64,000 nucleotides of DNA from Bdellovibrio sp. (GTDB lineage: Bacteria > Bdellovibrionota > Bacteriovoracia > Bacteriovoracales > Bacteriovoracaceae). Where the stretch lies: assembly GCA_016187935.1 (NCBI GenBank), contig JACPIU010000015.1, forward strand, positions 1 to 64,000. Direction: 5' to 3'. Below, one piece after another: positions 1 to 64,000 of the stretch. The translations under genes and the position numbers were made by a program. Below the pieces are notes generated by a model. It was not told the origin of the DNA, made no database searches, and worked only from the letters and a program-made list of their open reading frames with translations. Each line of letters starts with the position of its first letter. The stretch's first letter is position 1.

Positions 1-54
1 AGCATTTAAAGCGTGCAATTGTTCTTGAGTCATTTTTCCTGAAATAAAATCCAT
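1..54 (-). CDS. Partial CDS, N-terminal 18 codons of an unknown protein
   Basis: Reading leftward from an ATG at 54, eighteen open codons run off the window edge (MDFISGKMTQEQLHALNA). The composition looks like a real protein N-terminus. The frame stays open back to an in-frame stop near 100, with an alternative GTG at 72; neither start has a clear Shine-Dalgarno sequence. Too short to assign a function, and it could be a chance reading frame. Confidence 0.35.
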   Translation of the reverse strand, partial: MDFISGKMTQEQLHALNA

Positions 55-247
55 CTCTGCAAACAAAGTCACTTTTTTTAAAAAAAGAACATGTTAAATT
101 AGGGCAGCCATGGTTCATTCCCTTTGATATGCAACATGAGACTTGAATCCCATTGCATAACAGCTTGAAATTATTATTAGAGAAAAAAATGCCAGATCAA
201 AAGTTCGCTGCTTTCAACAAAACCTACCCCAATGTTGTGGGCCAGTT

Positions 248-1105
248 TTAGAAGAGATAACTTAATGATAATCCCATTTCTATTCCCGTGATTTGATCCA
301 GAGGCGCACTAATGCCTGTTAACTGGGGAAAATCTTCGAAGTTTAAAGTTTGATAGTACACGTGCCCCTTAAAACTGAAGGTGCTGTAGGGAAAAAGAAC
401 AGCTTCCCCGCCAAAACCATAACCCCACATGGCACTGTCCTTATCTTGGCCGGTGGCCTTTACCTTGACGGTGGATTGCAATGAGATCAGGCCTTTGATG
501 CTCGCTTCGATATTAAGGAAATTATTCTTTATCAGAGCATAGTTATAGTTCATACCAACGAAGGGAGCTATCATTTGTAGTTGGGATTGAGAAATAAGGT
601 AGACTCCCATTTCCGCAGCCCAAGCGGCAGAATAAAAGGGCGGCCGATGTTCAAAAGCAATTTTAAACATTGTCGCATTTGAGACAGAATCTCCTGCTTG
701 GTCCGACATGGTCTTCCAATCTTTCCCAGGTGCCATTTGTCCTACTGAAGCAATCACGTGATTATGTTCTTTTAAATCATCCATAAAATTGTCACTGGCT
801 TCGTAATACAGACCAAATTGGCGATTGAATTTGTGGCCTTCGGAAATCGTTTCTTCCGAGTTCATAATTAAGTCTTTGGTGTAAATGTAGGCGATTTTAT
901 CATTGACCGCGATAGGAAGGATGGCCCCATGCTGACGAGGAATATCTGCGGCACGGATTTTTTTCCCTTGGCGAACTTTTCCGATGGGAGAAAGCATTTG
1001 TTTGTCAGCGTAAACAATGGCCCATTCAGATTTGACCCATACATCTTGGGCCGCCCAGACAAATGGACTAAGAACAATTAACATGCCCAAAAATATTTTC
1101 TTCAT
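248..1105 (-). CDS. Exported outer-membrane-like protein with N-terminal SH3-like segment
   Basis: 285 aa with a clear signal peptide (residues 1-18, ending VWAA). Residues 20-85 resemble a bacterial SH3-like segment (WVKSEWAIVYADKQ, then GKVRQGKKIRA). The rest alternates polar and hydrophobic residues and ends in an aromatic C-terminus (LSLSYLF), as expected of a small outer-membrane beta-barrel. No named family recognised. The ATG has no Shine-Dalgarno sequence; instead a perfect palindrome and a TAAAAT hexamer lie just upstream. It stands alone, transcribed leftward. Location in the outer membrane is inferred from the C-terminal pattern only. Confidence 0.75.
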   Translation of the reverse strand: MKKIFLGMLIVLSPFVWAAQDVWVKSEWAIVYADKQMLSPIGKVRQGKKIRAADIPRQHGAILPIAVNDKIAYIYTKDLIMNSEETISEGHKFNRQFGLYYEASDNFMDDLKEHNHVIASVGQMAPGKDWKTMSDQAGDSVSNATMFKIAFEHRPPFYSAAWAAEMGVYLISQSQLQMIAPFVGMNYNYALIKNNFLNIEASIKGLISLQSTVKVKATGQDKDSAMWGYGFGGEAVLFPYSTFSFKGHVYYQTLNFEDFPQLTGISAPLDQITGIEMGLSLSYLF

Positions 1106-1108
1106 TAT

Positions 1109-1125
1109 TTTGATATTTTATCAAA
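1109..1125. promoter_or_regulatory. Perfect palindrome immediately upstream of the barrel gene start
   Basis: TTTGATA-TTT-TATCAAA, two perfect 7-base arms with a 3-base centre, ends four bases before the ATG at 1105. It resembles an FNR/CRP-type site (TTGAT...ATCAA), but the half-site spacing is five bases rather than the usual four. It also contains a TAAAAT hexamer on the minus strand nine bases before the ATG. It could be an operator overlapping a -10 element. Confidence 0.4.
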
Positions 1126-1311
1126 GAAAGACGAGTTACGAGCACAGGAAAAAAAGTCTAAAACTGAACCACCTTAATGGTGGAAATACTTCAAAATATT
1201 ATTTAATTCCATATAGTTACATACATATCGCCGGGCAGTCCACATAAGATTAATAATCGGGTAATGATTCAAACTAGTTGATCCAATCCAACACCACGCT
1301 TGTGGTCCAGT

Positions 1312-3387
1312 TTAGTCAGGTTTGTCGGCTAGATGTCGCAGGCGACTCATTTTTTTATTGGTCATCTCTTGGATGGTCTGCATGGCCTCTTCATCTAAGT
1401 GTTTAAAGCGACCTTGCGGTTTAAGATATTCCTCAACAGGCAGAACTTGTTCAGGTTCATAGGTTATTCGATAATCGCTGCCGTTATAGACTTCATATAA
1501 AGGAAATACCTGCGAGATTACGGCAAGCCGTGCTAGTTCGATGGCCTTTTGGCTTTCGATTTTGTGACCAGGAGGGCAGGGAGAGTAAAAATGAATAAAG
1601 CGCAGGCCCTTACCTTGGAAACTTTTGGCCCGTTCTAATTTGGTTAAGAAGTCCATGGGGAATGCTGCCGAAGCGGTGGCGCAATAGGGAATATTGTGTC
1701 CGGCCATGATCGCCATAATATCTTTTTTAATTTGGGATTTCGCTCCAGCGGGTGGCGTGGTGGTGGTGGCCGAACCAAAAGGAGTTGCTCCACTGCGCTG
1801 GATGCCGGTATTCATATAGGCTTCGTTGTCATAACAGATGTAGATGATATCCTCACCCCGTTCTGCGGCGCCAGAAAGTGCCTGAATACCGATATCAAAA
1901 GTGCCACCATCTCCGGCCCAGGCAAGGACGGTGGTGCCTGTTTGTTTTAAACTATAGAGCGCTCGCGAGATACCTGTGGCGGTGGCCGCTGCCGTGGCAA
2001 AACCACAATGATAAACCGGAACATTCAGCATCCGAGTAGGAGAATCTCCCGTGATAATCGTGGAGCAGCAGGCAGGAATCGCCATCATCGTATTGGGGCC
2101 CATCACTTGCAAAGCTTTATCAAGTCCCCAAGCTGCGCCACATCCGGGGCAGCCACGGCCACCCGCACTCACCAGTTCGCAGGAGGGTAGAGCTTCATAT
2201 TTTTGGATTTCAAGATCTGCTCGCCGCAAATCTCGCAGGCCTATCCAGGTGGATTCAACTTTCGGAGTTGTTTCTGCCAGCACTTGTTCATACAGATTTA
2301 AAATGATTTCGGGGCCGACATCGCGGCCGCCAATGCCGACAACGTAAGAATAAACCAATGGCCGTGTGGATAAATGGTAGAGCGCATTGCGAATTTCTTG
2401 GGCGAAAATGCCCGTGGCACCGTAGGAGAAATTGCGATCAAGAACAGCGACGCGTTTGGCATTTTTGAGTGCCATGGCGACTTCGTGCAATGGGAACGGC
2501 CTAAATAAGCGTACTTTGAGTAGTCCAACTTTGTGACCTTCTTCGCGCAGCGCTCGCACGACTTCACGGGCGGTGGTCGTGATAGTGCCAGAAGTGACTA
2601 AGATTGTTTCTGCATCTTCAGTAAGAAAACTGTCAATAATCCCATAAGAACGATTGAAAGAATTTTTAAATTCCTGATCAACTTCTTTGCTGACATTTAA
2701 GGCATCAAGCTGGGCCGCTTGAATTTCATAACGCAATTCCATGTAGCGTTCCGAATCTTCCAAAGCGCCAAAGGTAATAGGTCTTTGGATATCCATTTTT
2801 ACAGCGCGATGATAGGCAGGTAAAAACTGGTCAACAGTTTCTTGCGCAGGAATCGTGACCGGCTCAGCAGTGTGTGAAAGGAAAAAAGCGTCAAGGTTGA
2901 TCAACGAGGGGAGACCGACTTTTTCGGATATTTTGAAAGCTTGAATGACCGTATCCAAAACTTCCTGGGCGCTTTCACAATAGAATTGCAAGAGCCCTGT
3001 GTCCCGTTGAGAAAGGGAATCATTTTGGTCGCCGTAGATATTCCATGGTGGCGCCAAACTTCGATTGACATTGACGATGACGATGGGAGTTCGTGCCCCG
3101 GCCGCCCAATGCAGCATCTCCGACATGTAGATTAAACCTTGGCTTGAAGTGGCGGTAAAGCATCTCACGCCTGAAGCTGAAGAACCGATCAAGGTGGCCA
3201 AGGCGGAATGTTCAGATTCCACTGGGATGTACTCACAATCCATCTCTCCCGTGGCATGCATTTCTGCGATCGCCTCCACGATTTGAGTTTGGGGAGTAAT
3301 AGGGTAGGCGCTCACGACTTTGGGTCTTGCCAGCTTGGCCCCAATTGCCGCGGCCTCATTGCCGGTTAGTATTTTTATTTCGCTCAT
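1312..3387 (-). CDS. 2-oxoacid:ferredoxin oxidoreductase, fused alpha and beta subunits
   Basis: 691 aa catalytic protein of the pyruvate/2-oxoacid:ferredoxin oxidoreductase family, which decarboxylates a 2-oxoacid to acyl-CoA and reduces ferredoxin. Residues 1-390 are PorA-like (N-terminal SAYPITPQTQIVEAIAE, SSQGLIYMSEMLHW, and a transketolase C-terminal part with VTSGTITTTAREVV and DRNFSYGATG). Residues 405-690 are PorB-like: CPGCGAAW and CC-STI cysteines for a [4Fe-4S] cluster and the thiamine-diphosphate motif GDGGTFDIGIQAL followed by YDNEAYMNTG. Alpha and beta are usually separate. The start has a strong AAGGAG inside the end of the upstream gene, 3 bases away. Last gene of a four-gene operon. 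Substrate (pyruvate or another 2-oxoacid) cannot be told from sequence alone. Confidence 0.93.
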   Translation of the reverse strand: MSEIKILTGNEAAAIGAKLARPKVVSAYPITPQTQIVEAIAEMHATGEMDCEYIPVESEHSALATLIGSSASGVRCFTATSSQGLIYMSEMLHWAAGARTPIVIVNVNRSLAPPWNIYGDQNDSLSQRDTGLLQFYCESAQEVLDTVIQAFKISEKVGLPSLINLDAFFLSHTAEPVTIPAQETVDQFLPAYHRAVKMDIQRPITFGALEDSERYMELRYEIQAAQLDALNVSKEVDQEFKNSFNRSYGIIDSFLTEDAETILVTSGTITTTAREVVRALREEGHKVGLLKVRLFRPFPLHEVAMALKNAKRVAVLDRNFSYGATGIFAQEIRNALYHLSTRPLVYSYVVGIGGRDVGPEIILNLYEQVLAETTPKVESTWIGLRDLRRADLEIQKYEALPSCELVSAGGRGCPGCGAAWGLDKALQVMGPNTMMAIPACCSTIITGDSPTRMLNVPVYHCGFATAAATATGISRALYSLKQTGTTVLAWAGDGGTFDIGIQALSGAAERGEDIIYICYDNEAYMNTGIQRSGATPFGSATTTTPPAGAKSQIKKDIMAIMAGHNIPYCATASAAFPMDFLTKLERAKSFQGKGLRFIHFYSPCPPGHKIESQKAIELARLAVISQVFPLYEVYNGSDYRITYEPEQVLPVEEYLKPQGRFKHLDEEAMQTIQEMTNKKMSRLRHLADKPD

Positions 3388-3390
3388 GTT

Positions 3391-5070
3391 TTACTCCTTT
3401 GCCATCTCCATGGCACAGCGTGGACATTCGTACACGCAAATACCGCATCCTTTGCAGTGATCGTAATCAATGCTCAAGGATTTGAAACCATCCATCTTGA
3501 AGCGTATAGATTTATCAGGGCAGAACAGTTCACAATTTCGGCAGTAGTTACAAACGCCACAAGAAAAGCAGCGCTTGGCTTCATGAGTGTAAGTATTCTT
3601 TGCCAAGGCCCCTATCACCGGTAAAAAATCTGACTTTCTTTCTGCCTGAGATCGCTCGGGAGACCGATTGCGGAGTGATTTGTGAAAGTAGGCCATATTG
3701 AGATCTTCATGGCCCACTTTGGGGCCGATCTGGGCAGACACGGTTAAAGGTGTTTCGGCCAAAAATTGATCGATGATTCTGGCCGCCTTTAATCCCTCTC
3801 CCATAGCATGCACCACAGTTCCTTGGGTGTCTGAAACGGCATCACCACCCAAGAAAACATTTTGCATAGTGGATCTCAAATGCTCTTTTTTAACGAAACG
3901 CCCCCATTTATTTTCCAGAGGAATGGCCAAATCTCCCATCTCGGCATCTTCGCCAAAAGCAGTAAAAAGGAAATCGGCGGCGACCTCAAAATTTTGGCCG
4001 GGTATGGGTATGGATTTTTTTCGTCCTGAGGCGTCGGTTTCACCCAATTGCATTCTTTGAAAAAAGATACTGCGCAAATTGCCGTTTTTCCCACGACATT
4101 CAATCGGATTGACCAGAAACTCCACGGCAATTCCTTCTTCCAAGGCCTCTCGGATTTCATCCGGATGGGCCGGCATTTCATGGCGTGTTCGGCGATAGTA
4201 AATAGTGGGGATCGCTCCCAGACGTAAGGCTGTGCGAGCGGTATCAATGGCGGTATTTCCACCACCGACTACGGCAACCTTTTTGTCTTTTACATTAAAG
4301 CGAGATGTTTCAGATTCGTAGGCATGGGTCAGGAGAAAATTCAATCCCGAACTGACGCCCGTAAGGTTACTGCCTTCTATGGCAACTTCCTTGGGGCGAT
4401 AGGCCCCAATGGCGAGAAACACAGCTTGGTGTGTTTGTGCGAGATTCTCCAATTCTTTTTTGCCGATGGGAAAGTTGTATTTTATCTCGATTCCTAAATT
4501 GAGTAGGCGTTGGATTTCGCCATCGAGAATATGTTTGGGAAGCCGAAACTCAGGAATGCCATGTCGAAGCATACCCCCGGCCTTGGAACGCGATTCGAAA
4601 ATTGTGACTTTGTGATTCAGGCGGCGCAAATGGTAGGCACAGTTCAGACCTGCAGGGCCGGAACCAACGATAGCGATTTTCTTCTGAGGTGATTGTATTT
4701 GGGGCCCAGGCGACAAGGCCAGTTTTTGCTCAAGGGCATAATCACCTACTACTCTCTCAAGCGCGCAGATATTCACCGCTTCATCGTACTGACTGCGATT
4801 GCAGTGACTCTCGCAAGGATGATAACAAACGCGACCGCAGATGGCGGGGAAAGGAGTTGTGCGAGTCAGAATGGTAAAGGCCTCTTTCAGATTGTCCGCG
4901 TTGATGGCCTCAATAAAACCTTGAATGTCGTTCGTATTTGGGCAGCCCAAGTTGCAGGGGGGAGTTTTATTTTGGTAGAGAGGTTTAATAAAACGCCAGC
5001 TCCCAGTGTAGTTGGACTTTGAGCTTTTGTAAGAAAAGCTGGGGGCCAGGTTTCGATCTGTCTTTTTCAT
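3391..5070 (-). CDS. GltD-like FAD/NAD(P) oxidoreductase fused to C-terminal 2[4Fe-4S] ferredoxin
   Basis: 559 aa. An N-terminal Cys-rich region (CNLGCPNTNDI, then CGRVCYHPCESHC) binds Fe-S clusters as in glutamate synthase small subunit. It is followed by an FAD motif (GSGPAGLNCAYHLRR, about 136-150) and an NAD(P) motif (VVGGGNTAIDTARTALRLGA, about 265-285). The last 60 residues add a ferredoxin module with CGVCNYCRNCELFCP and CKGCGICVYECPRC. In this operon it probably replaces the delta subunit, passing electrons between the ferredoxin domain and NAD(P). Its start overlaps the gamma-subunit stop (ATGA), and GGGA lies upstream. Direction of electron flow is inference. Confidence 0.9.
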   Translation of the reverse strand: MKKTDRNLAPSFSYKSSKSNYTGSWRFIKPLYQNKTPPCNLGCPNTNDIQGFIEAINADNLKEAFTILTRTTPFPAICGRVCYHPCESHCNRSQYDEAVNICALERVVGDYALEQKLALSPGPQIQSPQKKIAIVGSGPAGLNCAYHLRRLNHKVTIFESRSKAGGMLRHGIPEFRLPKHILDGEIQRLLNLGIEIKYNFPIGKKELENLAQTHQAVFLAIGAYRPKEVAIEGSNLTGVSSGLNFLLTHAYESETSRFNVKDKKVAVVGGGNTAIDTARTALRLGAIPTIYYRRTRHEMPAHPDEIREALEEGIAVEFLVNPIECRGKNGNLRSIFFQRMQLGETDASGRKKSIPIPGQNFEVAADFLFTAFGEDAEMGDLAIPLENKWGRFVKKEHLRSTMQNVFLGGDAVSDTQGTVVHAMGEGLKAARIIDQFLAETPLTVSAQIGPKVGHEDLNMAYFHKSLRNRSPERSQAERKSDFLPVIGALAKNTYTHEAKRCFSCGVCNYCRNCELFCPDKSIRFKMDGFKSLSIDYDHCKGCGICVYECPRCAMEMAKE

Positions 5071-5690
5071 TGTATCGTCCCAGTTTGTATTTGCTCATAG
5101 GCCTCACGCGCGGCTTGAGCATTTTCCAATTGTTTACTTGGAATCATTTTACAAATGGCCTTCTCCAGAGATTCAATTTTTGGGGCCTGAAAAATTTTTG
5201 CAAAAGCGCCTAAGATTGCACTGTTTACGATAGGGGCCAGTTCTGTTCCCAATTTTCTTCTCAGGGCAATGCTGGTGACATCAATAGTGGCGACTTTGAA
5301 TTTGTGCTTGAGGTCTGTAAATGCACTGGGCTGTTTTATGGAATTGACAACAATCCAACCTCTATCGAGCAGACCCGCCAAAGTATCACCCAATTGCAAT
5401 AGGGTTTCGTCCAAAACGATAAGATGATGGGGATGATAAATTTCGCAACGCAAAGGGATTAGAGTGTGACTCTTGCTCAGTCGGACAAAGGCCGCGGCCG
5501 GGGCCCCTCGTCTTTCCACTCCATACTTTGGAAAGGTTTGGGGACAGATACCATCGGCATGAAAGGCCAGGGCCAAAATCTTGGAAGAAACAACTCCACC
5601 CTGCCCACCTCGGCCGTGGATGCGAATTCCTATGATATCAGATTCCAGTTTTTTCAAAATACTCGATCGTACAGTAGAAGGTAATGGCAT
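5067..5690 (-). CDS. 2-oxoacid:ferredoxin oxidoreductase gamma subunit
   Basis: 207 aa. The family signature GIRIHGRGGQGGVVSSKILA lies near the N-terminus, followed by FPKYGVERRGAPAAAFVRLS and LIVLDETLL, all typical of the PorG/2-oxoacid oxidoreductase gamma domain. I chose ATG 5690 because AGGA lies seven bases upstream; a longer start at 5714 would overlap the upstream gene further. Even so, it overlaps that gene's stop by a few bases, and its own stop overlaps the next start, so the operon is translationally coupled. Confidence 0.92.
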   Translation of the reverse strand: MPLPSTVRSSILKKLESDIIGIRIHGRGGQGGVVSSKILALAFHADGICPQTFPKYGVERRGAPAAAFVRLSKSHTLIPLRCEIYHPHHLIVLDETLLQLGDTLAGLLDRGWIVVNSIKQPSAFTDLKHKFKVATIDVTSIALRRKLGTELAPIVNSAILGAFAKIFQAPKIESLEKAICKMIPSKQLENAQAAREAYEQIQTGTIQ

Positions 5691-5698
5691 ATTTTTTC

Positions 5699-5980
5699 CT
5701 ACTCTAGTTTGCAATCATGCTTTAAAGATTTGCGTAAATTGGACAGATCATCCAAGGCCTTTTGGCAATCATGGCAATCTACCTCAGGTCGCGTGCAAGG
5801 AGAACCATCGGCCTGATATTTATGACATTGGCACTCGTGTATATGAGAAATGAGATGCTGGTACTTTTGAAAATTTTCCCGACCAATCTGATCTTGTAAC
5901 TGGTTTAACAACTCCAAGACCGCTATCTGCTCGTTTTCGATCAATGTACGTAAGTCTTGTTGTGGAGAGCATTGTTTCAT
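5699..5980 (-). CDS. Small Cys-rich protein leading the oxidoreductase operon
   Basis: 93 aa with a helical N-terminal half (about residues 8-45) and a Cys-rich C-terminal half: C-x-C at HECQCHKY, then SPCTRPEVDCHDCQKAL and a final HDC. The cysteine and histidine spacing suggests a metal or Fe-S site, but it does not match a standard ferredoxin. AGAGG lies before the ATG at 5980. It is the first gene of the four-gene oxidoreductase operon, so a role in assembly or electron transfer is a reasonable guess. No family recognised. Confidence 0.8.
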   Translation of the reverse strand: MKQCSPQQDLRTLIENEQIAVLELLNQLQDQIGRENFQKYQHLISHIHECQCHKYQADGSPCTRPEVDCHDCQKALDDLSNLRKSLKHDCKLE

Positions 5981-6035
5981 TGAAACCTCTGGATTTACTC
6001 ATCTAAATGAAGGCCATTTAATATTTTTTTTAGCG

Positions 6036-6044
6036 ACTATATCA
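6036..6044 (-). promoter_or_regulatory. Extended -10 promoter of the oxidoreductase operon
   Basis: On the minus strand TGATATAGT matches an extended -10 element (TG-N-TATAAT) with one mismatch, about 55 bases before the first ATG at 5980. The same nine bases recur before the small secreted protein gene at 56690. No convincing -35 box, as is normal for extended -10 promoters. Confidence 0.5.
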
Positions 6045-6087
6045 TGCTTGTCGAGGGGGGCATTTACAATAGTTTTACATGAAGAAA

Positions 6088-6116
6088 TTCACGCTTATTT
6101 TCCTTAGTGATACAAT
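6088..6116 (+). promoter_or_regulatory. Sigma-70-type promoter of the metallophosphoesterase gene
   Basis: TTCACG (6088-6093), 17-base spacer, TACAAT (6111-6116), about 24 bases before the ATG at 6141. GAGGAA near 6126 supplies the ribosome-binding site. It diverges from the oxidoreductase promoter. Confidence 0.55.
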
Positions 6117-6140
6117 TTAATAGGGAATGAGGAATCTTTT

Positions 6141-7631
6141 ATGGCAGTACCATCTTCGACATACCACACAATTGTTGTCAGTGACTTTCATCTTGCGGAT
6201 GCTGAACCTGTTCACAGCGAGAATCCACTATGGAAAAAGTTTCGACGCAAGGATTATTTCATTGATCAAACATTTGCTGATTTTTTGAAATGTATGATGA
6301 ATGAAGTCAAAGGGGCACCCATCGAATTGGTGTTTAATGGAGATACTTTCGATTTTGATTCCATAACCGCCCTTCCATTGCAGCGTGATTTTAATCTCTC
6401 GTATACGGAAAAGCGTATCGGGGTTGATTCCACTCAAGAAAAATCCTTGTTTAAAATTGGTCTTATTTTGAGAGATCATAAAATCTTTTTCGAGACCTTG
6501 TCTGAATTCGTGAAAGAAGGAAACCATGTGGTTTTTGTTATTGGTAACCATGATGCTGAGCTGTATTGGCCAAAAGTACAAAAGGCCATTCAAGAGACCC
6601 TTAATCTTCCGGAAAATTTGAAACATCACGTGCGTTTTTGTGAATGGTTTTATATTGCCCAGGGCGATACTTTGGTTGAGCATGGCCACCAATACGATCC
6701 ATATTGTCTTATCCTTGACCCTGTTTATCCTTTGGTTAAGAAAAAGGGTGAATTTAAAATTCGCCTGCCGTTTGGTAATCTGGCCAATCGTTACATGGTG
6801 AATCAAATGGGACTAAAAAATCCCCACAGTGATGATTCCTTTGTCAAAAGTGTGCCTGAGTTTGCCAAGTTCTTTTTTGAATATGAAATGAAAACTCAAC
6901 CATTCATGATTCTGACCTGGTTCTTTGGTGCGCTCCAGACTTTGTTTACTTCGATCAATGAAGGATTGCAGCCCACCATCAAGGACCCTCTTACGCTTGA
7001 AGATCGACTTAAACAAATTGCTCTCAAATCCAATTCAGAGGTAGGCATGGTGTTGGCGTTAAAAGAGAACCACGCCCATCCGGCGGTTTTGCGCCCCCTC
7101 ATGGTGTTAAAGGAATTGTGGCTTGATCGGGCCTTTTTATTGCTTGCCATCGTATGGGGATGTTGGCAGATCTTTACCACTTCCAATGTCTTTGCTCATG
7201 TTTCTCTGTGGTGGTTTTTAGTTCCGCTCATGGCCTCTTTGCCATTATTTCTCTACTATGCTCACGGTGTGAAATCTGATGTTCGCAAAAATGCCGGCAA
7301 GGCCCTGAAACGCGCTCCTCTCTCGGCCAAAATGGCCAATGTAAAAAAAGTTGTGCATGGGCACACTCATTTGGAAGGGCATCTTTTCTTACAGGATATT
7401 GAATACATCAATACCGGGACATGGTCTCCACGTTTTCGGGATGCCGAGTGTGAATTGCCCTATGGTGAAATGCATTTCGCTTGGATCAATGGTGAAAAAA
7501 ATCGTGAACTAGGCCTTTTTGTCTGGAAAAATCCCTCCATTGAAAATAAAGAAACCACTAATGTTACTGATTATAAAGACATTCAGCCTTCCATCCCTAA
7601 TATCCATCGGGAGCTAATGGAATTGTCGTAA
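6141..7631 (+). CDS. Calcineurin-like metallophosphoesterase with embedded membrane hairpin
   Basis: 496 aa. Metal-binding motifs of the superfamily are all present in order: SDFHL (about 14), FNGDTFDFD (about 65), VIGNHDAELYW (about 133), VEHGHQYD (about 182) and VVHGHTHLEG (about 410). Two hydrophobic helices (about 330-348 and 354-375) sit between the fourth and fifth motifs, so the catalytic domain is interrupted by a membrane hairpin. The motif pattern resembles UDP-2,3-diacylglucosamine hydrolase-like enzymes, but the protein is about twice as long as LpxH. Substrate unknown; a phospho-lipid or cell-surface pyrophosphate is possible. Preceded by GAGGAA. Confidence 0.88.
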   Translation: MAVPSSTYHTIVVSDFHLADAEPVHSENPLWKKFRRKDYFIDQTFADFLKCMMNEVKGAPIELVFNGDTFDFDSITALPLQRDFNLSYTEKRIGVDSTQEKSLFKIGLILRDHKIFFETLSEFVKEGNHVVFVIGNHDAELYWPKVQKAIQETLNLPENLKHHVRFCEWFYIAQGDTLVEHGHQYDPYCLILDPVYPLVKKKGEFKIRLPFGNLANRYMVNQMGLKNPHSDDSFVKSVPEFAKFFFEYEMKTQPFMILTWFFGALQTLFTSINEGLQPTIKDPLTLEDRLKQIALKSNSEVGMVLALKENHAHPAVLRPLMVLKELWLDRAFLLLAIVWGCWQIFTTSNVFAHVSLWWFLVPLMASLPLFLYYAHGVKSDVRKNAGKALKRAPLSAKMANVKKVVHGHTHLEGHLFLQDIEYINTGTWSPRFRDAECELPYGEMHFAWINGEKNRELGLFVWKNPSIENKETTNVTDYKDIQPSIPNIHRELMELS

Positions 7632-7803
7632 GATGGACGCAAAGAAAGCTTGTGCAAAGAACATGTGCAAAGAGAGCTTGGCAACATTTTATGGCATGGA
7701 AATAATGGATTTTTTTAATCAAAATATCGCTATTTACTCAAAAGAGCTTGCCCAGCGCTAATATTACCTGATTCTTGTCTAACTTATTGTAAAATGGATT
7801 AAT

Positions 7804-7947
7804 ATGAAAAATTTAATCCTGCTTACCCTTATTGGCATTGTTCCCTCTCTGTTATTCGGCGGTGATAAAACGCAAAAAGAATTATGTGCTGTCGGGCTGT
7901 CCGAATGTAATGGCAAGTTGAAATGTATTCCGTCTGTCTATGATTAG
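7804..7947 (+). pseudogene. N-terminal fragment (signal peptide) of the interrupted secreted protein
   Basis: ATG at 7804 opens a signal peptide (MKNLILLTLIGIVPSLLFGG) followed by a Cys-rich start (ELCAVGLSECNGKLKC). An in-frame TAG at 7945-7947 ends it after 47 codons. The same frame continues without further stops to 10653, and the residues after the TAG (NSYGKFSKHGLCLAP) carry on the Cys-rich pattern. So this is the separated 5' part of one 949-codon gene. TAAAAT lies eight bases before the ATG. A nonsense mutation, a sequencing error or stop-codon readthrough could explain it. Confidence 0.75.
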
Positions 7948-7983
7948 AACAGCTATGGGAAATTTTCCAAGCATGGACTGTGC

Positions 7984-10653
7984 TTGGCACCTAAAGCGGA
8001 AAAGGAAGCATGCGGCCAGCGATCTTTGGCCAATAGTTGTGAAACTGGATTCTCCTGTATTTCACCCACGATGGCCGCTGCCGCAAGCTTGTCGGGGGTT
8101 TGCCAACGGTTAGATGGGCTATCACTCGAACAAATGGTCACTTCTGGTATTGTTGCTAAACCCGCAACGTCGAATCCGCTGAAAAAATGCAAATACTTGC
8201 CTGGTAATTATTATCATTCCAATGGGAAAGATGATGATGACTGCTGTGGAATCACCAGACAAATTTCCAATCCCAATCTTCCCAATAAATTTTTGGTTGA
8301 TATCAAATATTGCGATTGGGTTCCGGAAGGCAGTTCCAAGAAAGTCACCAGTCCTTCGTTTTGTGGTAAAACACAAAGTGGTAGTTCGCTTGCATGGAAA
8401 GGTGTCATGACTGTCGGGGCACCTGCGGAGGAACCGGTCTACGGAACTTGTGAGGCACCGACTCCTTATGATGGCCATGTTGTTTTAGACCCAGGGCCAG
8501 AGTTCACTTTCGACCAAGCTCAATGTATGCCCGTTTTTAAACCTGAAGATTTAGAGTCACGAGTGGGGTTAATGAGTGACTGGCAGGGAGTTGGGGATAT
8601 GCGGTATTGGTTTACTTCACTCCCCAGCGAGAATTTTTATCGCGTTGGTGATGAAGCTTTTATACTGGCCTATATCTGGCTTTTTAAAAACACTGATCTT
8701 GATAGTTTGACTGGAACAAATTTCAAGGCAAGAGACTTAGCAAAAAAACTTTATGATATGTTCGTATTACACTACTCAAAAGGAGTTCAAGATGGCATGG
8801 ACTTAATGCGGCAATTGGAAAACATCAAAAATTGCATCTCTATTCAGGGCCCCTTGGCCCTCCAGCTTCGCTATCAGATAAGTCTTATTATGGAGCAGGC
8901 CCTTCTTGGCACGATTCGGGCCTATCAATGTGGTGGGGTGGAAAATTTAGACCCTCACACCTTGAATTGTACAGGCCCAGAGAACGCCTTTTTTGCCAAG
9001 GATTTCGGCAATATCACGTCTTCTGCCGAGGAAGAATTTGTTCGCTGTTCCGACCCTTTTATTAATGGTTGTGAAAAAGAATACTACTTGTATGACTGGG
9101 ATGATAATCAAAGAAACGATTTTATTATTAATACCGTTAAGAGGGCCACAGGGGAAGATCTATGGCTCTATAAGGCCTCGCTGTTTTTCGATGATATGGC
9201 AATGGATACGCTCATCGACCCCCCCGTGAACAAGCAATGGGTTCCGCTTAAATTTAAGGATGATTTTAAAAATCTGATTAACGAGTTGAATGCCAAAAAT
9301 CCCACCATTCAGATCGTTATGCCGATGTCGGGCGGGCGAGAACCAAATTTTCATTGGCAGGTGATTTTACAACCGGAAAAATTAACTGAAGCTTTTCCCC
9401 AGAAACCACCTTATGAAGGAATGTCATTTCTCCATTATCACGAGAAAATGCCATATATAACCGAAGCGGGTAAAGTGTATCAGAACACACTGAGGGCCAA
9501 TCCGGGGGCCGATGAAACGCAATTTTGGAATGGTCCCCTTACTCTAGCTTCTGAAGCAGTTCGAATTATGGAGCAATATAGTTGTTCAGATGAACCCATG
9601 CCACTCAACATCCGTGGTGCGGCCCTTCAGGCCCATTTAAGACAACTGCATTATGTCTTTCATAAAGATGTTGTATCCCAGCGGTTGGCCAGATTAATAC
9701 AATATTATGTTAAAAAGTTAGAATCGATCCAAATGGAAAAAGAATGTTTGGTAGAAATGATCAAAGCAATTTCAAAAGTGGCAGGCATTGACACCTCTGC
9801 ACCCGATTATGATCCGGCGGTGATTACACTTGATAACTCCCGACATAGTTGTCCTGGTTCGGATAGCGGGGGAGAAGGCGGTGACAAACAAAAGAATGGA
9901 AAGAATTTGTTTGGAGGGAAATCTCTGGCCTTGGCAGAACAGGTAGGGACACCTGTCGCTGGTGGTAGCGTTGTTCCAAATAACAACGGCGTGGAAGTCA
10001 GTGTCCTTGACCCCAATTTGGAAAGTCCGACACTTTCTGAGTCCACTTTGTTAGGCACTCATAAAACGCAATCTTTAAATTTGGCATCCCTGGTAAAATC
10101 AAAAGCGACAATGAATACAAATGGACGTGATGGTGCTATGGCCGCAGTGAAGATGGCCATGAAAAAACAAAAAGAGGCATCGCTTTTAAAATTGAAAAAG
10201 TCATCAGAGAGTGGATTCAGCGACCCCGAAATGATTAATGATGAAAGATTAAACAGAATTGCTATGCATGTTTTCAAAAAAAGTTCTTTGACCAACACGG
10301 CACCGATGAGTAATTCCAGCCAACTGAATTCACCTACTGCACCCGAGATCACAGAAGCAACCGCGGCCGATGTAAATGTTGCCACCGTAAGCAAGGCGGT
10401 TGAAAAGAAATTTGGAGTCATGCCGGAAGAGCGAATTAAGATTGGCCAGAATACAAAGAATGCAGGGAAGCCTGGTCCGACCAAATCATCTGAAACTTCT
10501 TACACAGGTCTTTCATCCGAACATGAGCAAGAGATTTTGAACAATATTGCTAAGGAAGATTTGAGCGAAGATGAAAATGATACTCTCTGGGCGAAAGTCA
10601 CTAAGGCCTATATCAAAAGCTATAAAAAATTATTTTCGTCTAAAAGCCAATAA
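7984..10653 (+). CDS. Main part of a large secreted protein of unknown function, 5' part cut off by TAG
   Basis: 889 codons when counted from the first usable start after the stop, a TTG at 7984. It lacks its own signal peptide, which is encoded by 7804-7947 in the same frame. Features: Cys pairs in the first 130 residues (ACGQRSLANSCETGFSC, DDDDCCG), a long non-repetitive middle with several cysteines, and a C-terminal 280 residues rich in Ser, Thr, Lys and Asn that look unstructured, with a Gly-rich piece (GSDSGGEGGDKQKNG). No known domain recognised. It ends 11 bases before a convergent regulator gene. Function unknown; the intact product would be exported. Confidence 0.8.
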   Translation: MAPKAEKEACGQRSLANSCETGFSCISPTMAAAASLSGVCQRLDGLSLEQMVTSGIVAKPATSNPLKKCKYLPGNYYHSNGKDDDDCCGITRQISNPNLPNKFLVDIKYCDWVPEGSSKKVTSPSFCGKTQSGSSLAWKGVMTVGAPAEEPVYGTCEAPTPYDGHVVLDPGPEFTFDQAQCMPVFKPEDLESRVGLMSDWQGVGDMRYWFTSLPSENFYRVGDEAFILAYIWLFKNTDLDSLTGTNFKARDLAKKLYDMFVLHYSKGVQDGMDLMRQLENIKNCISIQGPLALQLRYQISLIMEQALLGTIRAYQCGGVENLDPHTLNCTGPENAFFAKDFGNITSSAEEEFVRCSDPFINGCEKEYYLYDWDDNQRNDFIINTVKRATGEDLWLYKASLFFDDMAMDTLIDPPVNKQWVPLKFKDDFKNLINELNAKNPTIQIVMPMSGGREPNFHWQVILQPEKLTEAFPQKPPYEGMSFLHYHEKMPYITEAGKVYQNTLRANPGADETQFWNGPLTLASEAVRIMEQYSCSDEPMPLNIRGAALQAHLRQLHYVFHKDVVSQRLARLIQYYVKKLESIQMEKECLVEMIKAISKVAGIDTSAPDYDPAVITLDNSRHSCPGSDSGGEGGDKQKNGKNLFGGKSLALAEQVGTPVAGGSVVPNNNGVEVSVLDPNLESPTLSESTLLGTHKTQSLNLASLVKSKATMNTNGRDGAMAAVKMAMKKQKEASLLKLKKSSESGFSDPEMINDERLNRIAMHVFKKSSLTNTAPMSNSSQLNSPTAPEITEATAADVNVATVSKAVEKKFGVMPEERIKIGQNTKNAGKPGPTKSSETSYTGLSSEHEQEILNNIAKEDLSEDENDTLWAKVTKAYIKSYKKLFSSKSQ

Positions 10654-10664
10654 AATAGGGAAGC

Positions 10665-11402
10665 TCATTCCCCATCTTTGCCAGGATCAAAGAGATATCC
10701 CCGCATCCGAATGCTGATAAAATGTTTGGGCCTTTTGGGATTTTCTTCAAAATATTTTCGTAATCGCACAATAAAGCTATCTACCGTTCTGGTTTCCAAC
10801 CCTTTCTCGTATCCCCATGCCAATGAGAGCAGTTGATCGCGGGAGAGAATTTCTTTGTTATGTTTGATAAACACCACAAGAAGCTTGCGCTCCTGCTCGG
10901 TTAAAAAAATTTCTCCCGCCGGACCGTGGCCTTCGCCTGTTTTGAGATCGGCCCAGGACTTTCCAAAGGAGAACACGCCCAATTCCTCACCCTCAATTTC
11001 ATCTCCTGTTATGTTCCAACTGGAGCGTAAGAGAAGTCGATCGGTTCGTAAGAGGAGCTCATCGAGGTTAAAGGGTTTGGTCAAATAATCATCCACACCC
11101 AGTTCCAGAGATCGAACTTTATCAATGCCGGCGTCCTTAGCGGATAAGATTAAAATAGGTACTCGGGCATTATATTTTCTCACCTCTGCAACAACCTTGA
11201 ACCCATCAATCTTGGGTAACATCAGATCAATGATGAGTAGATCAAATTTTTGCTTTTTAAATTCGGTGATCGCCACTTCTCCGTCCTCTGCCACAAAAAC
11301 CAAGTGGCCATGAAGGGTAAGGTTGAGTTTGAGACCTTGGGCCAGATGTTTTTCATCTTCCACCACCATGAGATAGGCCTGTTTTTTTATATTCGCATTC
11401 AT
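10665..11402 (-). CDS. OmpR/PhoB-family response regulator
   Basis: 245 aa. A receiver domain with VVEDEKHLAQGL (acidic pocket), phospho-acceptor Asp in LLIIDLMLPKIDGF, Thr/Ser switch in ILILSAKDAG and the conserved Lys in DDYLTKPFNLDELL. A winged-helix DNA-binding domain follows (FLTEQERKLLVVFIKHNKE, then RTVDSFIVRLRKYFEENPK and IRMRGYLF). Its start overlaps the stop of the upstream histidine kinase by four bases (ATGA), so the two form a cognate pair. The target genes cannot be told. Confidence 0.95.
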   Translation of the reverse strand: MNANIKKQAYLMVVEDEKHLAQGLKLNLTLHGHLVFVAEDGEVAITEFKKQKFDLLIIDLMLPKIDGFKVVAEVRKYNARVPILILSAKDAGIDKVRSLELGVDDYLTKPFNLDELLLRTDRLLLRSSWNITGDEIEGEELGVFSFGKSWADLKTGEGHGPAGEIFLTEQERKLLVVFIKHNKEILSRDQLLSLAWGYEKGLETRTVDSFIVRLRKYFEENPKRPKHFISIRMRGYLFDPGKDGE

Positions 11403-12349
11403 GATATCCGCGCTTTTCCCGGTAAAGTTATTGTAAAAATACTGCCACCTTTGGGAGAGTCATCGATAATGACAGACCCGCGATGAAGTTTAATAATTTG
11501 ATGCACTAAAAATAAACCAAGACCGTTACCTTTTGGGGCACTGCCAATTTGATAAAATTTTCGAAAGATTTTTTTGCGCTCTTTTTTGGGAATGCCTAGG
11601 CCGTTGTCTTCAATCGTGAGAAGGATATCACTTTTATGATTCAGTTCATACTTGATATTGACTAATGGTGTGTTGGAGTGATTGTGAGTGAGGCCATTTA
11701 AAATCAAATTCATCAGCATTATTTCAAAGGCCCCCGCCATAATGGGATAGTTATACTGGTTTTTATCGGAAACAGGTTGCAATTGTACTTTGGAAGAAGG
11801 AAAGATATGGGCGTTATTTTTTAGAACCGTTTGGGCAAAATCATAAAGATTGAGCACCTGTAATTCATCCAAATGACGTCGATCTTCGATTTTGGCCAAA
11901 TTTAAGATACGACCGATATTGCCTGAGAGACGTTCTACGTCGGTGAGCATGTAATCGATATATTGAAGCTGGTCATCGCGGGTCAGTTGATGCTTTTTGA
12001 AGGTATCCAGATACAATTTCAGACTGGCCACAGGAGTTTTTAATTCATGGGTAAAACCATTGATGAAATTTTGTTGTTGTCGGTACAGCCCGATGACTTT
12101 TTGGTAATAAATAAAGATGAGCATCATCCCGAAGAGAATGATCCCGACTAAGATAGAAAGAGTTAAAATAACTGCCCAGGTCTGCCCGGTAATCAAATTA
12201 GAAGAGTCGAGACTATATTTATCAGCGAAGGCCTTGAAGGTGTCGGTGGCCTTGAGGTACCAGTGAATATACAAAAAAAGCGAAAGCCCAAGTGCAACAA
12301 TGGACAAAATAAAAATAGTAATAGGATGGAACAGGTGTTTTAAACGCAA
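11399..12349 (-). CDS. Membrane sensor histidine kinase
   Basis: 316 aa with two membrane helices (about 10-28 and 58-82) around a short 30-residue extracytoplasmic loop, too small for a typical ligand domain. HisKA H-box NGFTHELKTPVASLKLYL (His about 99), N-box LMNLILNGLTHNHSN, G1 IEDNGLGIPKKERKK, G2 GNGLGLFLVHQI. The start is TTG at 12349 with GAGGG eight bases upstream. With so small a loop it probably senses within the membrane or through a partner. Partner is the OmpR-type regulator just downstream. Confidence 0.93.
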   Translation of the reverse strand: MRLKHLFHPITIFILSIVALGLSLFLYIHWYLKATDTFKAFADKYSLDSSNLITGQTWAVILTLSILVGIILFGMMLIFIYYQKVIGLYRQQQNFINGFTHELKTPVASLKLYLDTFKKHQLTRDDQLQYIDYMLTDVERLSGNIGRILNLAKIEDRRHLDELQVLNLYDFAQTVLKNNAHIFPSSKVQLQPVSDKNQYNYPIMAGAFEIMLMNLILNGLTHNHSNTPLVNIKYELNHKSDILLTIEDNGLGIPKKERKKIFRKFYQIGSAPKGNGLGLFLVHQIIKLHRGSVIIDDSPKGGSIFTITLPGKARIS

Positions 12350-12417
12350 GTAGATACCCTCGAATCGCGCGGTACCTTACTACTACCGAAAAATTATGAA
12401 CTTGACCACCTTCTCTT

Positions 12418-14094
12418 TTACAGCGAGTCGTAACTGGCGCTCGGACTTAAGTACTCCAGTTCTGCCGACGGCCTGGGCCGTTGTTTCCTACCTTGATAAG
12501 AGAAAATTCGGGTAAAGGGATGTTCATGCAGATTCAACTTGCGGTTTATCCATGTAAAAGCAGCTGCTGCCAGCATGACAGGGACGCCCATAAGGTAGCG
12601 TTTTTCCCATAAATTGCTCATGCCTAAAATTTTAATAAAAAGCTTGCTATAGCTTAGGCGCAATTTCCAACTGATATTAGGGCCTAAAATACCACAAGGA
12701 AGAATGGCCAAAAAGGTCATAAGTTTTTGTCTAAAACACTCGGATTTTTTACGCAGGAGTGAGTTAGGATGATTGTGATATTTAAGATAACCATTAAGTT
12801 TGATTTGAGCGATTCTAAAAATGGATGGGCCGAGTATCTCAAAATCACGTTGATAAAAATCACGTTGCAGTTGTTCGATTTCATTTCTTCGCATAAAGGG
12901 ATGTTTCATCATGGCATAGAATCCCGTACATTGTTTGTAGAATTGACGGCGATCTTGTATTAAATCACCATGCATCAATTCTTCTTTCATGACTTTTTCA
13001 TAGAACGGGGTTCCAGGGATCGGACCGTAGATGAGAAATTGGGAAAGGCTGGGATTGGTTCTCATCAGAGCATCAAATTCCGCTCGGGCCACTTCATCAC
13101 TTTGATAGGGGATGCCTACAATCATGGAAGTGAGAACGGTAATGCCGTGGGCCTGAAGATTTTTAATAAATTCGTCGATGTTGACCCCGCGATGTTTTTC
13201 ATAGCCGGCGGCCTTGCCTTCATACCCTACCCATACGCCATCAATGCCCATTTCGAGTAGTTCATCGCATGTGTACTGCTTCAGCGCTTTGACCGAAGCA
13301 AAACAAAAAGTGGAAAAAGAGACCTGATTTTTTCGGCAGAGATCTAAAAAATCTTGGGCGCGGGTTTTGGAAAGTAAAAAGTCCTCATCCAAAATAGTGT
13401 GGTCACAATCAGGGTACTTCTTTCGTTGATTATTCATCAATTCAAAAATACTTTTCCCGGTAGGTAGCAGTCGAATATGTTGGTTTTTAAAAAAATGTGA
13501 GGTACAGCAAAAATCACAGGCATTAGGGCAGCCGAGTCCGGCAAACACCATTCCGGTGACAGATACAGGTATGCCGAAGATGCGCATGCGGCTAAAAATA
13601 TCGGGATGGACGTATTGATCTTGAGCTAAAGTTGGTTGGCCCAAATATTTTCGCATGAAAGTCACGCCTTCTTCGCGACAGATGCTATCACAATAAGGGA
13701 GTAATTCCTCATCACTCATGACGGTGCCATAACCACCTAGAATAATTTTAGTTTTTGGTGCCACCGCTCGGATCATTTGGCACATAGCTATGGCGTGATG
13801 GGAAGTAGAGAGGACAAAAGCGATGGCCACTACATCATAATTCTTTTGCAATTCACGACGAAGACGTGCTTTGGAAGGGTAGTGGAGAACTTTTGAAGGC
13901 GAGTCAATATTTTCGGCGATATAATCGAGGGAAAATTGTTTGTGAACGACACGTGGTGAGTAAATCCCTTGGGCGCGAGTCACTTGTCCGTGTAAGAGTT
14001 CATAGCCCACGGATTCTCCATCCCCGACACTTGGGCCGATAGGACGCCACACTGAAGTAAAGAGGATTTTTTTTGCTGCTTGTTGATAGGCCAT
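12418..14094 (-). CDS. B12-binding-type radical SAM protein
   Basis: 558 aa. The N-terminal 180 residues resemble a cobalamin-binding Rossmann domain (YDVVAIAFVLSTSHHAIAM, TKIILGGYGTV). The radical SAM cysteines are at about 189, 193 and 196 (CPNACDFC), followed by an Elp3-like barrel (TILDEDFLLSK, GMSIMIVGIPYQ-like TSMIVGIPYQ). A C-terminal extension of about 150 residues contains a hydrophobic stretch (GVPVMLAAAAFTW). AGGAGAG precedes the ATG. Single gene, divergent from dedA. The reaction is unknown; many relatives methylate or rearrange lipids and cofactors. Confidence 0.85.
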   Translation of the reverse strand: MAYQQAAKKILFTSVWRPIGPSVGDGESVGYELLHGQVTRAQGIYSPRVVHKQFSLDYIAENIDSPSKVLHYPSKARLRRELQKNYDVVAIAFVLSTSHHAIAMCQMIRAVAPKTKIILGGYGTVMSDEELLPYCDSICREEGVTFMRKYLGQPTLAQDQYVHPDIFSRMRIFGIPVSVTGMVFAGLGCPNACDFCCTSHFFKNQHIRLLPTGKSIFELMNNQRKKYPDCDHTILDEDFLLSKTRAQDFLDLCRKNQVSFSTFCFASVKALKQYTCDELLEMGIDGVWVGYEGKAAGYEKHRGVNIDEFIKNLQAHGITVLTSMIVGIPYQSDEVARAEFDALMRTNPSLSQFLIYGPIPGTPFYEKVMKEELMHGDLIQDRRQFYKQCTGFYAMMKHPFMRRNEIEQLQRDFYQRDFEILGPSIFRIAQIKLNGYLKYHNHPNSLLRKKSECFRQKLMTFLAILPCGILGPNISWKLRLSYSKLFIKILGMSNLWEKRYLMGVPVMLAAAAFTWINRKLNLHEHPFTRIFSYQGRKQRPRPSAELEYLSPSASYDSL

Positions 14095-14237
14095 AATTTC
14101 TCTCCTAAACCAATCTGAATTGGCTTTAGGATAGGCCTGAAAATAATTTACAGAAGTCTTTTACCAATCGTTTTACAATTCTTTCACACGGAGCGACAGG
14201 AAATTATATGATATTCAAGCATTCGGGCATTAAATTC

Positions 14238-14266
14238 TTTTCTGTAAGATCGAAATCCCTTATGCT
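14238..14266 (+). promoter_or_regulatory. Promoter close to the dedA start codon
   Basis: TTTTCT (14238-14243), 17-base spacer, TATGCT (14261-14266), then GGAGGTCT and the ATG at 14275. The predicted transcript start would fall within or after the GGAGG, leaving almost no leader. The -35 box is weak. Confidence 0.35.
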
Positions 14267-14274
14267 GGAGGTCT

Positions 14275-14853
14275 ATGTTTGATGATTTAAATGAGCTTCT
14301 CAAAACCTGGGGATACTTGGCCCTTTTTATCGGAACTTTTCTTGAGGGTGAAACCATATTAATTGTCGCTGGCGTTTTGGCCTCAAGAGGCACGCTCAAC
14401 CTGCATTATGCCATTCTGTCCGCATTCTGCGGCAGTATGTTTGGCGATCAGTGTGTTTTTCTCTTAGCGCGTTACAAAAGTTCTTGGGTGCTCAAAAAAT
14501 TTAGTAAGTGGGACGACAAAATCTCAAGGGCCTTACGGCTCTTAGAAAGAAATTCCATTTGGTTATTGATGTGCTTTCGTTTTTTTTATGGCCTTCGAAA
14601 TGTGATTTCCATTGCCGCAGGTTTGAGTCAGGTTCCCAAGGGAAAGTTTGCCTTTTTAAATGGCATTGGTGCTTTCGTCTGGGCGATGTCCTTTGGCTAT
14701 GGTGGTTTTTATGTGGGAAAAAAGTTTGAGAAATATCTTGATGAGGCCAAATCTTATGAAATTAAAATTCTAATCGGGATTGGAATCGTTGTCGTGATCT
14801 ATTGGCTATATAAGAAACTGCGCAAGAAGAAGCCTACTGACATTCCAGCTTGA
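14275..14853 (+). CDS. DedA-family membrane protein
   Basis: 192 aa. Typical DedA/SNARE-associated layout: YLALFIGTFLEGETILIVAGVLA near the N-terminus with the conserved acidic residue in the re-entrant loop, the internal FRFFYGLRNVISIAAGLSQVP motif (conserved Arg and Gly), and two closing membrane helices (GAFVWAMSFGYGGFYVG and ILIGIGIVVVIYWLY). Members of this family help move undecaprenyl phosphate or phosphatidylethanolamine across the membrane. GGAGG four bases before the ATG. Its last 20 bases overlap the convergent gene. Confidence 0.92.
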   Translation: MFDDLNELLKTWGYLALFIGTFLEGETILIVAGVLASRGTLNLHYAILSAFCGSMFGDQCVFLLARYKSSWVLKKFSKWDDKISRALRLLERNSIWLLMCFRFFYGLRNVISIAAGLSQVPKGKFAFLNGIGAFVWAMSFGYGGFYVGKKFEKYLDEAKSYEIKILIGIGIVVVIYWLYKKLRKKKPTDIPA

Positions 14854-16747
14854 TAGGCAGATGGTCGCTGATTAGTTGTTGGAAAAAGTTGTAGTAGGTT
14901 TCATCATTTCTTTGCGAATCGAAAACTCTCTCTTTGAACTTGGCCAAATCACTCGTTCGATTTTTTTCATCAATCAGACGGGCCTCCATTTCACTCATCC
15001 GCAAAGCCATTTTGCTTTCTGCCTCGTTTGAAAGGGAGTATGGCCCTTGCGCCGCCTCTTCTCTCACTAAGTATTTGTCTTTCACTTTTTGGGCGAATTC
15101 TCCGCTCAGGAAATTGATTCGGGCAGAGGCCGGGCACTCGCGCAAGGTCTTATCATTCACGATGAAATGGTCGTAATTGCTGCTCACTCCATGAGTTTCT
15201 TTGCCCTGGGAAAAACGCATCACTGAAAGACTGGTTTCTTCCGTGATGAGGAGATGCATCCCGGAATCTTGAGGCAGTAGTTTGGGCCAGAAGGGATTAT
15301 CGCCTTCCAGATTAAAATCTCCCATGATGATGAGGTCATCAAGTTGCAATTTACTTACTAAATTGAGCATTATTTTAATTTCCACAAAACGGGCGAAATT
15401 GGCCTTGGTAATGCCAGGCCCGAGTTTATGAATATCCTCAACCCCAAAGGTTTGTTGAATCATGTTCTTTCGAACAGCATCCTTTTTGGGCGATTCAAAG
15501 ATGACGTGACTGGCAAGAAAGGTGAAGTTTTCAACTTCACTCATGAAACTGGCGAGAAATGGACGACGGGAAAAAAGATTAGCACTATCATTCCCCATGA
15601 AATCAGCATAGAGATTGGGGTAACAGGCGCTGGAATCTCTTTGAAAGCGCTCGCGACAGTGTGAGTTTGTTCGGGGACGAATTGCACTGGCGCGATAGAA
15701 GTAACCCACCATTTCTTGAGTGTGAGATTCTTCGAGAGCGTCTCCGTGCGGGGAGAGAATCAAAGACCAACTGGCATCTAATTCTTGCAGTTTTAGAAGT
15801 AATTGGAGATATCCCGGAATTCTGTATTCTTTAGTAAGCTGGGAAAAAATTTCATGCTTACGTTGAAGATCAATGGAGAGCTTTGAAAGTTCATCCTGTA
15901 GGGTCGCTAACTTCTGCGCATCCTCGGGGGTAACCGTCACAGAGGTGACACGAAGGGCCTGCCAGCGTGCCAATTCAGTGTTCAGATTTTCTTTGAGGAG
16001 TTTAGTTGATCGCATGTCACGATGGAGCGCCTCTTTATGCTGCAAGTATTGGTGCAAACGTCTTAATCGACGTTGTTTAAAAAATTCCCATCCAAAAAGA
16101 GTCAGGCCTGGTTGCGAATTGATGCGAATGAAAACTTCTATGTCTCGTAAGCGCATAACTTGCTCGGAGTATCGTCGATCGACCCCGGCAAGTTGGCCCT
16201 TTAACGAAGCCAGCGTTTGCTCCACCACCGAAGTGTTAATCTGGTTTGCTTCGGCATCACGAATTTTTTCTTGTAACGCTTGAATTTGTTCTTCGGCATT
16301 TCGCTTAAGAGTTTGAGTTGTTGTGAGGGCAGAATAGTTTTCTTGTATCGTTGACTGGATTTTCAAATTGCTGCTGCGACCATCCGCCAGGACCTCAACC
16401 AATTCTAATCCCGCCATAACATCAAACTGTCCATTGATAAGATCAGCAACTAATGCGAAGTCTTTAAAGAGGGTTTTATCAGTACCGGGATGAAGGAGAT
16501 TAAAATTACCAATGCGTAGCTTACTATTGGATACCATGGCCGATGGATGCGAATAGAAATGTTGATTATCGAGTCCACAGTCCACTTGCATTTTGCCCAG
16601 CAATCCCCAGTTGGCAATTCGCTGACATTCTGTTTGGGATGCGAGAGTTTTGGATAGATCAAGCTCAGGCGATTTTATGGCCCAACTATCAGAAATGATG
16701 AAGGTTATGGCCAGGCACAGAGTGACTTTGAGTGTGATTGTTTGCAT
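14834..16747 (-). CDS. Exported endonuclease/exonuclease/phosphatase-fold protein with coiled-coil insertion
   Basis: 637 aa from ATG 16747, which opens a signal peptide (MQTITLKVTLCLAITFIISD). EEP-fold motifs: LRIGNFNLLHPG (about 75), DVMAGLELVEV (acidic metal ligand), IIMGDFNLEGDNPFW, SNYDHFIVN and the C-terminal SDHLPIKLE. A helical, coiled-coil-like insertion of about 200 residues (about 120-340, rich in Leu, Gln, Glu, Lys) separates the first and later motifs, unlike standard DNase I-like enzymes of 250-300 aa. An upstream GTG at 16795 with a nearby AGGAG is an alternative start. Likely an exported nuclease or phosphodiesterase. Confidence 0.8.
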   Translation of the reverse strand: MQTITLKVTLCLAITFIISDSWAIKSPELDLSKTLASQTECQRIANWGLLGKMQVDCGLDNQHFYSHPSAMVSNSKLRIGNFNLLHPGTDKTLFKDFALVADLINGQFDVMAGLELVEVLADGRSSNLKIQSTIQENYSALTTTQTLKRNAEEQIQALQEKIRDAEANQINTSVVEQTLASLKGQLAGVDRRYSEQVMRLRDIEVFIRINSQPGLTLFGWEFFKQRRLRRLHQYLQHKEALHRDMRSTKLLKENLNTELARWQALRVTSVTVTPEDAQKLATLQDELSKLSIDLQRKHEIFSQLTKEYRIPGYLQLLLKLQELDASWSLILSPHGDALEESHTQEMVGYFYRASAIRPRTNSHCRERFQRDSSACYPNLYADFMGNDSANLFSRRPFLASFMSEVENFTFLASHVIFESPKKDAVRKNMIQQTFGVEDIHKLGPGITKANFARFVEIKIMLNLVSKLQLDDLIIMGDFNLEGDNPFWPKLLPQDSGMHLLITEETSLSVMRFSQGKETHGVSSNYDHFIVNDKTLRECPASARINFLSGEFAQKVKDKYLVREEAAQGPYSLSNEAESKMALRMSEMEARLIDEKNRTSDLAKFKERVFDSQRNDETYYNFFQQLISDHLPIKLECQ

Positions 16748-16841
16748 AATGGCACAATTATACGCTATTACGCAGAGCAATAATACCGAACCCACTGCTC
16801 CTGTGAAAAAAATACAGGCCTTAAAGTGGTAATTGCCTATT

Positions 16842-18176
16842 TCATTTTAAACCAAACCTCATTCCATGCTTTTTAAATGTCTCACGTCGAAAGAGGGGGT
16901 TATAGGCCCAGAAGACAAGCGCTCGTTCAAGTGAACTCATATTGGTTTTGGGATCAAGAAAGCGCTTGAGCATGTAGGGGATGCTATTCCATTTTGACCT
17001 GACGGCAAAAACCGTCTCGGTAAGCTCATCAGCGGTCATGTTTTTGGGTTTGAAAGGAGCGTAATTGAAGCGATATTCTGGATGCAGCCACCACTTCCCA
17101 TCATAGAGGAGACGATTCTCCTCTTTGAGTCGGTTGTAGAGGGGAGTATTGGGATAGGGCACCAGAATATTGTAGGCGGCAAAGGTAAATTTATGTTTTA
17201 AGGCGAAGGCCATGGTTTTAAAAATATCGTCTCTGCCTTCCCAATCGTTTCCGAGGGTGAAGGCCGCCCAGGTTTGAAGTCCATAGTTGCGGAGCATGTT
17301 CATCTGGGTTTCATAGCAATCAAATTCGGCAAGATTGGGGGACTTTTTCATCTCTTTGAGAGCATGCGGATTGATGGATTCAAAACCGATCACATTACCG
17401 AGACATCCGCTCTTCACCATGAGTTGCATGAGTTCTGGATCGTTGAGCATATCAATAGAACCCTGACTGATCCAACGAAGCTTCAAGGGGATGAGGGCGC
17501 GAAAGAGGTTTTTGGCTTCATCCTTATTTGCCACAATATTATCATCCACGAAAAAGACATATCTTTTGTGACCGGTCTCAAGTTCATTCATGACCTCGGA
17601 AATGGGACGAGTGTGGTGTTTTTGATTGAAGAAAGCACTGATGGCACAGAAGTCACAACTAAAAATACAGCCCCGCCCAAATTGGGTGAGAGTCACAGGT
17701 AGGTATCCCTTCTTTAAAAAAAGATCGCGGCGAGGTTTAAAACCACCCAGTTGGCCAATGCCTGTTTTGGCCTTATAGATCCGTTTTAATTTCCCTGTGG
17801 TCTTCAGATCGTTTAGGGCCTCCGTCCATGAACCTTCCGCATCGCCGCTAAAAATAGAATCGGCGTGCTCCAGCACTTCCTCGGGGATTAGGGTGGGATG
17901 AAATCCACCCATGATCACGGGAATCTGTCGTGCCCTGAATTCTTTGGCAATTTCGTAAGAGCGTCGGGCAGTGAAAGTTTCCACCGTAATCGCCACCAAA
18001 TCAGTTTTAGTATCGTAGGGAATATTTTCCATGCGATCGTCCACTAAAGCCACCTCATGCTCTTCGGGGGTAAGACCAGCGATGACGCCAAGTTGAAGCG
18101 GCTCCATTCTTCCCTCATCGACGTAAAGGGGGTGCTCCATGCGGCCAATATTGGGTTTAATAAGAGTTATTTTCAT
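16842..18176 (-). CDS. B12-binding-type radical SAM protein (second of a tandem pair)
   Basis: 444 aa. N-terminal cobalamin-binding-like domain (about 1-130: PLQLGVIAGLTPEEHEVALVDDR, VIMGGFHPTLIPEE); the usual DxHxxG histidine is absent (VDDRMENIP). Radical SAM cysteines 170, 174 and 177 (CIFSCDFC) lie in GRGCIFSCDFCAISAFF, followed by VFFVDDNIVANKDEAK. Its start overlaps the stop of the preceding paralogue by four bases (ATGA). The pair and the GNAT-like gene upstream form one operon. Substrate unknown; lipid or cofactor modification is possible. Confidence 0.88.
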   Translation of the reverse strand: MKITLIKPNIGRMEHPLYVDEGRMEPLQLGVIAGLTPEEHEVALVDDRMENIPYDTKTDLVAITVETFTARRSYEIAKEFRARQIPVIMGGFHPTLIPEEVLEHADSIFSGDAEGSWTEALNDLKTTGKLKRIYKAKTGIGQLGGFKPRRDLFLKKGYLPVTLTQFGRGCIFSCDFCAISAFFNQKHHTRPISEVMNELETGHKRYVFFVDDNIVANKDEAKNLFRALIPLKLRWISQGSIDMLNDPELMQLMVKSGCLGNVIGFESINPHALKEMKKSPNLAEFDCYETQMNMLRNYGLQTWAAFTLGNDWEGRDDIFKTMAFALKHKFTFAAYNILVPYPNTPLYNRLKEENRLLYDGKWWLHPEYRFNYAPFKPKNMTADELTETVFAVRSKWNSIPYMLKRFLDPKTNMSSLERALVFWAYNPLFRRETFKKHGMRFGLK

Positions 18177-19489
18177 TTTTCTCCGAGGTGGGCCCCTTGC
18201 TTTTTTATGATTTCCTTACGCGTGATGATATTCGCCATTAAAAAAATGGCACAATTAAAGAAATTGGCACTATTGGCCTTGAAATCTATCAGACGTTTAA
18301 AGAGATTGCGCCAAGAATTGAAGGCCATTCTCGAATTATAGCAACCTGATTGCAATTGCTCGGGAGTCATCTGGCGCGGGCGGAAGGTGGCCTGACCGTA
18401 TCTAAAATTAGGATTGAGCCACCAGGGATGATTGATAAGTCGGTCCTCTTTTAGCAGTCTTTCGTAGAGGGCCGTTCCGGGTGTTGGAGTGAGGGGATTG
18501 AAGTGGGCCAAAAAGAGTTTGTTTTTGGTGGCAAAATTCAAGACTGCTTGAAAGGCCTCTGGGGTGTCATCATCATAACCAAAGACAAAAGTGCCAAATG
18601 TCATAATTCCTTGCTCGCGAATTTTTCTTATCGCGGCCTCATAGCTGCCGTAGCTCGTATTCCATCCCTTCATGATTTGCTTTAGATTGCTTTGACTGAG
18701 AGATTCAAAGCCGATGGTGACGCAGAAAAGACCACTTTCTCGCATCAGACTCAAAAGATCCGGGTGATTGATTATATCAATGCTGATTTGACAGGCCCAA
18801 TGAATTTTCAGAGGCAAAATGGCCTGCACCAAGGCACGGGTCCTCTCGGCATTGGTAAAAATATTATCATCGGCAAAATAAATGGTTCGTCCAGACAGTC
18901 CCTTGATCTCACGGACAATGTCCTCGACCGATCTGTATTGGAGTGAGTGCTTATAGAAAACATGAATGGAGCAGAAATCACATTGAAAACGACAACCGCG
19001 GGAAAATTGCACCACATGAAGTTTACCGTATCTCTTTCCTTGGAAGATACTGCGATCGGGGATGATACCATGAGAGAATTGATCTTCAGGCGCCTGATAA
19101 ACGCGCTGTAACTTTCCAGTTCGGGCATCAGCAAGGAGCGTTTTCCAAACGGGTTCGGCACTTCCTATAACCACGCTATCGGCATAATTTAAAACTTCTT
19201 GTGAGTAGAGGGAAGGGTGAAAACCTCCCATCACCACAGGAATACGTTTATCTCGATACTTTTTTGCAATGAGGTAGGCCCGTTTGGCGCAGAAAGTATC
19301 GACAGACATGGCTACTAGATTTGTGGGGTCATCAAAAGGAATGTCCTCCAGCCTGTCGTCATAGAGCACCGTCTCGATATCAGGTGGTGTGAGGGATTTG
19401 AGAATGGCAAAAACCAGGGTTTCTAAAGCATCAGTAGCGCGGTAATTACTAAAGCTGGGATAAATGAAGGTGACTTTAAATTTACTCAT
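18173..19489 (-). CDS. B12-binding-type radical SAM protein (first of a tandem pair)
   Basis: 438 aa, clearly paralogous to the next gene (shared DDRLEDIP/DDRMENIP, VMGGFHPSL, YFADDNIF patterns). Radical SAM cysteines 166, 170 and 173 lie in SRGCRFQCDFCSIHVFY. The B12 domain again lacks the His of DxHxxG. I chose ATG 19489 because AAAGG lies about six bases upstream and it aligns with the paralogue; it overlaps the upstream gene's stop by eight bases. Operon: GNAT-like gene, this gene, paralogue. Confidence 0.88.
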   Translation of the reverse strand: MSKFKVTFIYPSFSNYRATDALETLVFAILKSLTPPDIETVLYDDRLEDIPFDDPTNLVAMSVDTFCAKRAYLIAKKYRDKRIPVVMGGFHPSLYSQEVLNYADSVVIGSAEPVWKTLLADARTGKLQRVYQAPEDQFSHGIIPDRSIFQGKRYGKLHVVQFSRGCRFQCDFCSIHVFYKHSLQYRSVEDIVREIKGLSGRTIYFADDNIFTNAERTRALVQAILPLKIHWACQISIDIINHPDLLSLMRESGLFCVTIGFESLSQSNLKQIMKGWNTSYGSYEAAIRKIREQGIMTFGTFVFGYDDDTPEAFQAVLNFATKNKLFLAHFNPLTPTPGTALYERLLKEDRLINHPWWLNPNFRYGQATFRPRQMTPEQLQSGCYNSRMAFNSWRNLFKRLIDFKANSANFFNCAIFLMANIITRKEIIKKQGAHLGEK

Positions 19490-20222
19490 GACCTTTACCT
19501 GACGCAAGGCCCTTTTCAAAATAAGTTTTGGCAATTGATTTAAGATTGCTGGAACAAAGTTTGGCGAGACAGGCCAGTTCTACCCCTAGCATATGTTCGG
19601 GATTTTTTTTGGCAAAAAATTCGATGTCAGGGTCTTGAAGTCGGATCTCATTTATATCACCAACTCCCAGACGCAAATTGCCTATCTTGTTTTTAAATGT
19701 AATGAGATCAGTGTTGGGATCAAATTCTTCTGGATAGAGATGGGAGGCCAGGGCGTTACGAATCTGCTTCAAGGAATCGGGAAAAATATTGCTGTGATTG
19801 GGGTAAAATTTTTTGGTGAAGACCGGCAAAAAACGATATGTCTTATATCCCTTACTGATGAGCAGCCAGTAGATCGCCTCTTGTTTGTGGAGTGCTGCGA
19901 TTTGCCCACAATAATAAGTGAAGGCCCTCACCAACTCCTGCTCTCCCCAATGGCTTTTTTCAATAATGGTATCACCAGTGAAGACCCCGAGAATATTTTC
20001 ACCAGCAAGGTTGAGTTTGATGACCATGCAAGTGCAGAACCCTTTAATGGTATGACTTCGCTGATCAGTGAGGATGATGACATGACTTTTGTGGGAAATA
20101 TGGTCGAGAAAGATGTCTAAAGTCACATTTTCAAAGTATCGAAAGTATAAATCAAACATCTCTTTTTTTTCTGTCTTTGAGACGTCAGCGATGGGAACAA
20201 TTGCGCTTTGTAGGCGTTTCAT
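19482..20222 (-). CDS. GNAT-like protein heading the radical SAM operon
   Basis: 246 aa. A pattern resembling the acyl-CoA N-acyltransferase fold: VIILTDQRSHTIKGFCTCMVIKL as central strands, then GVFTGDTIIEKSHWGEQELVRAF as the strand-helix that normally binds the cofactor, followed by EAIYWLLISKGYKTYRFLPVF. The match is by fold pattern only. There is no Shine-Dalgarno sequence before the ATG; the start overlaps the stop of an 11-codon upstream reading frame (ATGA), which may couple translation. It may act on the product of the two radical SAM enzymes. Confidence 0.65.
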   Translation of the reverse strand: MKRLQSAIVPIADVSKTEKKEMFDLYFRYFENVTLDIFLDHISHKSHVIILTDQRSHTIKGFCTCMVIKLNLAGENILGVFTGDTIIEKSHWGEQELVRAFTYYCGQIAALHKQEAIYWLLISKGYKTYRFLPVFTKKFYPNHSNIFPDSLKQIRNALASHLYPEEFDPNTDLITFKNKIGNLRLGVGDINEIRLQDPDIEFFAKKNPEHMLGVELACLAKLCSSNLKSIAKTYFEKGLASGKGHE

Positions 20223-20254
20223 GAGGGGGCCTGGTTTGGGTTTTGTTTTTTCAT
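20219..20254 (-). CDS. Possible 11-residue leader peptide overlapping the GNAT-like start
   Basis: ATG at 20254 opens MKKQNPNQAPS and its TGA overlaps the ATG of the next gene (ATGA). The downstream gene has only CCCCCTC ahead of its ATG, so termination-reinitiation would explain how it is translated. The leader itself has no Shine-Dalgarno sequence; CATAAC stands right before its ATG. It may be chance. Confidence 0.3.
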   Translation of the reverse strand: MKKQNPNQAPS

Positions 20255-20286
20255 GTTATGGTGTCGCTGTGTTTTTGTAAATACGT

Positions 20287-20314
20287 GTAATTGCAATAGC
20301 AGATGGGCAATTAC
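20287..20314. repeat. 8-base perfect inverted repeat in a divergent promoter region
   Basis: GTAATTGC (20287-20294) and GCAATTAC (20307-20314) flank 12 bases, between the divergent GNAT-like and secreted-protein genes. Position and symmetry suit an operator; there is no T-tract to make it a terminator. Confidence 0.35.
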
Positions 20315-20392
20315 CTTTTGCATTGATTATAAGAGTAACATTACTTAGACTATTTTGTGTCTTGTTTATTTCAATTTTCCAGGAGAGGAAGA

Positions 20393-21901
20393 ATGCAAAA
20401 GCTCATCATCAGTCTCATTCTAATGACCACGGTGTTCGCTCTACTATTGCCTGATGTCCAGGCCGCTGTTACCGTTCCCGATTGGGAAGGAAAGTGGATT
20501 TCGAATGACCAGATGCCTGAACTGATCAAAAATGCCAGGGAAAGAGAAGGCAGTAGAAAAATTGCAGAGGTTATTGATGAAAAAATGATGAGCGTTGAAC
20601 TGCGCGCTTTTCGTGACAAATTTCTGGCATTAAAAAACGCCGATGAGGTGGAAAAAGAACTCTTGTTTCTTAGCAATAATTACGCTTCATTTCCTCTTGA
20701 TTTAAAGTATGTTGCGGCCCAACTCATTCCTGCTCGAACCATGAGAGGCATTGTTTACAGGTTCACCCGTCTGGCGAAGAAGCAAAAAATCACCAATAGT
20801 GTTCTTCTCACGATGATGAAAGATTTTACTGCCAGCATGCGCCTTTTCTTGCCTGAACAGAATTCCACAGCACTCTTTGATTATTTTACTAAACCTTTTG
20901 TTGATCATAATGGCAGTGTCATACGCCAGTATGAAACCGTATCGGAGATGCAAAATCATTTTGGAACTGAAGTCTATAAGGCCATGATGGTGGCCGCGGT
21001 CCGTCTAGAAGAGATAAATTTGGTTGGTCAGGATATCATCTGGGATAACCGAGTCTTTTTTGGCGCCAAATCTTATGGTGATGGTTTAAACAGGTTTGTG
21101 CACATTGCAGAATCGGACCGTCTCGCCACTTCCGCCAGTATGCATGCGGGGATGAACAATATAAGCATCTTCTGCGCTTACAGATTGGAAAATCTCTTTC
21201 AATTAATGAAGGAGCAAGGGGCCCAGTTTGGCGTCGATACTCTCATTTGGTCTACGGTTAATGGCGTGTCATCTCACGACAGATTCAATGTGCTTGGAGA
21301 GACCAGAATAACATCGGATAAGAAACTGGCACATTTTTCTAAATACAAGGGTAAATATGAAAGCATTTTCTCCTCTCAAACCAATGCCGATAAATGGCTG
21401 GAGCGAGCTTTTAAACATTTGAAGCAGTCAGTGAAGTATACACGCTTGGTGTGGGAAGAAATTAAAGATCGTCCGGTGGCCGAACATGCCGTCATCAATC
21501 CCGCCAAGGTTAATCCCTGGGGTAATGATATTGAAAGAAATTTGAAAACGATGGAGGCCTTGATTGAAGGTCCCACCCAGCTTCGCAGTGCCATTACGGG
21601 AGAAACCATCACGGTGGATCTTCCTGCCTTTTATGGCAGGCCGATAGATTTAAAACATTTTCTACCCACCGAATGGGAACTCGGAGATGAGTTCATCTAC
21701 ACTCAGCTGGCGGTTCGAGGAAAGACAGAAAAAATAAAAACTCGCAATTTTGACCGTGGACGTCCGATCAAGTGGAATCTTGATGTCTATAAAACCTTGA
21801 TCCCAAGTTTGAAGGACAGCAGTGAGCTTCCCACAGCTCTTAAAACTTTCTCTCAGGCGCTTAGCGCCAATGGCACGGCGATTCCTTTTTTGGGAAGATA
21901 A
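20393..21901 (+). CDS. Exported protein of unknown function
   Basis: 502 aa with a signal peptide (MQKLIISLILMTTVFALLLP, cleavage likely after VQA). The mature part is mostly helical and soluble, with SASMHAGMNNISIFCAYRLENLF in the middle and a C-terminal region with DLPAFYGRPIDLKHFLPTEW. No known domain recognised. ATG 20393 is chosen because AGGAGAGGAAG lies just before it. A strong intrinsic terminator follows the stop. Followed by the convergent MMPL exporter. Confidence 0.8.
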   Translation: MQKLIISLILMTTVFALLLPDVQAAVTVPDWEGKWISNDQMPELIKNAREREGSRKIAEVIDEKMMSVELRAFRDKFLALKNADEVEKELLFLSNNYASFPLDLKYVAAQLIPARTMRGIVYRFTRLAKKQKITNSVLLTMMKDFTASMRLFLPEQNSTALFDYFTKPFVDHNGSVIRQYETVSEMQNHFGTEVYKAMMVAAVRLEEINLVGQDIIWDNRVFFGAKSYGDGLNRFVHIAESDRLATSASMHAGMNNISIFCAYRLENLFQLMKEQGAQFGVDTLIWSTVNGVSSHDRFNVLGETRITSDKKLAHFSKYKGKYESIFSSQTNADKWLERAFKHLKQSVKYTRLVWEEIKDRPVAEHAVINPAKVNPWGNDIERNLKTMEALIEGPTQLRSAITGETITVDLPAFYGRPIDLKHFLPTEWELGDEFIYTQLAVRGKTEKIKTRNFDRGRPIKWNLDVYKTLIPSLKDSSELPTALKTFSQALSANGTAIPFLGR

Positions 21902-21920
21902 AAAGAAACGGAAAATCAGG

Positions 21921-24110
21921 TTATACGGAAGGAGAGATTTTTCTCTCCTTCTTTTTTGGAATAAGGCGTATCAAACCTTTTAACATCCACAAATCTCCAA
22001 ATAAACCGACAAAAAGGCCTATGACCAACAGGATGCCAAGATTTTTGGTGGCCTGAAAATACGCCCATTGAAAAATGCTGGCGGAGAGCACACTGATAAG
22101 AAAAACTAAAATGGAGGCCTCGCCACGTTCCGCGATGCCGACATGAATGGATTTTCCTCTAGCAGAGAAGAGATATTGGATAGCATTGTCACCCGTCAGT
22201 CCCACCAGGACATTAGCAAAGATGCAGGTTAAAAAATTTAACGGAATTCGCAATAGCCAGAAGAGAGTGAGCATGGTGAAAGGCCCCCACATGGATGAGA
22301 TAATGAGGGGGACGATGTTGCCTGCTTTGAGCATCCAGGCCAAGAGTGCCAAGGTCACGCAGACCAGGATCATGCTCATACCGAGTCCTTCGATCAAGGC
22401 CTTGGGTACCTCGGTAGAAAAATCAGAGTAGGCGACAATTTCACCAGTGGGGTGACAACGGCCATGGCATAGACCTTCGATTTTTTTTGCCAGCAGGGCA
22501 ACTTGGGCAATGTTATTGTCATTCAAAAAGACAATGGCCCTGGCCTGGCCGTCGGCCGAGATAAAGCGACGATAAAATTTGGTTTGGGTAAAATCGCGCA
22601 GAACCAACTCTTTCGTTAGCGGCGCCAAATCTTTTGTAAAAAAATCCTCCATGGCGTAGGGAGTCTGAATAAAACGCACCATAGGATCACGAGCAACCTC
22701 ATCCAAGATAGAAACATTACTCGCTCTATCCTTATACTGAGTGAAGACAAGATCAAAGCTGACTTCCCAGCCGTTTTTGGATTTGAGAAGTTCCATGCCC
22801 TGACGATAGGGATGTTCTTTCGGGAAAATTTCTATCGGTGACTCAGTCACGTTTAATTTCGTCAGGGAAAAAAGGCCGAGAGCGAAGAAGATCAGCAAAA
22901 AGAGAATCGTCTTGGTGGGAGGAATATAGTTGAGTGACACCTGAGTGAATCTCTGAAATCTGGCCTTGGCAGGGTTGGTCCAGATTTTAAGAGATGGAAA
23001 AATGTTCATGAGTGATGGTAAAAAATAAAACACCAGGAGCCATTCCAAAAGTGAGCCAACCGCGGCCCAGAGGCCAAAACGTTTAATCACCGTAATGTCA
23101 GTGAAATAGAGTGAGCCAAAACCGATCATGGTGGTCAGCGAGGTGAGAAAGCAGGGAAGAAGGAATTTACGAAAGAGTGAGTTCACATCTGTTCCTTTTG
23201 CCAGCTGTTCGGAGCTTAAAAAGATAAAATCCTCGAGCGCCGAGACCCCAATCATGAGGAACAAACCATTGCTGAGAATATCCAGAGGAACGCGAAGCAT
23301 GGCCATGAGCCCGTAGAGGATGCCTCCCATCAGCACCAGCGTAATACAGATGAGAAAACCGCATTTGAAAGTTCCAAAAAAAATCCGGCAGACAATGATG
23401 AGAAGAACGAGAAAAAAGATATTTAATTTTTGGGTATTTTTAATACCTTGGTATGAATAGTAAAGGTAACCGAGACTTCCCAGAAAATAGGATTTGAGTT
23501 CAGGTAATTTTTGCGACAAAAAATTTTCTACAGAACTGACAAACTGCTCGATCACCACCGGGTCGCGTCGCCCATACTTGCTGCCTTCACCCGGAGCATC
23601 ACGAAAAAAAACTTCCAGCCCCATGAGAGTCTTGTCCTGGGAGGTGAAGATAGAGCGCCAAGGGGTATGTTCCAAAAGTGACATGTCGAGCGTTTTTTCT
23701 CCACTTTCGCAAGGTGATTCGAGGAGATGAGGATAAAGAATGCTGTCAGGCATGGCCGTGACGGTACGGATATTGAAAGGGGTATAGAGGTCAACTATCT
23801 CCCTGTTCTTAAGTGCCGAATGCCTTAGCCAGCTGTCGAGTTGGCAGACCTTATCTGTTTGATTTACTTCTCCTTGAAACAGGAGATAAAGCGAGTTGCC
23901 CAGTTCAAATTTTTTCTCCAAGTCTGCGATTCGTTGATAGGATTTCGAATCTTTTTCCACAATGTCTTTGGTACTGATCACAATTTTTAAATCGGGCAGA
24001 TGAGAGGCGCATAACGCAAAAACGAGCAAGGTAAAAAAGATACTTGTTTTAGGCCATCGAAGGGCCAATTGGTAAAGTGTGGTGAAAAACTTTTCACTGC
24101 GAGTAAGCAT
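21921..24110 (-). CDS. MMPL/RND-family exporter
   Basis: 729 aa with the RND duplication: one N-terminal membrane helix, a periplasmic loop (about 30-225), five helices (about 225-390), then a second set with helix about 400-420, loop 430-590 and five helices to the C-terminus. Motifs such as LDILSNGLFLMIGVSALEDF and LTGDNAIQYLFSARGK mark the MMPL/HpnN-like branch that moves lipids. ATG 24110 has no Shine-Dalgarno sequence; TATAAT lies three bases upstream and a TTG at 24140 is the alternative. Next to an acyltransferase, so a lipid cargo is plausible. Confidence 0.88.
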   Translation of the reverse strand: MLTRSEKFFTTLYQLALRWPKTSIFFTLLVFALCASHLPDLKIVISTKDIVEKDSKSYQRIADLEKKFELGNSLYLLFQGEVNQTDKVCQLDSWLRHSALKNREIVDLYTPFNIRTVTAMPDSILYPHLLESPCESGEKTLDMSLLEHTPWRSIFTSQDKTLMGLEVFFRDAPGEGSKYGRRDPVVIEQFVSSVENFLSQKLPELKSYFLGSLGYLYYSYQGIKNTQKLNIFFLVLLIIVCRIFFGTFKCGFLICITLVLMGGILYGLMAMLRVPLDILSNGLFLMIGVSALEDFIFLSSEQLAKGTDVNSLFRKFLLPCFLTSLTTMIGFGSLYFTDITVIKRFGLWAAVGSLLEWLLVFYFLPSLMNIFPSLKIWTNPAKARFQRFTQVSLNYIPPTKTILFLLIFFALGLFSLTKLNVTESPIEIFPKEHPYRQGMELLKSKNGWEVSFDLVFTQYKDRASNVSILDEVARDPMVRFIQTPYAMEDFFTKDLAPLTKELVLRDFTQTKFYRRFISADGQARAIVFLNDNNIAQVALLAKKIEGLCHGRCHPTGEIVAYSDFSTEVPKALIEGLGMSMILVCVTLALLAWMLKAGNIVPLIISSMWGPFTMLTLFWLLRIPLNFLTCIFANVLVGLTGDNAIQYLFSARGKSIHVGIAERGEASILVFLISVLSASIFQWAYFQATKNLGILLVIGLFVGLFGDLWMLKGLIRLIPKKKERKISPSV
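21928..21957 (+). terminator. Intrinsic terminator inside the convergent exporter's 3' end
   Basis: GAAGGAGAG, 6-base loop, CTCTCCTTC, then TTTTTT. It follows the secreted-protein stop by 27 bases. The hairpin lies within the last codons of the opposite-strand MMPL gene. Confidence 0.85.
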
Positions 24111-24171
24111 TGAATTATAAAATAAGGCCAAAGCGGTCAAGAGTCTACATCTTCTCGTGACTATGGACAGA

Positions 24172-25062
24172 CTAATAATTAGAAAAACACAGGGACTCTT
24201 GGAATTTTCTTAAACGCAAATCCTTGTCATAAAAGCATTTGATAATCCATGCTTCCAACTCTTTCTCACTCTCAGGGAGGGTATTGATTGGAATGCGCTT
24301 AATATAGAGGTGCAAACGGCGGGCCTTACCGAGTAAGAGGTCATAGAGACTAGGTGCCTGCCCTTCATAGCCGATAGTCACATCGATGACCGATTTGAGG
24401 TGTCCGCGCAGTCCTTGGACTGAAGCGATAAATCCTTTTGGTCTCGGGAGCAAGACATGGGTGGTTTCGGGCAAGGACTTCTTTTTGCATATCTCCTGCA
24501 CCTTTTTTAATTTATGTGGACGCAGTCGTGTACCCTCTGGGAAGAGCATCGGCCAGATAGGAATTTGGTGAGTATAAAATTTTTTAAAAGTATTATAAAT
24601 TTTGTCCTTGTCGGCATGCCAATTGCGTTTGACGAAAATACAATCTAAAAAGAGCATTCCCCATCCCACACCGGGAACATACTTGAGTACATCTTTAACA
24701 AACCACTTCATATCACCAAGACGCCCTGCCGCCTTAGCGGTTTTAAACAGGGCCGGGATATCAGACATACTTTGATGGTTACAAATGATCAGAGCATTCT
24801 CTTCAAAAGGAATGGTATCCCCAGTTACAATTACTTCAATCTTGCGGATGCGACGTAGAACCGTTTCACATAGTCCCCACCATCCACCGGCACAGGTGGA
24901 GTTAATCTTACGAAACAGTTTGCGATGAAAGGGGAAAACAAGCAGACTGCTCATCTGGATAAAATTGACTCCCATCAAGAGAGTAAACAGACCTCCTCCA
25001 AGCGTCAAGGCCGCGAGGTGGTTTCCGATTAAATGAATAGGTGATTGTGATTTTTCTTGCAT
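24172..25062 (-). CDS. 1-acylglycerol-3-phosphate acyltransferase-like protein (PlsC/YihG type)
   Basis: 296 aa. N-terminal membrane helix region (about 12-42), catalytic H-x4-D motif in ICNHQSMSDIP, the second family motif LFPEGTRLRPHK, and a C-terminal domain (VIDVTIGYEGQAPSLYDLL) as in the E. coli YihG branch. It would acylate lysophosphatidic acid or a related lipid at the inner membrane. ATG 25062 has no Shine-Dalgarno sequence; a promoter lies 11 bases upstream. Same strand as the MMPL exporter gene that follows it. Confidence 0.9.
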   Translation of the reverse strand: MQEKSQSPIHLIGNHLAALTLGGGLFTLLMGVNFIQMSSLLVFPFHRKLFRKINSTCAGGWWGLCETVLRRIRKIEVIVTGDTIPFEENALIICNHQSMSDIPALFKTAKAAGRLGDMKWFVKDVLKYVPGVGWGMLFLDCIFVKRNWHADKDKIYNTFKKFYTHQIPIWPMLFPEGTRLRPHKLKKVQEICKKKSLPETTHVLLPRPKGFIASVQGLRGHLKSVIDVTIGYEGQAPSLYDLLLGKARRLHLYIKRIPINTLPESEKELEAWIIKCFYDKDLRLRKFQESLCFSNY

Positions 25063-25073
25063 AAAGTAGCAGC

Positions 25074-25102
25074 ACTATCACACAGGCAAAAAAGTTTGTC
25101 AC
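25074..25102 (-). promoter_or_regulatory. Promoter abutting the acyltransferase start
   Basis: On the minus strand GTGACA, 17-base spacer, GATAGT, then 11 bases to the ATG at 25062. Transcription would start about five bases before the ATG, and no Shine-Dalgarno sequence exists. Confidence 0.5.
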
Positions 25103-25109
25103 GCCTGCA

Positions 25110-26204
25110 TTACTTGTGGCCACTTGTTTTTTGTTGGTAAGCAAAGACAATATTGCGTACATGATTGTGTGCTTTGGCGGCCATAAGGCACGTATTGTCC
25201 TGATCTTGTCTGGCTTCACAATCCGACCAAACCTTATCGGCATTCAGGATGAGATAATCGCTCGGTCGGACAACCGTCGCGGTATATTGAGGCAAGAAGG
25301 TAATGCCATTTTGATTAGAGTCAATGCTCAATTTTAAGATCAGTCCGACATTTTTCGGAAAGCTGGTTTGCCCGGAAAAAAAATTACCCAAACTATAATG
25401 GATAAAACCTTGGCGACCATCTTTAGTGGTGACAAATTCAAACGGTTGAACCACATGAGGATGGTGCCCTATAATGGCATCGGCCCCCATCTCAAGAATT
25501 TCGCGGGCATTTTTTTTGACGCTTTTGAGAGGGAAATTTTGGTATTCTTCCCCCCAGTGACATTGGACAATCACCACATCAGCGCCACGTTCGCGCGCTC
25601 TTTTAATATGCTTTTCCACTAATGAGAGATTGCCGTTCATGTCATTAAGATTAATCAGGTTGACCAGATGAGAAGGCCGAAAGGGCAAACCGTTGGTTGA
25701 AAAAGTGTAAGCCAGAAAAGCAATATGAGTGCCGTCCGGTGCACGCCAGAGGGGAAAATCCTCATCTCGTTCTTCAATTGTTCGAGCACTTCCCACGTGC
25801 ATAAAATTGAGCTGCTCCAGTTCTTCCAGCGTGGCCAGGATACCGTTTGATCCCTGATCGGCGACATGATTATTGGAGGTGGTGAGAAGGTCGAATCCGA
25901 TATCTTTAAGCGAGTGTAAATAATCAACTGTACCATTGAATTGCGGATAGCCGCTGGGGGCATGGCCAGGGACTACGGGAAATTCTAAATTTCCACTCAG
26001 CAGATCACCGCTGCTAAGTTCCTCATTAATTTGAGCGAAAAAAGGTTGATAATCAGGCCGTTTACCACCATGAGTGAGCGCACGATTGTGTTGACTCATA
26101 TGTTGCATGAGGTCTCCAATAAAGACCACATCAGTAATGGCCCAAGCAGAGGAAAGTGACAGATGGATAAGCAGGGCCAGGGCGATCCTCAAATTGCGTA
26201 ACAT
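25110..26204 (-). CDS. CapA/PgsA-type metallophosphatase-fold exported protein
   Basis: 364 aa with signal peptide (MLRNLRIALALLIHLSLSSA). CapA-family motifs: FIGDLMQHMSQH, SGNLEFPV, LTTSNNHVADQG, VVIVQCHWGEEY and IIGHHPHVVQPFE. CapA proteins take part in poly-gamma-glutamate capsule synthesis in Bacillus, but many homologues lie outside such operons, as here (no CapB or CapC). ATG 26204 is chosen because GAGGGA lies eight bases upstream. Probably a periplasmic metal-dependent hydrolase; substrate unknown. Confidence 0.9.
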   Translation of the reverse strand: MLRNLRIALALLIHLSLSSAWAITDVVFIGDLMQHMSQHNRALTHGGKRPDYQPFFAQINEELSSGDLLSGNLEFPVVPGHAPSGYPQFNGTVDYLHSLKDIGFDLLTTSNNHVADQGSNGILATLEELEQLNFMHVGSARTIEERDEDFPLWRAPDGTHIAFLAYTFSTNGLPFRPSHLVNLINLNDMNGNLSLVEKHIKRARERGADVVIVQCHWGEEYQNFPLKSVKKNAREILEMGADAIIGHHPHVVQPFEFVTTKDGRQGFIHYSLGNFFSGQTSFPKNVGLILKLSIDSNQNGITFLPQYTATVVRPSDYLILNADKVWSDCEARQDQDNTCLMAAKAHNHVRNIVFAYQQKTSGHK

Positions 26205-26346
26205 AAATAATCCCTCAATATGGAGTGGCGCACTATACAAGAAATGGCCGCCAGAGGAAGACTGTCTATAAAGATTTCTTTGCATTCGCTTCAACCCCTG
26301 ATTGCCCGGTTGCAAAGTTGCACCAATTTTCTAGGAGATTGAAAAA

Positions 26347-26400
26347 ATGCTGTTAGGTGCTTATCGTGGATTCTTCCATTATCAGCATGTAATACTTTGA
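26347..26400 (+). CDS. Possible 17-residue small ORF in a 342-base intergenic region
   Basis: AGGAG (26333-26337) sits nine bases before ATG 26347, which opens MLLGAYRGFFHYQHVIL and stops at 26398. It lies between the divergent CapA-like and Pro-repeat genes (26205-26546). I see no other gene, tRNA-like fold or terminator in that region. It may be a leader peptide or chance. Confidence 0.25.
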   Translation: MLLGAYRGFFHYQHVIL

Positions 26401-26546
26401 AATTAAAGGCCTATTCTTGCTTCTTAACACATGTTACTGAGTTGTTAGAAAGTCTATTTTTTTTACACATCAAAAGAAAGCGATGTTTTCTTGCACGCAT
26501 CTTGTTAACTTCGCCGCAACCAAATTCGTAATGTATGGAGTTGTTT

Positions 26547-27785
26547 ATGAAGATGTTTGCCCTACTTTTGTTAGTGGGCGTGTATTGCTTTGCCCCTGAA
26601 ATGGCGGAAGCGCAATGCCGTCCTGGAATGAATTGCGGCCCCGTTGTGAGGCCAACTCGTCCCGTTCCTCCGGTGAATCGTCCGGTTCCACCAGTAACTC
26701 GTCCACAACCTCCGGTCACTCGTCCAGTGCCGCCCGTTGTGCGTCCGCAACCTCCGGTCACTCGTCCCGTCCCGCCCGTTGTACGTCCGCAACCTCCGGT
26801 CACTCGTCCCGTCCCGCCCGTTGTACGTCCGCAACCTCCTGTCACTCGTCCCGTGCCGCCCGTTGTACGTCCGCAACCTCCGGTCACTCGTCCCGTGCCG
26901 CCCGTTGTACGTCCACAACCTCCGATAACACGTCCAGTACCGCCCGTTGTACGTCCGCAACCTCCGGTTACTCGTCCAGTACCGCCCGTTGTGCGTCCGC
27001 AGCCTCCGGTTACTCGTCCTTATCCTCCAGTGGTGACTCGGCCCATTCCACCTGTGACAAGACCGGCCCCTTCCGTGAATTATATTCCACGGCCTCGCGT
27101 GCCTGTTATGCCACCTAGGTATACGATTTATCCGCCACAGTATCATCACACTCGCGTAATGTATCACCAGCATTACTATCACCGTCCTGTGGCGTACTCA
27201 CCTTGGGCCACTTACAGCGATTATATGCACGTAACATTTTTTAATATCCACATTCATGTGGGTATGTGGCCCAGCGTGCGATACTACGGTTATACCTTGC
27301 CTTACCGCTCTCTCTATTGGGATACATGGATTCGCGATCGTTTTAACTACCAAAATGGTTATTACTACGATAACTACCCGTACTATGTGTACAATGGTTA
27401 TCGACATCGCTATTCCAACATCGATCGCTGCGATTACGAGCTAGTCGATGGATATTCAAACCAAACAGTGAGCACCTTCCACAATTACAATTGTAATGTG
27501 GGTTACGATGCCTGTGCGCAAATGCGTGATCAATACAATCGAAGTGAAAGATCATACCGATATTTCTGTTCTGAGCGTTTTGATCGCGATGACAACTACA
27601 GCTACAACTGGGATTTGAATGACGACTTCTATAGCGATTTACCCCCAGTTCAGTATCAGGATTATACGACCTATCGTGATGATTACTATGGTCAACAAGA
27701 TTCTGATTACTATGACAGCTATGGCGTCAGCGACCCATCTTCAGGCAGTGATGATTGGAATAATTCCTGGAGCAATGGTTTTTAA
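26547..27785 (+). CDS. Exported protein with Pro-rich 14-residue repeats and Tyr/Asp-rich tail
   Basis: 412 aa. Signal peptide [18 protein letters not shown], then CRPGMNCGP and a Pro/Val/Arg repeat domain (residues about 30-175) with eight copies of [14 protein letters not shown]-type units. The C-terminal 230 residues are rich in Tyr, Asp, Asn and His, with four Cys ([28 protein letters not shown]) that suggest disulphides. ATG 26547 is chosen because GGAG lies six bases upstream. Pro-rich arms like this can span the periplasm or cell wall. No known family; it is followed by an excellent terminator. Confidence 0.85.
26700..27035 (+). repeat. Eight tandem 42-base repeats in the Pro-rich protein gene
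   Basis: Each unit encodes [14 protein letters not shown]; unit 6 has Ile for Val and unit 8 has Tyr for Val. Differences between units are mostly synonymous third-position changes. The repeat keeps other frames open, which creates false ORFs on both strands. Confidence 0.9.
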
Positions 27786-27815
27786 TAATTAATTAAAACC
27801 GTCAAAATTCCATCG

Positions 27816-27846
27816 AAGGCCAGGCCAAAATGCCTGGCCTTTTTTT
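27816..27846. terminator. Strong intrinsic terminator
   Basis: AAGGCCAGGC, loop CAAAAT, GCCTGGCCTT followed by a run of T. It lies 31 bases after the Pro-repeat gene stop. Confidence 0.92.
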
Positions 27847-27933
27847 ATCCACTCTTGGAGTGCCGGGTGACGTTGCCCCAAACTTGCTCAATCCACAATG
27901 GCCAGAAGGTTGGTGTCACGGTAATCTATCTAT

Positions 27934-28647
27934 ATGAAGAAAATTGTTTTCAGTGTGGTCATTTTCATCGCGTTACTGAGTGTTGGACTCTACTATTATC
28001 GTGAGAGGGCCGCAGGACCGGATCAATTGGCCCAGGTCGATGAGGTGCTTAGGCCTAATGATTCAGAGCTAAAAAACCCTGAAAAGACGGGAACAGTGTC
28101 GGAAGTCAAAAAAGATCATCGCGATAAAGTCCAACAATCCAAGAGCGATGAAGATGACGGTGATGAGGGGCCATCAGACAACTTGGCCGAAGATATGCTG
28201 GGTTCCGGAGATGAAGGAAGCGGCAATCCGCAGAATGAAAAAAGTTTAAATGAAGAAGATGCGGATAAAATGACGGCCTACTTTGAGGCAACCGAGAAGG
28301 CATGGAATGATCGCATGGATCATTTTATTACTGATGAATTGCACTTGCCGATAAAGGTTTTGAAAGAGTACAAAGTCCTGCGTGAAGGCTTTGATCGAGA
28401 CAAAATGGAGGCCTTTGAGGATTTCCATAAGTACATGCGTGATAAACATGGCGATAATTATAGTTACAATCCAACCAAAGATGAGGAGCAATTCGCCAAC
28501 AAAGTTAAGGATCAGTACGATAGTAAACTGCGACAGCTTTTTGGCCAGGAACACTATCTAGAATATCGAGAAGTACGAGATCAATTCAACAAGAAATTAA
28601 AGGCCGAGCAGAACCCCGAAATTGGCGTCTACTACATAGATATATGA
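27934..28647 (+). CDS. Membrane-anchored acidic protein of unknown function
   Basis: 237 aa. One N-terminal membrane helix (MKKIVFSVVIFIALLSVGLYY), a very acidic, probably disordered linker (about 30-110, with KSDEDDGDEGPSDN), then a charged helical domain (about 115-225, ATEKAWNDRMDHFITDELHL). No family recognised. The ATG has no Shine-Dalgarno sequence. Its stop overlaps the start of the NUDIX gene (ATGATAA), so the two are coupled. A similar build (one helix, charged coil) recurs in the gene ending at 63388. Confidence 0.75.
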   Translation: MKKIVFSVVIFIALLSVGLYYYRERAAGPDQLAQVDEVLRPNDSELKNPEKTGTVSEVKKDHRDKVQQSKSDEDDGDEGPSDNLAEDMLGSGDEGSGNPQNEKSLNEEDADKMTAYFEATEKAWNDRMDHFITDELHLPIKVLKEYKVLREGFDRDKMEAFEDFHKYMRDKHGDNYSYNPTKDEEQFANKVKDQYDSKLRQLFGQEHYLEYREVRDQFNKKLKAEQNPEIGVYYIDI

Positions 28648-29186
28648 TAAAAAAATGGCGAAGGACGAATAAAGAATTGGTCTATAAGGCGCATATTATG
28701 CGCCACTGCCAAGTTCATTCTCATTCCACCACCACAGATAAAAAAGGCATTTTTGACGTCATCGAATGCCTTGATTGGGTTAATGTTTTGTCTCTTACCC
28801 ATAGTGATGAAGTCATTTTAGTTCGCCAATATCGGCAGGGAATTGATGCCGTGACTTTGGAATTACCCGGCGGCGCGGTTAATCACGGGGAAGATCCTCT
28901 CATTGGGGCCAAACGCGAATTGGAAGAGGAAACAGGAGGCGTTGCCCGTGAATGGCTTAAACTCGGACATTCTGATGTTAATCCCGCCTTTATGGAAAAT
29001 CGCTGTCACTATTTCTTAGCGCGAGGAGTAGAACTCACTAAGAATCAATCTCTCGATCCGCAAGAAGAAATCGAAATTGTCACAGTGCCTTTGAAAGAGA
29101 TACCAGGTATGTTTCAGCGGGGAGAAATTACCCACTCACTTACCCATGCTGCTTTTTGTTTTTTTTGGGCGGCCACTCTGAGCTAG
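28644..29186 (+). CDS. NUDIX hydrolase, ADP-ribose pyrophosphatase-like
   Basis: 180 aa. Complete Nudix box GGAVNHGEDPLIGAKRELEE followed by ETGG, preceded by LVRQYRQGIDAVTLELPGG, the pattern typical of ADP-sugar pyrophosphatases. It would split nucleoside diphosphates linked to another group into NMP and a phosphate. Start overlaps the upstream stop. The last 47 bases overlap the convergent NYN-domain gene. Confidence 0.9.
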   Translation: MIKKWRRTNKELVYKAHIMRHCQVHSHSTTTDKKGIFDVIECLDWVNVLSLTHSDEVILVRQYRQGIDAVTLELPGGAVNHGEDPLIGAKRELEEETGGVAREWLKLGHSDVNPAFMENRCHYFLARGVELTKNQSLDPQEEIEIVTVPLKEIPGMFQRGEITHSLTHAAFCFFWAATLS

Positions 29187-29688
29187 CGCTCTTTTTTCGG
29201 GCATGTCCCTTTTCGGGAAGAGAAAAACGATCCTCGGCGGTGATTTCATGATAATAGTCGGCTTCATCAATTAATATTTTTGAGGTGGTCTGTAAAATAG
29301 AAGCGATCTCAACCCGTACCCCTTCCGATTTAAGCTGTCTCACCAGTTCAATATAATCTGAGTCGCCGGATAAGATGACAATGGCATCGACCTTACTGGC
29401 CAGCTGCATGGCCACAATGGTGAGAGGGATATCGGCACTTTTGTGGCATGGTCTGACCTGACCATGATAATTTTCATGCAATCTCTCACTTAATTTAGTG
29501 CTGATATTTTTGCCTTCACGGAAATAAACTAAGCGATTGAGAGAGCGATTACCTAATAGGCGAGGGATAATTTGATCAAAGTTGAGCATATCGCCCGGGT
29601 TGCCGGTCAAAGAGTGAATACTGCGTTCAATATTATTGCCGTCAACTAAAATGGCGACGCTTTGACTAATTGTTACTTGCTCAGTCAT
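29140..29688 (-). CDS. NYN-domain (LabA/DUF88-type) putative RNase
   Basis: 182 aa. PIN-like NYN domain: VAILVDGNNIERS (first Asp), YFREGK, and VDAIVILSGDSDYIELVRQLKS (acidic pair GDSDY), then VRVEIASILQTTSKILIDEAD. A basic tail follows (about 160-182, with ARKKSASSEW). Proteins of this type are putative metal-dependent ribonucleases. ATG 29688 has GGAGAA six bases upstream. Its 3' end overlaps the NUDIX gene. Confidence 0.9.
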   Translation of the reverse strand: MTEQVTISQSVAILVDGNNIERSIHSLTGNPGDMLNFDQIIPRLLGNRSLNRLVYFREGKNISTKLSERLHENYHGQVRPCHKSADIPLTIVAMQLASKVDAIVILSGDSDYIELVRQLKSEGVRVEIASILQTTSKILIDEADYYHEITAEDRFSLPEKGHARKKSASSEWPPKKNKKQHG

Positions 29689-29772
29689 GAGATGTTCTCC
29701 TAATATATGCACTATGCCTAAAATCGGAGCTATTGGCCAGAATATATTCCAACCTGGAACAGGAGAAAGTCT

Positions 29773-30537
29773 TTGAGAGCATTTGTTCAACCCACCTTGC
29801 TACTTTTTTTGCTGTCATGGGGTGCCACTGCCTTTGCCCAATTTTCTATCCAAGGTCTGAAGTTTGAAGATCAGCGCGAGTTGAATGGTGTCAAAGTGCA
29901 AAATGCCAAAATTGATGATGCCCGGGTTTTCCATGCCACACTTGGGAAGGTGATTGAGCGCCCCTTTGCCGACGTGGTCTCGGACATTCTGCACTTCGAG
30001 CAGCGTTGTAATAATGAATACCGCGACAAAAGGCGTTTTTCTCCAAAAGAATTCAATTGTCAGCATCTCAATAAAAATTTAGTCGAATCAGTTATCATTC
30101 GTGAGATTAAACTTCCGGCGACAAAAATGGAGAATGAAAAGGAGCGTTTTTTAATTTTTCGCAATATTTATAATCGCGAGGCCTTTCAAAATTATGATCT
30201 GGTAATCTATACCGAAAAGACGGGGGGCCTGGGCAAACGTGTCGCCATGATCACCTATAGCATGTTAAGTGATGAGGAGGCCCAGCAATACCTTACCACC
30301 TGGGAGAAAAAGAAATCGGTGTTTGACATCATTCAGGGAAGCTACGAGATTGAGGAGTTGGAAGGAGGAAAATGTCGTGTTGGCATGACTTACACCACCA
30401 AGACATCCTATTGGATGATGACCAATGGTTTTGCCGTGGGCATGATCTATAAATCCATGGCCGAAGGCACCATGTCCACCTTACTTTCTTTTGAACATCC
30501 GCTCGCTCCAGTGCCTGTGGTCGGGAGTAAAAAATGA
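29773..30537 (+). CDS. Exported START/SRPBCC-like protein
   Basis: 254 aa from a TTG start with AGGAGAAAG just upstream. Signal peptide RAFVQPTLLLFLLSWGATAF, then a domain with the alternation seen in START-type lipid-binding proteins (ATLGKVIERPFADVVSDILHFEQ, FLIFRNIYNREAF, GKCRVGMTYTTKTSYWM, C-terminal helix GFAVGMIYKSMAEGTMSTLLSF). Fold assignment is by pattern only. Stop overlaps the next start (ATGA). Confidence 0.7.
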   Translation: MRAFVQPTLLLFLLSWGATAFAQFSIQGLKFEDQRELNGVKVQNAKIDDARVFHATLGKVIERPFADVVSDILHFEQRCNNEYRDKRRFSPKEFNCQHLNKNLVESVIIREIKLPATKMENEKERFLIFRNIYNREAFQNYDLVIYTEKTGGLGKRVAMITYSMLSDEEAQQYLTTWEKKKSVFDIIQGSYEIEELEGGKCRVGMTYTTKTSYWMMTNGFAVGMIYKSMAEGTMSTLLSFEHPLAPVPVVGSKK

Positions 30538-31163
30538 ATACCACAGAATCGAGCATGCCAATCACTCCGGGCAGGCCAGGAGTGATGCGACGGATGTACG
30601 ACTGGTGTTTGAAATGGGCCGATACTCCTTATGGTGTGCCGATGCTCTTTCTCATCTCCTTTGCTGAGTCTAGCTTTTTCCCCATTCCTCCTGACGTACT
30701 GCTTTTGGCCTTATGCTTTGCCCTTCCTAATAAGAGCTTTCGCTATGCCACCTGGTGCACCCTTGCCTCCGTGCTTGGAGGGATGTTGGGATATTACATC
30801 GGTCATTCTCTATGGGCGCATTTGCACGGAACCTTTATCCCGTTAGTCTTTTCCCAGGCCTCTTTTGATAAGGTGAAACAACTCTATCTTGATAATGCCT
30901 TCAACGTTATTGTGGCCAAAGGTTTTACCCCGATTCCTTTTAAACTCATTACCATCACTGCCGGTGTTGCCAATGTCCCCTTTGGTGAATTCTTCTGGGC
31001 CTCGGTGGTGTGTCGTTCTATCCGTTTCTACCTTCTAGGTGCCTTGATCTATAAGTATGGGATTGCGATTCGACCATTTGTCGAGAAGTATTTGACTTGG
31101 CTGATGATGGCCTTTTTGATACTGCTGATTGGTGGCATCATTGTAATTAAATATCTCCGTTAA
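30534..31163 (+). CDS. YqaA/DedA-related inner-membrane protein
   Basis: 209 aa with about five membrane helices. Features of the SNARE-associated/YqaA branch: PMLFLISFAESSFFPIPPDVLLLAL near the start (acidic residue plus FPIPPD) and FTPIPFKLITITAGVANVPF in the middle. Probably a membrane lipid transporter or homeostasis protein. Its start overlaps the stop of the exported START-like gene, which hints that the two act together on lipids. Confidence 0.88.
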   Translation: MNTTESSMPITPGRPGVMRRMYDWCLKWADTPYGVPMLFLISFAESSFFPIPPDVLLLALCFALPNKSFRYATWCTLASVLGGMLGYYIGHSLWAHLHGTFIPLVFSQASFDKVKQLYLDNAFNVIVAKGFTPIPFKLITITAGVANVPFGEFFWASVVCRSIRFYLLGALIYKYGIAIRPFVEKYLTWLMMAFLILLIGGIIVIKYLR

Positions 31164-31182
31164 AATTACATCAGAGATTAAA

Positions 31183-31650
31183 ATGGCAGATGCAAAAAAG
31201 ATCAGTTGCTGTCCAGGGCATTTTGCCTTCACTCTTTTTATTGCTTCTTTTCTTTTGGGCAGTGGTGTGTTGTTGGGTGCTGTCGGAGCGCATTGGTTGT
31301 CTTCTTTCACACCTCAAAATTTGTTAGACACCTTTAAGACTGGTGTGCATTACCAGATTATCCATGGCCTTGGTGTTTTTCTTATCGGGGTCTTTGAATT
31401 CATAGCTTATTTGGCACCCGAGGAAAATAAAAATTTCCTTCCCTTGAAACATTTCAAATGGGCCAGAAATCTCATGTTGCTTGGGATTTTTTTGTTTTCT
31501 GGGCATTGTTATGTTTATGCACTTACCGCCAACAAGTTCTTTGTTATCCCGATCCCTTTTGGGGGAGCTTCTTTTATTATCGCCTGGTTTACTTTGGCCT
31601 TTTCTTTTTATTCAAAGATAAAATGGAAAGATTCGGGAAGATCAAGATAA
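31183..31650 (+). CDS. DUF423-family membrane protein
   Basis: 155 aa, four membrane helices. Matches the DUF423/YgdD pattern: GVLLGAVGAHWLSSF, FKTGVHYQIIHGLGVFLIGVF, LGIFLFSGHCYVYAL, FGGASFIIAWFTLAF. Function unknown in the family. It starts 19 bases after the YqaA-like gene and overlaps the convergent deaminase gene by 43 bases. Confidence 0.88.
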   Translation: MADAKKISCCPGHFAFTLFIASFLLGSGVLLGAVGAHWLSSFTPQNLLDTFKTGVHYQIIHGLGVFLIGVFEFIAYLAPEENKNFLPLKHFKWARNLMLLGIFLFSGHCYVYALTANKFFVIPIPFGGASFIIAWFTLAFSFYSKIKWKDSGRSR

Positions 31651-32750
31651 GGTTTTTCTGGGTTTTTCCACGGGAATTCTCGGATGATCTGATCGAGAGG
31701 GTGACTATTATAAGTTAACCAGAAGAGTGTCGAGGGGATTTCTTCTGCACGCTTTGCTTCTTTCTCGACAGTTTCTTTCATGGCAAGAAAGGCCTTTCCT
31801 GAATAAGTGGTATCGAGTATCAGACCTTCTTGATCATGGAGCAGGTCCATGGCCTCATAGACAGCTGGGTGAGCGGCGCCGTAGCCTGGAGCGGAATATT
31901 CCTTGAGATATGTGAAATTTTTCTTCAGGTCACATTGAGGCAGGCGCGCCCGTTCTTCAGGAGAGAGATTTTTGCGAATAAAATTGTAGGTCTTGCGCGC
32001 CAGTGCCAGAACCGATTTCCCGTTGGAGAGTGGACTATGTGAAATTCCCACGGAGATGATTTGGACTTGATCTTGGACACCACCCAGGCAACTCCCGAGC
32101 AAAAGTCCAGCGGATGTACCGGCAGTTCCCATAGGCAGAAAGATTCGCTGCGGTAATACCTTGCCTTGGAGTTGCTCTTGAAGCTCCAGGAAGGCATTCA
32201 CATATCCAAGCGTGCTCAAGGCATTGCTTCCACCAGGCGGAATATAAAAGATTTTTTTTGACCAGAGAGAGCGAAGAAAACTTTGCGCAATGCTGAGACC
32301 TAAAGAAAGTTGTCCCCCATGAAATACCAACTTTGCACCAAGTGCATGCATCGCCAGAAGTTTCTTTTTAACATTGGGAGTGGGAGGCTGCGGGCCTAAG
32401 TGAAGGGTCAGCGGAAGTTGCAACTTGTGGGCGGCCATCGCGGTTGCTAGGGCATGGTTGGAGCCCCACATTCCGAAGGTAATGAGCTCACTAGCATTTT
32501 CCTTTTTTGCCTGGGCCAGGAGATATTCCAACTTGCGGGCCTTGTTACCGCCCAGTTCATGAGCGCTTAAATCATCCCGCTTCACCCAAAGGCGACCACT
32601 TTCCTTACCCGTCAGAAATATTTCCAAGTTTTTGAGGGTATGATAGGGCGTCTCCTGGTCAAGAATGGGAACTCTGGCAATGGATTTGAGACTGGAAAAT
32701 TTGCGTGCTAGTGGTGTATCGGAAGTGGTTGTATCGCTGGTCAATGCCAT
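31608..32750 (-). CDS. PLP-dependent ACC deaminase / D-cysteine desulfhydrase-like enzyme
   Basis: 380 aa. PLP-dependent fold type II: LWVKRDDLSAHELGGNKARKLE carries the PLP lysine, followed by LITFGMWGSNHALATAMAAHKL and MGTAGTSAGLLLGS (phosphate loop). Members deaminate 1-aminocyclopropane-1-carboxylate or split D-cysteine. ATG 32750 is chosen for the GGAGG eight bases upstream; a longer frame to 32846 would add a hydrophobic N-terminus but has no ribosome-binding site. It diverges from the GMC/dipeptidase operon, whose peptidases may release D-amino acids. Confidence 0.88.
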   Translation of the reverse strand: MALTSDTTTSDTPLARKFSSLKSIARVPILDQETPYHTLKNLEIFLTGKESGRLWVKRDDLSAHELGGNKARKLEYLLAQAKKENASELITFGMWGSNHALATAMAAHKLQLPLTLHLGPQPPTPNVKKKLLAMHALGAKLVFHGGQLSLGLSIAQSFLRSLWSKKIFYIPPGGSNALSTLGYVNAFLELQEQLQGKVLPQRIFLPMGTAGTSAGLLLGSCLGGVQDQVQIISVGISHSPLSNGKSVLALARKTYNFIRKNLSPEERARLPQCDLKKNFTYLKEYSAPGYGAAHPAVYEAMDLLHDQEGLILDTTYSGKAFLAMKETVEKEAKRAEEIPSTLFWLTYNSHPLDQIIREFPWKNPEKPYLDLPESFHFIFE

Positions 32751-32916
32751 GGGTATGGCCTCCAAAGTCGCCAGATTGGAAAGAATTAAAGTAAAAAACA
32801 AAGTACGTATAAAAAAAGGCCATCGCCAAAATAATATTTGTAACATAGGCTAATACTCTAAACGCAACATTACGGCTCGACAACCTATTGCGTCGAGGTT
32901 TGGAGATTTACTGGGC

Positions 32917-33495
32917 ATGGATGTCCCAAGTGGTTTTAAGCTTAATCGCAGATCATTTTTTATACTCTCGTCTTTGGGAGTGATCGCGGGCGGAAGCGCT
33001 TGCGGCATCAAGCTTTACGGGCAACTCCTTGAAGTTAATGAGCAATTGGTGTCCTCCCGCAAGCTCAGTCAATATGAAAAAGAGAACCTTCCAGCGCTTT
33101 ATAGTGCCATGACGGGTGAGACCGACCCACAGCAAATCAAGGAGGCCGTCGAGTTTTTTGCTATCTTTCTGTCGAAGCTCCCGTTGTCGCGGCGAAAAGA
33201 ACTTAATCTTGGTCTCAAGGTCCTAGATATCCTCCCGCTTTTTTTCATGGTTTCATTTTTGCCTTTTCGCAAAATAGACTTAAAGCAACAGGTGGTATTT
33301 TTACAAAAACTGAGTCAGGGACCGGCCGTGCTTTATCCTCTCTTTGGCGGACTCAAGGAACTTATGTATCTGGCCTACTATCGTGTGCCCCAGAATTACC
33401 AAAAAATTGAATATTATGGGCCGGTGGCAAAACCAAACGAGCCCATTGAGGAACATCAGCGATTTTATAAAGCATTAATGGCAGAGTTATCATAA
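32917..33495 (+). CDS. Tat-signal small subunit for the GMC oxidoreductase
   Basis: 192 aa. A twin-arginine signal (LNRRSFFILSSLGVIAGGSA) and a helical body with DPQQIKEAVEFFAIFLSKLP and a hydrophobic stretch LDILPLFFMVSFLPF. This matches the small subunit (gluconate 2-dehydrogenase subunit 3-like) that escorts a cofactor-loaded flavoprotein through the Tat system. The GMC oxidoreductase starts two bases downstream and lacks its own signal. First gene of the nine-gene run. Confidence 0.75.
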   Translation: MDVPSGFKLNRRSFFILSSLGVIAGGSACGIKLYGQLLEVNEQLVSSRKLSQYEKENLPALYSAMTGETDPQQIKEAVEFFAIFLSKLPLSRRKELNLGLKVLDILPLFFMVSFLPFRKIDLKQQVVFLQKLSQGPAVLYPLFGGLKELMYLAYYRVPQNYQKIEYYGPVAKPNEPIEEHQRFYKALMAELS

Positions 33496-33497
33496 GT

Positions 33498-35018
33498 ATG
33501 ATTTATACGTTTGAACATTTCCTTAAAAATCCTAAACTGTTCGATTCATCATCGCAGTTAGATTTCGATGTCTGTGTGGTGGGTAGCGGCGCCGGTGGTG
33601 CCACTGCCGCTGCCACGGCGGCCGCCAGAGGTGCGCGAGTTCTCTTGCTTGAGGCGGGAAGCTTTCTCTTGCCCTCTGATCTGACCCAACGTGAAGAAGA
33701 TATGTATCCCAAACTTTTTTATGAAGCAGGAGGGCGTCGCACTGCCAACCGCGCCATTCGCGTGATGCATGGAATGGGTGTGGGCGGCTCCACCTTACAC
33801 AATATTAATCTATGCAAGCGCACTCCCAAATCCATCATTGATAGTTGGCAACTGCCGCATCTCACGAGTGAAAAATTTCACCAGATTTCAGAGGATATCG
33901 AGAAAGAATTAAATGTCGCCATTATTTTGGACAAAGATTTCAATGAAAATAACTGGCTTTTTAAAACCGGAACGGAACGCTTAGGTTACAAGGGTTCCGC
34001 CCTGGCCCATAATCGGAAGGGATGTGCCCAAAGTGGTTTTTGCGAGTTGGGTTGCAGCTTTAACGCCAAGATGAACGCGCTTCGAATTTATATTCCCCAA
34101 GTCGTTCAGCATAACGGAGTGGTTTTAAGCAATACCCAGGCCCTGCATTTTCGCTGGGCCGGTCGGCGCATTTTTGAACTGACGGCGCAAGTGATTCACC
34201 CCGAAACGCGAGCAAAGATTTGTGATTTAAACATCAAGGCAAAGTCATTTGTATTGTCGGGTGGGGGAATTGAATCGGTTCTGCTCTCTCAAAGATCAAG
34301 TTTGCCGGACCCCTATCGTCAGCTCGGAAAACATCTTCATCTCCATCCCGGGACTGGTATCTGCGGCATATTTTCTCAAGATGTTTTAATGTGGAAAGGT
34401 ATTCCCCAAAGTTATGAATGCACGGAATTTTTATCTTTTGATGAGAAAGAGGATAAACGTGTCTGGTTAGTTGGCGGGTCCGCTCACCCCTCAGGTGTGG
34501 CCGGTATGCTCCCAGGCTTTGGTCAAGAGCATGCAGCCCTGATGAAATTATATCCCAAAATGGCTTCGATTTCTCCCATGCTTCACGATCATACCGAAGG
34601 TCAGATTGATATGGATGGAAAGTTATTGGCAAAAATTAGTTATAATCTTAGTGATAGTGATCGCAAGCAATTGGCGCGGGGTTTGTTTCAGGCCTGCAAA
34701 ATTTTATTCGCCGCCGGTGCTGAAAAAGTTTATGTTCCTTTTCGCAAACTAAAAGAATTCAAAAGTCCCGATCAATTGCAGGAAAGTGATTTGTATCCTG
34801 ACAATATGGAAATTGACATGGTGGCCGTTCATCCCATGAGCACTTTGCGCATGGGAGTTGATCCGACTTCTTCGGTCACTGACGATTATGGGCGCTATCA
34901 CCATTTGGATAATCTTTGGGTGGCGGATTCGTCATTATTTCCCACTTCGTTAGGGGTGCCACCGCAAATTTCTATTTATTCCATCGGACGTTATGTAGGG
35001 GGCCTCTTACCCCTCTAA
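33498..35018 (+). CDS. GMC-family FAD-dependent oxidoreductase
   Basis: 506 aa. FAD-binding VCVVGSGAGGATAAATAAARG at about 27-47, HGMGVGGSTLHNINLCKR, CELGCSFNAKMNALRIYIP and the C-terminal VAVHPMSTLRMGVDP with LWVADSSLFPTSLGVPPQ. The active-site His lies in VAVHPMSTLRMG. No signal peptide, so export would ride on the Tat small subunit encoded just upstream. No cytochrome c subunit is nearby. The substrate is an alcohol or sugar of unknown identity. Confidence 0.92.
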   Translation: MIYTFEHFLKNPKLFDSSSQLDFDVCVVGSGAGGATAAATAAARGARVLLLEAGSFLLPSDLTQREEDMYPKLFYEAGGRRTANRAIRVMHGMGVGGSTLHNINLCKRTPKSIIDSWQLPHLTSEKFHQISEDIEKELNVAIILDKDFNENNWLFKTGTERLGYKGSALAHNRKGCAQSGFCELGCSFNAKMNALRIYIPQVVQHNGVVLSNTQALHFRWAGRRIFELTAQVIHPETRAKICDLNIKAKSFVLSGGGIESVLLSQRSSLPDPYRQLGKHLHLHPGTGICGIFSQDVLMWKGIPQSYECTEFLSFDEKEDKRVWLVGGSAHPSGVAGMLPGFGQEHAALMKLYPKMASISPMLHDHTEGQIDMDGKLLAKISYNLSDSDRKQLARGLFQACKILFAAGAEKVYVPFRKLKEFKSPDQLQESDLYPDNMEIDMVAVHPMSTLRMGVDPTSSVTDDYGRYHHLDNLWVADSSLFPTSLGVPPQISIYSIGRYVGGLLPL

Positions 35019-35029
35019 GGAGAACAAGG

Positions 35030-36247
35030 ATGTCTCGGAGAACGAATTTATTCTTGATTGCAGTAAGCATCATGTTTTCAGTTTCCACCCATGCCTTTAT
35101 TGAACTCCATTCCCATGCCTTTATGAATGAAGGCATGGGAGTGCTCTTTCGTGGCGACTTTCACCATCCCTTGTGCGCCCATTCCTGGCGTTGCATGCTC
35201 TCATCCAAAATCAACGCCGAAAGTTTGGACAAATCAGGCGTGCGAATTTTTGTAGCGGCCCTCTATGCCCACCCCGCTTTGGTTTTGAAACCCGGGTCTT
35301 CCTGGCGCGATTCCGTGAAAGAGAGTCTCAGACGGCAGATAAAGCAGGCCTATGATTTTGTGGCCAAGCATCCGAATTGGATTCTGGCCAAGAATGCCCG
35401 TGAGGCCCAGCATGCTTATAATGCGGGCAAAAAAGTTTTTATTCTCTCCTTGGAAGGTTCACACGGCATGTTTGAAACCTCCCAGGATTTTGTGGAATTT
35501 ATTGATCAGGCGGGGATTGCCATTGTGACTCCCATTCATCTTATTAATAATGCCTGCGGAGGCGCCGCCTACTTGCGAGGCTTTCGCAAATCAATTTTTA
35601 CTTTAAAAAATTTTTATTTTGAATGGCGAAATGGGGCGAGAATGAACCCTATGGGATTGACCCCCGAAGGGAAGGATCTCATCGTGCGTTTGATGGCGAA
35701 AGGAGTATGGATTGATCTGACTCATATGAGTGATAAATCCATTGAGGACGCCATTCCTTTGCTGATGGCCTTCGGCCAGCCTCTGCTTTTTACCCACACT
35801 GCCCTTCGCAAATATTACAAAGACGAGCGGGGAATCAGTGCGGAACATCTCAGGCTGATTCGACAAAGTCGCGGTTATGTGGGGCTGGTTCCATCGGAGG
35901 AGATGTTAGTGCATACCAAGGTCGATGATGAATTTTGTCCCGAACACTGTCGCCCATGTCGAGGCGGTTTGGAATCGTTGGCCCAACATTATTATGAGAT
36001 TGGCACTCAGATTGGATTTTCAAGGGTGGCCTTTGGCTCGGATTTTTCCGGCGGAATTCCCCATCTTCGACCTGCCCGCTGTCGAACCGAAACCTCGCTT
36101 GATCGCATTGGCTTGGTTTCCATTGATCAGATGGGTGATGTCCACCGTGCTTTAGAAAATCGTTTACAGAAAACGATGGGATTGGATCAAATGGCCAATG
36201 AATTTATCCAGCAATGGGGACTGGTGCAAAGCAGGAGAATAGAGTGA
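35030..36247 (+). CDS. Exported M19-like (renal dipeptidase-type) peptidase 1
   Basis: 405 aa with a signal peptide (MSRRTNLFLIAVSIMFSVST). M19-type motifs: FIELHSHAF (first metal site), LSLEGSHGMF (bridging Glu), IDLTHMSD and LFTHTALRKYYKDERGIS (His ligands), AFGSDFSGGIPH (substrate Asp). The first site reads H-S-H where classical members have H-x-D. The family cleaves dipeptides, often with a D-residue at the C-terminus. AAGGAG before ATG 35030. Coupled to its paralogue by GTGA overlap. Confidence 0.9.
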   Translation: MSRRTNLFLIAVSIMFSVSTHAFIELHSHAFMNEGMGVLFRGDFHHPLCAHSWRCMLSSKINAESLDKSGVRIFVAALYAHPALVLKPGSSWRDSVKESLRRQIKQAYDFVAKHPNWILAKNAREAQHAYNAGKKVFILSLEGSHGMFETSQDFVEFIDQAGIAIVTPIHLINNACGGAAYLRGFRKSIFTLKNFYFEWRNGARMNPMGLTPEGKDLIVRLMAKGVWIDLTHMSDKSIEDAIPLLMAFGQPLLFTHTALRKYYKDERGISAEHLRLIRQSRGYVGLVPSEEMLVHTKVDDEFCPEHCRPCRGGLESLAQHYYEIGTQIGFSRVAFGSDFSGGIPHLRPARCRTETSLDRIGLVSIDQMGDVHRALENRLQKTMGLDQMANEFIQQWGLVQSRRIE

Positions 36248-37491
36248 AGTTGCAATTTGTTTTTGTTTTCATTCTGATGCTGGGGATGCGTGTATATGCC
36301 CAAGAGATCAGGGGAGTGGTCGATCTCCATGCGCATGTCGCCAGTCATATTCCATACTGGTTTATGCTTTTCGGAGGGGACCCGGAATCTGCCGTCTCTT
36401 CCGATTTAACTTACGATCATGGCCATCATCAAGTGATGAATTTGGAGCTGCTTAAAAAGAGCGGAGTCAAAATTTATGTCCAGGCGACGTTGGTCAATAT
36501 TCTTGGTTTGACCAAATCGATTGCTGAAAAGCAGGTCTTGGAACAGCTTGAATATGTGGGAAATTTGGTCAAACAACATTCTGCCGATTTTGCCGTGGCC
36601 CATAATCCGGCAGAAGCGCGGGCCATTATTGCCCAAGGGAAGATAGCTTTTGTCCATGCCTTTGAAGGGGCCGAGTTTTTGATTGATACCGTTGAAGATG
36701 CTCAGGCTTGGCAGAAGCGCGGTGTCGCCATGATTGGCCCGATTCATCTCGGGGATAATCAATATGGTGATTCTGCTGTGATGAAGGGGCGTCTGGTGGT
36801 GGTCAATTTGCTGGGTTGGTTTAAGCGCACTTTTTGGCCTTCTTCTCGTCAGGGGCTGAGCCCTTTAGGGCAAACCGCCATTCAAAATATGTTTAAAGCA
36901 GGCATTATTGTTGATACCGCCCATATGAGTGATTTGTCTTTGGACGAAACATTGACAGCGGCCAAATCCGTTCAGCTTCCCATCATTATGTCCCATGGAT
37001 ACGTGCGGGATATTCGTGCCGAGGAGCGTGGCCTCACTAACCAACAGATTAAGGATATTTATTCTCTGGGAGGAATGATCGCCGTGACTGGCGCCACCTT
37101 TATGCTTCAACCTCATACCCCCCTTACCCCGCCCTTGCCCGAAACTCACTGCGACAGGAGTATTGATGATTACCTTTTGCATATTCATCATCTCGAAAAA
37201 CAATTGGGTCTCAATGCCGTTCCTATTGCGCTAGGGACTGACTTCAATGGCTTTGTCCCTCATTTTCGTCCTAAGTATGGTGATGAGGGATGCCAACCTG
37301 TGTCTGCACTCAAGCGAGCGCCATTGCCTTTTGATGTTCAAGGTCTGGCCGGCCCTCATTTACTTCCATCCATGTTTGAATATTTGGAGAAAGAATCGGT
37401 CGGGGTCGATTCTTATCAGCAAAGTGGCGAACGATTTTTGCAAATTTGGGAAAGGGTGATTGCCTATGGAAAGGGGAAAGGTGATCTCTAG
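36244..37491 (+). CDS. Exported M19-like (renal dipeptidase-type) peptidase 2
   Basis: 415 aa from GTG 36244, which overlaps the upstream stop (GTGA) and has AGGAG six bases ahead. Signal peptide KLQFVFVFILMLGMRVYA. Motifs in the same order as the paralogue: VVDLHAHVAS, AFVHAFEGAEF, IVDTAHMSD, IIMSHGYVRDIRAEERGLT, ALGTDFNGFVPHFRP. H-A-H again replaces H-x-D. The two proteins share the pattern but differ widely in sequence, so the duplication is old. Overlaps the next gene by 26 bases. Confidence 0.9.
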   Translation: MKLQFVFVFILMLGMRVYAQEIRGVVDLHAHVASHIPYWFMLFGGDPESAVSSDLTYDHGHHQVMNLELLKKSGVKIYVQATLVNILGLTKSIAEKQVLEQLEYVGNLVKQHSADFAVAHNPAEARAIIAQGKIAFVHAFEGAEFLIDTVEDAQAWQKRGVAMIGPIHLGDNQYGDSAVMKGRLVVVNLLGWFKRTFWPSSRQGLSPLGQTAIQNMFKAGIIVDTAHMSDLSLDETLTAAKSVQLPIIMSHGYVRDIRAEERGLTNQQIKDIYSLGGMIAVTGATFMLQPHTPLTPPLPETHCDRSIDDYLLHIHHLEKQLGLNAVPIALGTDFNGFVPHFRPKYGDEGCQPVSALKRAPLPFDVQGLAGPHLLPSMFEYLEKESVGVDSYQQSGERFLQIWERVIAYGKGKGDL

Positions 37492-38401
37492 TTCTTTGTT
37501 TGGCTTGTTTGATCGATTGGACTTTGCTGCTCCTTGGGCCACCAGTGCCACGCGCTTGGTGCATGGACGCGGGAAAGAATTTTCAGGATTTGAACACCTC
37601 ACCATAGAATGGTATCCCCCCTATGTGGTCATCTTTCTTCATCGCTCTTTAGAGCTTGAGGGACTTATCAAGATCAGAGAATATTTTAGTCAATTGAAAC
37701 GGCCACAAATTCAGGGCATCTTTTTACAGCAGCGCGAGAATGGAAAGGTTTCCTGGCAGACACTCCAAGGAGTGCTTCCGCAGAGTCCCTTTGTGGTGCA
37801 TGAAGGCCATTTGCAATTCTTAATTAAACTGGGTGGCGATCAGAATGTCGGATTATTCCTTGATATGCGTCCTTTGCGTTCTTGGTTATTGCAGAATGCC
37901 GCGGACAAATGCATTTTGAATCTTTTTTCCTACACCTGTTCATTATCTGTGGCCGCGGCCAAGGGGCTGGCGCGTGAAGTTCACAATGTGGACATGAAGA
38001 AGACTTTTTTGACCTGGGGCCGTGATAATCACAAGCTCAATCAATGTGAGCGCCATATCTCTTATCATCCCCTTGATGTTTTAAAATCCTTTGGTCGGTT
38101 TAAGCGCATTGGACCTTTTAACTTAATTATTATTGATCCACCCTCACATCAGGAGTTTTTTTCTCTGGAGCGACATTATGCTCGTTTATTGAAGCGAGTC
38201 GGGGAATGGCTAAGTCCCCATGGAACATTGGTGCTTGTGACAAATACTCCCGATATAACACTCGAGCATTTCAGAACTATGGCGGAAGAAGCGTTAGGGC
38301 CTTTTTTTCAATTTATTTGTTGGGGAGATAGGCCTACTATTTTGTTGGGAAGTGACCCCAATTTCCCGGTAAAAGTGGCTTTTTATAATAAAACGAATTA
38401 A
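37466..38401 (+). CDS. Class I SAM-dependent methyltransferase, RlmI-like
   Basis: 311 aa. RlmI/RlmK-like catalytic half: GLFLDMRPLRSWLL, CILNLFSYTCSLSVAAAKGL (SAM loop), VHNVDMKKTFLTWGRDNHKLN, and LIIIDPPSHQEFF (motif IV). The N-terminal PUA domain of true RlmI is not seen; about 100 residues of unclear fold take its place. ATG 37466 lies nine bases after AAAGGG and overlaps the dipeptidase gene. It may methylate rRNA, or the product of this operon. Confidence 0.85.
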   Translation: MERGKVISSSLFGLFDRLDFAAPWATSATRLVHGRGKEFSGFEHLTIEWYPPYVVIFLHRSLELEGLIKIREYFSQLKRPQIQGIFLQQRENGKVSWQTLQGVLPQSPFVVHEGHLQFLIKLGGDQNVGLFLDMRPLRSWLLQNAADKCILNLFSYTCSLSVAAAKGLAREVHNVDMKKTFLTWGRDNHKLNQCERHISYHPLDVLKSFGRFKRIGPFNLIIIDPPSHQEFFSLERHYARLLKRVGEWLSPHGTLVLVTNTPDITLEHFRTMAEEALGPFFQFICWGDRPTILLGSDPNFPVKVAFYNKTN

Positions 38402-38411
38402 CGGAAGAATT

Positions 38412-39176
38412 ATGAACAAAAAATATCTTTTAATAGCGCTGACAGTGGTGATCCTTTTCGTTGCGGGTGCGGGAATTTTTAAGAAACGCAACAATTTTGA
38501 AAAAATTGAAATTCGCTCGGGACAACTTTATGAGGCCATCTATGGAATAGGCAAAGTGAAATCACGAAAACAATACGAACTTAAATTAGGTATCACTTCA
38601 AGCGTCTCAAAAATCTATGTTAAAGAAGGCGATGTGATTAAGAAAGGCACGCCTTTGATGGACTTTAAGGATGCCGCCACTTTCTTCGCTCCTTTTGATG
38701 GTACGGTGACCTACATCGCAGCTGATCAAGGTGAGATTGTCTTTCCTCAAACCACTTTACTGACTCTGACAAATTTAGAGGAACGCTATATTGAGGTCCT
38801 CTTGGAACAGGAAGGGGCCATGCGTGCCAAAAAGGGTATGGGGGCCAAAATTGTCTTTGACGGCCAAAAAGGTGAAAGTATAGGGGGACAGTTGGAATCA
38901 CTTTATCCCAGGGGTGATGAATTTGTCGCCAGTATTCGTATCGATAATTTCAGTCCCGGCGTATTACCAGGAATGTCGGCCGATGTAGCGATTGAAGTGG
39001 GACATCGTGATGGCGTTCTCCTTTTTCCGGTCAAAGCGGTCGCAGGAGGAATTGCGCTGGTGGAACATGCGGGTGAGCGGCATAAAGTAAAATTAAAACT
39101 CGGTGCCTCCGATGGAACTTTTGCAGAGGTGTTAGAAGGGGACGTGCACGCTGGGGATTTCGCCTTGGTAAAGTGA
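38412..39176 (+). CDS. MacA/HlyD-like membrane-fusion adaptor
   Basis: 254 aa. N-terminal anchor (YLLIALTVVILFVAGAGIF), then a short adaptor: SSVSKIYVKEGDVIKKGTPLMDF (lipoyl half), FFAPFDGTVTYIAADQGEIVFPQTTLLTL (second half) and beta-barrel segments (RYIEVLLEQEGA, GMSADVAIEVG). The long coiled-coil hairpin of MacA is missing, so the two lipoyl halves are almost joined. It would link the ABC permease to the outer membrane. GGAAG upstream. Confidence 0.9.
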   Translation: MNKKYLLIALTVVILFVAGAGIFKKRNNFEKIEIRSGQLYEAIYGIGKVKSRKQYELKLGITSSVSKIYVKEGDVIKKGTPLMDFKDAATFFAPFDGTVTYIAADQGEIVFPQTTLLTLTNLEERYIEVLLEQEGAMRAKKGMGAKIVFDGQKGESIGGQLESLYPRGDEFVASIRIDNFSPGVLPGMSADVAIEVGHRDGVLLFPVKAVAGGIALVEHAGERHKVKLKLGASDGTFAEVLEGDVHAGDFALVK

Positions 39177-39180
39177 AAGT

Positions 39181-40425
39181 ATGTTGTATCTCGCTGTCAA
39201 ACAATTATTTGCCCGTAAAAAACAAACCGCCCTCATTTTAATTGGGGTCAGTTTTGGCACCATGATCTATGTCCTCATTGCCGGTGTACAGTTGGGGCTA
39301 CGCGAATATATCTCCGGGCAATTGATGAACAATACTTCGCATGTTCGCATCTCAGGTTCTGATCGCACGATTGACGGCAAGGATCTCACCATGAGTTTTT
39401 TTCCCGGCCGCGACATCGTTCATTGGTTGATCGCGCCCATGGGCAAAAGGGGAGCGGCCCGTCTTGAAAACTATTTGGGCCATGCTCACCGTTTGGAAAA
39501 TGATCCGGATGTTTATAACTTTGCTCCTAAACTTACTATCCCGGTGTTAGTCACTCGTGCTGGATTGCGCGCCAATTCAGAGCTGATCGGAATTATTCCT
39601 TCCCGGCAGATGCAGGTCACGGCCCTGGCCGATTATATGCGAGAGGGAAAATTGCAAGATTTAGAATCGGCCGGAGGCCGTGTGGTCTTGGCGAGCGGGG
39701 TGGCGGAAAAATTAGGAGTGACAGTGGGAGGGACAGTTTTGCTAACCTCGGGGCAAAATGAAGGACGTCCTTTTAAAGTCACTGGCATTATTCATTTGGG
39801 GAATCATAATTTTGACGATGTCGTTGCCTATGCCCATCTGCGGGATGTGCAGACTTTAGGCAAGGCGCATGGTCGAGTTTCTGAAATTTCAATCGCCCTG
39901 GTTGATTCTTCCATGGCGTATGCCAAGGCGGAAGCATGGTCGCTCTTAGGGCCGGACAAGGTGGAAGATTGGGAGCGCGCCAATGCTGCTTATATGCAAA
40001 TCGTGAAAATCCAGGATATTGCCCGCTTTGTGATTACCGTTTCCATTTTGATAGTTGCCGCCTTCGGGATTTACAATATTTTAACCATTATGATTTCGCA
40101 AAAAAAACGGGAGATCGCGATTTTGCGCTCTATGGGATTTGGGGCCTGGGCGGTGTTTGAGCTGTTTTTTATTCAAGGCTTTGTGATTGGAGTTTTAGGT
40201 GGGCCGCTCGGACTCTTGATTGGCTACACCTTATGTAGAATTGTGGGAAATATTGATTTGGGATTTCAGATCGGACGAGGCAATCATCTGCTCATTTCCT
40301 ATAATCCAGATATTTATTTTACCGCATTGGGTTTTGCTCTCCTTTCCGGCGCCCTGGCCAGTATTTTACCTGCTGTGCAGGCCGGTCAAATGACTCCCAT
40401 GGATATCATTAGGGAGGATCGATGA
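39181..40425 (+). CDS. MacB/FtsX-type ABC transporter permease
   Basis: 414 aa. One N-terminal helix (TALILIGVSFGTMIYVLIAGV), a large periplasmic domain (about 40-280), then three helices to the C-terminus ending with the family motif GALASILPAVQAGQMTPMDIIR. ISQKKREIAILRSMGF is the typical FtsX-domain coupling segment. It works mechanically with the adaptor and the ATPase on either side. Stop overlaps the next start (ATGA). Confidence 0.93.
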   Translation: MLYLAVKQLFARKKQTALILIGVSFGTMIYVLIAGVQLGLREYISGQLMNNTSHVRISGSDRTIDGKDLTMSFFPGRDIVHWLIAPMGKRGAARLENYLGHAHRLENDPDVYNFAPKLTIPVLVTRAGLRANSELIGIIPSRQMQVTALADYMREGKLQDLESAGGRVVLASGVAEKLGVTVGGTVLLTSGQNEGRPFKVTGIIHLGNHNFDDVVAYAHLRDVQTLGKAHGRVSEISIALVDSSMAYAKAEAWSLLGPDKVEDWERANAAYMQIVKIQDIARFVITVSILIVAAFGIYNILTIMISQKKREIAILRSMGFGAWAVFELFFIQGFVIGVLGGPLGLLIGYTLCRIVGNIDLGFQIGRGNHLLISYNPDIYFTALGFALLSGALASILPAVQAGQMTPMDIIREDR

Positions 40426-41090
40426 TCGAAGTTCTTAATGTGTGCAAAGATTTTGGTCATCCTCCCACTCGTGTTTTGAGCGGTATCAACTTGAGGATTG
40501 CTGACGGTGATTTTGTAAGTATCCATGGCCGTTCGGGATCAGGGAAAAGTACTCTCCTTTATATCCTGAGCACGCTTGATCATCCTACTCAAGGCGAAGT
40601 GGTGTTTGATGGCAAGAAAGTGAAAGATATGAACGTGCGCGATCTCGATTGCCTTCGCAACACTCAAATAGGATTCATCTTTCAATTTCACTATCTTTTG
40701 CCGGAACTGACGGCCATCGAAAATGTTCTCTTGCCGCCTCGGAAAAGCGGCCAGCAAGAGAAATTTCGCCACCGCGCCTATGAACTCATCACGCAATTTG
40801 GTTTGTCAGGACATGAGCATAAATTCCCTGGCCAGCTCTCAGGGGGACAGCAACAGCGAGTGGCGATTGCCCGCGCTTTAATTATGAGGCCTAAATATCT
40901 CTTTGCGGATGAACCCACCGGGAATTTAGATTATCAAAATGGCTTAATGGTTTTGGATATCTTGAAGGAAGTTAATACTACTCAAGGGGCGACAGTAGTC
41001 TTAGTCACTCATGAACGTGATTTCTCGTCCATGGCCAAGCGTGAGGTGATTTTGAAGGATGGTTGCCAAACCTCGTTTCCTGGGCCTTAA
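40422..41090 (+). CDS. ABC transporter ATP-binding protein, LolD/MacB type
   Basis: 222 aa. Walker [16 protein letters not shown]-loop [18 protein letters not shown], signature [15 protein letters not shown], Walker [14 protein letters not shown]-loop [10 protein letters not shown]. Energises the FtsX-type permease encoded immediately upstream. GGGAGG before the ATG. LolD-like proteins serve lipoprotein release or MacAB-type export; the single permease and adaptor favour MacAB-type export. Confidence 0.95.
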
Positions 41091-41119
41091 TAAAGCACAA
41101 GAAAAATTACGGAGGTTCT

Positions 41120-41887
41120 ATGAGGCCTATCATATGGATAATATGTTCGTTTGCCACTTTTACAGCACTCAAAGCGGATGCGGCCCAAACCTACACTTAC
41201 GTTTTAGATAACTTTCCTGTTTATGCCAGTATGATCGTCAATGTCCAAGACCCTGCCCCAACTCCCTTTACGTTTGGTACCAGAATCGCCACTGTAAAAA
41301 TGAGCGCAAGCTATTTGGGTATGAGAGTGGGTGACCTGACAGAACTCACCGTGATCGACGACCACGGATTGCCACGCTTGGATTCTCGCTGCCGTTCTCC
41401 CAAGGATTCCCAGAGAAATTACAACTGTTATTCCACTCGATTTGAAGAAGAGGAACTGTGGTTTAAAGGTTTTAATGGCACACGACCGCTTTTAGCGGAA
41501 AATATGACTGCGGGTGATGCTGGAGTTAAAGTTTTTAAACTTGCGGATATCTATGATTCACTTGGGGCCGAGTATTTTCAGATTCCAGAGTTACACAATG
41601 CCACATCGCTTTTTTTAATGCTCTTTCGTCCCGATTTCGGTTTGAATTATAATGGTCGAATTTTCTTTGCGAGCGGAAACGAGGAATTTTTTAAAATTCG
41701 CTTAAAGGTCACCAGCGCAAACGCGAATACCTTGGATGTGAAATTAGAACCAATAAATAATCGTGGTACCAGTGATCAGTCCGGAGCGACCTTTCCTGGA
41801 CGTATGATCTACGATACCAATCTAAAAAAGATTACTAAAATCTATATTACGGCCAAAAATAAAGAGTATATTTTAGTTGTCAGATAA
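41120..41887 (+). CDS. Exported protein of unknown function, last gene of the nine-gene run
   Basis: 255 aa with a signal peptide (MRPIIWIICSFATFTALKAD). Mostly beta-strand-like with a Cys pair (DSRCRSPKDSQRNYNCY). C-terminal segment KLEPINNRGTSDQSGATFP and KKITKIYITAKNKEYILVV. No known domain. GGAGG four bases before ATG 41120. Being 30 bases behind the exporter ATPase, it may be a substrate-binding or outer-membrane partner of the exporter. Confidence 0.8.
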   Translation: MRPIIWIICSFATFTALKADAAQTYTYVLDNFPVYASMIVNVQDPAPTPFTFGTRIATVKMSASYLGMRVGDLTELTVIDDHGLPRLDSRCRSPKDSQRNYNCYSTRFEEEELWFKGFNGTRPLLAENMTAGDAGVKVFKLADIYDSLGAEYFQIPELHNATSLFLMLFRPDFGLNYNGRIFFASGNEEFFKIRLKVTSANANTLDVKLEPINNRGTSDQSGATFPGRMIYDTNLKKITKIYITAKNKEYILVVR

Positions 41888-41945
41888 TTATTTCTGACAA
41901 AAGTCATTTAATTTCCCAATCAAAATCGCATATAAAATTCTGACT

Positions 41946-41959
41946 TTGATCATGATATA
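41946..41959. promoter_or_regulatory. FNR-like half-palindrome upstream of the NarK-type transporter
   Basis: TTGAT-CATG-ATATA differs from the FNR consensus TTGAT-N4-ATCAA at two positions. Its centre lies about 64 bases before a TAAAAT-directed start (42005-42010), close to the usual class I distance. A direct repeat of AAAAACATGC follows. Oxygen or nitrate control would suit the gene, but the site is imperfect. Confidence 0.35.
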
Positions 41960-42042
41960 TGCTATTTTTTTACAAAAACATGCCAAAAACATGCTAATTC
42001 TCATTAAAATCGCTTGTAAGGCATCTTGTGAAGAGGGAAGCC

Positions 42043-43749
42043 ATGTCCAATATGAAAACTTTTCTAAAGGCGGGGCATCCGCCAACTCTTTTCTCGGCAT
42101 TTTTATACTTTGATTTTTGCTTTGCCATATGGGTCTTAAATGGCGCAATGGCACCATTCATTAGTGAGCAATTTCACCTCACGCCGGCACAGAAAGGTTT
42201 TATGATTTCAGTTCCCATTCTGGCCGGTGCCATTATGCGATTTCCTCTAGGAGTTCTGGCCCAATATATCGGACGTAAAAATGCCGCCTTGGTAGAAATG
42301 GGTATGATCTTATTGGCCATGGTCTATGGTTTCTTGATGGTTCCAACCTATAACAATGTTCTGGCAATGGGAGTTCTGCTCGGGATTGCGGGAGCGAGCT
42401 TTGGGGTGGCGCTCTCGCTGGGGTCTGGATGGTTTCCACCAAAATATAAAGGGCTGGCCATGGGTATTTCAGGTGCAGGAAACAGTGGCACGGTCTTGGC
42501 GGTTCTTCTGGCGCCTCCCCTGGCCACCAAATATGGCTGGCAAGCGGTTTATGGTTTTGGTGCCGTCTTTATGCTTGTTCCTATTTTAGTCATGATTTTC
42601 TTTGCCAAGGAACCACCGGATATTGAACATCAGAGCTTGAAAGATCACCTCAAATGTCTGTGGGAAAAAGATGGCTGGGTTTTTAATCTGGTTTATATTA
42701 TCACCTTTGGTGGTTTTATTGGCCTTTCTAACTTTCTTCCGACCTATTTTTATGATCAGTTTGGCGTAACCAAAATCGAAGCAGGTCAACTCACCATGCT
42801 TGCGGCACTGATGGGAAGTGGTATTCGTATTCTCGGTGGTTATGTCTCGGACCGATTTGGAGGCATTACCACTCTCACCGCCATTTTTGGAGTGGTCATC
42901 GTGGGAGTGGTGTTAACGGGAATGCAGAGTTCGGTCTACTTTGCCACAGGACTTTTCATGCTGTGTTTTGCCGCACTTGGTGCAGGCAACGGTGCGCTCT
43001 TTCAATTGGTCCCCTTGCGATGGCCGACCACGACAGCAGTAGCGGGAAGTATGATTGGCGAAATTGGCGCCCTCGGGGGAGGATTTATTCCCAATGCCAT
43101 GGGGCAGTCGAAACAAATTACAGGAAGTTATTTTGGTGGATTTGTGGCCTTCGCGGCCCTGGCCTGTGTCGCCTTTGTTGTGTTGCGAGTGGCGCAAAAA
43201 AAATGGACCCAATCCTGGGTAGACAAGGGCGGAAAGGTACGTGCCAAAGCTGATACTCAGGACATACAAATAGAGCTTCCGTCCGCCCACGACACGGCGA
43301 CTTTTCCTGAAATTAAGAAGTCTATTATTCTCCCTGTCGGGAATTCCGAACTGGCCGAAAAGGCCGCTCGTGCGGCGGTTGAGATGAGTACTGCCCTGGG
43401 CGCCAAGGTGGTTCTGGTTTATGTGGAGAGCGAATGGCAAAACAGCCAGGCCATGGCCACGAATTCGCTGGAATGGGACAAGGTGCGTGCCGGTCTGGTG
43501 TCTGAAGGCCAAACAATTTTAAATAAGGAAAAAGAGCGTCTGAAGGCGCTTAAAGTAAAATATGTGGAAACCGAAATTCGCCATGGTGAATTCGGGCAAG
43601 AAGTGGCCAATTGCGCTTCTCAACGTAATGCCTTGATGGTTATTCTGGCCAGTCAAAATGCCTCCCCGATAGGATCACTTTTGATGGGTAACAGAACATA
43701 TAATTTATTTAAGGCAGCGACAGTTCCGGTCTTACGAATCGTGAGATAG
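42043..43749 (+). CDS. NarK-type MFS nitrate/nitrite transporter fused to a universal stress domain
   Basis: 568 aa. Residues 1-390 have 12 membrane helices with nitrate/nitrite porter features: LGSGWFPPKYKGLAMGISGA followed by GNSGT, and a second signature NGALFQLVPLRWP. Residues about 420-568 form a UspA-like domain: KKSIILPVGNSELAEKAARAAV at its start and the ATP-loop-like LASQNASPIGSLLMGNRTYNLF followed by VPVLRIVR. GAGGGA before ATG 42043. No nitrate reductase genes in the window. The Usp domain may gate transport by nucleotide binding; this is inference. Confidence 0.9.
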   Translation: MSNMKTFLKAGHPPTLFSAFLYFDFCFAIWVLNGAMAPFISEQFHLTPAQKGFMISVPILAGAIMRFPLGVLAQYIGRKNAALVEMGMILLAMVYGFLMVPTYNNVLAMGVLLGIAGASFGVALSLGSGWFPPKYKGLAMGISGAGNSGTVLAVLLAPPLATKYGWQAVYGFGAVFMLVPILVMIFFAKEPPDIEHQSLKDHLKCLWEKDGWVFNLVYIITFGGFIGLSNFLPTYFYDQFGVTKIEAGQLTMLAALMGSGIRILGGYVSDRFGGITTLTAIFGVVIVGVVLTGMQSSVYFATGLFMLCFAALGAGNGALFQLVPLRWPTTTAVAGSMIGEIGALGGGFIPNAMGQSKQITGSYFGGFVAFAALACVAFVVLRVAQKKWTQSWVDKGGKVRAKADTQDIQIELPSAHDTATFPEIKKSIILPVGNSELAEKAARAAVEMSTALGAKVVLVYVESEWQNSQAMATNSLEWDKVRAGLVSEGQTILNKEKERLKALKVKYVETEIRHGEFGQEVANCASQRNALMVILASQNASPIGSLLMGNRTYNLFKAATVPVLRIVR

Positions 43750-43832
43750 CCTGCGATAGATTCGAGACCAGGCAATATTGCTCAGTACATCCCATTTTCT
43801 ATTTAAGCTACAATAACTGTGGAGGATAGAGA

Positions 43833-44567
43833 ATGTCGGAAAGACCAATTGATACACAAAAGTTCGATTTGAATGATCCTCTGGCAGGACTGGCACAAGA
43901 ATATTTCAGCGGCCTTTCCCCGGAGATCGTTGCCAAGGCGCAGACTGCCTGTCTGGATGTTTGCCAGAATTTCAAAGGTAATGTTGATTTAAGCAAGGCA
44001 ATTCTTCTGTGGTCCCAAGAATCGCTCTATCATGAGATTGAACAAACTCGACTTGCCGCTTTTTATGCTGCCGCCCTCTCGCAAAAAATTGATTGGATGG
44101 GCGCCAAATCATTAGAGCGGTTATTGATGGGGTGTTTCTTTAAAGATTTTGGGATGATGAAGCTCCCCGCGGTAATTCGCGGCAAGGCCCCTGCCAAAAT
44201 GAATCCTGAGGAAGCGGCCCTTTATCAAAAACACCCAGAAGAAGGAGTTAATTTTTTATGCCAGCTTTCTTCTGTCGAAGAGGCGGTGAGACATGTGGTT
44301 TATCAGCATCATGAGTGTGTTGATGGCTCTGGCTTTCCCAATCATCTAAGCAATATAAAATTATACCCCTTGGCCAAAGTGGTGGCCTTGGCGGATTTTT
44401 TCGCGACTTCGATAATCGAAGACAAAATCTTACCTCTGGAAGCATTGAAACGTTTTATGTCAAATAGAGCTGCGCTGGCGAAATATGATCCTGATATTAT
44501 TCGTTCTCTGGTAAAGGTATTCATAAAAAATGGTGAAAGTAAAAAAAATGAGGGAGCAAGAAAGTGA
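43833..44567 (+). CDS. Degenerate HD-GYP-type protein
   Basis: 244 aa. The HD-GYP layout is visible: FFKDFGMMKLP (normally xxHDIGKxxIP), YQKHPEEGVNFL, VVYQHHECVDGSGFPNHL, and YPLAKVVALADFF. The catalytic HD is KD here and GYP reads GFP, so phosphodiesterase activity against cyclic-di-GMP is doubtful; the HHE motif is kept. GGAGG before the ATG, TACAAT further up. Its stop overlaps the start of the receiver-domain gene, so the two probably work together. Confidence 0.85.
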   Translation: MSERPIDTQKFDLNDPLAGLAQEYFSGLSPEIVAKAQTACLDVCQNFKGNVDLSKAILLWSQESLYHEIEQTRLAAFYAAALSQKIDWMGAKSLERLLMGCFFKDFGMMKLPAVIRGKAPAKMNPEEAALYQKHPEEGVNFLCQLSSVEEAVRHVVYQHHECVDGSGFPNHLSNIKLYPLAKVVALADFFATSIIEDKILPLEALKRFMSNRAALAKYDPDIIRSLVKVFIKNGESKKNEGARK

Positions 44568-45007
44568 AGCAGGGTAGTTTGTTGGTCATCGATGATGAAG
44601 TGCAAATTCTTGATGGGCTAAGCATGTTTCTTGAGGATGTTGCGGAAAAGATCATTGTGGTTGACAGTGGGATAAAGGCCCTGGAAGTTTTAAAACATCA
44701 GCAAGTCGATTGTATTGTTTGTGATGTAAAAATGCCGGGAATGGATGGTCTCGAGGTCATTAAAGAGGTCAGAGCGCTTGGACTTGAAACTCCCTTTATT
44801 TTTTTCACCGCTTTTGGGTCAGAGAAAACTATAATGGAGGCGGTAAAATATGGTGCCTTTGATTTTATCAGCAAGCCAAAGTTTGAGGCCCTGTTAGAGA
44901 TTGTCTCCCATGGTCTCAAGGCCGGCATCAAGATGAGATGTGAAAAAACAATATCAACCGATGAGGTCATAAAAGAATATCAGGAATTGATCCGCATAAA
45001 TAAATAA
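44564..45007 (+). CDS. Stand-alone response-regulator receiver domain
   Basis: 147 aa from GTG 44564 with GGGAG upstream. LLVIDDEVQILDGL, phospho-acceptor Asp in CIVCDVKMPGMDGLEV, FIFFTAFGS, and FDFISKPKFEALL. No output domain; a short helix ends the protein. Overlaps the HD-GYP-type gene by four bases (GTGA), so it may control that protein in trans. Followed by a terminator. Confidence 0.93.
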   Translation: MKQGSLLVIDDEVQILDGLSMFLEDVAEKIIVVDSGIKALEVLKHQQVDCIVCDVKMPGMDGLEVIKEVRALGLETPFIFFTAFGSEKTIMEAVKYGAFDFISKPKFEALLEIVSHGLKAGIKMRCEKTISTDEVIKEYQELIRINK

Positions 45008-45030
45008 GGCCTCCAAACGGAGGCCCTATT
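45008..45030. terminator. Bidirectional intrinsic terminator
   Basis: GGCCTCC-AAAC-GGAGGCC followed by CTATTTATTTT on the plus strand and preceded by A-rich sequence for the other strand. It lies between two convergent genes. Confidence 0.85.
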
Positions 45031-45052
45031 TATTTTCAGCTATTAAGTGAAT

Positions 45053-46345
45053 CTAGAAAAAGAAGCGAAGATCAGCAGAGTAAATTTCACTCACTTTTAC
45101 GCCGTCAACTTGCGTAGCGAGAGGGGTTTTGGCCATGACTTCAAGATGCATAAGCCATAATTTGAATCGTGTGGCAAAAGTGAAATGCTCTTTATCTGCC
45201 ATCGTGCGAAGGGTGATACCAAGGCGATCACCCCAAACATGGGCGCCCCAATCTGCGCCAAAATAATAAGCATCGCCAAAACCATAGCCAGAACGGGCAT
45301 GAGTTCCAAGAAAAGGTTGTGCCGAGAAAATCCAGAGTCGATAATTGGCTTGACCATGCAGTCGTATTAATGGATCGGTGCCATACACAGGTTTGGTTGT
45401 TTCGCTTTTGACCTCAGCAATTTTGACCTCCTCCAATGCGGCAAAGACCGAGTAATTACTATTTTTATATCCCAGCTTATAGTCAAATACAGCGTTCACC
45501 TGAGTGTTAGGTTCCCCAATGTCGATGTCACCGCCACCGGCTATCATAAGAGTTGCGTCCAATTTTTTGCGAAGGTCGGCACGGCCAAGGGCGAGCAAGG
45601 AGAATTGTCCAAACCAGTGTTCATCTTTGGTATAGTCCATCACCATGCCTGCTTTAGCGTCGATTTTGATATAGTTATCGAACACGGGAAGATTGGATGA
45701 AGAGGCCACGATGCTATTTAAATAAGGGATTTTTGTAATGCCATAGGTGGACTTGACTAAATCGGCCTGCAGCTGAGTAATACTACCGTTGTTCACACAA
45801 AAGGCCAAAATATCATCACCGTCATTCAGAGGTGGTTGGGTAGGGTTACACGCAATCAAAGCTGTCCTGAGTTCGGCCGGAATTTGATCCAGGTTATTGA
45901 CCAAACTGGTATAGGTCACGTTTTCACTTTTTACGTTAATAAGTGCTGCTAGCCCAGCATCCAGACGTAAATTCGGGCGCCAACGAATACCGAAAGCGGA
46001 AAAGCTAAAGATAGGCATTCCAAGGCCTAGACGTAATCGCAGATATTTTTCAGTATTATAATGCTTGGCCAGAATGGCATCGGCCTGATTGACTTGCTCT
46101 TGCGTCGTTCCTGTCAATGAGCCAATTTTATCCACATCATCCAACAACGATTGCGTATCCGAATTGGCCGCGGCCGTGATGTCTAATAGGAAGTCATGTC
46201 CAAAAGGTCTGAGCATGTCTTGAGTTTTAAAACGATCATCCATCAATTTCATACGTTTCACTAAGTCATAGGCCTGTGCTTGTGTGGTAAAAAGGCCAAT
46301 AATGGCCAGTAGACCGATCAGGCCTGTCTTCTTGATTCCCTTCAT
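45053..46345 (-). CDS. Predicted outer-membrane beta-barrel protein
   Basis: 430 aa. Signal peptide (GLIGLLAIIGLFTTQAQA), then a helical part (about 30-95) and a long run of amphipathic strands ending in SADLRFFF. Patterns such as LRLRLGLGMPIFSFSAFGIRW and FTFATRFKLWLMHLEVMAK suit transmembrane strands. Two cysteines lie in a central loop (IACNPTQPP, LAFCVNNG). Family not recognised, though the layout resembles other large barrel proteins of predatory bacteria. AGGATAGGGA before the ATG. Confidence 0.75.
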   Translation of the reverse strand: MKGIKKTGLIGLLAIIGLFTTQAQAYDLVKRMKLMDDRFKTQDMLRPFGHDFLLDITAAANSDTQSLLDDVDKIGSLTGTTQEQVNQADAILAKHYNTEKYLRLRLGLGMPIFSFSAFGIRWRPNLRLDAGLAALINVKSENVTYTSLVNNLDQIPAELRTALIACNPTQPPLNDGDDILAFCVNNGSITQLQADLVKSTYGITKIPYLNSIVASSSNLPVFDNYIKIDAKAGMVMDYTKDEHWFGQFSLLALGRADLRKKLDATLMIAGGGDIDIGEPNTQVNAVFDYKLGYKNSNYSVFAALEEVKIAEVKSETTKPVYGTDPLIRLHGQANYRLWIFSAQPFLGTHARSGYGFGDAYYFGADWGAHVWGDRLGITLRTMADKEHFTFATRFKLWLMHLEVMAKTPLATQVDGVKVSEIYSADLRFFF

Positions 46346-46478
46346 GGTTCCCTATCCTTGGTGTGAGGTTTAAACTTTCTTGAGCTGTCGTGAAGATTAG
46401 GATAAGAGATTACGAACTTTTTTAAAATTAAAATTTTTTTAACATAGTTTTTTGGTCGGAAATTTATCGGGGGCGACA

Positions 46479-47690
46479 ATGTGGGGAGTTGAGGTTGGTG
46501 TCTTGTTGGGTGGACTGGCACTGGGTTTGGCCTTGGGATGGTTCGTGCGTCATAAAAATGCCGAAAAGGAAAAAGCGCAATTACAGCAAAAAATGCTCGA
46601 GGTAGAGAAAGTCCGAATCGGTCTTGAGCATGACCTTAAAAATATCAAAGAATCGCAGGGGGAAAAAGAACGCCTGAGTCAGTTGCACTTTGAACAACTG
46701 GCGCACAAGATTTTCGAAGACAAGCAAAAATCCTTCCAGGAAATGTCCACCAGGGGATTGCAAGGGCTGCTCAATCCTTTTAAAGATCGCTTGGCAGAAC
46801 TGCAAAAGAAGGTGGAAGAGACCTATGAGAAAGAGGGGCGGGAAGTTTTCTCTCTGCGCCAGGAAATCCTGCGCATGATGGAGATGGGGCGCAAGATGGA
46901 GAATGAGACAAAAAATCTCACCATGGCGTTAAAAGGAGATGTCAAGGCCCAAGGAAATTGGGGTGAATTAGTTTTGGAAAAAATCCTTGAGCATTCAGGT
47001 TTAAGATCGGGTGAGGAATATATTGCTCAGGCCGAAGGGATGAACTTAAAAAGTGAGGATGGACGCGCACTGCGACCCGACGTCATCATTAAATTGCCCG
47101 AGGGGAAAAATCTGGTCATTGATTCCAAAGTCTCGTTGGTGTCCTATGATCGTTTGATTGCCGCCACGACTGAGGAAGAACGAAACAAGCATAAGCGGGA
47201 TTTTCTGGTTTCGGTTAAGGGCCATATTGAAATATTGGCAGGCAAAAACTATCAGGCCATTGAAGGGTTAACAACGCCGGATTTCGTGCTCATGTTTGCT
47301 CCTATCGAAGGTGCCTTATCCATGATTTTAGAAGGTGAAAAAGATCTCTTCACTTATGGTTGGGATCGCAAAATTATTTTGGTTGGACCCACTACACTCC
47401 TGGCAACTCTAAGAACCGTGACGGCCATTTGGAAACAAGAGCGGCAACACAAGAATGCCCTTCAGATCGCCGAGGTCGGTGGGCGGCTTTATGATAAGTT
47501 TGCCTCTTTTGTGGATGACTTCGATAGAATGGGTAAGTACATCAAAGATTTGCAAACACAGCATGATACAGTGACAGGAAAACTTAAACACGGGCGCGGT
47601 AATCTGATGGTCTCGGTTGAGAAATTGCGTGAGTTGGGGGTTAAGTCCACCAAGGTCCTTAAAGATGTAAGTGGTGAAGAATTGTCTTAG
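46479..47690 (+). CDS. rmuC: DNA recombination protein RmuC
   Basis: 403 aa. N-terminal membrane helix (VGVLLGGLALGLALGWFV), a coiled coil (about 30-150) and the RmuC nuclease-like core: GNWGELVLEKILEHSGLRSG, RPDVIIKLPEGKNLVIDSKVSL, TPDFVLMFAPIEGALSMIL, ILVGPTTLLATLRTV. The core resembles PD-(D/E)xK nucleases; RmuC limits recombination at inverted repeats in E. coli. ATG 46479 follows GGGGGC; a TTG at 46452 is possible. Single gene. Confidence 0.93.
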   Translation: MWGVEVGVLLGGLALGLALGWFVRHKNAEKEKAQLQQKMLEVEKVRIGLEHDLKNIKESQGEKERLSQLHFEQLAHKIFEDKQKSFQEMSTRGLQGLLNPFKDRLAELQKKVEETYEKEGREVFSLRQEILRMMEMGRKMENETKNLTMALKGDVKAQGNWGELVLEKILEHSGLRSGEEYIAQAEGMNLKSEDGRALRPDVIIKLPEGKNLVIDSKVSLVSYDRLIAATTEEERNKHKRDFLVSVKGHIEILAGKNYQAIEGLTTPDFVLMFAPIEGALSMILEGEKDLFTYGWDRKIILVGPTTLLATLRTVTAIWKQERQHKNALQIAEVGGRLYDKFASFVDDFDRMGKYIKDLQTQHDTVTGKLKHGRGNLMVSVEKLRELGVKSTKVLKDVSGEELS

Positions 47691-47833
47691 AATCAATAAG
47701 CAAAATAGGCCAGTCGCTGCGCTTTGGAAGGATCATGATCCAAGACCTACGAGCATGATAGGAAAGTTCTTGGAAAAATGCCGTAGTTGTGTAAATATTC
47801 CGCAGCAATTTCAAGCTCAGCGGAGAATAGATA

Positions 47834-48697
47834 ATGAATAAAATCGCATTTTTACTGTGCTCCTTTTGGCTGGCATCAGCTTCTCATGCCCTTGATGTTG
47901 CGGTATTCGGGGATGGTGGTAAGAAAACCGAATCGACGCTGCAAATTCTTCAATCCATGTTGAAGTACCAAGTGAAGGATGCGGTCTTGCTGGGTGATAA
48001 CCTCTACGACATGAGCGCCTCTTACCACGAAATCTGGGATGATTGGATGGCCAACGGGATACGCTTTCCTGTCGTGGCCTTAGGGAATCATCGTCTGTCC
48101 TATCAGCATGAGCGCGAGTATTTTGGCATGCCGGATGAGTATTATGCGAAAATTGTTGGAGATGTGCGCTTTATTGTGCTCAATTCGGACAATCATGCAA
48201 ACGTCCTGGCGCAACGGGATTTTTTCCTGAAGGAAATGGGGCAGAAAAAAAACCGCCAAATCACCTTTACCTTTCTCGTTTTCCATCATCCCCCGGCCAC
48301 CTTGAGTCCCCGTCACCAATGGATTGAGAAAAAACTTTTTCATGACACATTTCGCCCACTCCTACTTCAGTATCGTGGCAATATTGATGGTATTTTTGTT
48401 AGTCATGATCACGCTGCGGGAGTTTATAGCTTTGCCGACATTCCCTTGTTGGTGTCCGGCGCGGCCTATGAGTTTTTTCCTCTTAACCCGGTTAATGGTG
48501 ATGTCTTTCCAGGCGTTGCGGTCAAGACGTTATGGATCTATCAACAAAAACCACACTGGGCCCGTCTTGAGACGTTTCCGAAGTCCGGCGAAGCCTATGT
48601 GCATTTTATAGAGGCCGAAAGCAAAGATAGTAAAGTAGTTTGCTCAGTTCTTCTCAAAATGAGGCAAATTACGCTCAAGCCGAACTGTAAGCAATAA
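47834..48697 (+). CDS. Exported metallophosphoesterase, purple acid phosphatase-like
   Basis: 287 aa. Signal peptide (IAFLLCSFWLASASHA) followed by the metal sites VAVFGDGG, VLLGDNLYD, ALGNHRLSY, FLVFHHPP and VSHDHAAG. The third motif reads GNHR rather than GNHD, and the GDGG/GDNLY pair fits the purple acid phosphatase-like branch. Probably releases phosphate in the periplasm. The gene lies 62 bases upstream of the FecR-domain gene. Confidence 0.88.
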   Translation: MNKIAFLLCSFWLASASHALDVAVFGDGGKKTESTLQILQSMLKYQVKDAVLLGDNLYDMSASYHEIWDDWMANGIRFPVVALGNHRLSYQHEREYFGMPDEYYAKIVGDVRFIVLNSDNHANVLAQRDFFLKEMGQKKNRQITFTFLVFHHPPATLSPRHQWIEKKLFHDTFRPLLLQYRGNIDGIFVSHDHAAGVYSFADIPLLVSGAAYEFFPLNPVNGDVFPGVAVKTLWIYQQKPHWARLETFPKSGEAYVHFIEAESKDSKVVCSVLLKMRQITLKPNCKQ

Positions 48698-48711
48698 TTT
48701 TTTAGTTTCAG

Positions 48712-48759
48712 ATTTCTTCCCTCCGAAATAAGAATGAGATTTCTTTCGAGGTAAGAAAT
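48712..48759 (+). promoter_or_regulatory. Long hairpin sequestering the ribosome-binding site of the FecR-domain gene
   Basis: The arm 48712-48728 (ATTTCTTCCCTCCGAAA) pairs with 48744-48759 (TTTCGAGGTAAGAAAT), giving 15 pairs with one mismatch and one bulged C around a 15-base loop. The GAGG Shine-Dalgarno (48748-48751) and the base just before ATG 48760 are inside the 3' arm. No T-tract, so not a terminator. It would block ribosome access unless melted or remodelled. Confidence 0.7.
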
Positions 48760-49623
48760 ATGAAGATCCATTTACAGTCTGTTTTTTTTCTACTGACCTT
48801 TTGCTTGGCCTTTGAGGCCCATACTCAGGGAATAAAGGGCGCTGATCCAGAATCGTCTCAGATGATCGATAATATGGTGGGCGAGGTTGTGTTGGTCAAA
48901 GGTGATGTCACCAAACTCCGTGCTGATAATAAAAAGGAGATTAAGGTTGGTACCGCCAATCAAATTGTGCAAGAAGGAGATACGATTATTACAGCGGCAG
49001 GGGGCTTTATTAAGTTGAAGATGATTGATGATAGCGTGGTTTCCGTCGGTCCAAATTCTCGCATGGTCTTTGAAAAATTTGCCTTTAAGTCAAAAAATGA
49101 TCGTCAGAGCGTCTATGGGTTTATTTCGGGAAAGATTCGGGCCCATATCCCCAATAAGGCCAAACCAGGGGACCTGGTTGTGAAAACCAAAACTTCCTCG
49201 CTTGGGGTGCGAGGAACGATTTTTGTTGGCAATATCAATACCAATAAGAAGGGAAATGATGTGACACAATTTGCCGTTGTAAAAGGCAGTGTACGTGTTA
49301 AAAATGAAATCAGTGGAGAAAGCAACAATATTGCGCAAAAAGAGAAAATCATGTCGATCACCCAGAAGAATGAGAGCGTTGTTGACTCTGGGACCTTGGC
49401 GTTGAATGACGAAGAGTTTAACAATCTGGTTTCTTATGATGATGAAAAAAGCGATCAGGAGCCGGTCTTCCTCGATGATTATCAAGAGGATAAACTTCCA
49501 GGACGACAAATCAGTTCTATTGGTGAACCTGAGTATGAATCAGGGGATCGAACAAAAAAATCCACTTGGCGGGAAAGGCAAGAACAGCTTAATCGACGCC
49601 TTCATGAGTATAATGCCAATTAA
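48760..49623 (+). CDS. Exported FecR-domain protein
   Basis: 287 aa. Signal peptide (LQSVFFLLTFCLAFEAHT), then a FecR domain: MVGEVVLVKGDVTKLRADNK, EGDTIITAAGGFIKLKMIDDS, VVSVGPNSRMVFEKF, VKTKTSSLGVRGTIFVGNI, AVVKGSVRVKN. The tail (about 215-287) is acidic, then charged with no known fold. FecR-domain proteins of this exported type often sense or scaffold in the envelope rather than work as anti-sigma factors. Start lies against the hairpin that buries the ribosome-binding site. Stop overlaps the convergent gene. Confidence 0.9.
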   Translation: MKIHLQSVFFLLTFCLAFEAHTQGIKGADPESSQMIDNMVGEVVLVKGDVTKLRADNKKEIKVGTANQIVQEGDTIITAAGGFIKLKMIDDSVVSVGPNSRMVFEKFAFKSKNDRQSVYGFISGKIRAHIPNKAKPGDLVVKTKTSSLGVRGTIFVGNINTNKKGNDVTQFAVVKGSVRVKNEISGESNNIAQKEKIMSITQKNESVVDSGTLALNDEEFNNLVSYDDEKSDQEPVFLDDYQEDKLPGRQISSIGEPEYESGDRTKKSTWRERQEQLNRRLHEYNAN

Positions 49624-51746
49624 TGTCTCAGCACCGTCTGCAAGAATTGGCCGAGACTTTCCGGTGCTTCTTCCATAAGAGCATGGCCTAAAATGGGAAA
49701 TTCTTTTGTCATAAATCCCGCACGTCGGTAGTCTTCGGCAAATTTTTTATATTTGGAATCCAGCGATCCATAGCAATAACATCTGCATCCTTTATGCTGC
49801 TGTGATAACATTCCAAGGGTCTGTTTGAAACTTTGATGGTTGCCTTGGCCAAAGAGGAGCATGCTCTTCGACCATTCTTCGTGTGGGGTTGCCAGGCGCT
49901 TTTCAATCAGCGAGGAATAGATACTTCGGGCCTTGAGATTTCCCCACATCGCGCCACTATACCAAGTTTGGAGAAAATGTCGTTTGTCTTCTTTGTGCAA
50001 AAAATGTAAGGCGAGATTGGCATCCTGAGTACGTCGCTCGCGGCATTTTTCCTCATCATCCAGGCCGAGAGCGGTGGAGAGCAGAATGAGATTTTGCAAC
50101 ATCTCGATTTGATCGGTGTGTAAAAGACGTTCCACCATCCCGAGCGCAAGGCGCCCCCCCATAGAATATCCCAGCACTGAAAATGGACCCTGGGGATACA
50201 GCTCTTGATACCATTTCAGTAGGAGTTCATGGCCATGCTCAAAATTATGAAATTGTCCGATAGGTGTGCCATGGCCTGGGAGATAGGGAACAATCCAATG
50301 AAATTCAGGCAGATGCAGAGCAATTTGGGATATATCATGAGGGCCTCCCATAAATCCATGGAGTGCCAAAATTTTTGCGCCTGCCGGATTTCCCCAATCT
50401 TCGAAGCGAAATTTTTCGTAATCAATCATCCATTGGGCGAGTTCATCTTGTGATGGTTTAATTCCTTTTATGTGATGTTTGGGCGGAAAAGGAATAATTT
50501 TTCGCGGCCTTTTAAAGGAGGGCAGACTTTGCAAGTCCTGATTGACTTGCTGTATGAATTTTGAAGTTGTCATGTTTTCAGAGGGGGAAAAAAATAAAAC
50601 AGGAATTTGACCTAGCCGCTCATCCGGCATGGCGGTGAGTACATATTGCGCATTTTGTGATGATAATGTTGCCAGGATTTCTTCTGGGAGAATATTTTCA
50701 CCGCCACAAATAATCATTCCATCACGACGGCCTAAAATTGTCAGTGAGCCGTCATTTTGGTTAATGACGCCATAATCAGGAGACAGCAGTGCCCCTTCAA
50801 AAGGATGCCAGATTTTGTTTTGAAAATACCCTAAGGCCAGCGTGGGACCAGAAAGAGTAAATTGATTATGGGGATGTGCCTCCAGAGATCGATAGGGATA
50901 TGGCCGTGCAGGGGTGTGCTCACCAAATGCAGTTGCTGCCACCGTTCCTCCTGTTTCGGTCAGACCATAACTTAGTGAGAGTGAAAGGCCATGGGATTTG
51001 GCCGATGGCAGATACCCGCTTTTGGCACCTCCCACTAAAAAATGCGAGGTGACAGAAGACTGTGTATCAATATCAAGGGCGCGCAGGATATCGTTAATTT
51101 GGGTTGGGACAACCGATGCGACATCCACATGGGTATGCAAGGCGAATTCTTCCGCCATTTGGACGTGGATGACTTTGGCATTCAAGACAAACGCGCGCAA
51201 CAGGACCATGAAACCGCCGAAATGATGCCAAGGTAAAACCAAACCGAAAGTAGGGATAAACTGATCTTGCCACTTTAATTCCTCTTGCCACCTAGTCAGG
51301 ACGCCTAACACATTCCATAGTAATCCATCGAGTCCATGAAGAACTGCCTTGGGGGTGCCGCTTGTGCCCGAGGTGAAGACGCCGATCATACTGTGCTGGC
51401 CGATTGGCATATCGTCGACTTTACCCAGAGTATTTATCAGGTTGGTCTTATAAGCGTCGTCATATTTATGGGAGAGCAGGAGTGGCAATTTTCCATTGGC
51501 AAGGGCCTTAAGACAGTCGGCAAAAAAATACGCCGGGTGGGGTGATGCAATTGCCGTGAGAAATTGCTGCTCACACCTCTCTTTGGTTAATCGAGTGAGT
51601 TCTCGATAGGTCACAGTGCCATGGATGCCTTCATAAAAGATACGTTCGGGATATTGCAAACCTAATTGAAAAAATGCCGAGAGGTGGTCATTAGGGGATT
51701 TTAATATATGGTGGATGGACAATAAGTTAGCAAACATATTGCCCAT
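49620..51746 (-). CDS. Fusion of MenE-like acyl-CoA ligase and MenH-like hydrolase
   Basis: 708 aa. Residues about 1-440 are an AMP-forming ligase: FTSGTSGTPKAVLHGL (P-loop), LSYGLTETGGTVAA, ILGRRDGMIICGGENILPEE and the C-terminal Lys region (HHIKGIKPSQDEL). It fits o-succinylbenzoate-CoA ligase. Residues about 455-708 are an alpha/beta hydrolase: LHGFMGGPHD, GHGTPIGQ, GYSMGGRLALGM (nucleophile Ser) and GHALMEEAPE (His), fitting MenH. Both act in menaquinone synthesis, but neither family name is certain without a search. Start at 51746 or 51737. Sits 17 bases behind the amidohydrolase gene. Confidence 0.85.
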   Translation of the reverse strand: MGNMFANLLSIHHILKSPNDHLSAFFQLGLQYPERIFYEGIHGTVTYRELTRLTKERCEQQFLTAIASPHPAYFFADCLKALANGKLPLLLSHKYDDAYKTNLINTLGKVDDMPIGQHSMIGVFTSGTSGTPKAVLHGLDGLLWNVLGVLTRWQEELKWQDQFIPTFGLVLPWHHFGGFMVLLRAFVLNAKVIHVQMAEEFALHTHVDVASVVPTQINDILRALDIDTQSSVTSHFLVGGAKSGYLPSAKSHGLSLSLSYGLTETGGTVAATAFGEHTPARPYPYRSLEAHPHNQFTLSGPTLALGYFQNKIWHPFEGALLSPDYGVINQNDGSLTILGRRDGMIICGGENILPEEILATLSSQNAQYVLTAMPDERLGQIPVLFFSPSENMTTSKFIQQVNQDLQSLPSFKRPRKIIPFPPKHHIKGIKPSQDELAQWMIDYEKFRFEDWGNPAGAKILALHGFMGGPHDISQIALHLPEFHWIVPYLPGHGTPIGQFHNFEHGHELLLKWYQELYPQGPFSVLGYSMGGRLALGMVERLLHTDQIEMLQNLILLSTALGLDDEEKCRERRTQDANLALHFLHKEDKRHFLQTWYSGAMWGNLKARSIYSSLIEKRLATPHEEWSKSMLLFGQGNHQSFKQTLGMLSQQHKGCRCYCYGSLDSKYKKFAEDYRRAGFMTKEFPILGHALMEEAPESLGQFLQTVLRH

Positions 51747-51763
51747 CCATTTATCATCGTAGA

Positions 51764-54124
51764 CTAGTAACCGTAAACACCTTCGTGACTGTCATACTCA
51801 AGACTGTAGTCTTTGGCCATTTTCTCAGGATTGGACATCTTCGGTGAAGAAGCATGGGTCTTATTGTACTCATCGATTTTATCCTGGGCCGCTTTTCTAA
51901 ACTCAATACGGAATTCTTTGTTGGCCTTGTACTCATCGGCCTTAGTCTTGGAATCGGCCATAAATTTAGCAAATCGAGCTGAGTAGGCCGAATCGTTACA
52001 GGAAAAGAGGGAAGGCATATAGGAAATAGCGCGTTCCAAAGTCCCTTCACCATTCAAGTTTTTCCCTTGGGTTAGCAGTAAGGCACCCAGTAGTTTTTGA
52101 ATATCTGAAGCGCGGTCAAGGTTGAGTCCCGTTTCCTTCTTTAAGGCCACAAGATTTTCAGTCGCGCTCGTTTTGCTGGCGTTAGAGTTTGCCGCCAATG
52201 AATCTTGGTTGACGAAGCCTTTTTGTTCACTGAATTTGCATTGATCGCTGCCTTCCAACTCACGCAAAAAGTCTGATGAGGCGATCTTGAGTAAGATCTT
52301 ACCGGGTTCTAAACCAGAGGCGCGGAGAGGCAGAACATCACTGACACCAATAACTGCCCCATGACTGTCTTTCTGCACTAATTCATTCAGACCTTTGAAA
52401 TAGCGGGGTAATATTTCAAAAGGAATGTCGGCATTAAAAGATTTTAGGTAATTGACATTGCCGTAGAGTGGAGAACCCGTAATCATAACCAGATTGATGT
52501 CTCCTGCCGTGGCGGTAACCAAATTGGTGTGGGGGTTGGCATTGTTTTCTTTCACCACGATGATCGAGGCCACAGCATCGGCCACAACTTTTCCCGCTCC
52601 ATGGTGTCCATCTCCCGCCTTTTCTTCCAATTGATTGATCATTTTCGCCGGATTTTCAGTGACCATTTTGTACAGATACTCATCGTTGAAAATTTTGTTC
52701 ATCCCCTCCTGCTTTAAATAGTTGCGGGCAATTTTCAATTCTTCCAAGACTGACTTTGAACCAGTCGGTGTCCAGTCGGAGCCAAGTGCCAGCATAACGC
52801 CGGCCTTGTGGGCGGCGGCAATATCGGCGGTTTGGCCGTAAAGCAGAAAGTTAGAGAAGGGGGACCAAATGATGCCCATGCCTTTCTTGGCCATATGTTT
52901 GAAGCCTGCATTGTTAATACCTACGGCATGAATCAAATTCACATTTTTTTGATCAAGTCCGATAATTTTTAAGAGATCAAATTCCACTTGGTTATACGGA
53001 TCAATACGTCTTCCTTCCGTCAAATGGCCAATGATGGAGGAGTGATGGGGGTGATTGATATAATAAATTTTCCCGGCAATGGTGGGATGGAAAAAGGACA
53101 TGTAACGCAAGAATTTAGGGTGAACATCGGAGCAGGACTTTTCTAGAAGGGCCTTATCCGTGATGATTTTCAAAACACCCTTATCCATCATCGCTTCACG
53201 TGTTAATTCGTATTCCGCAATTTCAAAGGCGGCGAGAGTTTTGGCATCACGTTTTTTGTCTAACTGATCCTTGGCAGCATCGCGCTTGGCGGTGAGTACA
53301 TCGGTTTGTGCTTTATAAGCTTTTTCAATGGGTTCTTTTAAGCTGGGACATTTATTAAAAACAACTTTCTGCAAAGCTTTTGAGAAGCTATCACCTTTTT
53401 CAACCAATGGTTTAACTTCTGCCCAGATAAAAGTAAAAGAGTCGGGATCGACAACGTCGGTTGGCGCTTGGACATTGAGTTTTGCGATAACCGCTTCTCC
53501 TGCAGCGTTCTTCTTATCATAGAGAAAGCCATCACCACCTTCCACATGATGAATGCCAAATTCCGAGACGCAAGAACTTGGGCCTTGAAGATATGTCGTG
53601 CCGAGAACCATGGCCTGCAATTCAGACCAACGGAAGGCGGCACACTCGACCACGGTCCCATAGTCTTTGATCCATGGATTCATGTTTTGGCTAACGGCTT
53701 CAGTATAATGAGACCAGTCTCTCCATTCGAAACGGTTGGCAAACTGGCCATGGGCCTCACCCCAAAGAGGCAGCATATTCTGTTTGGTGTGGTTGTGCAG
53801 GTCAAACAAACCAGGATAAATAACATCGAATTTATCTTTAGTGGCTTGGCCCAAGACCACGACAGGAACCTGTGCGTTACTTTGAATTCCTGCAATTTCA
53901 TTTTTGGTGATGGGAGTGACTGACTGGATAATACCCTTTTCAATGACCACTTTTGATAGGAATGATTTGGTGATGGACTTACCAGTCAAATAACGGCCTG
54001 GAACCTTACCTATCAAAATGGCATTACCCAATTCTGCAAAGGCGGAAGTACTCATGAGACCGAAGAGAACGGCCGTCCCACAAGTTTTGGATAGAAATCT
54101 GCGGTGATTGGAAGTAATGGACAT
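51764..54124 (-). CDS. Large exported amidohydrolase-family protein
   Basis: 786 aa. A signal peptide (CGTAVLFGLMSTSAFAE), then YPGLFDLHNHTKQNMLP (HxH metal pair), NLIHAVGINNAGFKHMA and MGIIWSPFSNFLLYGQ, and LALGSDWTPTGSKSVLEE (Asp). A Lys-rich helical insertion lies at about 225-320. The last 180 residues are a Cys-containing helical tail. Much longer than typical amidohydrolases (about 400-480 aa). Substrate unknown. The start codon has no obvious ribosome-binding site. Confidence 0.88.
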   Translation of the reverse strand: MSITSNHRRFLSKTCGTAVLFGLMSTSAFAELGNAILIGKVPGRYLTGKSITKSFLSKVVIEKGIIQSVTPITKNEIAGIQSNAQVPVVVLGQATKDKFDVIYPGLFDLHNHTKQNMLPLWGEAHGQFANRFEWRDWSHYTEAVSQNMNPWIKDYGTVVECAAFRWSELQAMVLGTTYLQGPSSCVSEFGIHHVEGGDGFLYDKKNAAGEAVIAKLNVQAPTDVVDPDSFTFIWAEVKPLVEKGDSFSKALQKVVFNKCPSLKEPIEKAYKAQTDVLTAKRDAAKDQLDKKRDAKTLAAFEIAEYELTREAMMDKGVLKIITDKALLEKSCSDVHPKFLRYMSFFHPTIAGKIYYINHPHHSSIIGHLTEGRRIDPYNQVEFDLLKIIGLDQKNVNLIHAVGINNAGFKHMAKKGMGIIWSPFSNFLLYGQTADIAAAHKAGVMLALGSDWTPTGSKSVLEELKIARNYLKQEGMNKIFNDEYLYKMVTENPAKMINQLEEKAGDGHHGAGKVVADAVASIIVVKENNANPHTNLVTATAGDINLVMITGSPLYGNVNYLKSFNADIPFEILPRYFKGLNELVQKDSHGAVIGVSDVLPLRASGLEPGKILLKIASSDFLRELEGSDQCKFSEQKGFVNQDSLAANSNASKTSATENLVALKKETGLNLDRASDIQKLLGALLLTQGKNLNGEGTLERAISYMPSLFSCNDSAYSARFAKFMADSKTKADEYKANKEFRIEFRKAAQDKIDEYNKTHASSPKMSNPEKMAKDYSLEYDSHEGVYGY

Positions 54125-54195
54125 ACTAATCCCCTTATTGATAGTTTTGGGTTCAGTTTAGCGGCCCCCAGAATTCTTGCCATGTTCTTGAATTT

Positions 54196-54224
54196 TTTAC
54201 ACGGTTCTCGGCCTCTGATATGCT
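54196..54224 (+). promoter_or_regulatory. Promoter of the pseudouridine synthase fusion gene
   Basis: TTTACA (54196-54201), 17-base spacer, TATGCT (54219-54224). Ten bases on is ATG 54235 and 16 on is ATG 54241. The ATG at 54220 lies inside the -10 box and so is unlikely to be the start. The transcript would have almost no leader. Confidence 0.55.
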
Positions 54225-54234
54225 GGAACTCGGT

Positions 54235-55515
54235 ATGAGTATGTCGAATTTTCCCAAAATTTTGTACCAAGACGAGCATTATCTCGCAGTTGAAAAACCT
54301 GCCGGACTAAGTACACAGCCCACTCAAGACCCCAAACGCCCCTCCTTGTTGAGTTGGGTGGGTGAGTCCGACTCCAAACTTTTGTCCGCCACAGTTGCTC
54401 ATAGACTGGATGTCGAAACATCTGGGGTTATCCTTTTTGCTAAAACCCGGGAGGCAAGACAATGTCTCGATCAGCTTTTTAAACAACATCTGATACGAAA
54501 AACTTATTATGCAGTCGCCTATGCAAACAGGCGTGGTGAGAAACACGGGAAATGGCAAGATTATCTCAAGGAGCGTGTGCATAACAAGTTATCGCGCATG
54601 GAAATTGTGTCAAAAGGTGGGGATGTTGCCATAACCGAATTCGAAATTATTGATGAGGGTATTGGTCTTGATTTGATTCGCTTCCGACCACAAACTGGGC
54701 GCAAACACCAGATTCGCGCGCAGGCCGCTTTTCACGGCCTACCGTTGGTGGGTGATGAATTGTACGGGCCTTTCAAAAAAGATCAGGGATTACCAAGTGT
54801 CAGACATTATCTGCATGCTGCCGCTTTAGAATTTGTCGATCCTATCAATCAAACAAGTATTAAAATTGAATCCTCCGTCCCACAAGATTTTTATGATGTA
54901 CTGAGAAAAGGCCTTCACAATAAATATCTGGTACTCAATAAACCTTACGATGTTCTTTCGCAGTTTACCGGTAACGAAGGAGAAAAAACTCTTGCGGAAA
55001 TGGGTCTGCCCGGTGATGTCTGGCCAGTGGGACGTTTAGATAAAAGAAGTGAAGGTTTGCTTCTCCTTACCAATGATCGTTTATGGCGGCATGATATTAT
55101 GAGTCCTGAAAGTCATAAGAGTAAAATCTATTGGGTTCTGGTCGATGGTCGTCCTAATGAGAGCGAGCTTGATACGCTCCAATCTGGGCCGACTTTCCAT
55201 GGGCGAAAGGCCAGAGAATGTGAAGTGCGAGTGCTAACCGACATTGAGATGAAGAGCGCAGTGATGAGTGCGCACAACTCTAACGTGCCGGTGCGAGAGC
55301 GAAAAAATATTCCGACAACTTGGTTAGAAATTATCTTACATGAGGGAAAAAACCACCAAGTTCGTCATATGACGGCCGCTATCGGACATCCTACGCTGCG
55401 CTTGATAAGAGTAGGGTATGGCCAGTTCAAACCTGGTGATTTATTACCTGGGGAATGGAGAGCACTTACACCCCGAGAAGTGATACTCCTGGGACAGTCA
55501 GTTCCTCATCCATAA
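54235..55515 (+). CDS. Fusion of two pseudouridine synthases (RluA-type and RsuA/RluE-type)
   Basis: 426 aa. Residues about 1-215 are RluA-type: YLAVEKPAGLSTQPTQ, VAHRLDVETSGVILFAKT (catalytic Asp in HRLDVETSG), FRPQTGRKHQIRAQAAFHG. Residues about 225-426 are RsuA/RluE-type: YLVLNKPYDVLSQFTG, WPVGRLDKRSEGLLLLTND (catalytic Asp in GRLDKRSEG), EGKNHQVRHMTAAIGHPTLR. Both active-site Asp residues are kept, so both may be active on rRNA or tRNA. Single gene; start 54235 or 54241. Confidence 0.92.
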   Translation: MSMSNFPKILYQDEHYLAVEKPAGLSTQPTQDPKRPSLLSWVGESDSKLLSATVAHRLDVETSGVILFAKTREARQCLDQLFKQHLIRKTYYAVAYANRRGEKHGKWQDYLKERVHNKLSRMEIVSKGGDVAITEFEIIDEGIGLDLIRFRPQTGRKHQIRAQAAFHGLPLVGDELYGPFKKDQGLPSVRHYLHAAALEFVDPINQTSIKIESSVPQDFYDVLRKGLHNKYLVLNKPYDVLSQFTGNEGEKTLAEMGLPGDVWPVGRLDKRSEGLLLLTNDRLWRHDIMSPESHKSKIYWVLVDGRPNESELDTLQSGPTFHGRKARECEVRVLTDIEMKSAVMSAHNSNVPVRERKNIPTTWLEIILHEGKNHQVRHMTAAIGHPTLRLIRVGYGQFKPGDLLPGEWRALTPREVILLGQSVPHP

Positions 55516-55632
55516 GGTACATTTATCAACCACTTAGAGAGTTCCGAGCGACTAAAGTTTGAAAGTGAAGTTTCCGAGAAGTCAGTGTGGAGAAATATTG
55601 TCGGACAAAATTTTGCACGAGAGGAGAGGAGC

Positions 55633-56493
55633 ATGGCCGATAATTATATGGGACGCGTTCGCGTCATTGAATTTGAGGACGAATCAGTAGAGCTTAAAAG
55701 AAAACGTGAATTGCGGTTGAAGGCCCAGTGGCTTATTTATGATTTTGCTGCTGTAGAAAATGTGCCTCTCATCGACATTATTAATTTTAAAAGTACAGAT
55801 GAATCAGGAGAGAAGATTCCTGTGGCGACTTTTGGAGTAAAAGAAAATGTTTTTTCAGTCGCTGCTTACTCAGATAAGTTTCCTGTCTCAGTGAATGGTG
55901 ATCCCGTTCCCCCCGGACAGGTTCAGGGGCTTCAAAATAAAGATGTTGTGGAATTTCTGGAGTGCAAATATCTGGTGAATACGGATCCGGAATTGGAAGA
56001 AGAGGAGGCGCGTCGTATTCTGGGGCAGCAAATTATCGTGCGCACTACGCTGGGATTAAAACGTGGCTCGCAGAACAAGGAAGAACAGTACAAAAATTTG
56101 TGTCGCGAACGGGATGACTGTAAGCAACTGCTTGAAATATCCAAAATGAAATTGAGAGATGCGGCCAGTAAAAAACAACTAATGGCAGCGATCATCGCTA
56201 AACGCGAGGAATTGAAACAGCAATTCATGATGTGCAAGGTTCAAGTGGCGGAAATTGAGTCACAGAATTTGGAAAAGGTCATACAAGAAAATAGTGTGAT
56301 TTTGCAAGATCTCGAAGATCGCGTTTCCAAAACCGAAAAAGAATTGGCCCAAATGAAAGAGGCGTTAGAGCGAAGAGATAAGCTGGAAAGTGAGCGTAAA
56401 AAGCAAATGATGGAACGCGATCTTGAGCGTGAGGAAGATGAATTGCGTAAAAAGCTGGAAGAATTGCAAAAAAAACGCAAAGGCGCGGCCTAG
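55633..56493 (+). CDS. FHA-like or small beta-domain protein with long C-terminal coiled coil
   Basis: 286 aa from ATG 55633 with GAGGAG just upstream. Residues about 30-118 have strands ending in FPVSVNGDPVPPGQVQGLQN and KDVVEFLECKYLVN, resembling the end of an FHA domain, though the match is weak. From about 145 a highly charged coiled coil runs to the C-terminus (ERRDKLESERKKQMMERDLE and on), Lys/Glu-rich. No signal peptide. Function unknown; a scaffold or signalling adaptor is possible. Confidence 0.7.
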   Translation: MADNYMGRVRVIEFEDESVELKRKRELRLKAQWLIYDFAAVENVPLIDIINFKSTDESGEKIPVATFGVKENVFSVAAYSDKFPVSVNGDPVPPGQVQGLQNKDVVEFLECKYLVNTDPELEEEEARRILGQQIIVRTTLGLKRGSQNKEEQYKNLCRERDDCKQLLEISKMKLRDAASKKQLMAAIIAKREELKQQFMMCKVQVAEIESQNLEKVIQENSVILQDLEDRVSKTEKELAQMKEALERRDKLESERKKQMMERDLEREEDELRKKLEELQKKRKGAA

Positions 56494-56650
56494 TTTGCCT
56501 CGGAAACGACTATGTAATCCTTACAAAGGTGTATAGACATTATGCACCACCTATAACTCACCACAATCATTAAATAAATCGAGATCTTATTTTCTTTTTT
56601 TCTGTAGAGAGATGCATACGCTTCATTGGCCAAAGAATGCCATAGACCTG

Positions 56651-56659
56651 TGATATAGT
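56651..56659 (+). promoter_or_regulatory. Extended -10 promoter of a small secreted protein gene
   Basis: TGATATAGT, identical to the element at 6036-6044 on the other strand, about 30 bases before ATG 56690. No clear -35 box. Confidence 0.5.
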
Positions 56660-56689
56660 ACATCTCAGAAAAAGTAGGGAGATACTTTT

Positions 56690-56956
56690 ATGAAAATACT
56701 ATTGGCCATTATAATACTGTCTACGTTGTCACTCTCAAATTTGGTTGTCGCGGCCGATGCTGGCGATAGTGAAGTCCTTGGACAAATGGCGGGTAATGAA
56801 ATTGCCCTTGACGATTCTTTCGATCAAGAGAAATCCACCACCCAGTGGGAAGATGAAAACAAATTTTTAGTTGAAGGAACTCGTTCCACTTCTTCAACTG
56901 AGCAAGGTCCATCGGTTGAATCGGAACAAGTCGAATATGAAGTTATTGAACAGTAA
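56690..56956 (+). CDS. Small exported acidic protein
   Basis: 88 aa. A signal peptide (MKILLAIIILSTLSLSNLVV, then AADAG) and a short acidic, Ser/Glu-rich mature chain without predicted fold (DDSFDQEKSTTQWEDENKFL). No family recognised. A 7-base perfect stem (AAAAGTA/TACTTTT, 56670-56689) holds the GGGAGA ribosome-binding site in its loop right before the ATG. Confidence 0.7.
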   Translation: MKILLAIIILSTLSLSNLVVAADAGDSEVLGQMAGNEIALDDSFDQEKSTTQWEDENKFLVEGTRSTSSTEQGPSVESEQVEYEVIEQ

Positions 56957-57114
56957 GCTGATTAAACACTAAGGGTATTTTTTTCCCAACCACAATTTCC
57001 TTTGGGCCTATTTCGCAAGCATAAGGAAGAATAGCAATTCCCCTTTCAAAAACCTGCCTTAAGAGCATGCTATAAATTGGGTATTCTGCCCTTTTTCAGT
57101 TCTGGAAATAACAT

Positions 57115-57477
57115 CTATTCGATTTCTAAGATGAAAAATGTGGCCTTGGGTGCCACTCTTTCGAGTACGTTTTTTAAAGACTCATCTTGTACGTAGGACT
57201 CAGCGGGTTCCGTGGCATGCGCCCAACTCCCAATCTGGTGCCTAAAACGGCGAGCGTAATGACATGAGCTAGAATCTTCCACCAAGGCGACAGTGCCATT
57301 GATTGTTCTTAAATAGCTGAGGCAGATATGTAGACCTTCAACAGGTAATTCCTGAGGAAAAAAGACTTGAGTAACTTCACCTTCAAGCGTGATGGTATCG
57401 CTGGTGGTCTGTGCGATAACCAACGGCGCCCAAACAATGCAGGCGATGGATAAGATAAATGCTAGATGCTTCTTCAT
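57115..57477 (-). CDS. Small exported protein of unknown function
   Basis: 120 aa. A signal peptide (KKHLAFILSIACIVWAPLVI) and a mature domain with ITLEGEVTQVFFPQELPVEG and two cysteines (HICLSYL, SSSCHYARRF) that may form a disulphide. ATG 57477 is used as it begins the signal peptide. It has no Shine-Dalgarno sequence but a TATAAC nine bases upstream. Confidence 0.75.
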   Translation of the reverse strand: MKKHLAFILSIACIVWAPLVIAQTTSDTITLEGEVTQVFFPQELPVEGLHICLSYLRTINGTVALVEDSSSCHYARRFRHQIGSWAHATEPAESYVQDESLKNVLERVAPKATFFILEIE

Positions 57478-57486
57478 GATAAGGCG

Positions 57487-57515
57487 GTTATAATACGTTC
57501 TTACTGCCTCTGACA
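57487..57515 (-). promoter_or_regulatory. Promoter abutting the small exported protein start
   Basis: On the minus strand TGTCAG, 17-base spacer, TATAAC, then nine bases to ATG 57477. No Shine-Dalgarno sequence lies between them. Confidence 0.45.
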
Positions 57516-57563
57516 CTAGATTAATGTAATAAATGATATCTAAATATTAGATAGGTGGTTTTT

Positions 57564-58223
57564 ATGCTAGACCCACAATCAGTGAGAGCTGTCGCAGATA
57601 CCTTGATAACTTTAGGCTGTGTTAAGTTTTCGCCTCATGCTCCTTTTCTCTATGCATCGGGTCTTAAAGGGCCAATTTATTGTGATAATCGCAAGTTGTT
57701 AACTCATGTCCAGGCGCGAACACTGGTGGCCCAGTTTTTTGCCACGGTGGTAAGAGAATGGCAATCGGAAGGATTGGAGTTTGATGCCGTGGCCGGTCTC
57801 GCTACTGCAGGGATACCTCATGCCACACTGCTCGCCGATCGTTTGCAGTGTCCGATGGTGTACATCCGATCAAGCGCCAAGGAGCACGGAGGAAAAAATC
57901 AACTTGAAGGTGATATTAGTCCGGGCATGCGACTATTATTAGTAGAAGATTTGGTGAATCAGGCCAGTTCTTTGGAAAAGGCATGCCACGCTGCTCATAA
58001 CGGCGGAACGATACCAATAGGCGCCTTATCAATCGTCGACTATAGAATGCCCCAGTCTGGCCGCATCCTGAGCAACTTAGGTTTACAGCTCAAATCTCTC
58101 GTTACTTTCGAAGATCTTGTGCTTGCTGCGGAAAGACATCAGATGTTTGATCAAAAAGATCGAGATATTCTCATGGCCTGGCACAACAATCCTGTTCAAT
58201 GGTCATCCGATAATTCACATTAA
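57564..58223 (+). CDS. pyrE: Orotate phosphoribosyltransferase
   Basis: 219 aa. Joins orotate and PRPP to form OMP in pyrimidine synthesis. LKGPIYCDNRKLLTH, GLATAGIPHATLLADRLQCP and MVYIRSSAKEHGGKNQLEG are typical of OPRT. LLLVEDLVNQASSLEKAC is the PRPP loop, where the more usual VEDVxTTGxS is altered. ATG 57564 has AGGTGG five bases upstream. No other pyr genes are adjacent. Confidence 0.85.
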   Translation: MLDPQSVRAVADTLITLGCVKFSPHAPFLYASGLKGPIYCDNRKLLTHVQARTLVAQFFATVVREWQSEGLEFDAVAGLATAGIPHATLLADRLQCPMVYIRSSAKEHGGKNQLEGDISPGMRLLLVEDLVNQASSLEKACHAAHNGGTIPIGALSIVDYRMPQSGRILSNLGLQLKSLVTFEDLVLAAERHQMFDQKDRDILMAWHNNPVQWSSDNSH

Positions 58224-58335
58224 GGTAACTGATTTTTTTTAGCTTTCGGGGACTCGTCTTTTCTTTAACTGAAATGTTGTTAGAATATTGCCTCATTACA
58301 TTTATTAATAGAGGTCAATATTTTAGGAGGATTTC

Positions 58336-59622
58336 ATGAGTGAGACAGCGAAAATTACAATTGGCAGTAAGACCGTTGAGTACCCCATAATTCAAGGTAC
58401 GGAGGGTGAGAAGGCCATTGATATTTCCAAACTTCGCGCCGATACCGGTTGCATCACATTGGATAACGGACTTATGAATTCAGGATCATGTAAATCCGCC
58501 ATTACTTTTTTAGATGGGGAAAAAGGTATTCTTCGCTATCGCGGATATTCCATCGACGAATTGGCCGAAAAGGCCATCTTTCGTGAAGTGGCCTATCTCT
58601 TGATCTATGGAGAGCTTCCTAATAAAAAACAATTTAAAGAATTTTGTGATCGCGTGCATAAGTACTCGTCTCTTCCCGAAGGTGTTTACAAAATTCTTGA
58701 TCAGTATCCGCTTGATGCGCATCCAATGGCGGTGGCAAGTTCGGTACTGGCCGGTCTTTCGGCCTTTTATCCTCAGTATCTAAAAAATGATTTATCGAAA
58801 GAAGAAAAAGATGAAGTTATGGCGCAAATTTTTGCCCAATTCAAACTGATCATCTCTTACTATTATCGCAGAACCAAAGGTATTACCGAGCGCGTTCCAA
58901 CTCGGCAAGATCAAACATATGCTGGTGATTTCATCAATATGATGTTCCACAAACCGGGCTTTACAATCGATCCTGAAATTTCTCGCGCTCTCGACATTCT
59001 GCTCATCCTGCATGCCGATCATGAGCAAAATTGTTCCACCTCTACGGTGCGTGTGGTTGGATCTAGCAAGGCCAATGTTTTTGCCGCGGTCTCTGCCGGA
59101 ATTGATGCTCTCTGGGGGCAATTGCATGGAGGCGCAAATCAAGCGGTGCTTGAGATGTTGGAAGAAGTCCGTAACGATGGTGGTGATGTGACCAAGGCCA
59201 TTGCTAAGGCCAAAGATAAAAATTCTGGTTTCCGCTTGATGGGATTCGGCCACCGCGTCTACAAAAACTTTGATCCACGCGCGAAAATTATCAAAGTCGC
59301 TTGCGACACAGTGCTTGGCCGACTTGGTGTAAAAGATCCTCTGCTGGATATTGCCAAAGGAATGGAAGCTGCGGCCTTGAAAGATCCTTACTTTAAGGAG
59401 CGTTCGCTTTATCCAAATGTGGACTTCTATTCCGGTATTATTTATCGCGCCCTTGGCATTCCAACCGAGATGTTTACCGCCATGTTTGCCTTAGGTCGAA
59501 TTCCTGGTTGGTTGGCCCAATGGAAAGAAATGACCGAAGATCCAATGACCAAGATTGTGCGTCCGCGACAGATTTATACCGGCGCCAATCAACGTCCTTT
59601 TATCCCTATGGATAAGAGATAA
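58336..59622 (+). CDS. gltA: Citrate synthase
   Basis: 428 aa. Condenses acetyl-CoA and oxaloacetate in the TCA cycle. Type II (NADH-sensitive Gram-negative) layout: N-terminal domain with GCITLDNGLMNSGSCKSAIT, then GILRYRGYSIDELAEK, LILHADHEQNCSTSTVRVVG, GPLHGGANQAVLEML-like LWGQLHGGANQAVLEML, FGHRVYKNFDPRAKI (His and Asp of the active site) and FYSGIIYRALGIP. AGGAGG before ATG 58336. Confidence 0.97.
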   Translation: MSETAKITIGSKTVEYPIIQGTEGEKAIDISKLRADTGCITLDNGLMNSGSCKSAITFLDGEKGILRYRGYSIDELAEKAIFREVAYLLIYGELPNKKQFKEFCDRVHKYSSLPEGVYKILDQYPLDAHPMAVASSVLAGLSAFYPQYLKNDLSKEEKDEVMAQIFAQFKLIISYYYRRTKGITERVPTRQDQTYAGDFINMMFHKPGFTIDPEISRALDILLILHADHEQNCSTSTVRVVGSSKANVFAAVSAGIDALWGQLHGGANQAVLEMLEEVRNDGGDVTKAIAKAKDKNSGFRLMGFGHRVYKNFDPRAKIIKVACDTVLGRLGVKDPLLDIAKGMEAAALKDPYFKERSLYPNVDFYSGIIYRALGIPTEMFTAMFALGRIPGWLAQWKEMTEDPMTKIVRPRQIYTGANQRPFIPMDKR

Positions 59623-59647
59623 TGTACAGGACGTACGGAATGCAGGC

Positions 59648-60742
59648 GTGAGCTGGAGCGATCGCCTGCTCAGTACCATAAACGAAGAAAATGTCCGGGC
59701 CTCACTCTTGGAACCAACCTTGAGTGAGGCCCGCTTACTTTCAATGGTAGGCCAGCTTTCCACCGGATTTACCACTGATCGAACGGATTTAACCGCCTAT
59801 GGTTTATCACCTGAGCAAGTTTCTGCTTACACCTATTTTTATTTTCCCACTAATATTGCTGCTCTTGGATACGTACTGGATCGCCTACCGATGACATTTA
59901 GACAGGTGTTGAAGACCTCAATTTTCATGGATTGGGGAACTGGTCCCGGCACTTACCTTGTCGCCTGGGCGCGATACTTTGCTCAGGAACATCGTGGAGT
60001 TTTCTTTGGCGTGGATCAATCATCTTTGATGTTACAGCAGGCGCAAAAAGTCTGGAAGCATTTTGGTTCGCAGAGTAGCACCATTCATTGGGAAGCACCC
60101 AAAAAAATTCTCAATCTTCCCCGAGCTGAAATTGTCGGACCGGAGCAAAAATTAACTCTTTGTTTTGGCAATAGCATGAATGAAATGGGATGCCAGAATA
60201 CGTTACAAATCATCAAGCATTTGGCGCCTGATTTTGTTATTTTTATAGAACCGGGTACAAAGGCGGTGTTCCAAGAAATGTTACTGATAAGGCAGGAGCT
60301 TGGACAAATGGGGTGGAATAATATTTTCCCCTGCCCAAACAGTCAATTTCCATGTCCCATGAATCAAGCGAGATCAACTGATTGGTGTCATCAAATTATG
60401 TTAACCACCCACCATCCGAGCATTGAAAGACTTTCTCAAAAACTTCACCTTGATCGTCGCACGAGACCTTTGTCGGCCCATGTTTATGCTCGGGAAGGAG
60501 AATACGAAGACCGAACATTGTTTCGTGTGGTGCGATCCTTTCCTCCCACCAAGGCCAGTTTTCGTTTCCTGGTCTGTCACATGGGTGACAAGAATCTGGA
60601 AAATATTGAAGTTGAATTTTTGAGGCGCGATACGGATTCTGAGATGCGGAAAAAATTAGAAAAGTTGCGTTCTGGTGATATACTCAACTTTGAAGTTAAA
60701 GAACAACTTTCCGCGCATAAGTTTCGGGCACTAGGGCGGTAA
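59648..60742 (+). CDS. Rsm22-like SAM-dependent methyltransferase
   Basis: 364 aa from GTG 59648 (a weak GGAATGCAGG upstream), chosen since it starts just after citrate synthase. Rsm22-type features: YFPTNIAALGYVLDRL, the SAM loop FMDWGTGPGTYLVAWARYF, FVIFIEPGTKAVFQEMLLIR, and the Cys-rich stretch PCPNSQFPCPMNQARSTDWC that may bind an Fe-S cluster. Rsm22 acts on the small ribosomal subunit in mitochondria. Its stop overlaps the next start (TAATG). Confidence 0.85.
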   Translation: MSWSDRLLSTINEENVRASLLEPTLSEARLLSMVGQLSTGFTTDRTDLTAYGLSPEQVSAYTYFYFPTNIAALGYVLDRLPMTFRQVLKTSIFMDWGTGPGTYLVAWARYFAQEHRGVFFGVDQSSLMLQQAQKVWKHFGSQSSTIHWEAPKKILNLPRAEIVGPEQKLTLCFGNSMNEMGCQNTLQIIKHLAPDFVIFIEPGTKAVFQEMLLIRQELGQMGWNNIFPCPNSQFPCPMNQARSTDWCHQIMLTTHHPSIERLSQKLHLDRRTRPLSAHVYAREGEYEDRTLFRVVRSFPPTKASFRFLVCHMGDKNLENIEVEFLRRDTDSEMRKKLEKLRSGDILNFEVKEQLSAHKFRALGR

Positions 60743-61548
60743 TGGTCGGGGTCGGGAGGCCTATGCAATCGATGACACTGGAATCCGCACAAAAAGCAAT
60801 TGCGACTTGCCTGCGCACCATTTTGAATGCCAAGAAAAGACGTAACCAGGAATGGGCCTCGAGGGGAAGTGGAGTCTCCAAGAGTACGATATCGAATTTA
60901 CTGAATGAAAAGACGGTCTTGGGCCCTGAGCCGCTCATGGCGGTCACGCGTTTTTTATTAGGAGACCTCAATCGCCCCTTTTTAGGACAACAAGAGAAGA
61001 GTTATCTGAAGCAATTTTTAAAAGATTTTGAGAAAAGACCGTTATTCCAAAATGATGAACAATTTTCTCAAAAACTAGAACGTTATCTTCTTGAACATGA
61101 TGATGCTGCATTGACCACATTCCTACTGGCTTCGCATCATGCCGGTGTTTCAACCAAAGAACTGTTTGAATTGGGCCAGAGATATCTAGACAATTTGGGA
61201 ATTTTTCTGTCAAAAAAATGGATTTATGAAGATGCAGGACGTTTTCATACTACTGTCAAGCAATTCTATTTCAAATCCCACCAACTTACCCGACGCCTGG
61301 CCATGTTGGCGGCAAGTGCCATTCGACCGGATTTATGGAATAGGCCCACAGAATCCGGAGCACCAAATTTTTGTATGATTATCAATGAATCATTAACCGC
61401 GGATGCGGCAAAAGAGATTGTGGCAGACTTGGTCAAAGTGACGGATAAGATTGAAAAATTTATTAATGACCCAGCTAAAAAGGGACCGGTTCATTTAGTT
61501 TTTCTCGGTCTGCTAGAATCGCTGGCCCATAGCAGGGAGAAAAAATAA
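60742..61548 (+). CDS. HTH protein, TIGR02147-like
   Basis: 268 aa. An N-terminal helix-turn-helix (about 20-45: QEWASRGSGVSKSTISNLLN) and a mostly helical C-terminal part with the TIGR02147-family feel, common in Fibrobacter and Bdellovibrio relatives. Family assignment is tentative. ATG 60742 overlaps the Rsm22-like stop (TAATG) and has AGGGCGG ahead; ATG 60763 with GGGAGG is the alternative. Likely a DNA-binding regulator. Confidence 0.65.
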   Translation: MVGVGRPMQSMTLESAQKAIATCLRTILNAKKRRNQEWASRGSGVSKSTISNLLNEKTVLGPEPLMAVTRFLLGDLNRPFLGQQEKSYLKQFLKDFEKRPLFQNDEQFSQKLERYLLEHDDAALTTFLLASHHAGVSTKELFELGQRYLDNLGIFLSKKWIYEDAGRFHTTVKQFYFKSHQLTRRLAMLAASAIRPDLWNRPTESGAPNFCMIINESLTADAAKEIVADLVKVTDKIEKFINDPAKKGPVHLVFLGLLESLAHSREKK

Positions 61549-61552
61549 GCGC

Positions 61553-62413
61553 TTAAGAAGGGGTTATGGCGCGATAGAAAGTGCCACTGGAAATTTTTAA
61601 ATCTTGTAACGTCTTTCTCACATGCCCCTGATTTTTCTGATAGATCTTTTGTACCAACAACTGTTCCATGTTCTTGAGAAATTTTCGAAGACCCTGCTGA
61701 TGCAGCTGCTGCAAAGTCGTGTCATCCATTTCATACGCATTATTTTTTATGTGCTCGGCCATGGGGGTTTTTTGTCTCAGTAATAATTCCCAATTATTGA
61801 TCTGAGGAAAATTGGGATGATTACGGAGATTTTCAAAGAGATTTGATACTTCCCGTAAGTTTCCAGGCCAGGGGTGTCGAGCAAGGACTTGCAACGCGTT
61901 TTTATCCAGAAGGAGATTGGCGCGCAAGAAGGCGGTTCGTCTCAGAATTTCAGGCAGACATTCGGGTAATTCACGCAAAGGTTTCAAGACAATACTCTGG
62001 TGTTTAAGCCGTGAATAGAGGTCTGCCCTGAACTCACCTTTCACAACTTTTTTTGCCAATGAGAGATTAGCGGTTGAAATGATTGTCATTCGATGTCGAT
62101 CGATCAATCGGACGATTTTCATTTGAAGAAGAAGAGGAATCAACTCGGCGGCATCGATGATCAAAATAATTTCATGCTGCTGATTTGTTTTTTCTTCCAA
62201 TTGAACTTCGAGTTGCTCTCCCTTTGAATTTTTGCCATCCAGGTAAATTTGAGTGATCGGCCTGTGGTTTTTTTTATGCTCCAGAAGCCAGTGGGCCAGA
62301 GTGGTTTTTCCAGTTCCTGGTTCGCCTTGAATGAGAATGGATCGACGTAATTGCAAGGCCTCAAGCAAAATTTTTTGCTCGGCCGAAGGGATTAAAGGGG
62401 TACAAAGTTGCAT
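61553..62413 (-). CDS. NtrC-like AAA+ ATPase lacking the GAFTGA loop
   Basis: 286 aa. Walker A GEPGTGKTTLAHWLL, Walker B ILIIDAAELIP (less acidic than usual), FRADLYSRLKHQSIVLKPLRE and HPWPGNLREVSNLFENLR as in sigma-54 activators, then a Fis-type helix-turn-helix (GHVRKTLQDLKISSGTFYRA). The segment between Walker A and B is short and has no GAFTGA, so classical sigma-54 contact is not expected. ATG 62413 follows GGAGG. Confidence 0.85.
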   Translation of the reverse strand: MQLCTPLIPSAEQKILLEALQLRRSILIQGEPGTGKTTLAHWLLEHKKNHRPITQIYLDGKNSKGEQLEVQLEEKTNQQHEIILIIDAAELIPLLLQMKIVRLIDRHRMTIISTANLSLAKKVVKGEFRADLYSRLKHQSIVLKPLRELPECLPEILRRTAFLRANLLLDKNALQVLARHPWPGNLREVSNLFENLRNHPNFPQINNWELLLRQKTPMAEHIKNNAYEMDDTTLQQLHQQGLRKFLKNMEQLLVQKIYQKNQGHVRKTLQDLKISSGTFYRAITPS

Positions 62414-62643
62414 AAGACCTCCAAACATTTTCTGTATTATGCTGAATATTCTTTACAGAGAGTGTGAAAAGAAGGTTTTTTGCCTTTGATTGTGTTTTTC
62501 AAAAATTGAAATCCTAGTCTTTTGTTTATGATAAAACGGTTTTTTCTCGTAACTATCTGAAATCGCTTAATTGACAAAACTTCTTCATGATTCATTCAAT
62601 TTGCCTCTCTGACTTCCCGATAAGTAGAGGGGTGAGGTGGCGT

Positions 62644-63384
62644 ATGACTAGATTGTTCCTTTGTTATTCTATTCTCTTTGCCTTCATACTCTGTTTGTCT
62701 TCCTGGCAATCAGCATTTGCCAGCACAGCTAAATGCGAAGAGGCATTAAGGAATGCTGACCTCTTGGTGCGTGATGTGCGTCTGGGCTGTGAATCATTAA
62801 AGCAATGTCTGGTGCGGAGAGATACCTGCATACCAGATGGTCTACCCAATACACGCTCTAAATGTGAAGCGGTTGATGAGTGTATGGGGAATCGTGATGG
62901 TGACTTTGGCGATGCGGCCCAGTGTCGCTATCAATGGTCGGAATTTTCGGGAAAATTAAAATGTAATCTGAAGAGAAGATTATTCGCAGCACAGGAGCGC
63001 TGTCCGGGACGCATTTTGGTGGGGATGGGAGGCCTGTCCCTGATGCTTACGCTAGGACTTACCTTCGATTATGCGGTTGATACAAATTACAATTGTGAAG
63101 CTGTTAATCTCTATTTCAAATCTCTAACGAGGAGTTTAGATCGGGCACGAGAAGGAATTATCAGATTTTGCCGTGAGGGACGTGATAGGGCCGCAGCCTT
63201 TCAGACTCCTGTGTGTACCGAATCGCAGGATTTTAAGCTGAAATCTGATGGCCAATATGCCCTAGCGCCGGGGGCGAGCAATGGTACCCATATCAATGAA
63301 AGTCGCGATGGAAGTGGGAGTGGCCATGAAGGTGGTGGTGAAGAATCAGGTGGTGGTGGCGGCCCAAAATCAAAAGCGCGCTGA
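62644..63384 (+). CDS. Exported Cys-rich protein with Gly-rich tail
   Basis: 246 aa. Signal peptide FLCYSILFAFILCLSSW, a Cys-rich domain with about twelve cysteines (AKCEEALRNAD, GCESLKQCLVRRDTC, SKCEAVDECMGN), a hydrophobic stretch (about 130-150: ILVGMGGLSLMLTLGLTF) that could anchor it, and a Gly/Ser-rich C-terminus (GGGEESGGGGG). GAGGTGG before ATG 62644; a TTGACA (62571-62576) lies upstream with a poor -10. No family recognised. Confidence 0.75.
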   Translation: MTRLFLCYSILFAFILCLSSWQSAFASTAKCEEALRNADLLVRDVRLGCESLKQCLVRRDTCIPDGLPNTRSKCEAVDECMGNRDGDFGDAAQCRYQWSEFSGKLKCNLKRRLFAAQERCPGRILVGMGGLSLMLTLGLTFDYAVDTNYNCEAVNLYFKSLTRSLDRAREGIIRFCREGRDRAAAFQTPVCTESQDFKLKSDGQYALAPGASNGTHINESRDGSGSGHEGGGEESGGGGGPKSKAR

Positions 63385-63387
63385 TAG

Positions 63388-63846
63388 TTAGCCTTCGATC
63401 AGTGCCAGAGACACTCCTTTGCGCGCCATTTGGATAAAATCTTCTTCAATCTGATCTTGTTCTACTTTCAGTTTTTCTAGTTTGGATAGCATGCTCAAGT
63501 AGGCCTGCCAAGCTTGCGCCACATCTTCCGGGAGATCGTCAGGCATTTCATCACCGATGGAGAGATCTTGAAGATTGTTGCCCTTTAGGAGCCGGGCCAA
63601 GGTTTCCAATCGCATCATATATTTTTCTTCCATACGTTCCCATTTTTCTTCAAAGGAGCGCCGATTTTGATGAACGTGATTCTTCATGCTAACGGTCAAG
63701 GGACGTTCATCCGCAACTCGTTTGGAAGAAAGATTGCTGTTTTCTTGAACAATCTCCTCCTCAACATAAAGAGGTTGAGAAAAATAATGCCAGATGGACC
63801 AACCTAAAAGTGGTAGAATAATCAAGGTCGCAATCACCTTTTTCAT
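63388..63846 (-). CDS. Membrane-anchored charged helical protein of unknown function
   Basis: 152 aa. One N-terminal membrane helix (VIATLIILPLLGWSIWHYF), then a soluble chain with a charged helix (about 65-100, FEEKWERMEEKYMMRLETLA) and a second charged helix (YLSMLSKLEKLKVEQDQIEE). ATG 63846 is preferred as it begins the anchor and fits the promoter; starts at 63855 and 63882 are possible. No Shine-Dalgarno sequence. The build resembles the protein at 27934. Confidence 0.7.
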   Translation of the reverse strand: MKKVIATLIILPLLGWSIWHYFSQPLYVEEEIVQENSNLSSKRVADERPLTVSMKNHVHQNRRSFEEKWERMEEKYMMRLETLARLLKGNNLQDLSIGDEMPDDLPEDVAQAWQAYLSMLSKLEKLKVEQDQIEEDFIQMARKGVSLALIEG

Positions 63847-63853
63847 GGCGAGC

Positions 63854-63882
63854 ATTTTAGTCGCTACAAGAAATAGCTGCAA
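63854..63882 (-). promoter_or_regulatory. Promoter abutting the start codon at 63846
   Basis: On the minus strand TTGCAG, 17-base spacer, TAAAAT, then seven bases to the ATG. The predicted start of transcription would fall on or next to the ATG, so this mRNA would be leaderless. Confidence 0.6.
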
Positions 63883-63912
63883 TAGGACAGGTAAAAGTCA
63901 CAGGGCAATGGT

Positions 63913-64000
63913 TTATTTTGTGTTCTTGCCGGCGTAGGCGTTGCCAAATTTCTTTCTAAATTTCTCAATGCGCCCTTCAGAGTCAATGACCTTTGCCTTG
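63913..64000 (-). CDS. rpmE: Ribosomal protein bL31, C-terminal part
   Basis: Twenty-nine codons enter from the window edge and end at TAA 63913. AKVIDSEGRIEKFRKKFG matches the C-terminal KVVDTxGRVxRFxxRF segment of bL31; a further AYAGKNTK extends the usual end by a few residues. The rest of the gene lies outside the window. Confidence 0.85.
   Translation of the reverse strand, partial: KAKVIDSEGRIEKFRKKFGNAYAGKNTK

Follow-up and report, generated by a model that had tools for sequence, protein, structure and literature searches.

A probable recent nonsense mutation in the conserved gene of a large exported cysteine-rich protein of Bdellovibrio sp., and a C-terminal domain confined, within its phylum, almost entirely to one bacterial family

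Analysis of a 64,000-nucleotide stretch of Bdellovibrio sp. DNA (the window, G000:C3:1-64000) revealed a single in-frame TAG in the gene of a large, cysteine-rich, exported protein that is conserved in related genomes, and the interruption is probably a recent nonsense mutation, either fixed in the strain or present as a segregating null allele. A recent single-base change would have created the TAG and knocked out this copy of the gene. Ribosomes would then halt at the 47-codon mark, giving off little more than a short fragment with the signal peptide, and beyond the background leakage of stop codons the exported protein would not be made, because the remaining 901 codons have neither a well-placed ribosome-binding site near the break nor a signal peptide. 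The window belongs to a draft genome of 4.4 Mb in 48 contigs (99.25% complete, 2.9% contaminated), the only genome of the species among those compared, and the stop is seen in that genome only. The parts of the broken frame are as follows.

7804-10653, + strand: the whole frame, from ATG at 7804 to TAA, with TAG 7945-7947 as its sole interruption (translation)
7804..7944, + strand: 5' part of 47 codons, the signal peptide and the onset of the Cys-rich region (translation; alignment with the intact sister gene)
7945..7947, + strand: the in-frame TAG, where the two genus relatives compared carry sense codons
7948..10650, + strand: 901 sense codons in the unchanged frame, with no further stop or frameshift
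10492..10650, + strand: conserved C-terminal domain of about 50 amino acids, common to proteins of this bacterial family that are otherwise unrelated
10651..10653, + strand: the natural stop TAA (translation)

Translation bears out the original prediction that an open reading frame with a signal peptide, starting at 7804, is halted by the TAG, and the roughly 900 further open codons that it announced number 901. The signal peptide, called by eye, occupies approximately 7804-7863, and the protein starts with MKNLILLTLIGIVPSLLFGG. A mechanical list of open reading frames gives the part after the break alone, as a frame of 889 amino acids starting with TTG at 7984; gene callers would mis-annotate the broken gene as a protein lacking a signal peptide. 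The window protein found no usable family in Pfam or NCBIfam and no match in a sequence search of the PDB. For the sister protein, the AlphaFold model rests on an alignment of two rows, has a mean pLDDT of 28.2 and is useless. A search of the same genome for a paralogue or second allele returned a single full-length locus and a short C-terminal match on contig C21.

The sister species (Bdellovibrionales bacterium GWA2_49_15, MEPP01000001.1) has an intact orthologue of 948 amino acids, which aligns through the break over residues 1-948 of 948 with 72% identity. Since the sister protein aligns from end to end, a single frame arising by chance is excluded, which the length of the frame alone would not do. 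Identity to the sister is 66% over the 47 codons before the break and 73% over residues 1-888 of the 889-residue frame after it. The sister codon at the position of the TAG is a sense codon differing by a single base, the flanking residues are nearly identical, and a sense codon is also found there in a more distant relative, G001 (about 45% identical, with the gene split across two contigs). In agreement with the prediction, cysteines are conserved on both sides of the break in these alignments, and the homologues start upstream of the stop, at the signal peptide, rather than after it. The gene order is likewise shared with the sister: a metallophosphoesterase lies upstream, and a response regulator, a histidine kinase and a radical-SAM protein lie downstream. 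When the downstream part was compared with 59 genomes, five matched at E <= 0.001, namely the three of the genus (the genome itself, the sister and G001) and two, G013 and G026, that match at the C-terminus only.

The rest of the gene was said to be free of decay, and this holds: beyond the lack of any second stop or frameshift, the relative-rate test found no excess of amino-acid changes on the window branch (46 vs 41, p 0.59). Against the sister, dN is 0.198 and dS 1.34 before the break, and dN is 0.175 and dS 2.10 after it; with dS close to saturation, these values average a long history and carry little information on the period after the stop. In simulations of neutral decay without indels, the chance of zero further lesions fell from 0.32 at a divergence of 1% to 0.03 at one of 3%, and with one indel per ten substitutions it was 0.02 at 1%. 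Neutral decay since the stop is therefore limited to roughly 1-3% divergence, which makes the stop a recent one, provided that it is real and inactivates the gene.

As a check for recoding, 523 open reading frames of the sister (800 kb) were searched against 1.26 Mb of the window's genome, the window included. A match was obtained for 185, and the 131 alignments with at least 45% identity were counted (53,537 codons), leaving out the 54 below that threshold. Thirteen stops occurred in seven of the 131 alignments. One alignment with four stops is a shadow frame, because the opposite strand gives a stop-free match of 340 amino acids at 75%; another, also with four, was read as having an over-extended start, since the stops lie upstream of the conserved stretch. 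Three single stops fall at the first residues of their alignments and one near an alignment end, so that a conserved gene is interrupted in frame at 7945 alone, by the TAG. No frameshifted pairs were listed among the 131 alignments.

A nonsense mutation is consistent with the unbroken orthologue that the sister keeps among the same neighbours, the sense codon one base away, the sense codon in the more distant relative, the position of the TAG as sole interior stop in the compared sample, and the absence of amino-acid acceleration or any other lesion. Such stops are reported, in excerpts of Belinky et al. (2021; PMC7918605) on in-frame stops within bacterial genes, to be short-lived and widespread. 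The window TAG resembles the cases described there in standing alone in its frame, in differing by one base from the relatives' sense codon, and in interrupting a gene under purifying selection with no other decay; like the worked example of that text, in which a TAG stands against a glutamine codon, it is an in-frame TAG. However, the same excerpts describe a set restricted to stops common to at least two species, whereas the window stop is seen in one genome, and thus conservation cannot be claimed for it and an artefact has to be allowed for. Moreover, the low dN/dS on both sides of the break would be expected equally if the consensus were wrong or the gene still worked. The main rival to a nonsense mutation is a one-base consensus error or a mixture of strains, with the sense codon present in the true genome or in the greater part of the population. 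We consider this rather unlikely, though it agrees with the single-base distance to the sister codon in an otherwise faultless gene and with the draft state and contamination of the assembly. Assembly errors are a documented origin of false internal stops in the portions of Cooley and Wright (2024; PMC11017572) that treat spurious stops, and the window case shares with those an isolated one-base difference in a draft assembly with the rest of the gene sound. In contrast to the genomes of that study, which come with reads, it is judged from the assembly alone, in which internal stops are not in excess over the compared sample. With a single interior stop and no frameshifted pairs listed among 131 alignments the assembly looks clean, and real nonsense alleles in about one gene per hundred would probably not be unusual. 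On either account there is nothing out of the ordinary in the stop, be it a null allele by one base or an assembly error.

The original prediction had named a nonsense mutation, a read error and programmed readthrough; the first two fit the data, and the third gained no positive support. In functional readthrough the TAG would reduce expression while the full-length protein is still produced and selected. Downstream of the TAG the frame is whole and has a history of purifying selection (dN 0.175, dS 2.10), and excerpts of PMC7918605 argue that many in-frame stops reduce expression without death of the gene. Yet the selection signal is mainly older than the stop, neither of the two genus relatives conserves the stop, and the 100 bases 3' of it fold little better than shuffled sequences (z -1.19; 23 of 200 shuffles equally or more stable), in a test that would miss weak or pseudoknotted elements. 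Nor was a suppressor tRNA detected. The CUA anticodon was absent from the 30 tRNAs of an Rfam search (150 of 215 candidates scored), but that list is incomplete, missing for example Cys, Phe and Ile tRNAs, and a direct search for a CUA-anticodon pattern was therefore added. It gave 15 places vs 23 with a control pattern; one of the 15 falls within the Arg(UCU) tRNA, and ARAGORN found no tRNA at the other 14, although the pattern would pass over any tRNA whose T loop is unusual. Altogether, readthrough is improbable. Selenocysteine-type decoding was also considered and rejected: the nine matches to RF01852 are all below its cut-off, and those that could be placed are ordinary tRNAs. A genome-wide change of TAG into an amino-acid codon, which has nothing in its favour except the single TAG, is effectively refuted: besides the failure to find a CUA tRNA and the solitary interior TAG in 53,537 codons, among 125 orthologues whose 3' ends coincide, 25 finish with TAG, and RF1 is present (495.9 bits, above its cut-off). 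Translation might instead restart after the break and give a cytosolic form without the signal peptide, for which in-frame TTG or ATG codons are available at 7984, 8071 and 8134. This is very improbable, as the in-frame starts up to 8293 have Shine-Dalgarno matches of three bases at most with long spacing, matches of four bases occur only at 8407 and 8599, within the conserved region, and internal starts would leave a Cys-rich protein with no signal peptide.

The C-terminal domain is a side result more interesting than the stop that led to it. It has the approximate form ExDSLFxxVTKAYxRNYxKLLxxKK within about 50 amino acids and ends otherwise unrelated proteins, most of which bear a signal peptide. 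A profile of 34 rows matched 115 of 368 genomes of the phylum at E <= 0.001: 114 of the 129 genomes of the window's family (the other 15 being listed without a match) vs one of 239 elsewhere (E 4.4e-4). The domain is thus near-universal in one family and almost absent from the rest of the phylum, where distant forms could escape a profile built from the window's family. At E <= 10 the window's genome gives 13 matches, ten of them at E <= 0.001.

From the domain loci (window 10492-10650, L197-L227 and L238-L247), 42 tagged frames were translated, of which L246 failed the E 0.05 threshold. By a crude hydrophobicity rule, 36 of the 42 have a start resembling a signal peptide vs 111 of 271 control open reading frames of at least 450 amino acids; among the other six, five have a signal peptide by eye and one is truncated by a contig end. 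In the 41 frames within the E 0.05 threshold, the end of the domain is never more than 14 residues from the C-terminus. The bodies outside the domain form 17 clusters among 39 bodies, with frames of 250 amino acids or fewer (4 of 41) left out of the clustering, and the body of the window protein showed no resemblance to 31 others (best E 0.23). Pfam and NCBIfam yielded no convincing family for 33 domain members, the most common NCBIfam match being NF038033 in four of them. One frame, G066:C107, had been taken for a second broken relative on account of a listed TAA, and was dropped on finding 862 amino acids open from signal peptide to tag.

These features suggest that the domain is possibly a sorting or anchoring tag. 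Tentatively, the window gene could be one of about a dozen genes of its genome that combine a signal peptide with the domain, the latter serving as the tag of an uncharacterised, family-specific route of envelope targeting, and the stop would remove one dispensable cargo. A true sorting tag would offer a testable handle on how large proteins of these bacteria reach the cell surface or exterior. The domain is undescribed: no account of such a C-terminal tag was found in the excerpts of the literature consulted, those of PMC11656739 included. The combination of an N-terminal signal peptide with a short conserved C-terminal domain on unrelated proteins recalls type IX secretion cargo, whose general features are also given in excerpts of PMC12618676. 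Unlike that cargo, the domain fits no described type IX family (33 members, Pfam and NCBIfam), and the best match to the PorU sortase model NF033707 in the genome, 66.6 bits, is far under the cut-off of 420. The partial matches to this model lie at G000:C5:64286-65068 (L249, 66.6 bits) and G000:C48:158963-159448 (L250, 25.9 bits) and perhaps represent a related peptidase.

The C21 match noted above belongs to a short protein, encoded by a frame of 131-138 codons, that extends scarcely beyond a signal peptide and the domain and occurs in all three genomes of the genus.

G000:C21:10179-10349 (L216): short signal-peptide and domain protein, window's genome
G002:C5 (L226): the same, sister species
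G001:C419 (L227): the same, more distant relative

Follow-up and report, generated by a model that had tools for sequence, protein, structure and literature searches.

A predicted Shine–Dalgarno-hiding hairpin, retained in three congeneric species, probably acts as a translational brake on a FecR-domain gene

An earlier note on the window, the 64,000-nucleotide stretch of Bdellovibrio DNA analyzed here as a whole, described a hairpin that would bury the ribosome-binding site of a FecR-domain gene whose product is exported. Purine-rich Shine–Dalgarno (SD) sequences readily pair with pyrimidine tracts, and a single SD-hiding fold means little because such folds are fairly common. The locus raises the question of whether this stem is kept by selection and, if it is, how it would act on the gene behind it.

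Architecture of the leader hairpin and its sister loci

The main stem comprises 15 pairs in three runs (7+4+4) between positions 48712-48728 and 48744-48759, as read from the sequence and the predicted fold, and is interrupted by a C48719·U48752 mismatch and a bulged C48724. The two imperfect arms, the 15-nucleotide loop, the pairing of both GAGG and T48759 (the base preceding the ATG) and the absence of a T-tract all agree with the earlier description, which captured the main stem and overlooked an outer one. This outer stem adds five pairs beneath the main stem, across a G·A mismatch, and takes in two of the three AUG bases. The whole hairpin, of about 20 pairs, is thus predicted to hold the SD, which lies 8 nucleotides ahead of the ATG at 48760, together with part of the start codon; its calculated energy in the window species at 37 °C is −18.2 kcal/mol.

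Table 1. Coordinates of the genes and of the predicted hairpin elements in the window
Feature	Position	Strand	Remarks
Exported calcineurin-like metallophosphoesterase gene	47834..48697	+	stop TAA 48695-48697
Last 22 phosphoesterase codons	48629..48694	+	raised synonymous conservation; possible stem 48635-48644 / 48663-48672
Outer stem, 5' strand UUUCA	48706..48710	+	pairs with 48761-48765
Main stem, 5' arm AUUUCUU C CCUC	48712..48723	+	anti-SD strand
Upper stem, 5' strand GAAA	48725..48728	+	after bulged C48724
Loop	48729..48743	+	15 nt; short inner stem possible
Upper stem, 3' strand UUUC	48744..48747	+	
Main stem, 3' arm	48748..48759	+	includes SD GAGG 48748-48751
Outer stem, 3' strand UGAAG	48761..48765	+	contains U and G of the start codon
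Exported FecR-domain protein gene	48760..49623	+	287 aa; Pfam PF04773 at residues 74-179, E 2e-11

The loop and the SD also encode a mini-ORF, MRFLSR* (48734-48754; ATG AGA TTT CTT TCG AGG TAA), whose stop follows directly after the SD. We rejected this candidate as it is not conserved: one sister species has a TTG start, and the other has neither start nor stop.

We compared the locus, which lies in a genome of the Bdellovibrionales, with its counterparts in two congeners, GWA2_49_15 and isolate nzgw164. Both carry the phosphoesterase gene (67% and 62% identical), a gap of 62-64 nucleotides and the FecR gene (protein 78% and 71% identical) in the same order. The surrounding gene order is also the same, except that in both sisters rmuC and the phosphoesterase gene are separated by an additional gene (about 300 aa, without a Pfam match; L035:3042-3944; L036:3062-3961), which is absent from the window genome (window 47690-47834).

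About a quarter of the gap letters differ, yet each of the three species has this nested stem as its fold of lowest energy (−18.2, −17.4 and −18.8 kcal/mol), with the SD base-paired in each predicted leader and with a nearly constant gap length and stop-to-hairpin distance. In the three-species alignment, 87.9% of the 66 pair cells are standard, a share that falls to 42-61% if the partners are slid. Both sides have changed in three pairs, one of which depends on the placement of an inserted base, and one side only in five; four of the five outer pairs are unchanged. Loss of pairing in close relatives had been named beforehand as the outcome that would speak against the hairpin; its retention in both sisters supports, at the level of predicted folds, the proposal of an SD-hiding stem that likely controls translation.

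Strength of the fold against chance and against a DNA repeat

Within the window genome, whole-region shuffles folded equally well in 3 of 200 cases (z −2.3), and when the SD and start were held fixed and the 5' part was dinucleotide-shuffled, 5 of 1000 sequences hid the SD equally well (z 3.2). The cost of opening the region from SD to AUG placed the target 16th among 542 SD-bearing genes from about 0.8 Mb of the same genome, a background built with a simple gene caller and surely including some wrong starts, and 1st among the 128 of similar, low G+C.

The comparison between species, which rests on three sequences only, goes further. The consensus fold outscores 999 of 1000 column shuffles (z −4.8), and the conserved-structure z of −4.65 at the target was reached by none of 115 other orthologous start regions from two of the species; this rank among 116 regions is the strongest evidence for a kept structure. 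Taken singly, each sister is mildly unusual (67-78 of 1000 shuffles match it), and under simulated random substitution the stem stays as strong in about 9-10% of trials per sister. Within-pair shuffles reached the covariation score in 64 of 500 cases, so that with three sequences this measure does not reject chance.

It is nevertheless improbable that the pairing arose by chance or reflects a DNA-level inverted repeat (an operator) whose RNA structure has no role. The small number of sequences, the mild values for single sisters and the readiness with which pyrimidine and purine tracts pair all leave room for this explanation, against which stand the rank of the target as the best of 116 start regions and the way in which its pairing was kept. 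In the most diverged species nearly all of the 22 listed pairs are standard, about seven of them as G·U, and the match as a DNA palindrome drops to about two thirds. G·U is tolerated by an RNA stem and not by a DNA inverted repeat; selection on RNA is thus favored over a DNA operator because many Watson–Crick pairs changed to G·U.

A stronger-looking SD hairpin at 43786-43840 (43833), before an HD-domain gene, was tried and rejected as its arms differ in the sisters. In one sister a comparable hairpin, its arms quite different in sequence, encloses TTAAGCTACAAT, which is shared; the other sister forms none. TTAAGCTACAAT resembles a promoter −10 element, and given the promoter-like TACAAT in the loop of the 43833 hairpin, the 5' arm there may not be transcribed.

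Possible opening of the stem

We regard a genus-specific, cis-acting translational brake on the FecR-domain protein, kept by selection, as the likely reading of this leader. The hairpin probably does brake translation, in a manner already known in general: in SD-sequestering cis-repressive leader hairpins a local stem likewise pairs the SD and the start codon and should lower initiation, whereas the present case has no Rfam match and belongs to one genus and one gene. The computed part of this reading comprises the fold, the burial of the SD and the retention of both in three species through changes that keep the pairing. The mRNA would include the whole stem encoded in the gap between the two genes, and a search with a fixed consensus and an EM motif, which drifted, gave no convincing promoter-like site there. 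With the SD and part of the AUG held in this stem, ribosomes would be blocked at the FecR start, and the protein would be made little or only conditionally. The stem could be opened by an RNA-binding protein, a small RNA or a helicase, or might merely set a low rate, and it would insulate FecR expression from the upstream neighbor. Our literature search, partial in coverage, turned up no work on Bdellovibrio that dealt with FecR-domain genes or with leader hairpins of this type.

Under translational coupling, a rival reading, ribosomes that reach the end of the phosphoesterase gene would open the stem or would rescan, and FecR would be made only with its neighbor. The gene pair is conserved with its 62-64-nucleotide gap, and a terminator-like site is absent between the two genes. 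The hairpin, however, lies entirely 3' of the stop codon. A ribosome that ends translation at 48695 should cover the mRNA to about 48707 and thus touch only the first one or two pairs at the hairpin base, so translation of the upstream gene should leave the core stem closed and is unlikely to unfold it directly. Coupling at +50 nucleotides and more has been reported, with rpmI–rplT, at +52 nucleotides, as a case in which structure is unfolded, and reinitiation over such a gap is possible, whereas shifting the stop codon to a site far 5' of the f1 hairpin abolished coupling (PMC12548453). Coupled pairs of the rpmI–rplT type likewise combine a short conserved gap with a structure that hides the second SD (PMC12548453); the gap and synteny of the present locus fit this type weakly, and here the entire hairpin lies beyond the upstream stop codon. 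On balance we consider coupling rather unlikely. Within the upstream gene itself, the last 22 codons show a codon identity of 0.78 versus 0.55 for the gene (permutation p 0.003, for a region chosen post hoc), and the consensus fold of the possible second stem has a z of −2.5 (21 of 1000 shuffles); the codon conservation could be due to a promoter or to a second structure.

The earlier note had named two mechanisms for stems of this kind, RNA thermometers and parts of switches, and the two fared differently. That warming melts the stem and frees the SD is very unlikely, because opening is predicted to cost far more here than in the ibpA and ibpB leaders of E. coli. By the same method the cost amounts to 11.7-12.5 kcal/mol at 42 °C, against 3.9 for ibpA and 5.8 for ibpB, and to about 12-13 against 4-7 kcal/mol over 37-42 °C, about twice or three times as much. 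As in ROSE-like and fourU thermometers, the SD and AUG do lie directly before the gene in a stem that is imperfect (here a bulge and a mismatch) and rich in A+U, but this stem is predicted to be far more stable, the gene is not a heat-shock gene, and the predicted pairing of the SD holds at all temperatures between 5 and 60 °C in the window species and hardly changes in the sisters. The strand facing the SD (CCUC, ACUC and CUUC in the three species) provides neither a fourU opposite the SD nor the conserved ROSE anti-SD motif U(U/C)GCU, and Rfam gave no match at the gathering score and no thermometer family at E 10. A riboswitch-type switch finds no conserved aptamer-like part, the loop varying between species, and no Rfam match; the element also lacks the G+C-rich stem followed by a T-tract of an intrinsic terminator. 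In the wider sense, as a specific form of the brake in which a small RNA, an RNA-binding protein, a helicase or a ligand opens the stem and turns the FecR gene on, a switch is a tentative possibility. Sequestration of the SD by a very stable stem leads to near-silencing unless it is opened, and a stem as stable as this one would nearly silence the gene. With the 5' arm blocked, the SD is predicted to be mostly free (unpaired probability 0.95, 0.93 and 0.63 in the three species), and in the window a short alternative pairing, AUUUCUU/AAGAAAU, would then form a local hairpin before the SD. This alternative fold is, however, less favorable than the closed one by about 9 kcal/mol, and the loop shows no conserved resemblance to an aptamer or a binding site.

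Reach and meaning of the element

Pfam assigns the downstream protein a FecR domain only, and NCBIfam matches lie far below the cut-off, which does not identify it as a FecR anti-sigma regulator. A search of 39 genomes with a covariance model of the three sequences gave no convincing copy beyond the three orthologues; weak matches comprised five in other genomes (E 0.04-0.27) and one antisense at the same locus. FecR paralogues in the three species showed no like fold, with opening energies mostly low. Paralogues of the three species (L062, L064 and L057) have related leaders around CTATAATA with a shared downstream SD context, probably the conserved promoter of another FecR-domain gene.

Convergent SD hiding before FecR orthologues of other genera was considered and dropped: the 41 orthologue starts, three of them from this genus, had a mean z of 0.35, with five above 2, and showed no general trend, most orthologues of other genera having no SD-hiding stem of any kind. 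In the G030 orthologue (L161, G030:C7:34866-35699, minus strand), an unrelated stem of about 15 pairs hides an AAGGA SD, a single case among the 41 that may be due to chance. The fold described here is confined to this genus.

A more specific proposal, which we put forward as speculative, is that the brake belongs to a genus-specific riboregulator of the Bdellovibrionales, a very stable SD-and-AUG clamp that a trans-acting factor opens and upstream translation is unable to open, perhaps together with the second upstream stem. If true, this clamp would switch on an envelope FecR-domain protein. The leader, having survived rank-based controls, offers a concrete and testable comparative case, and it shows how a kept SD-hiding stem can be told from the many chance ones in a genome.
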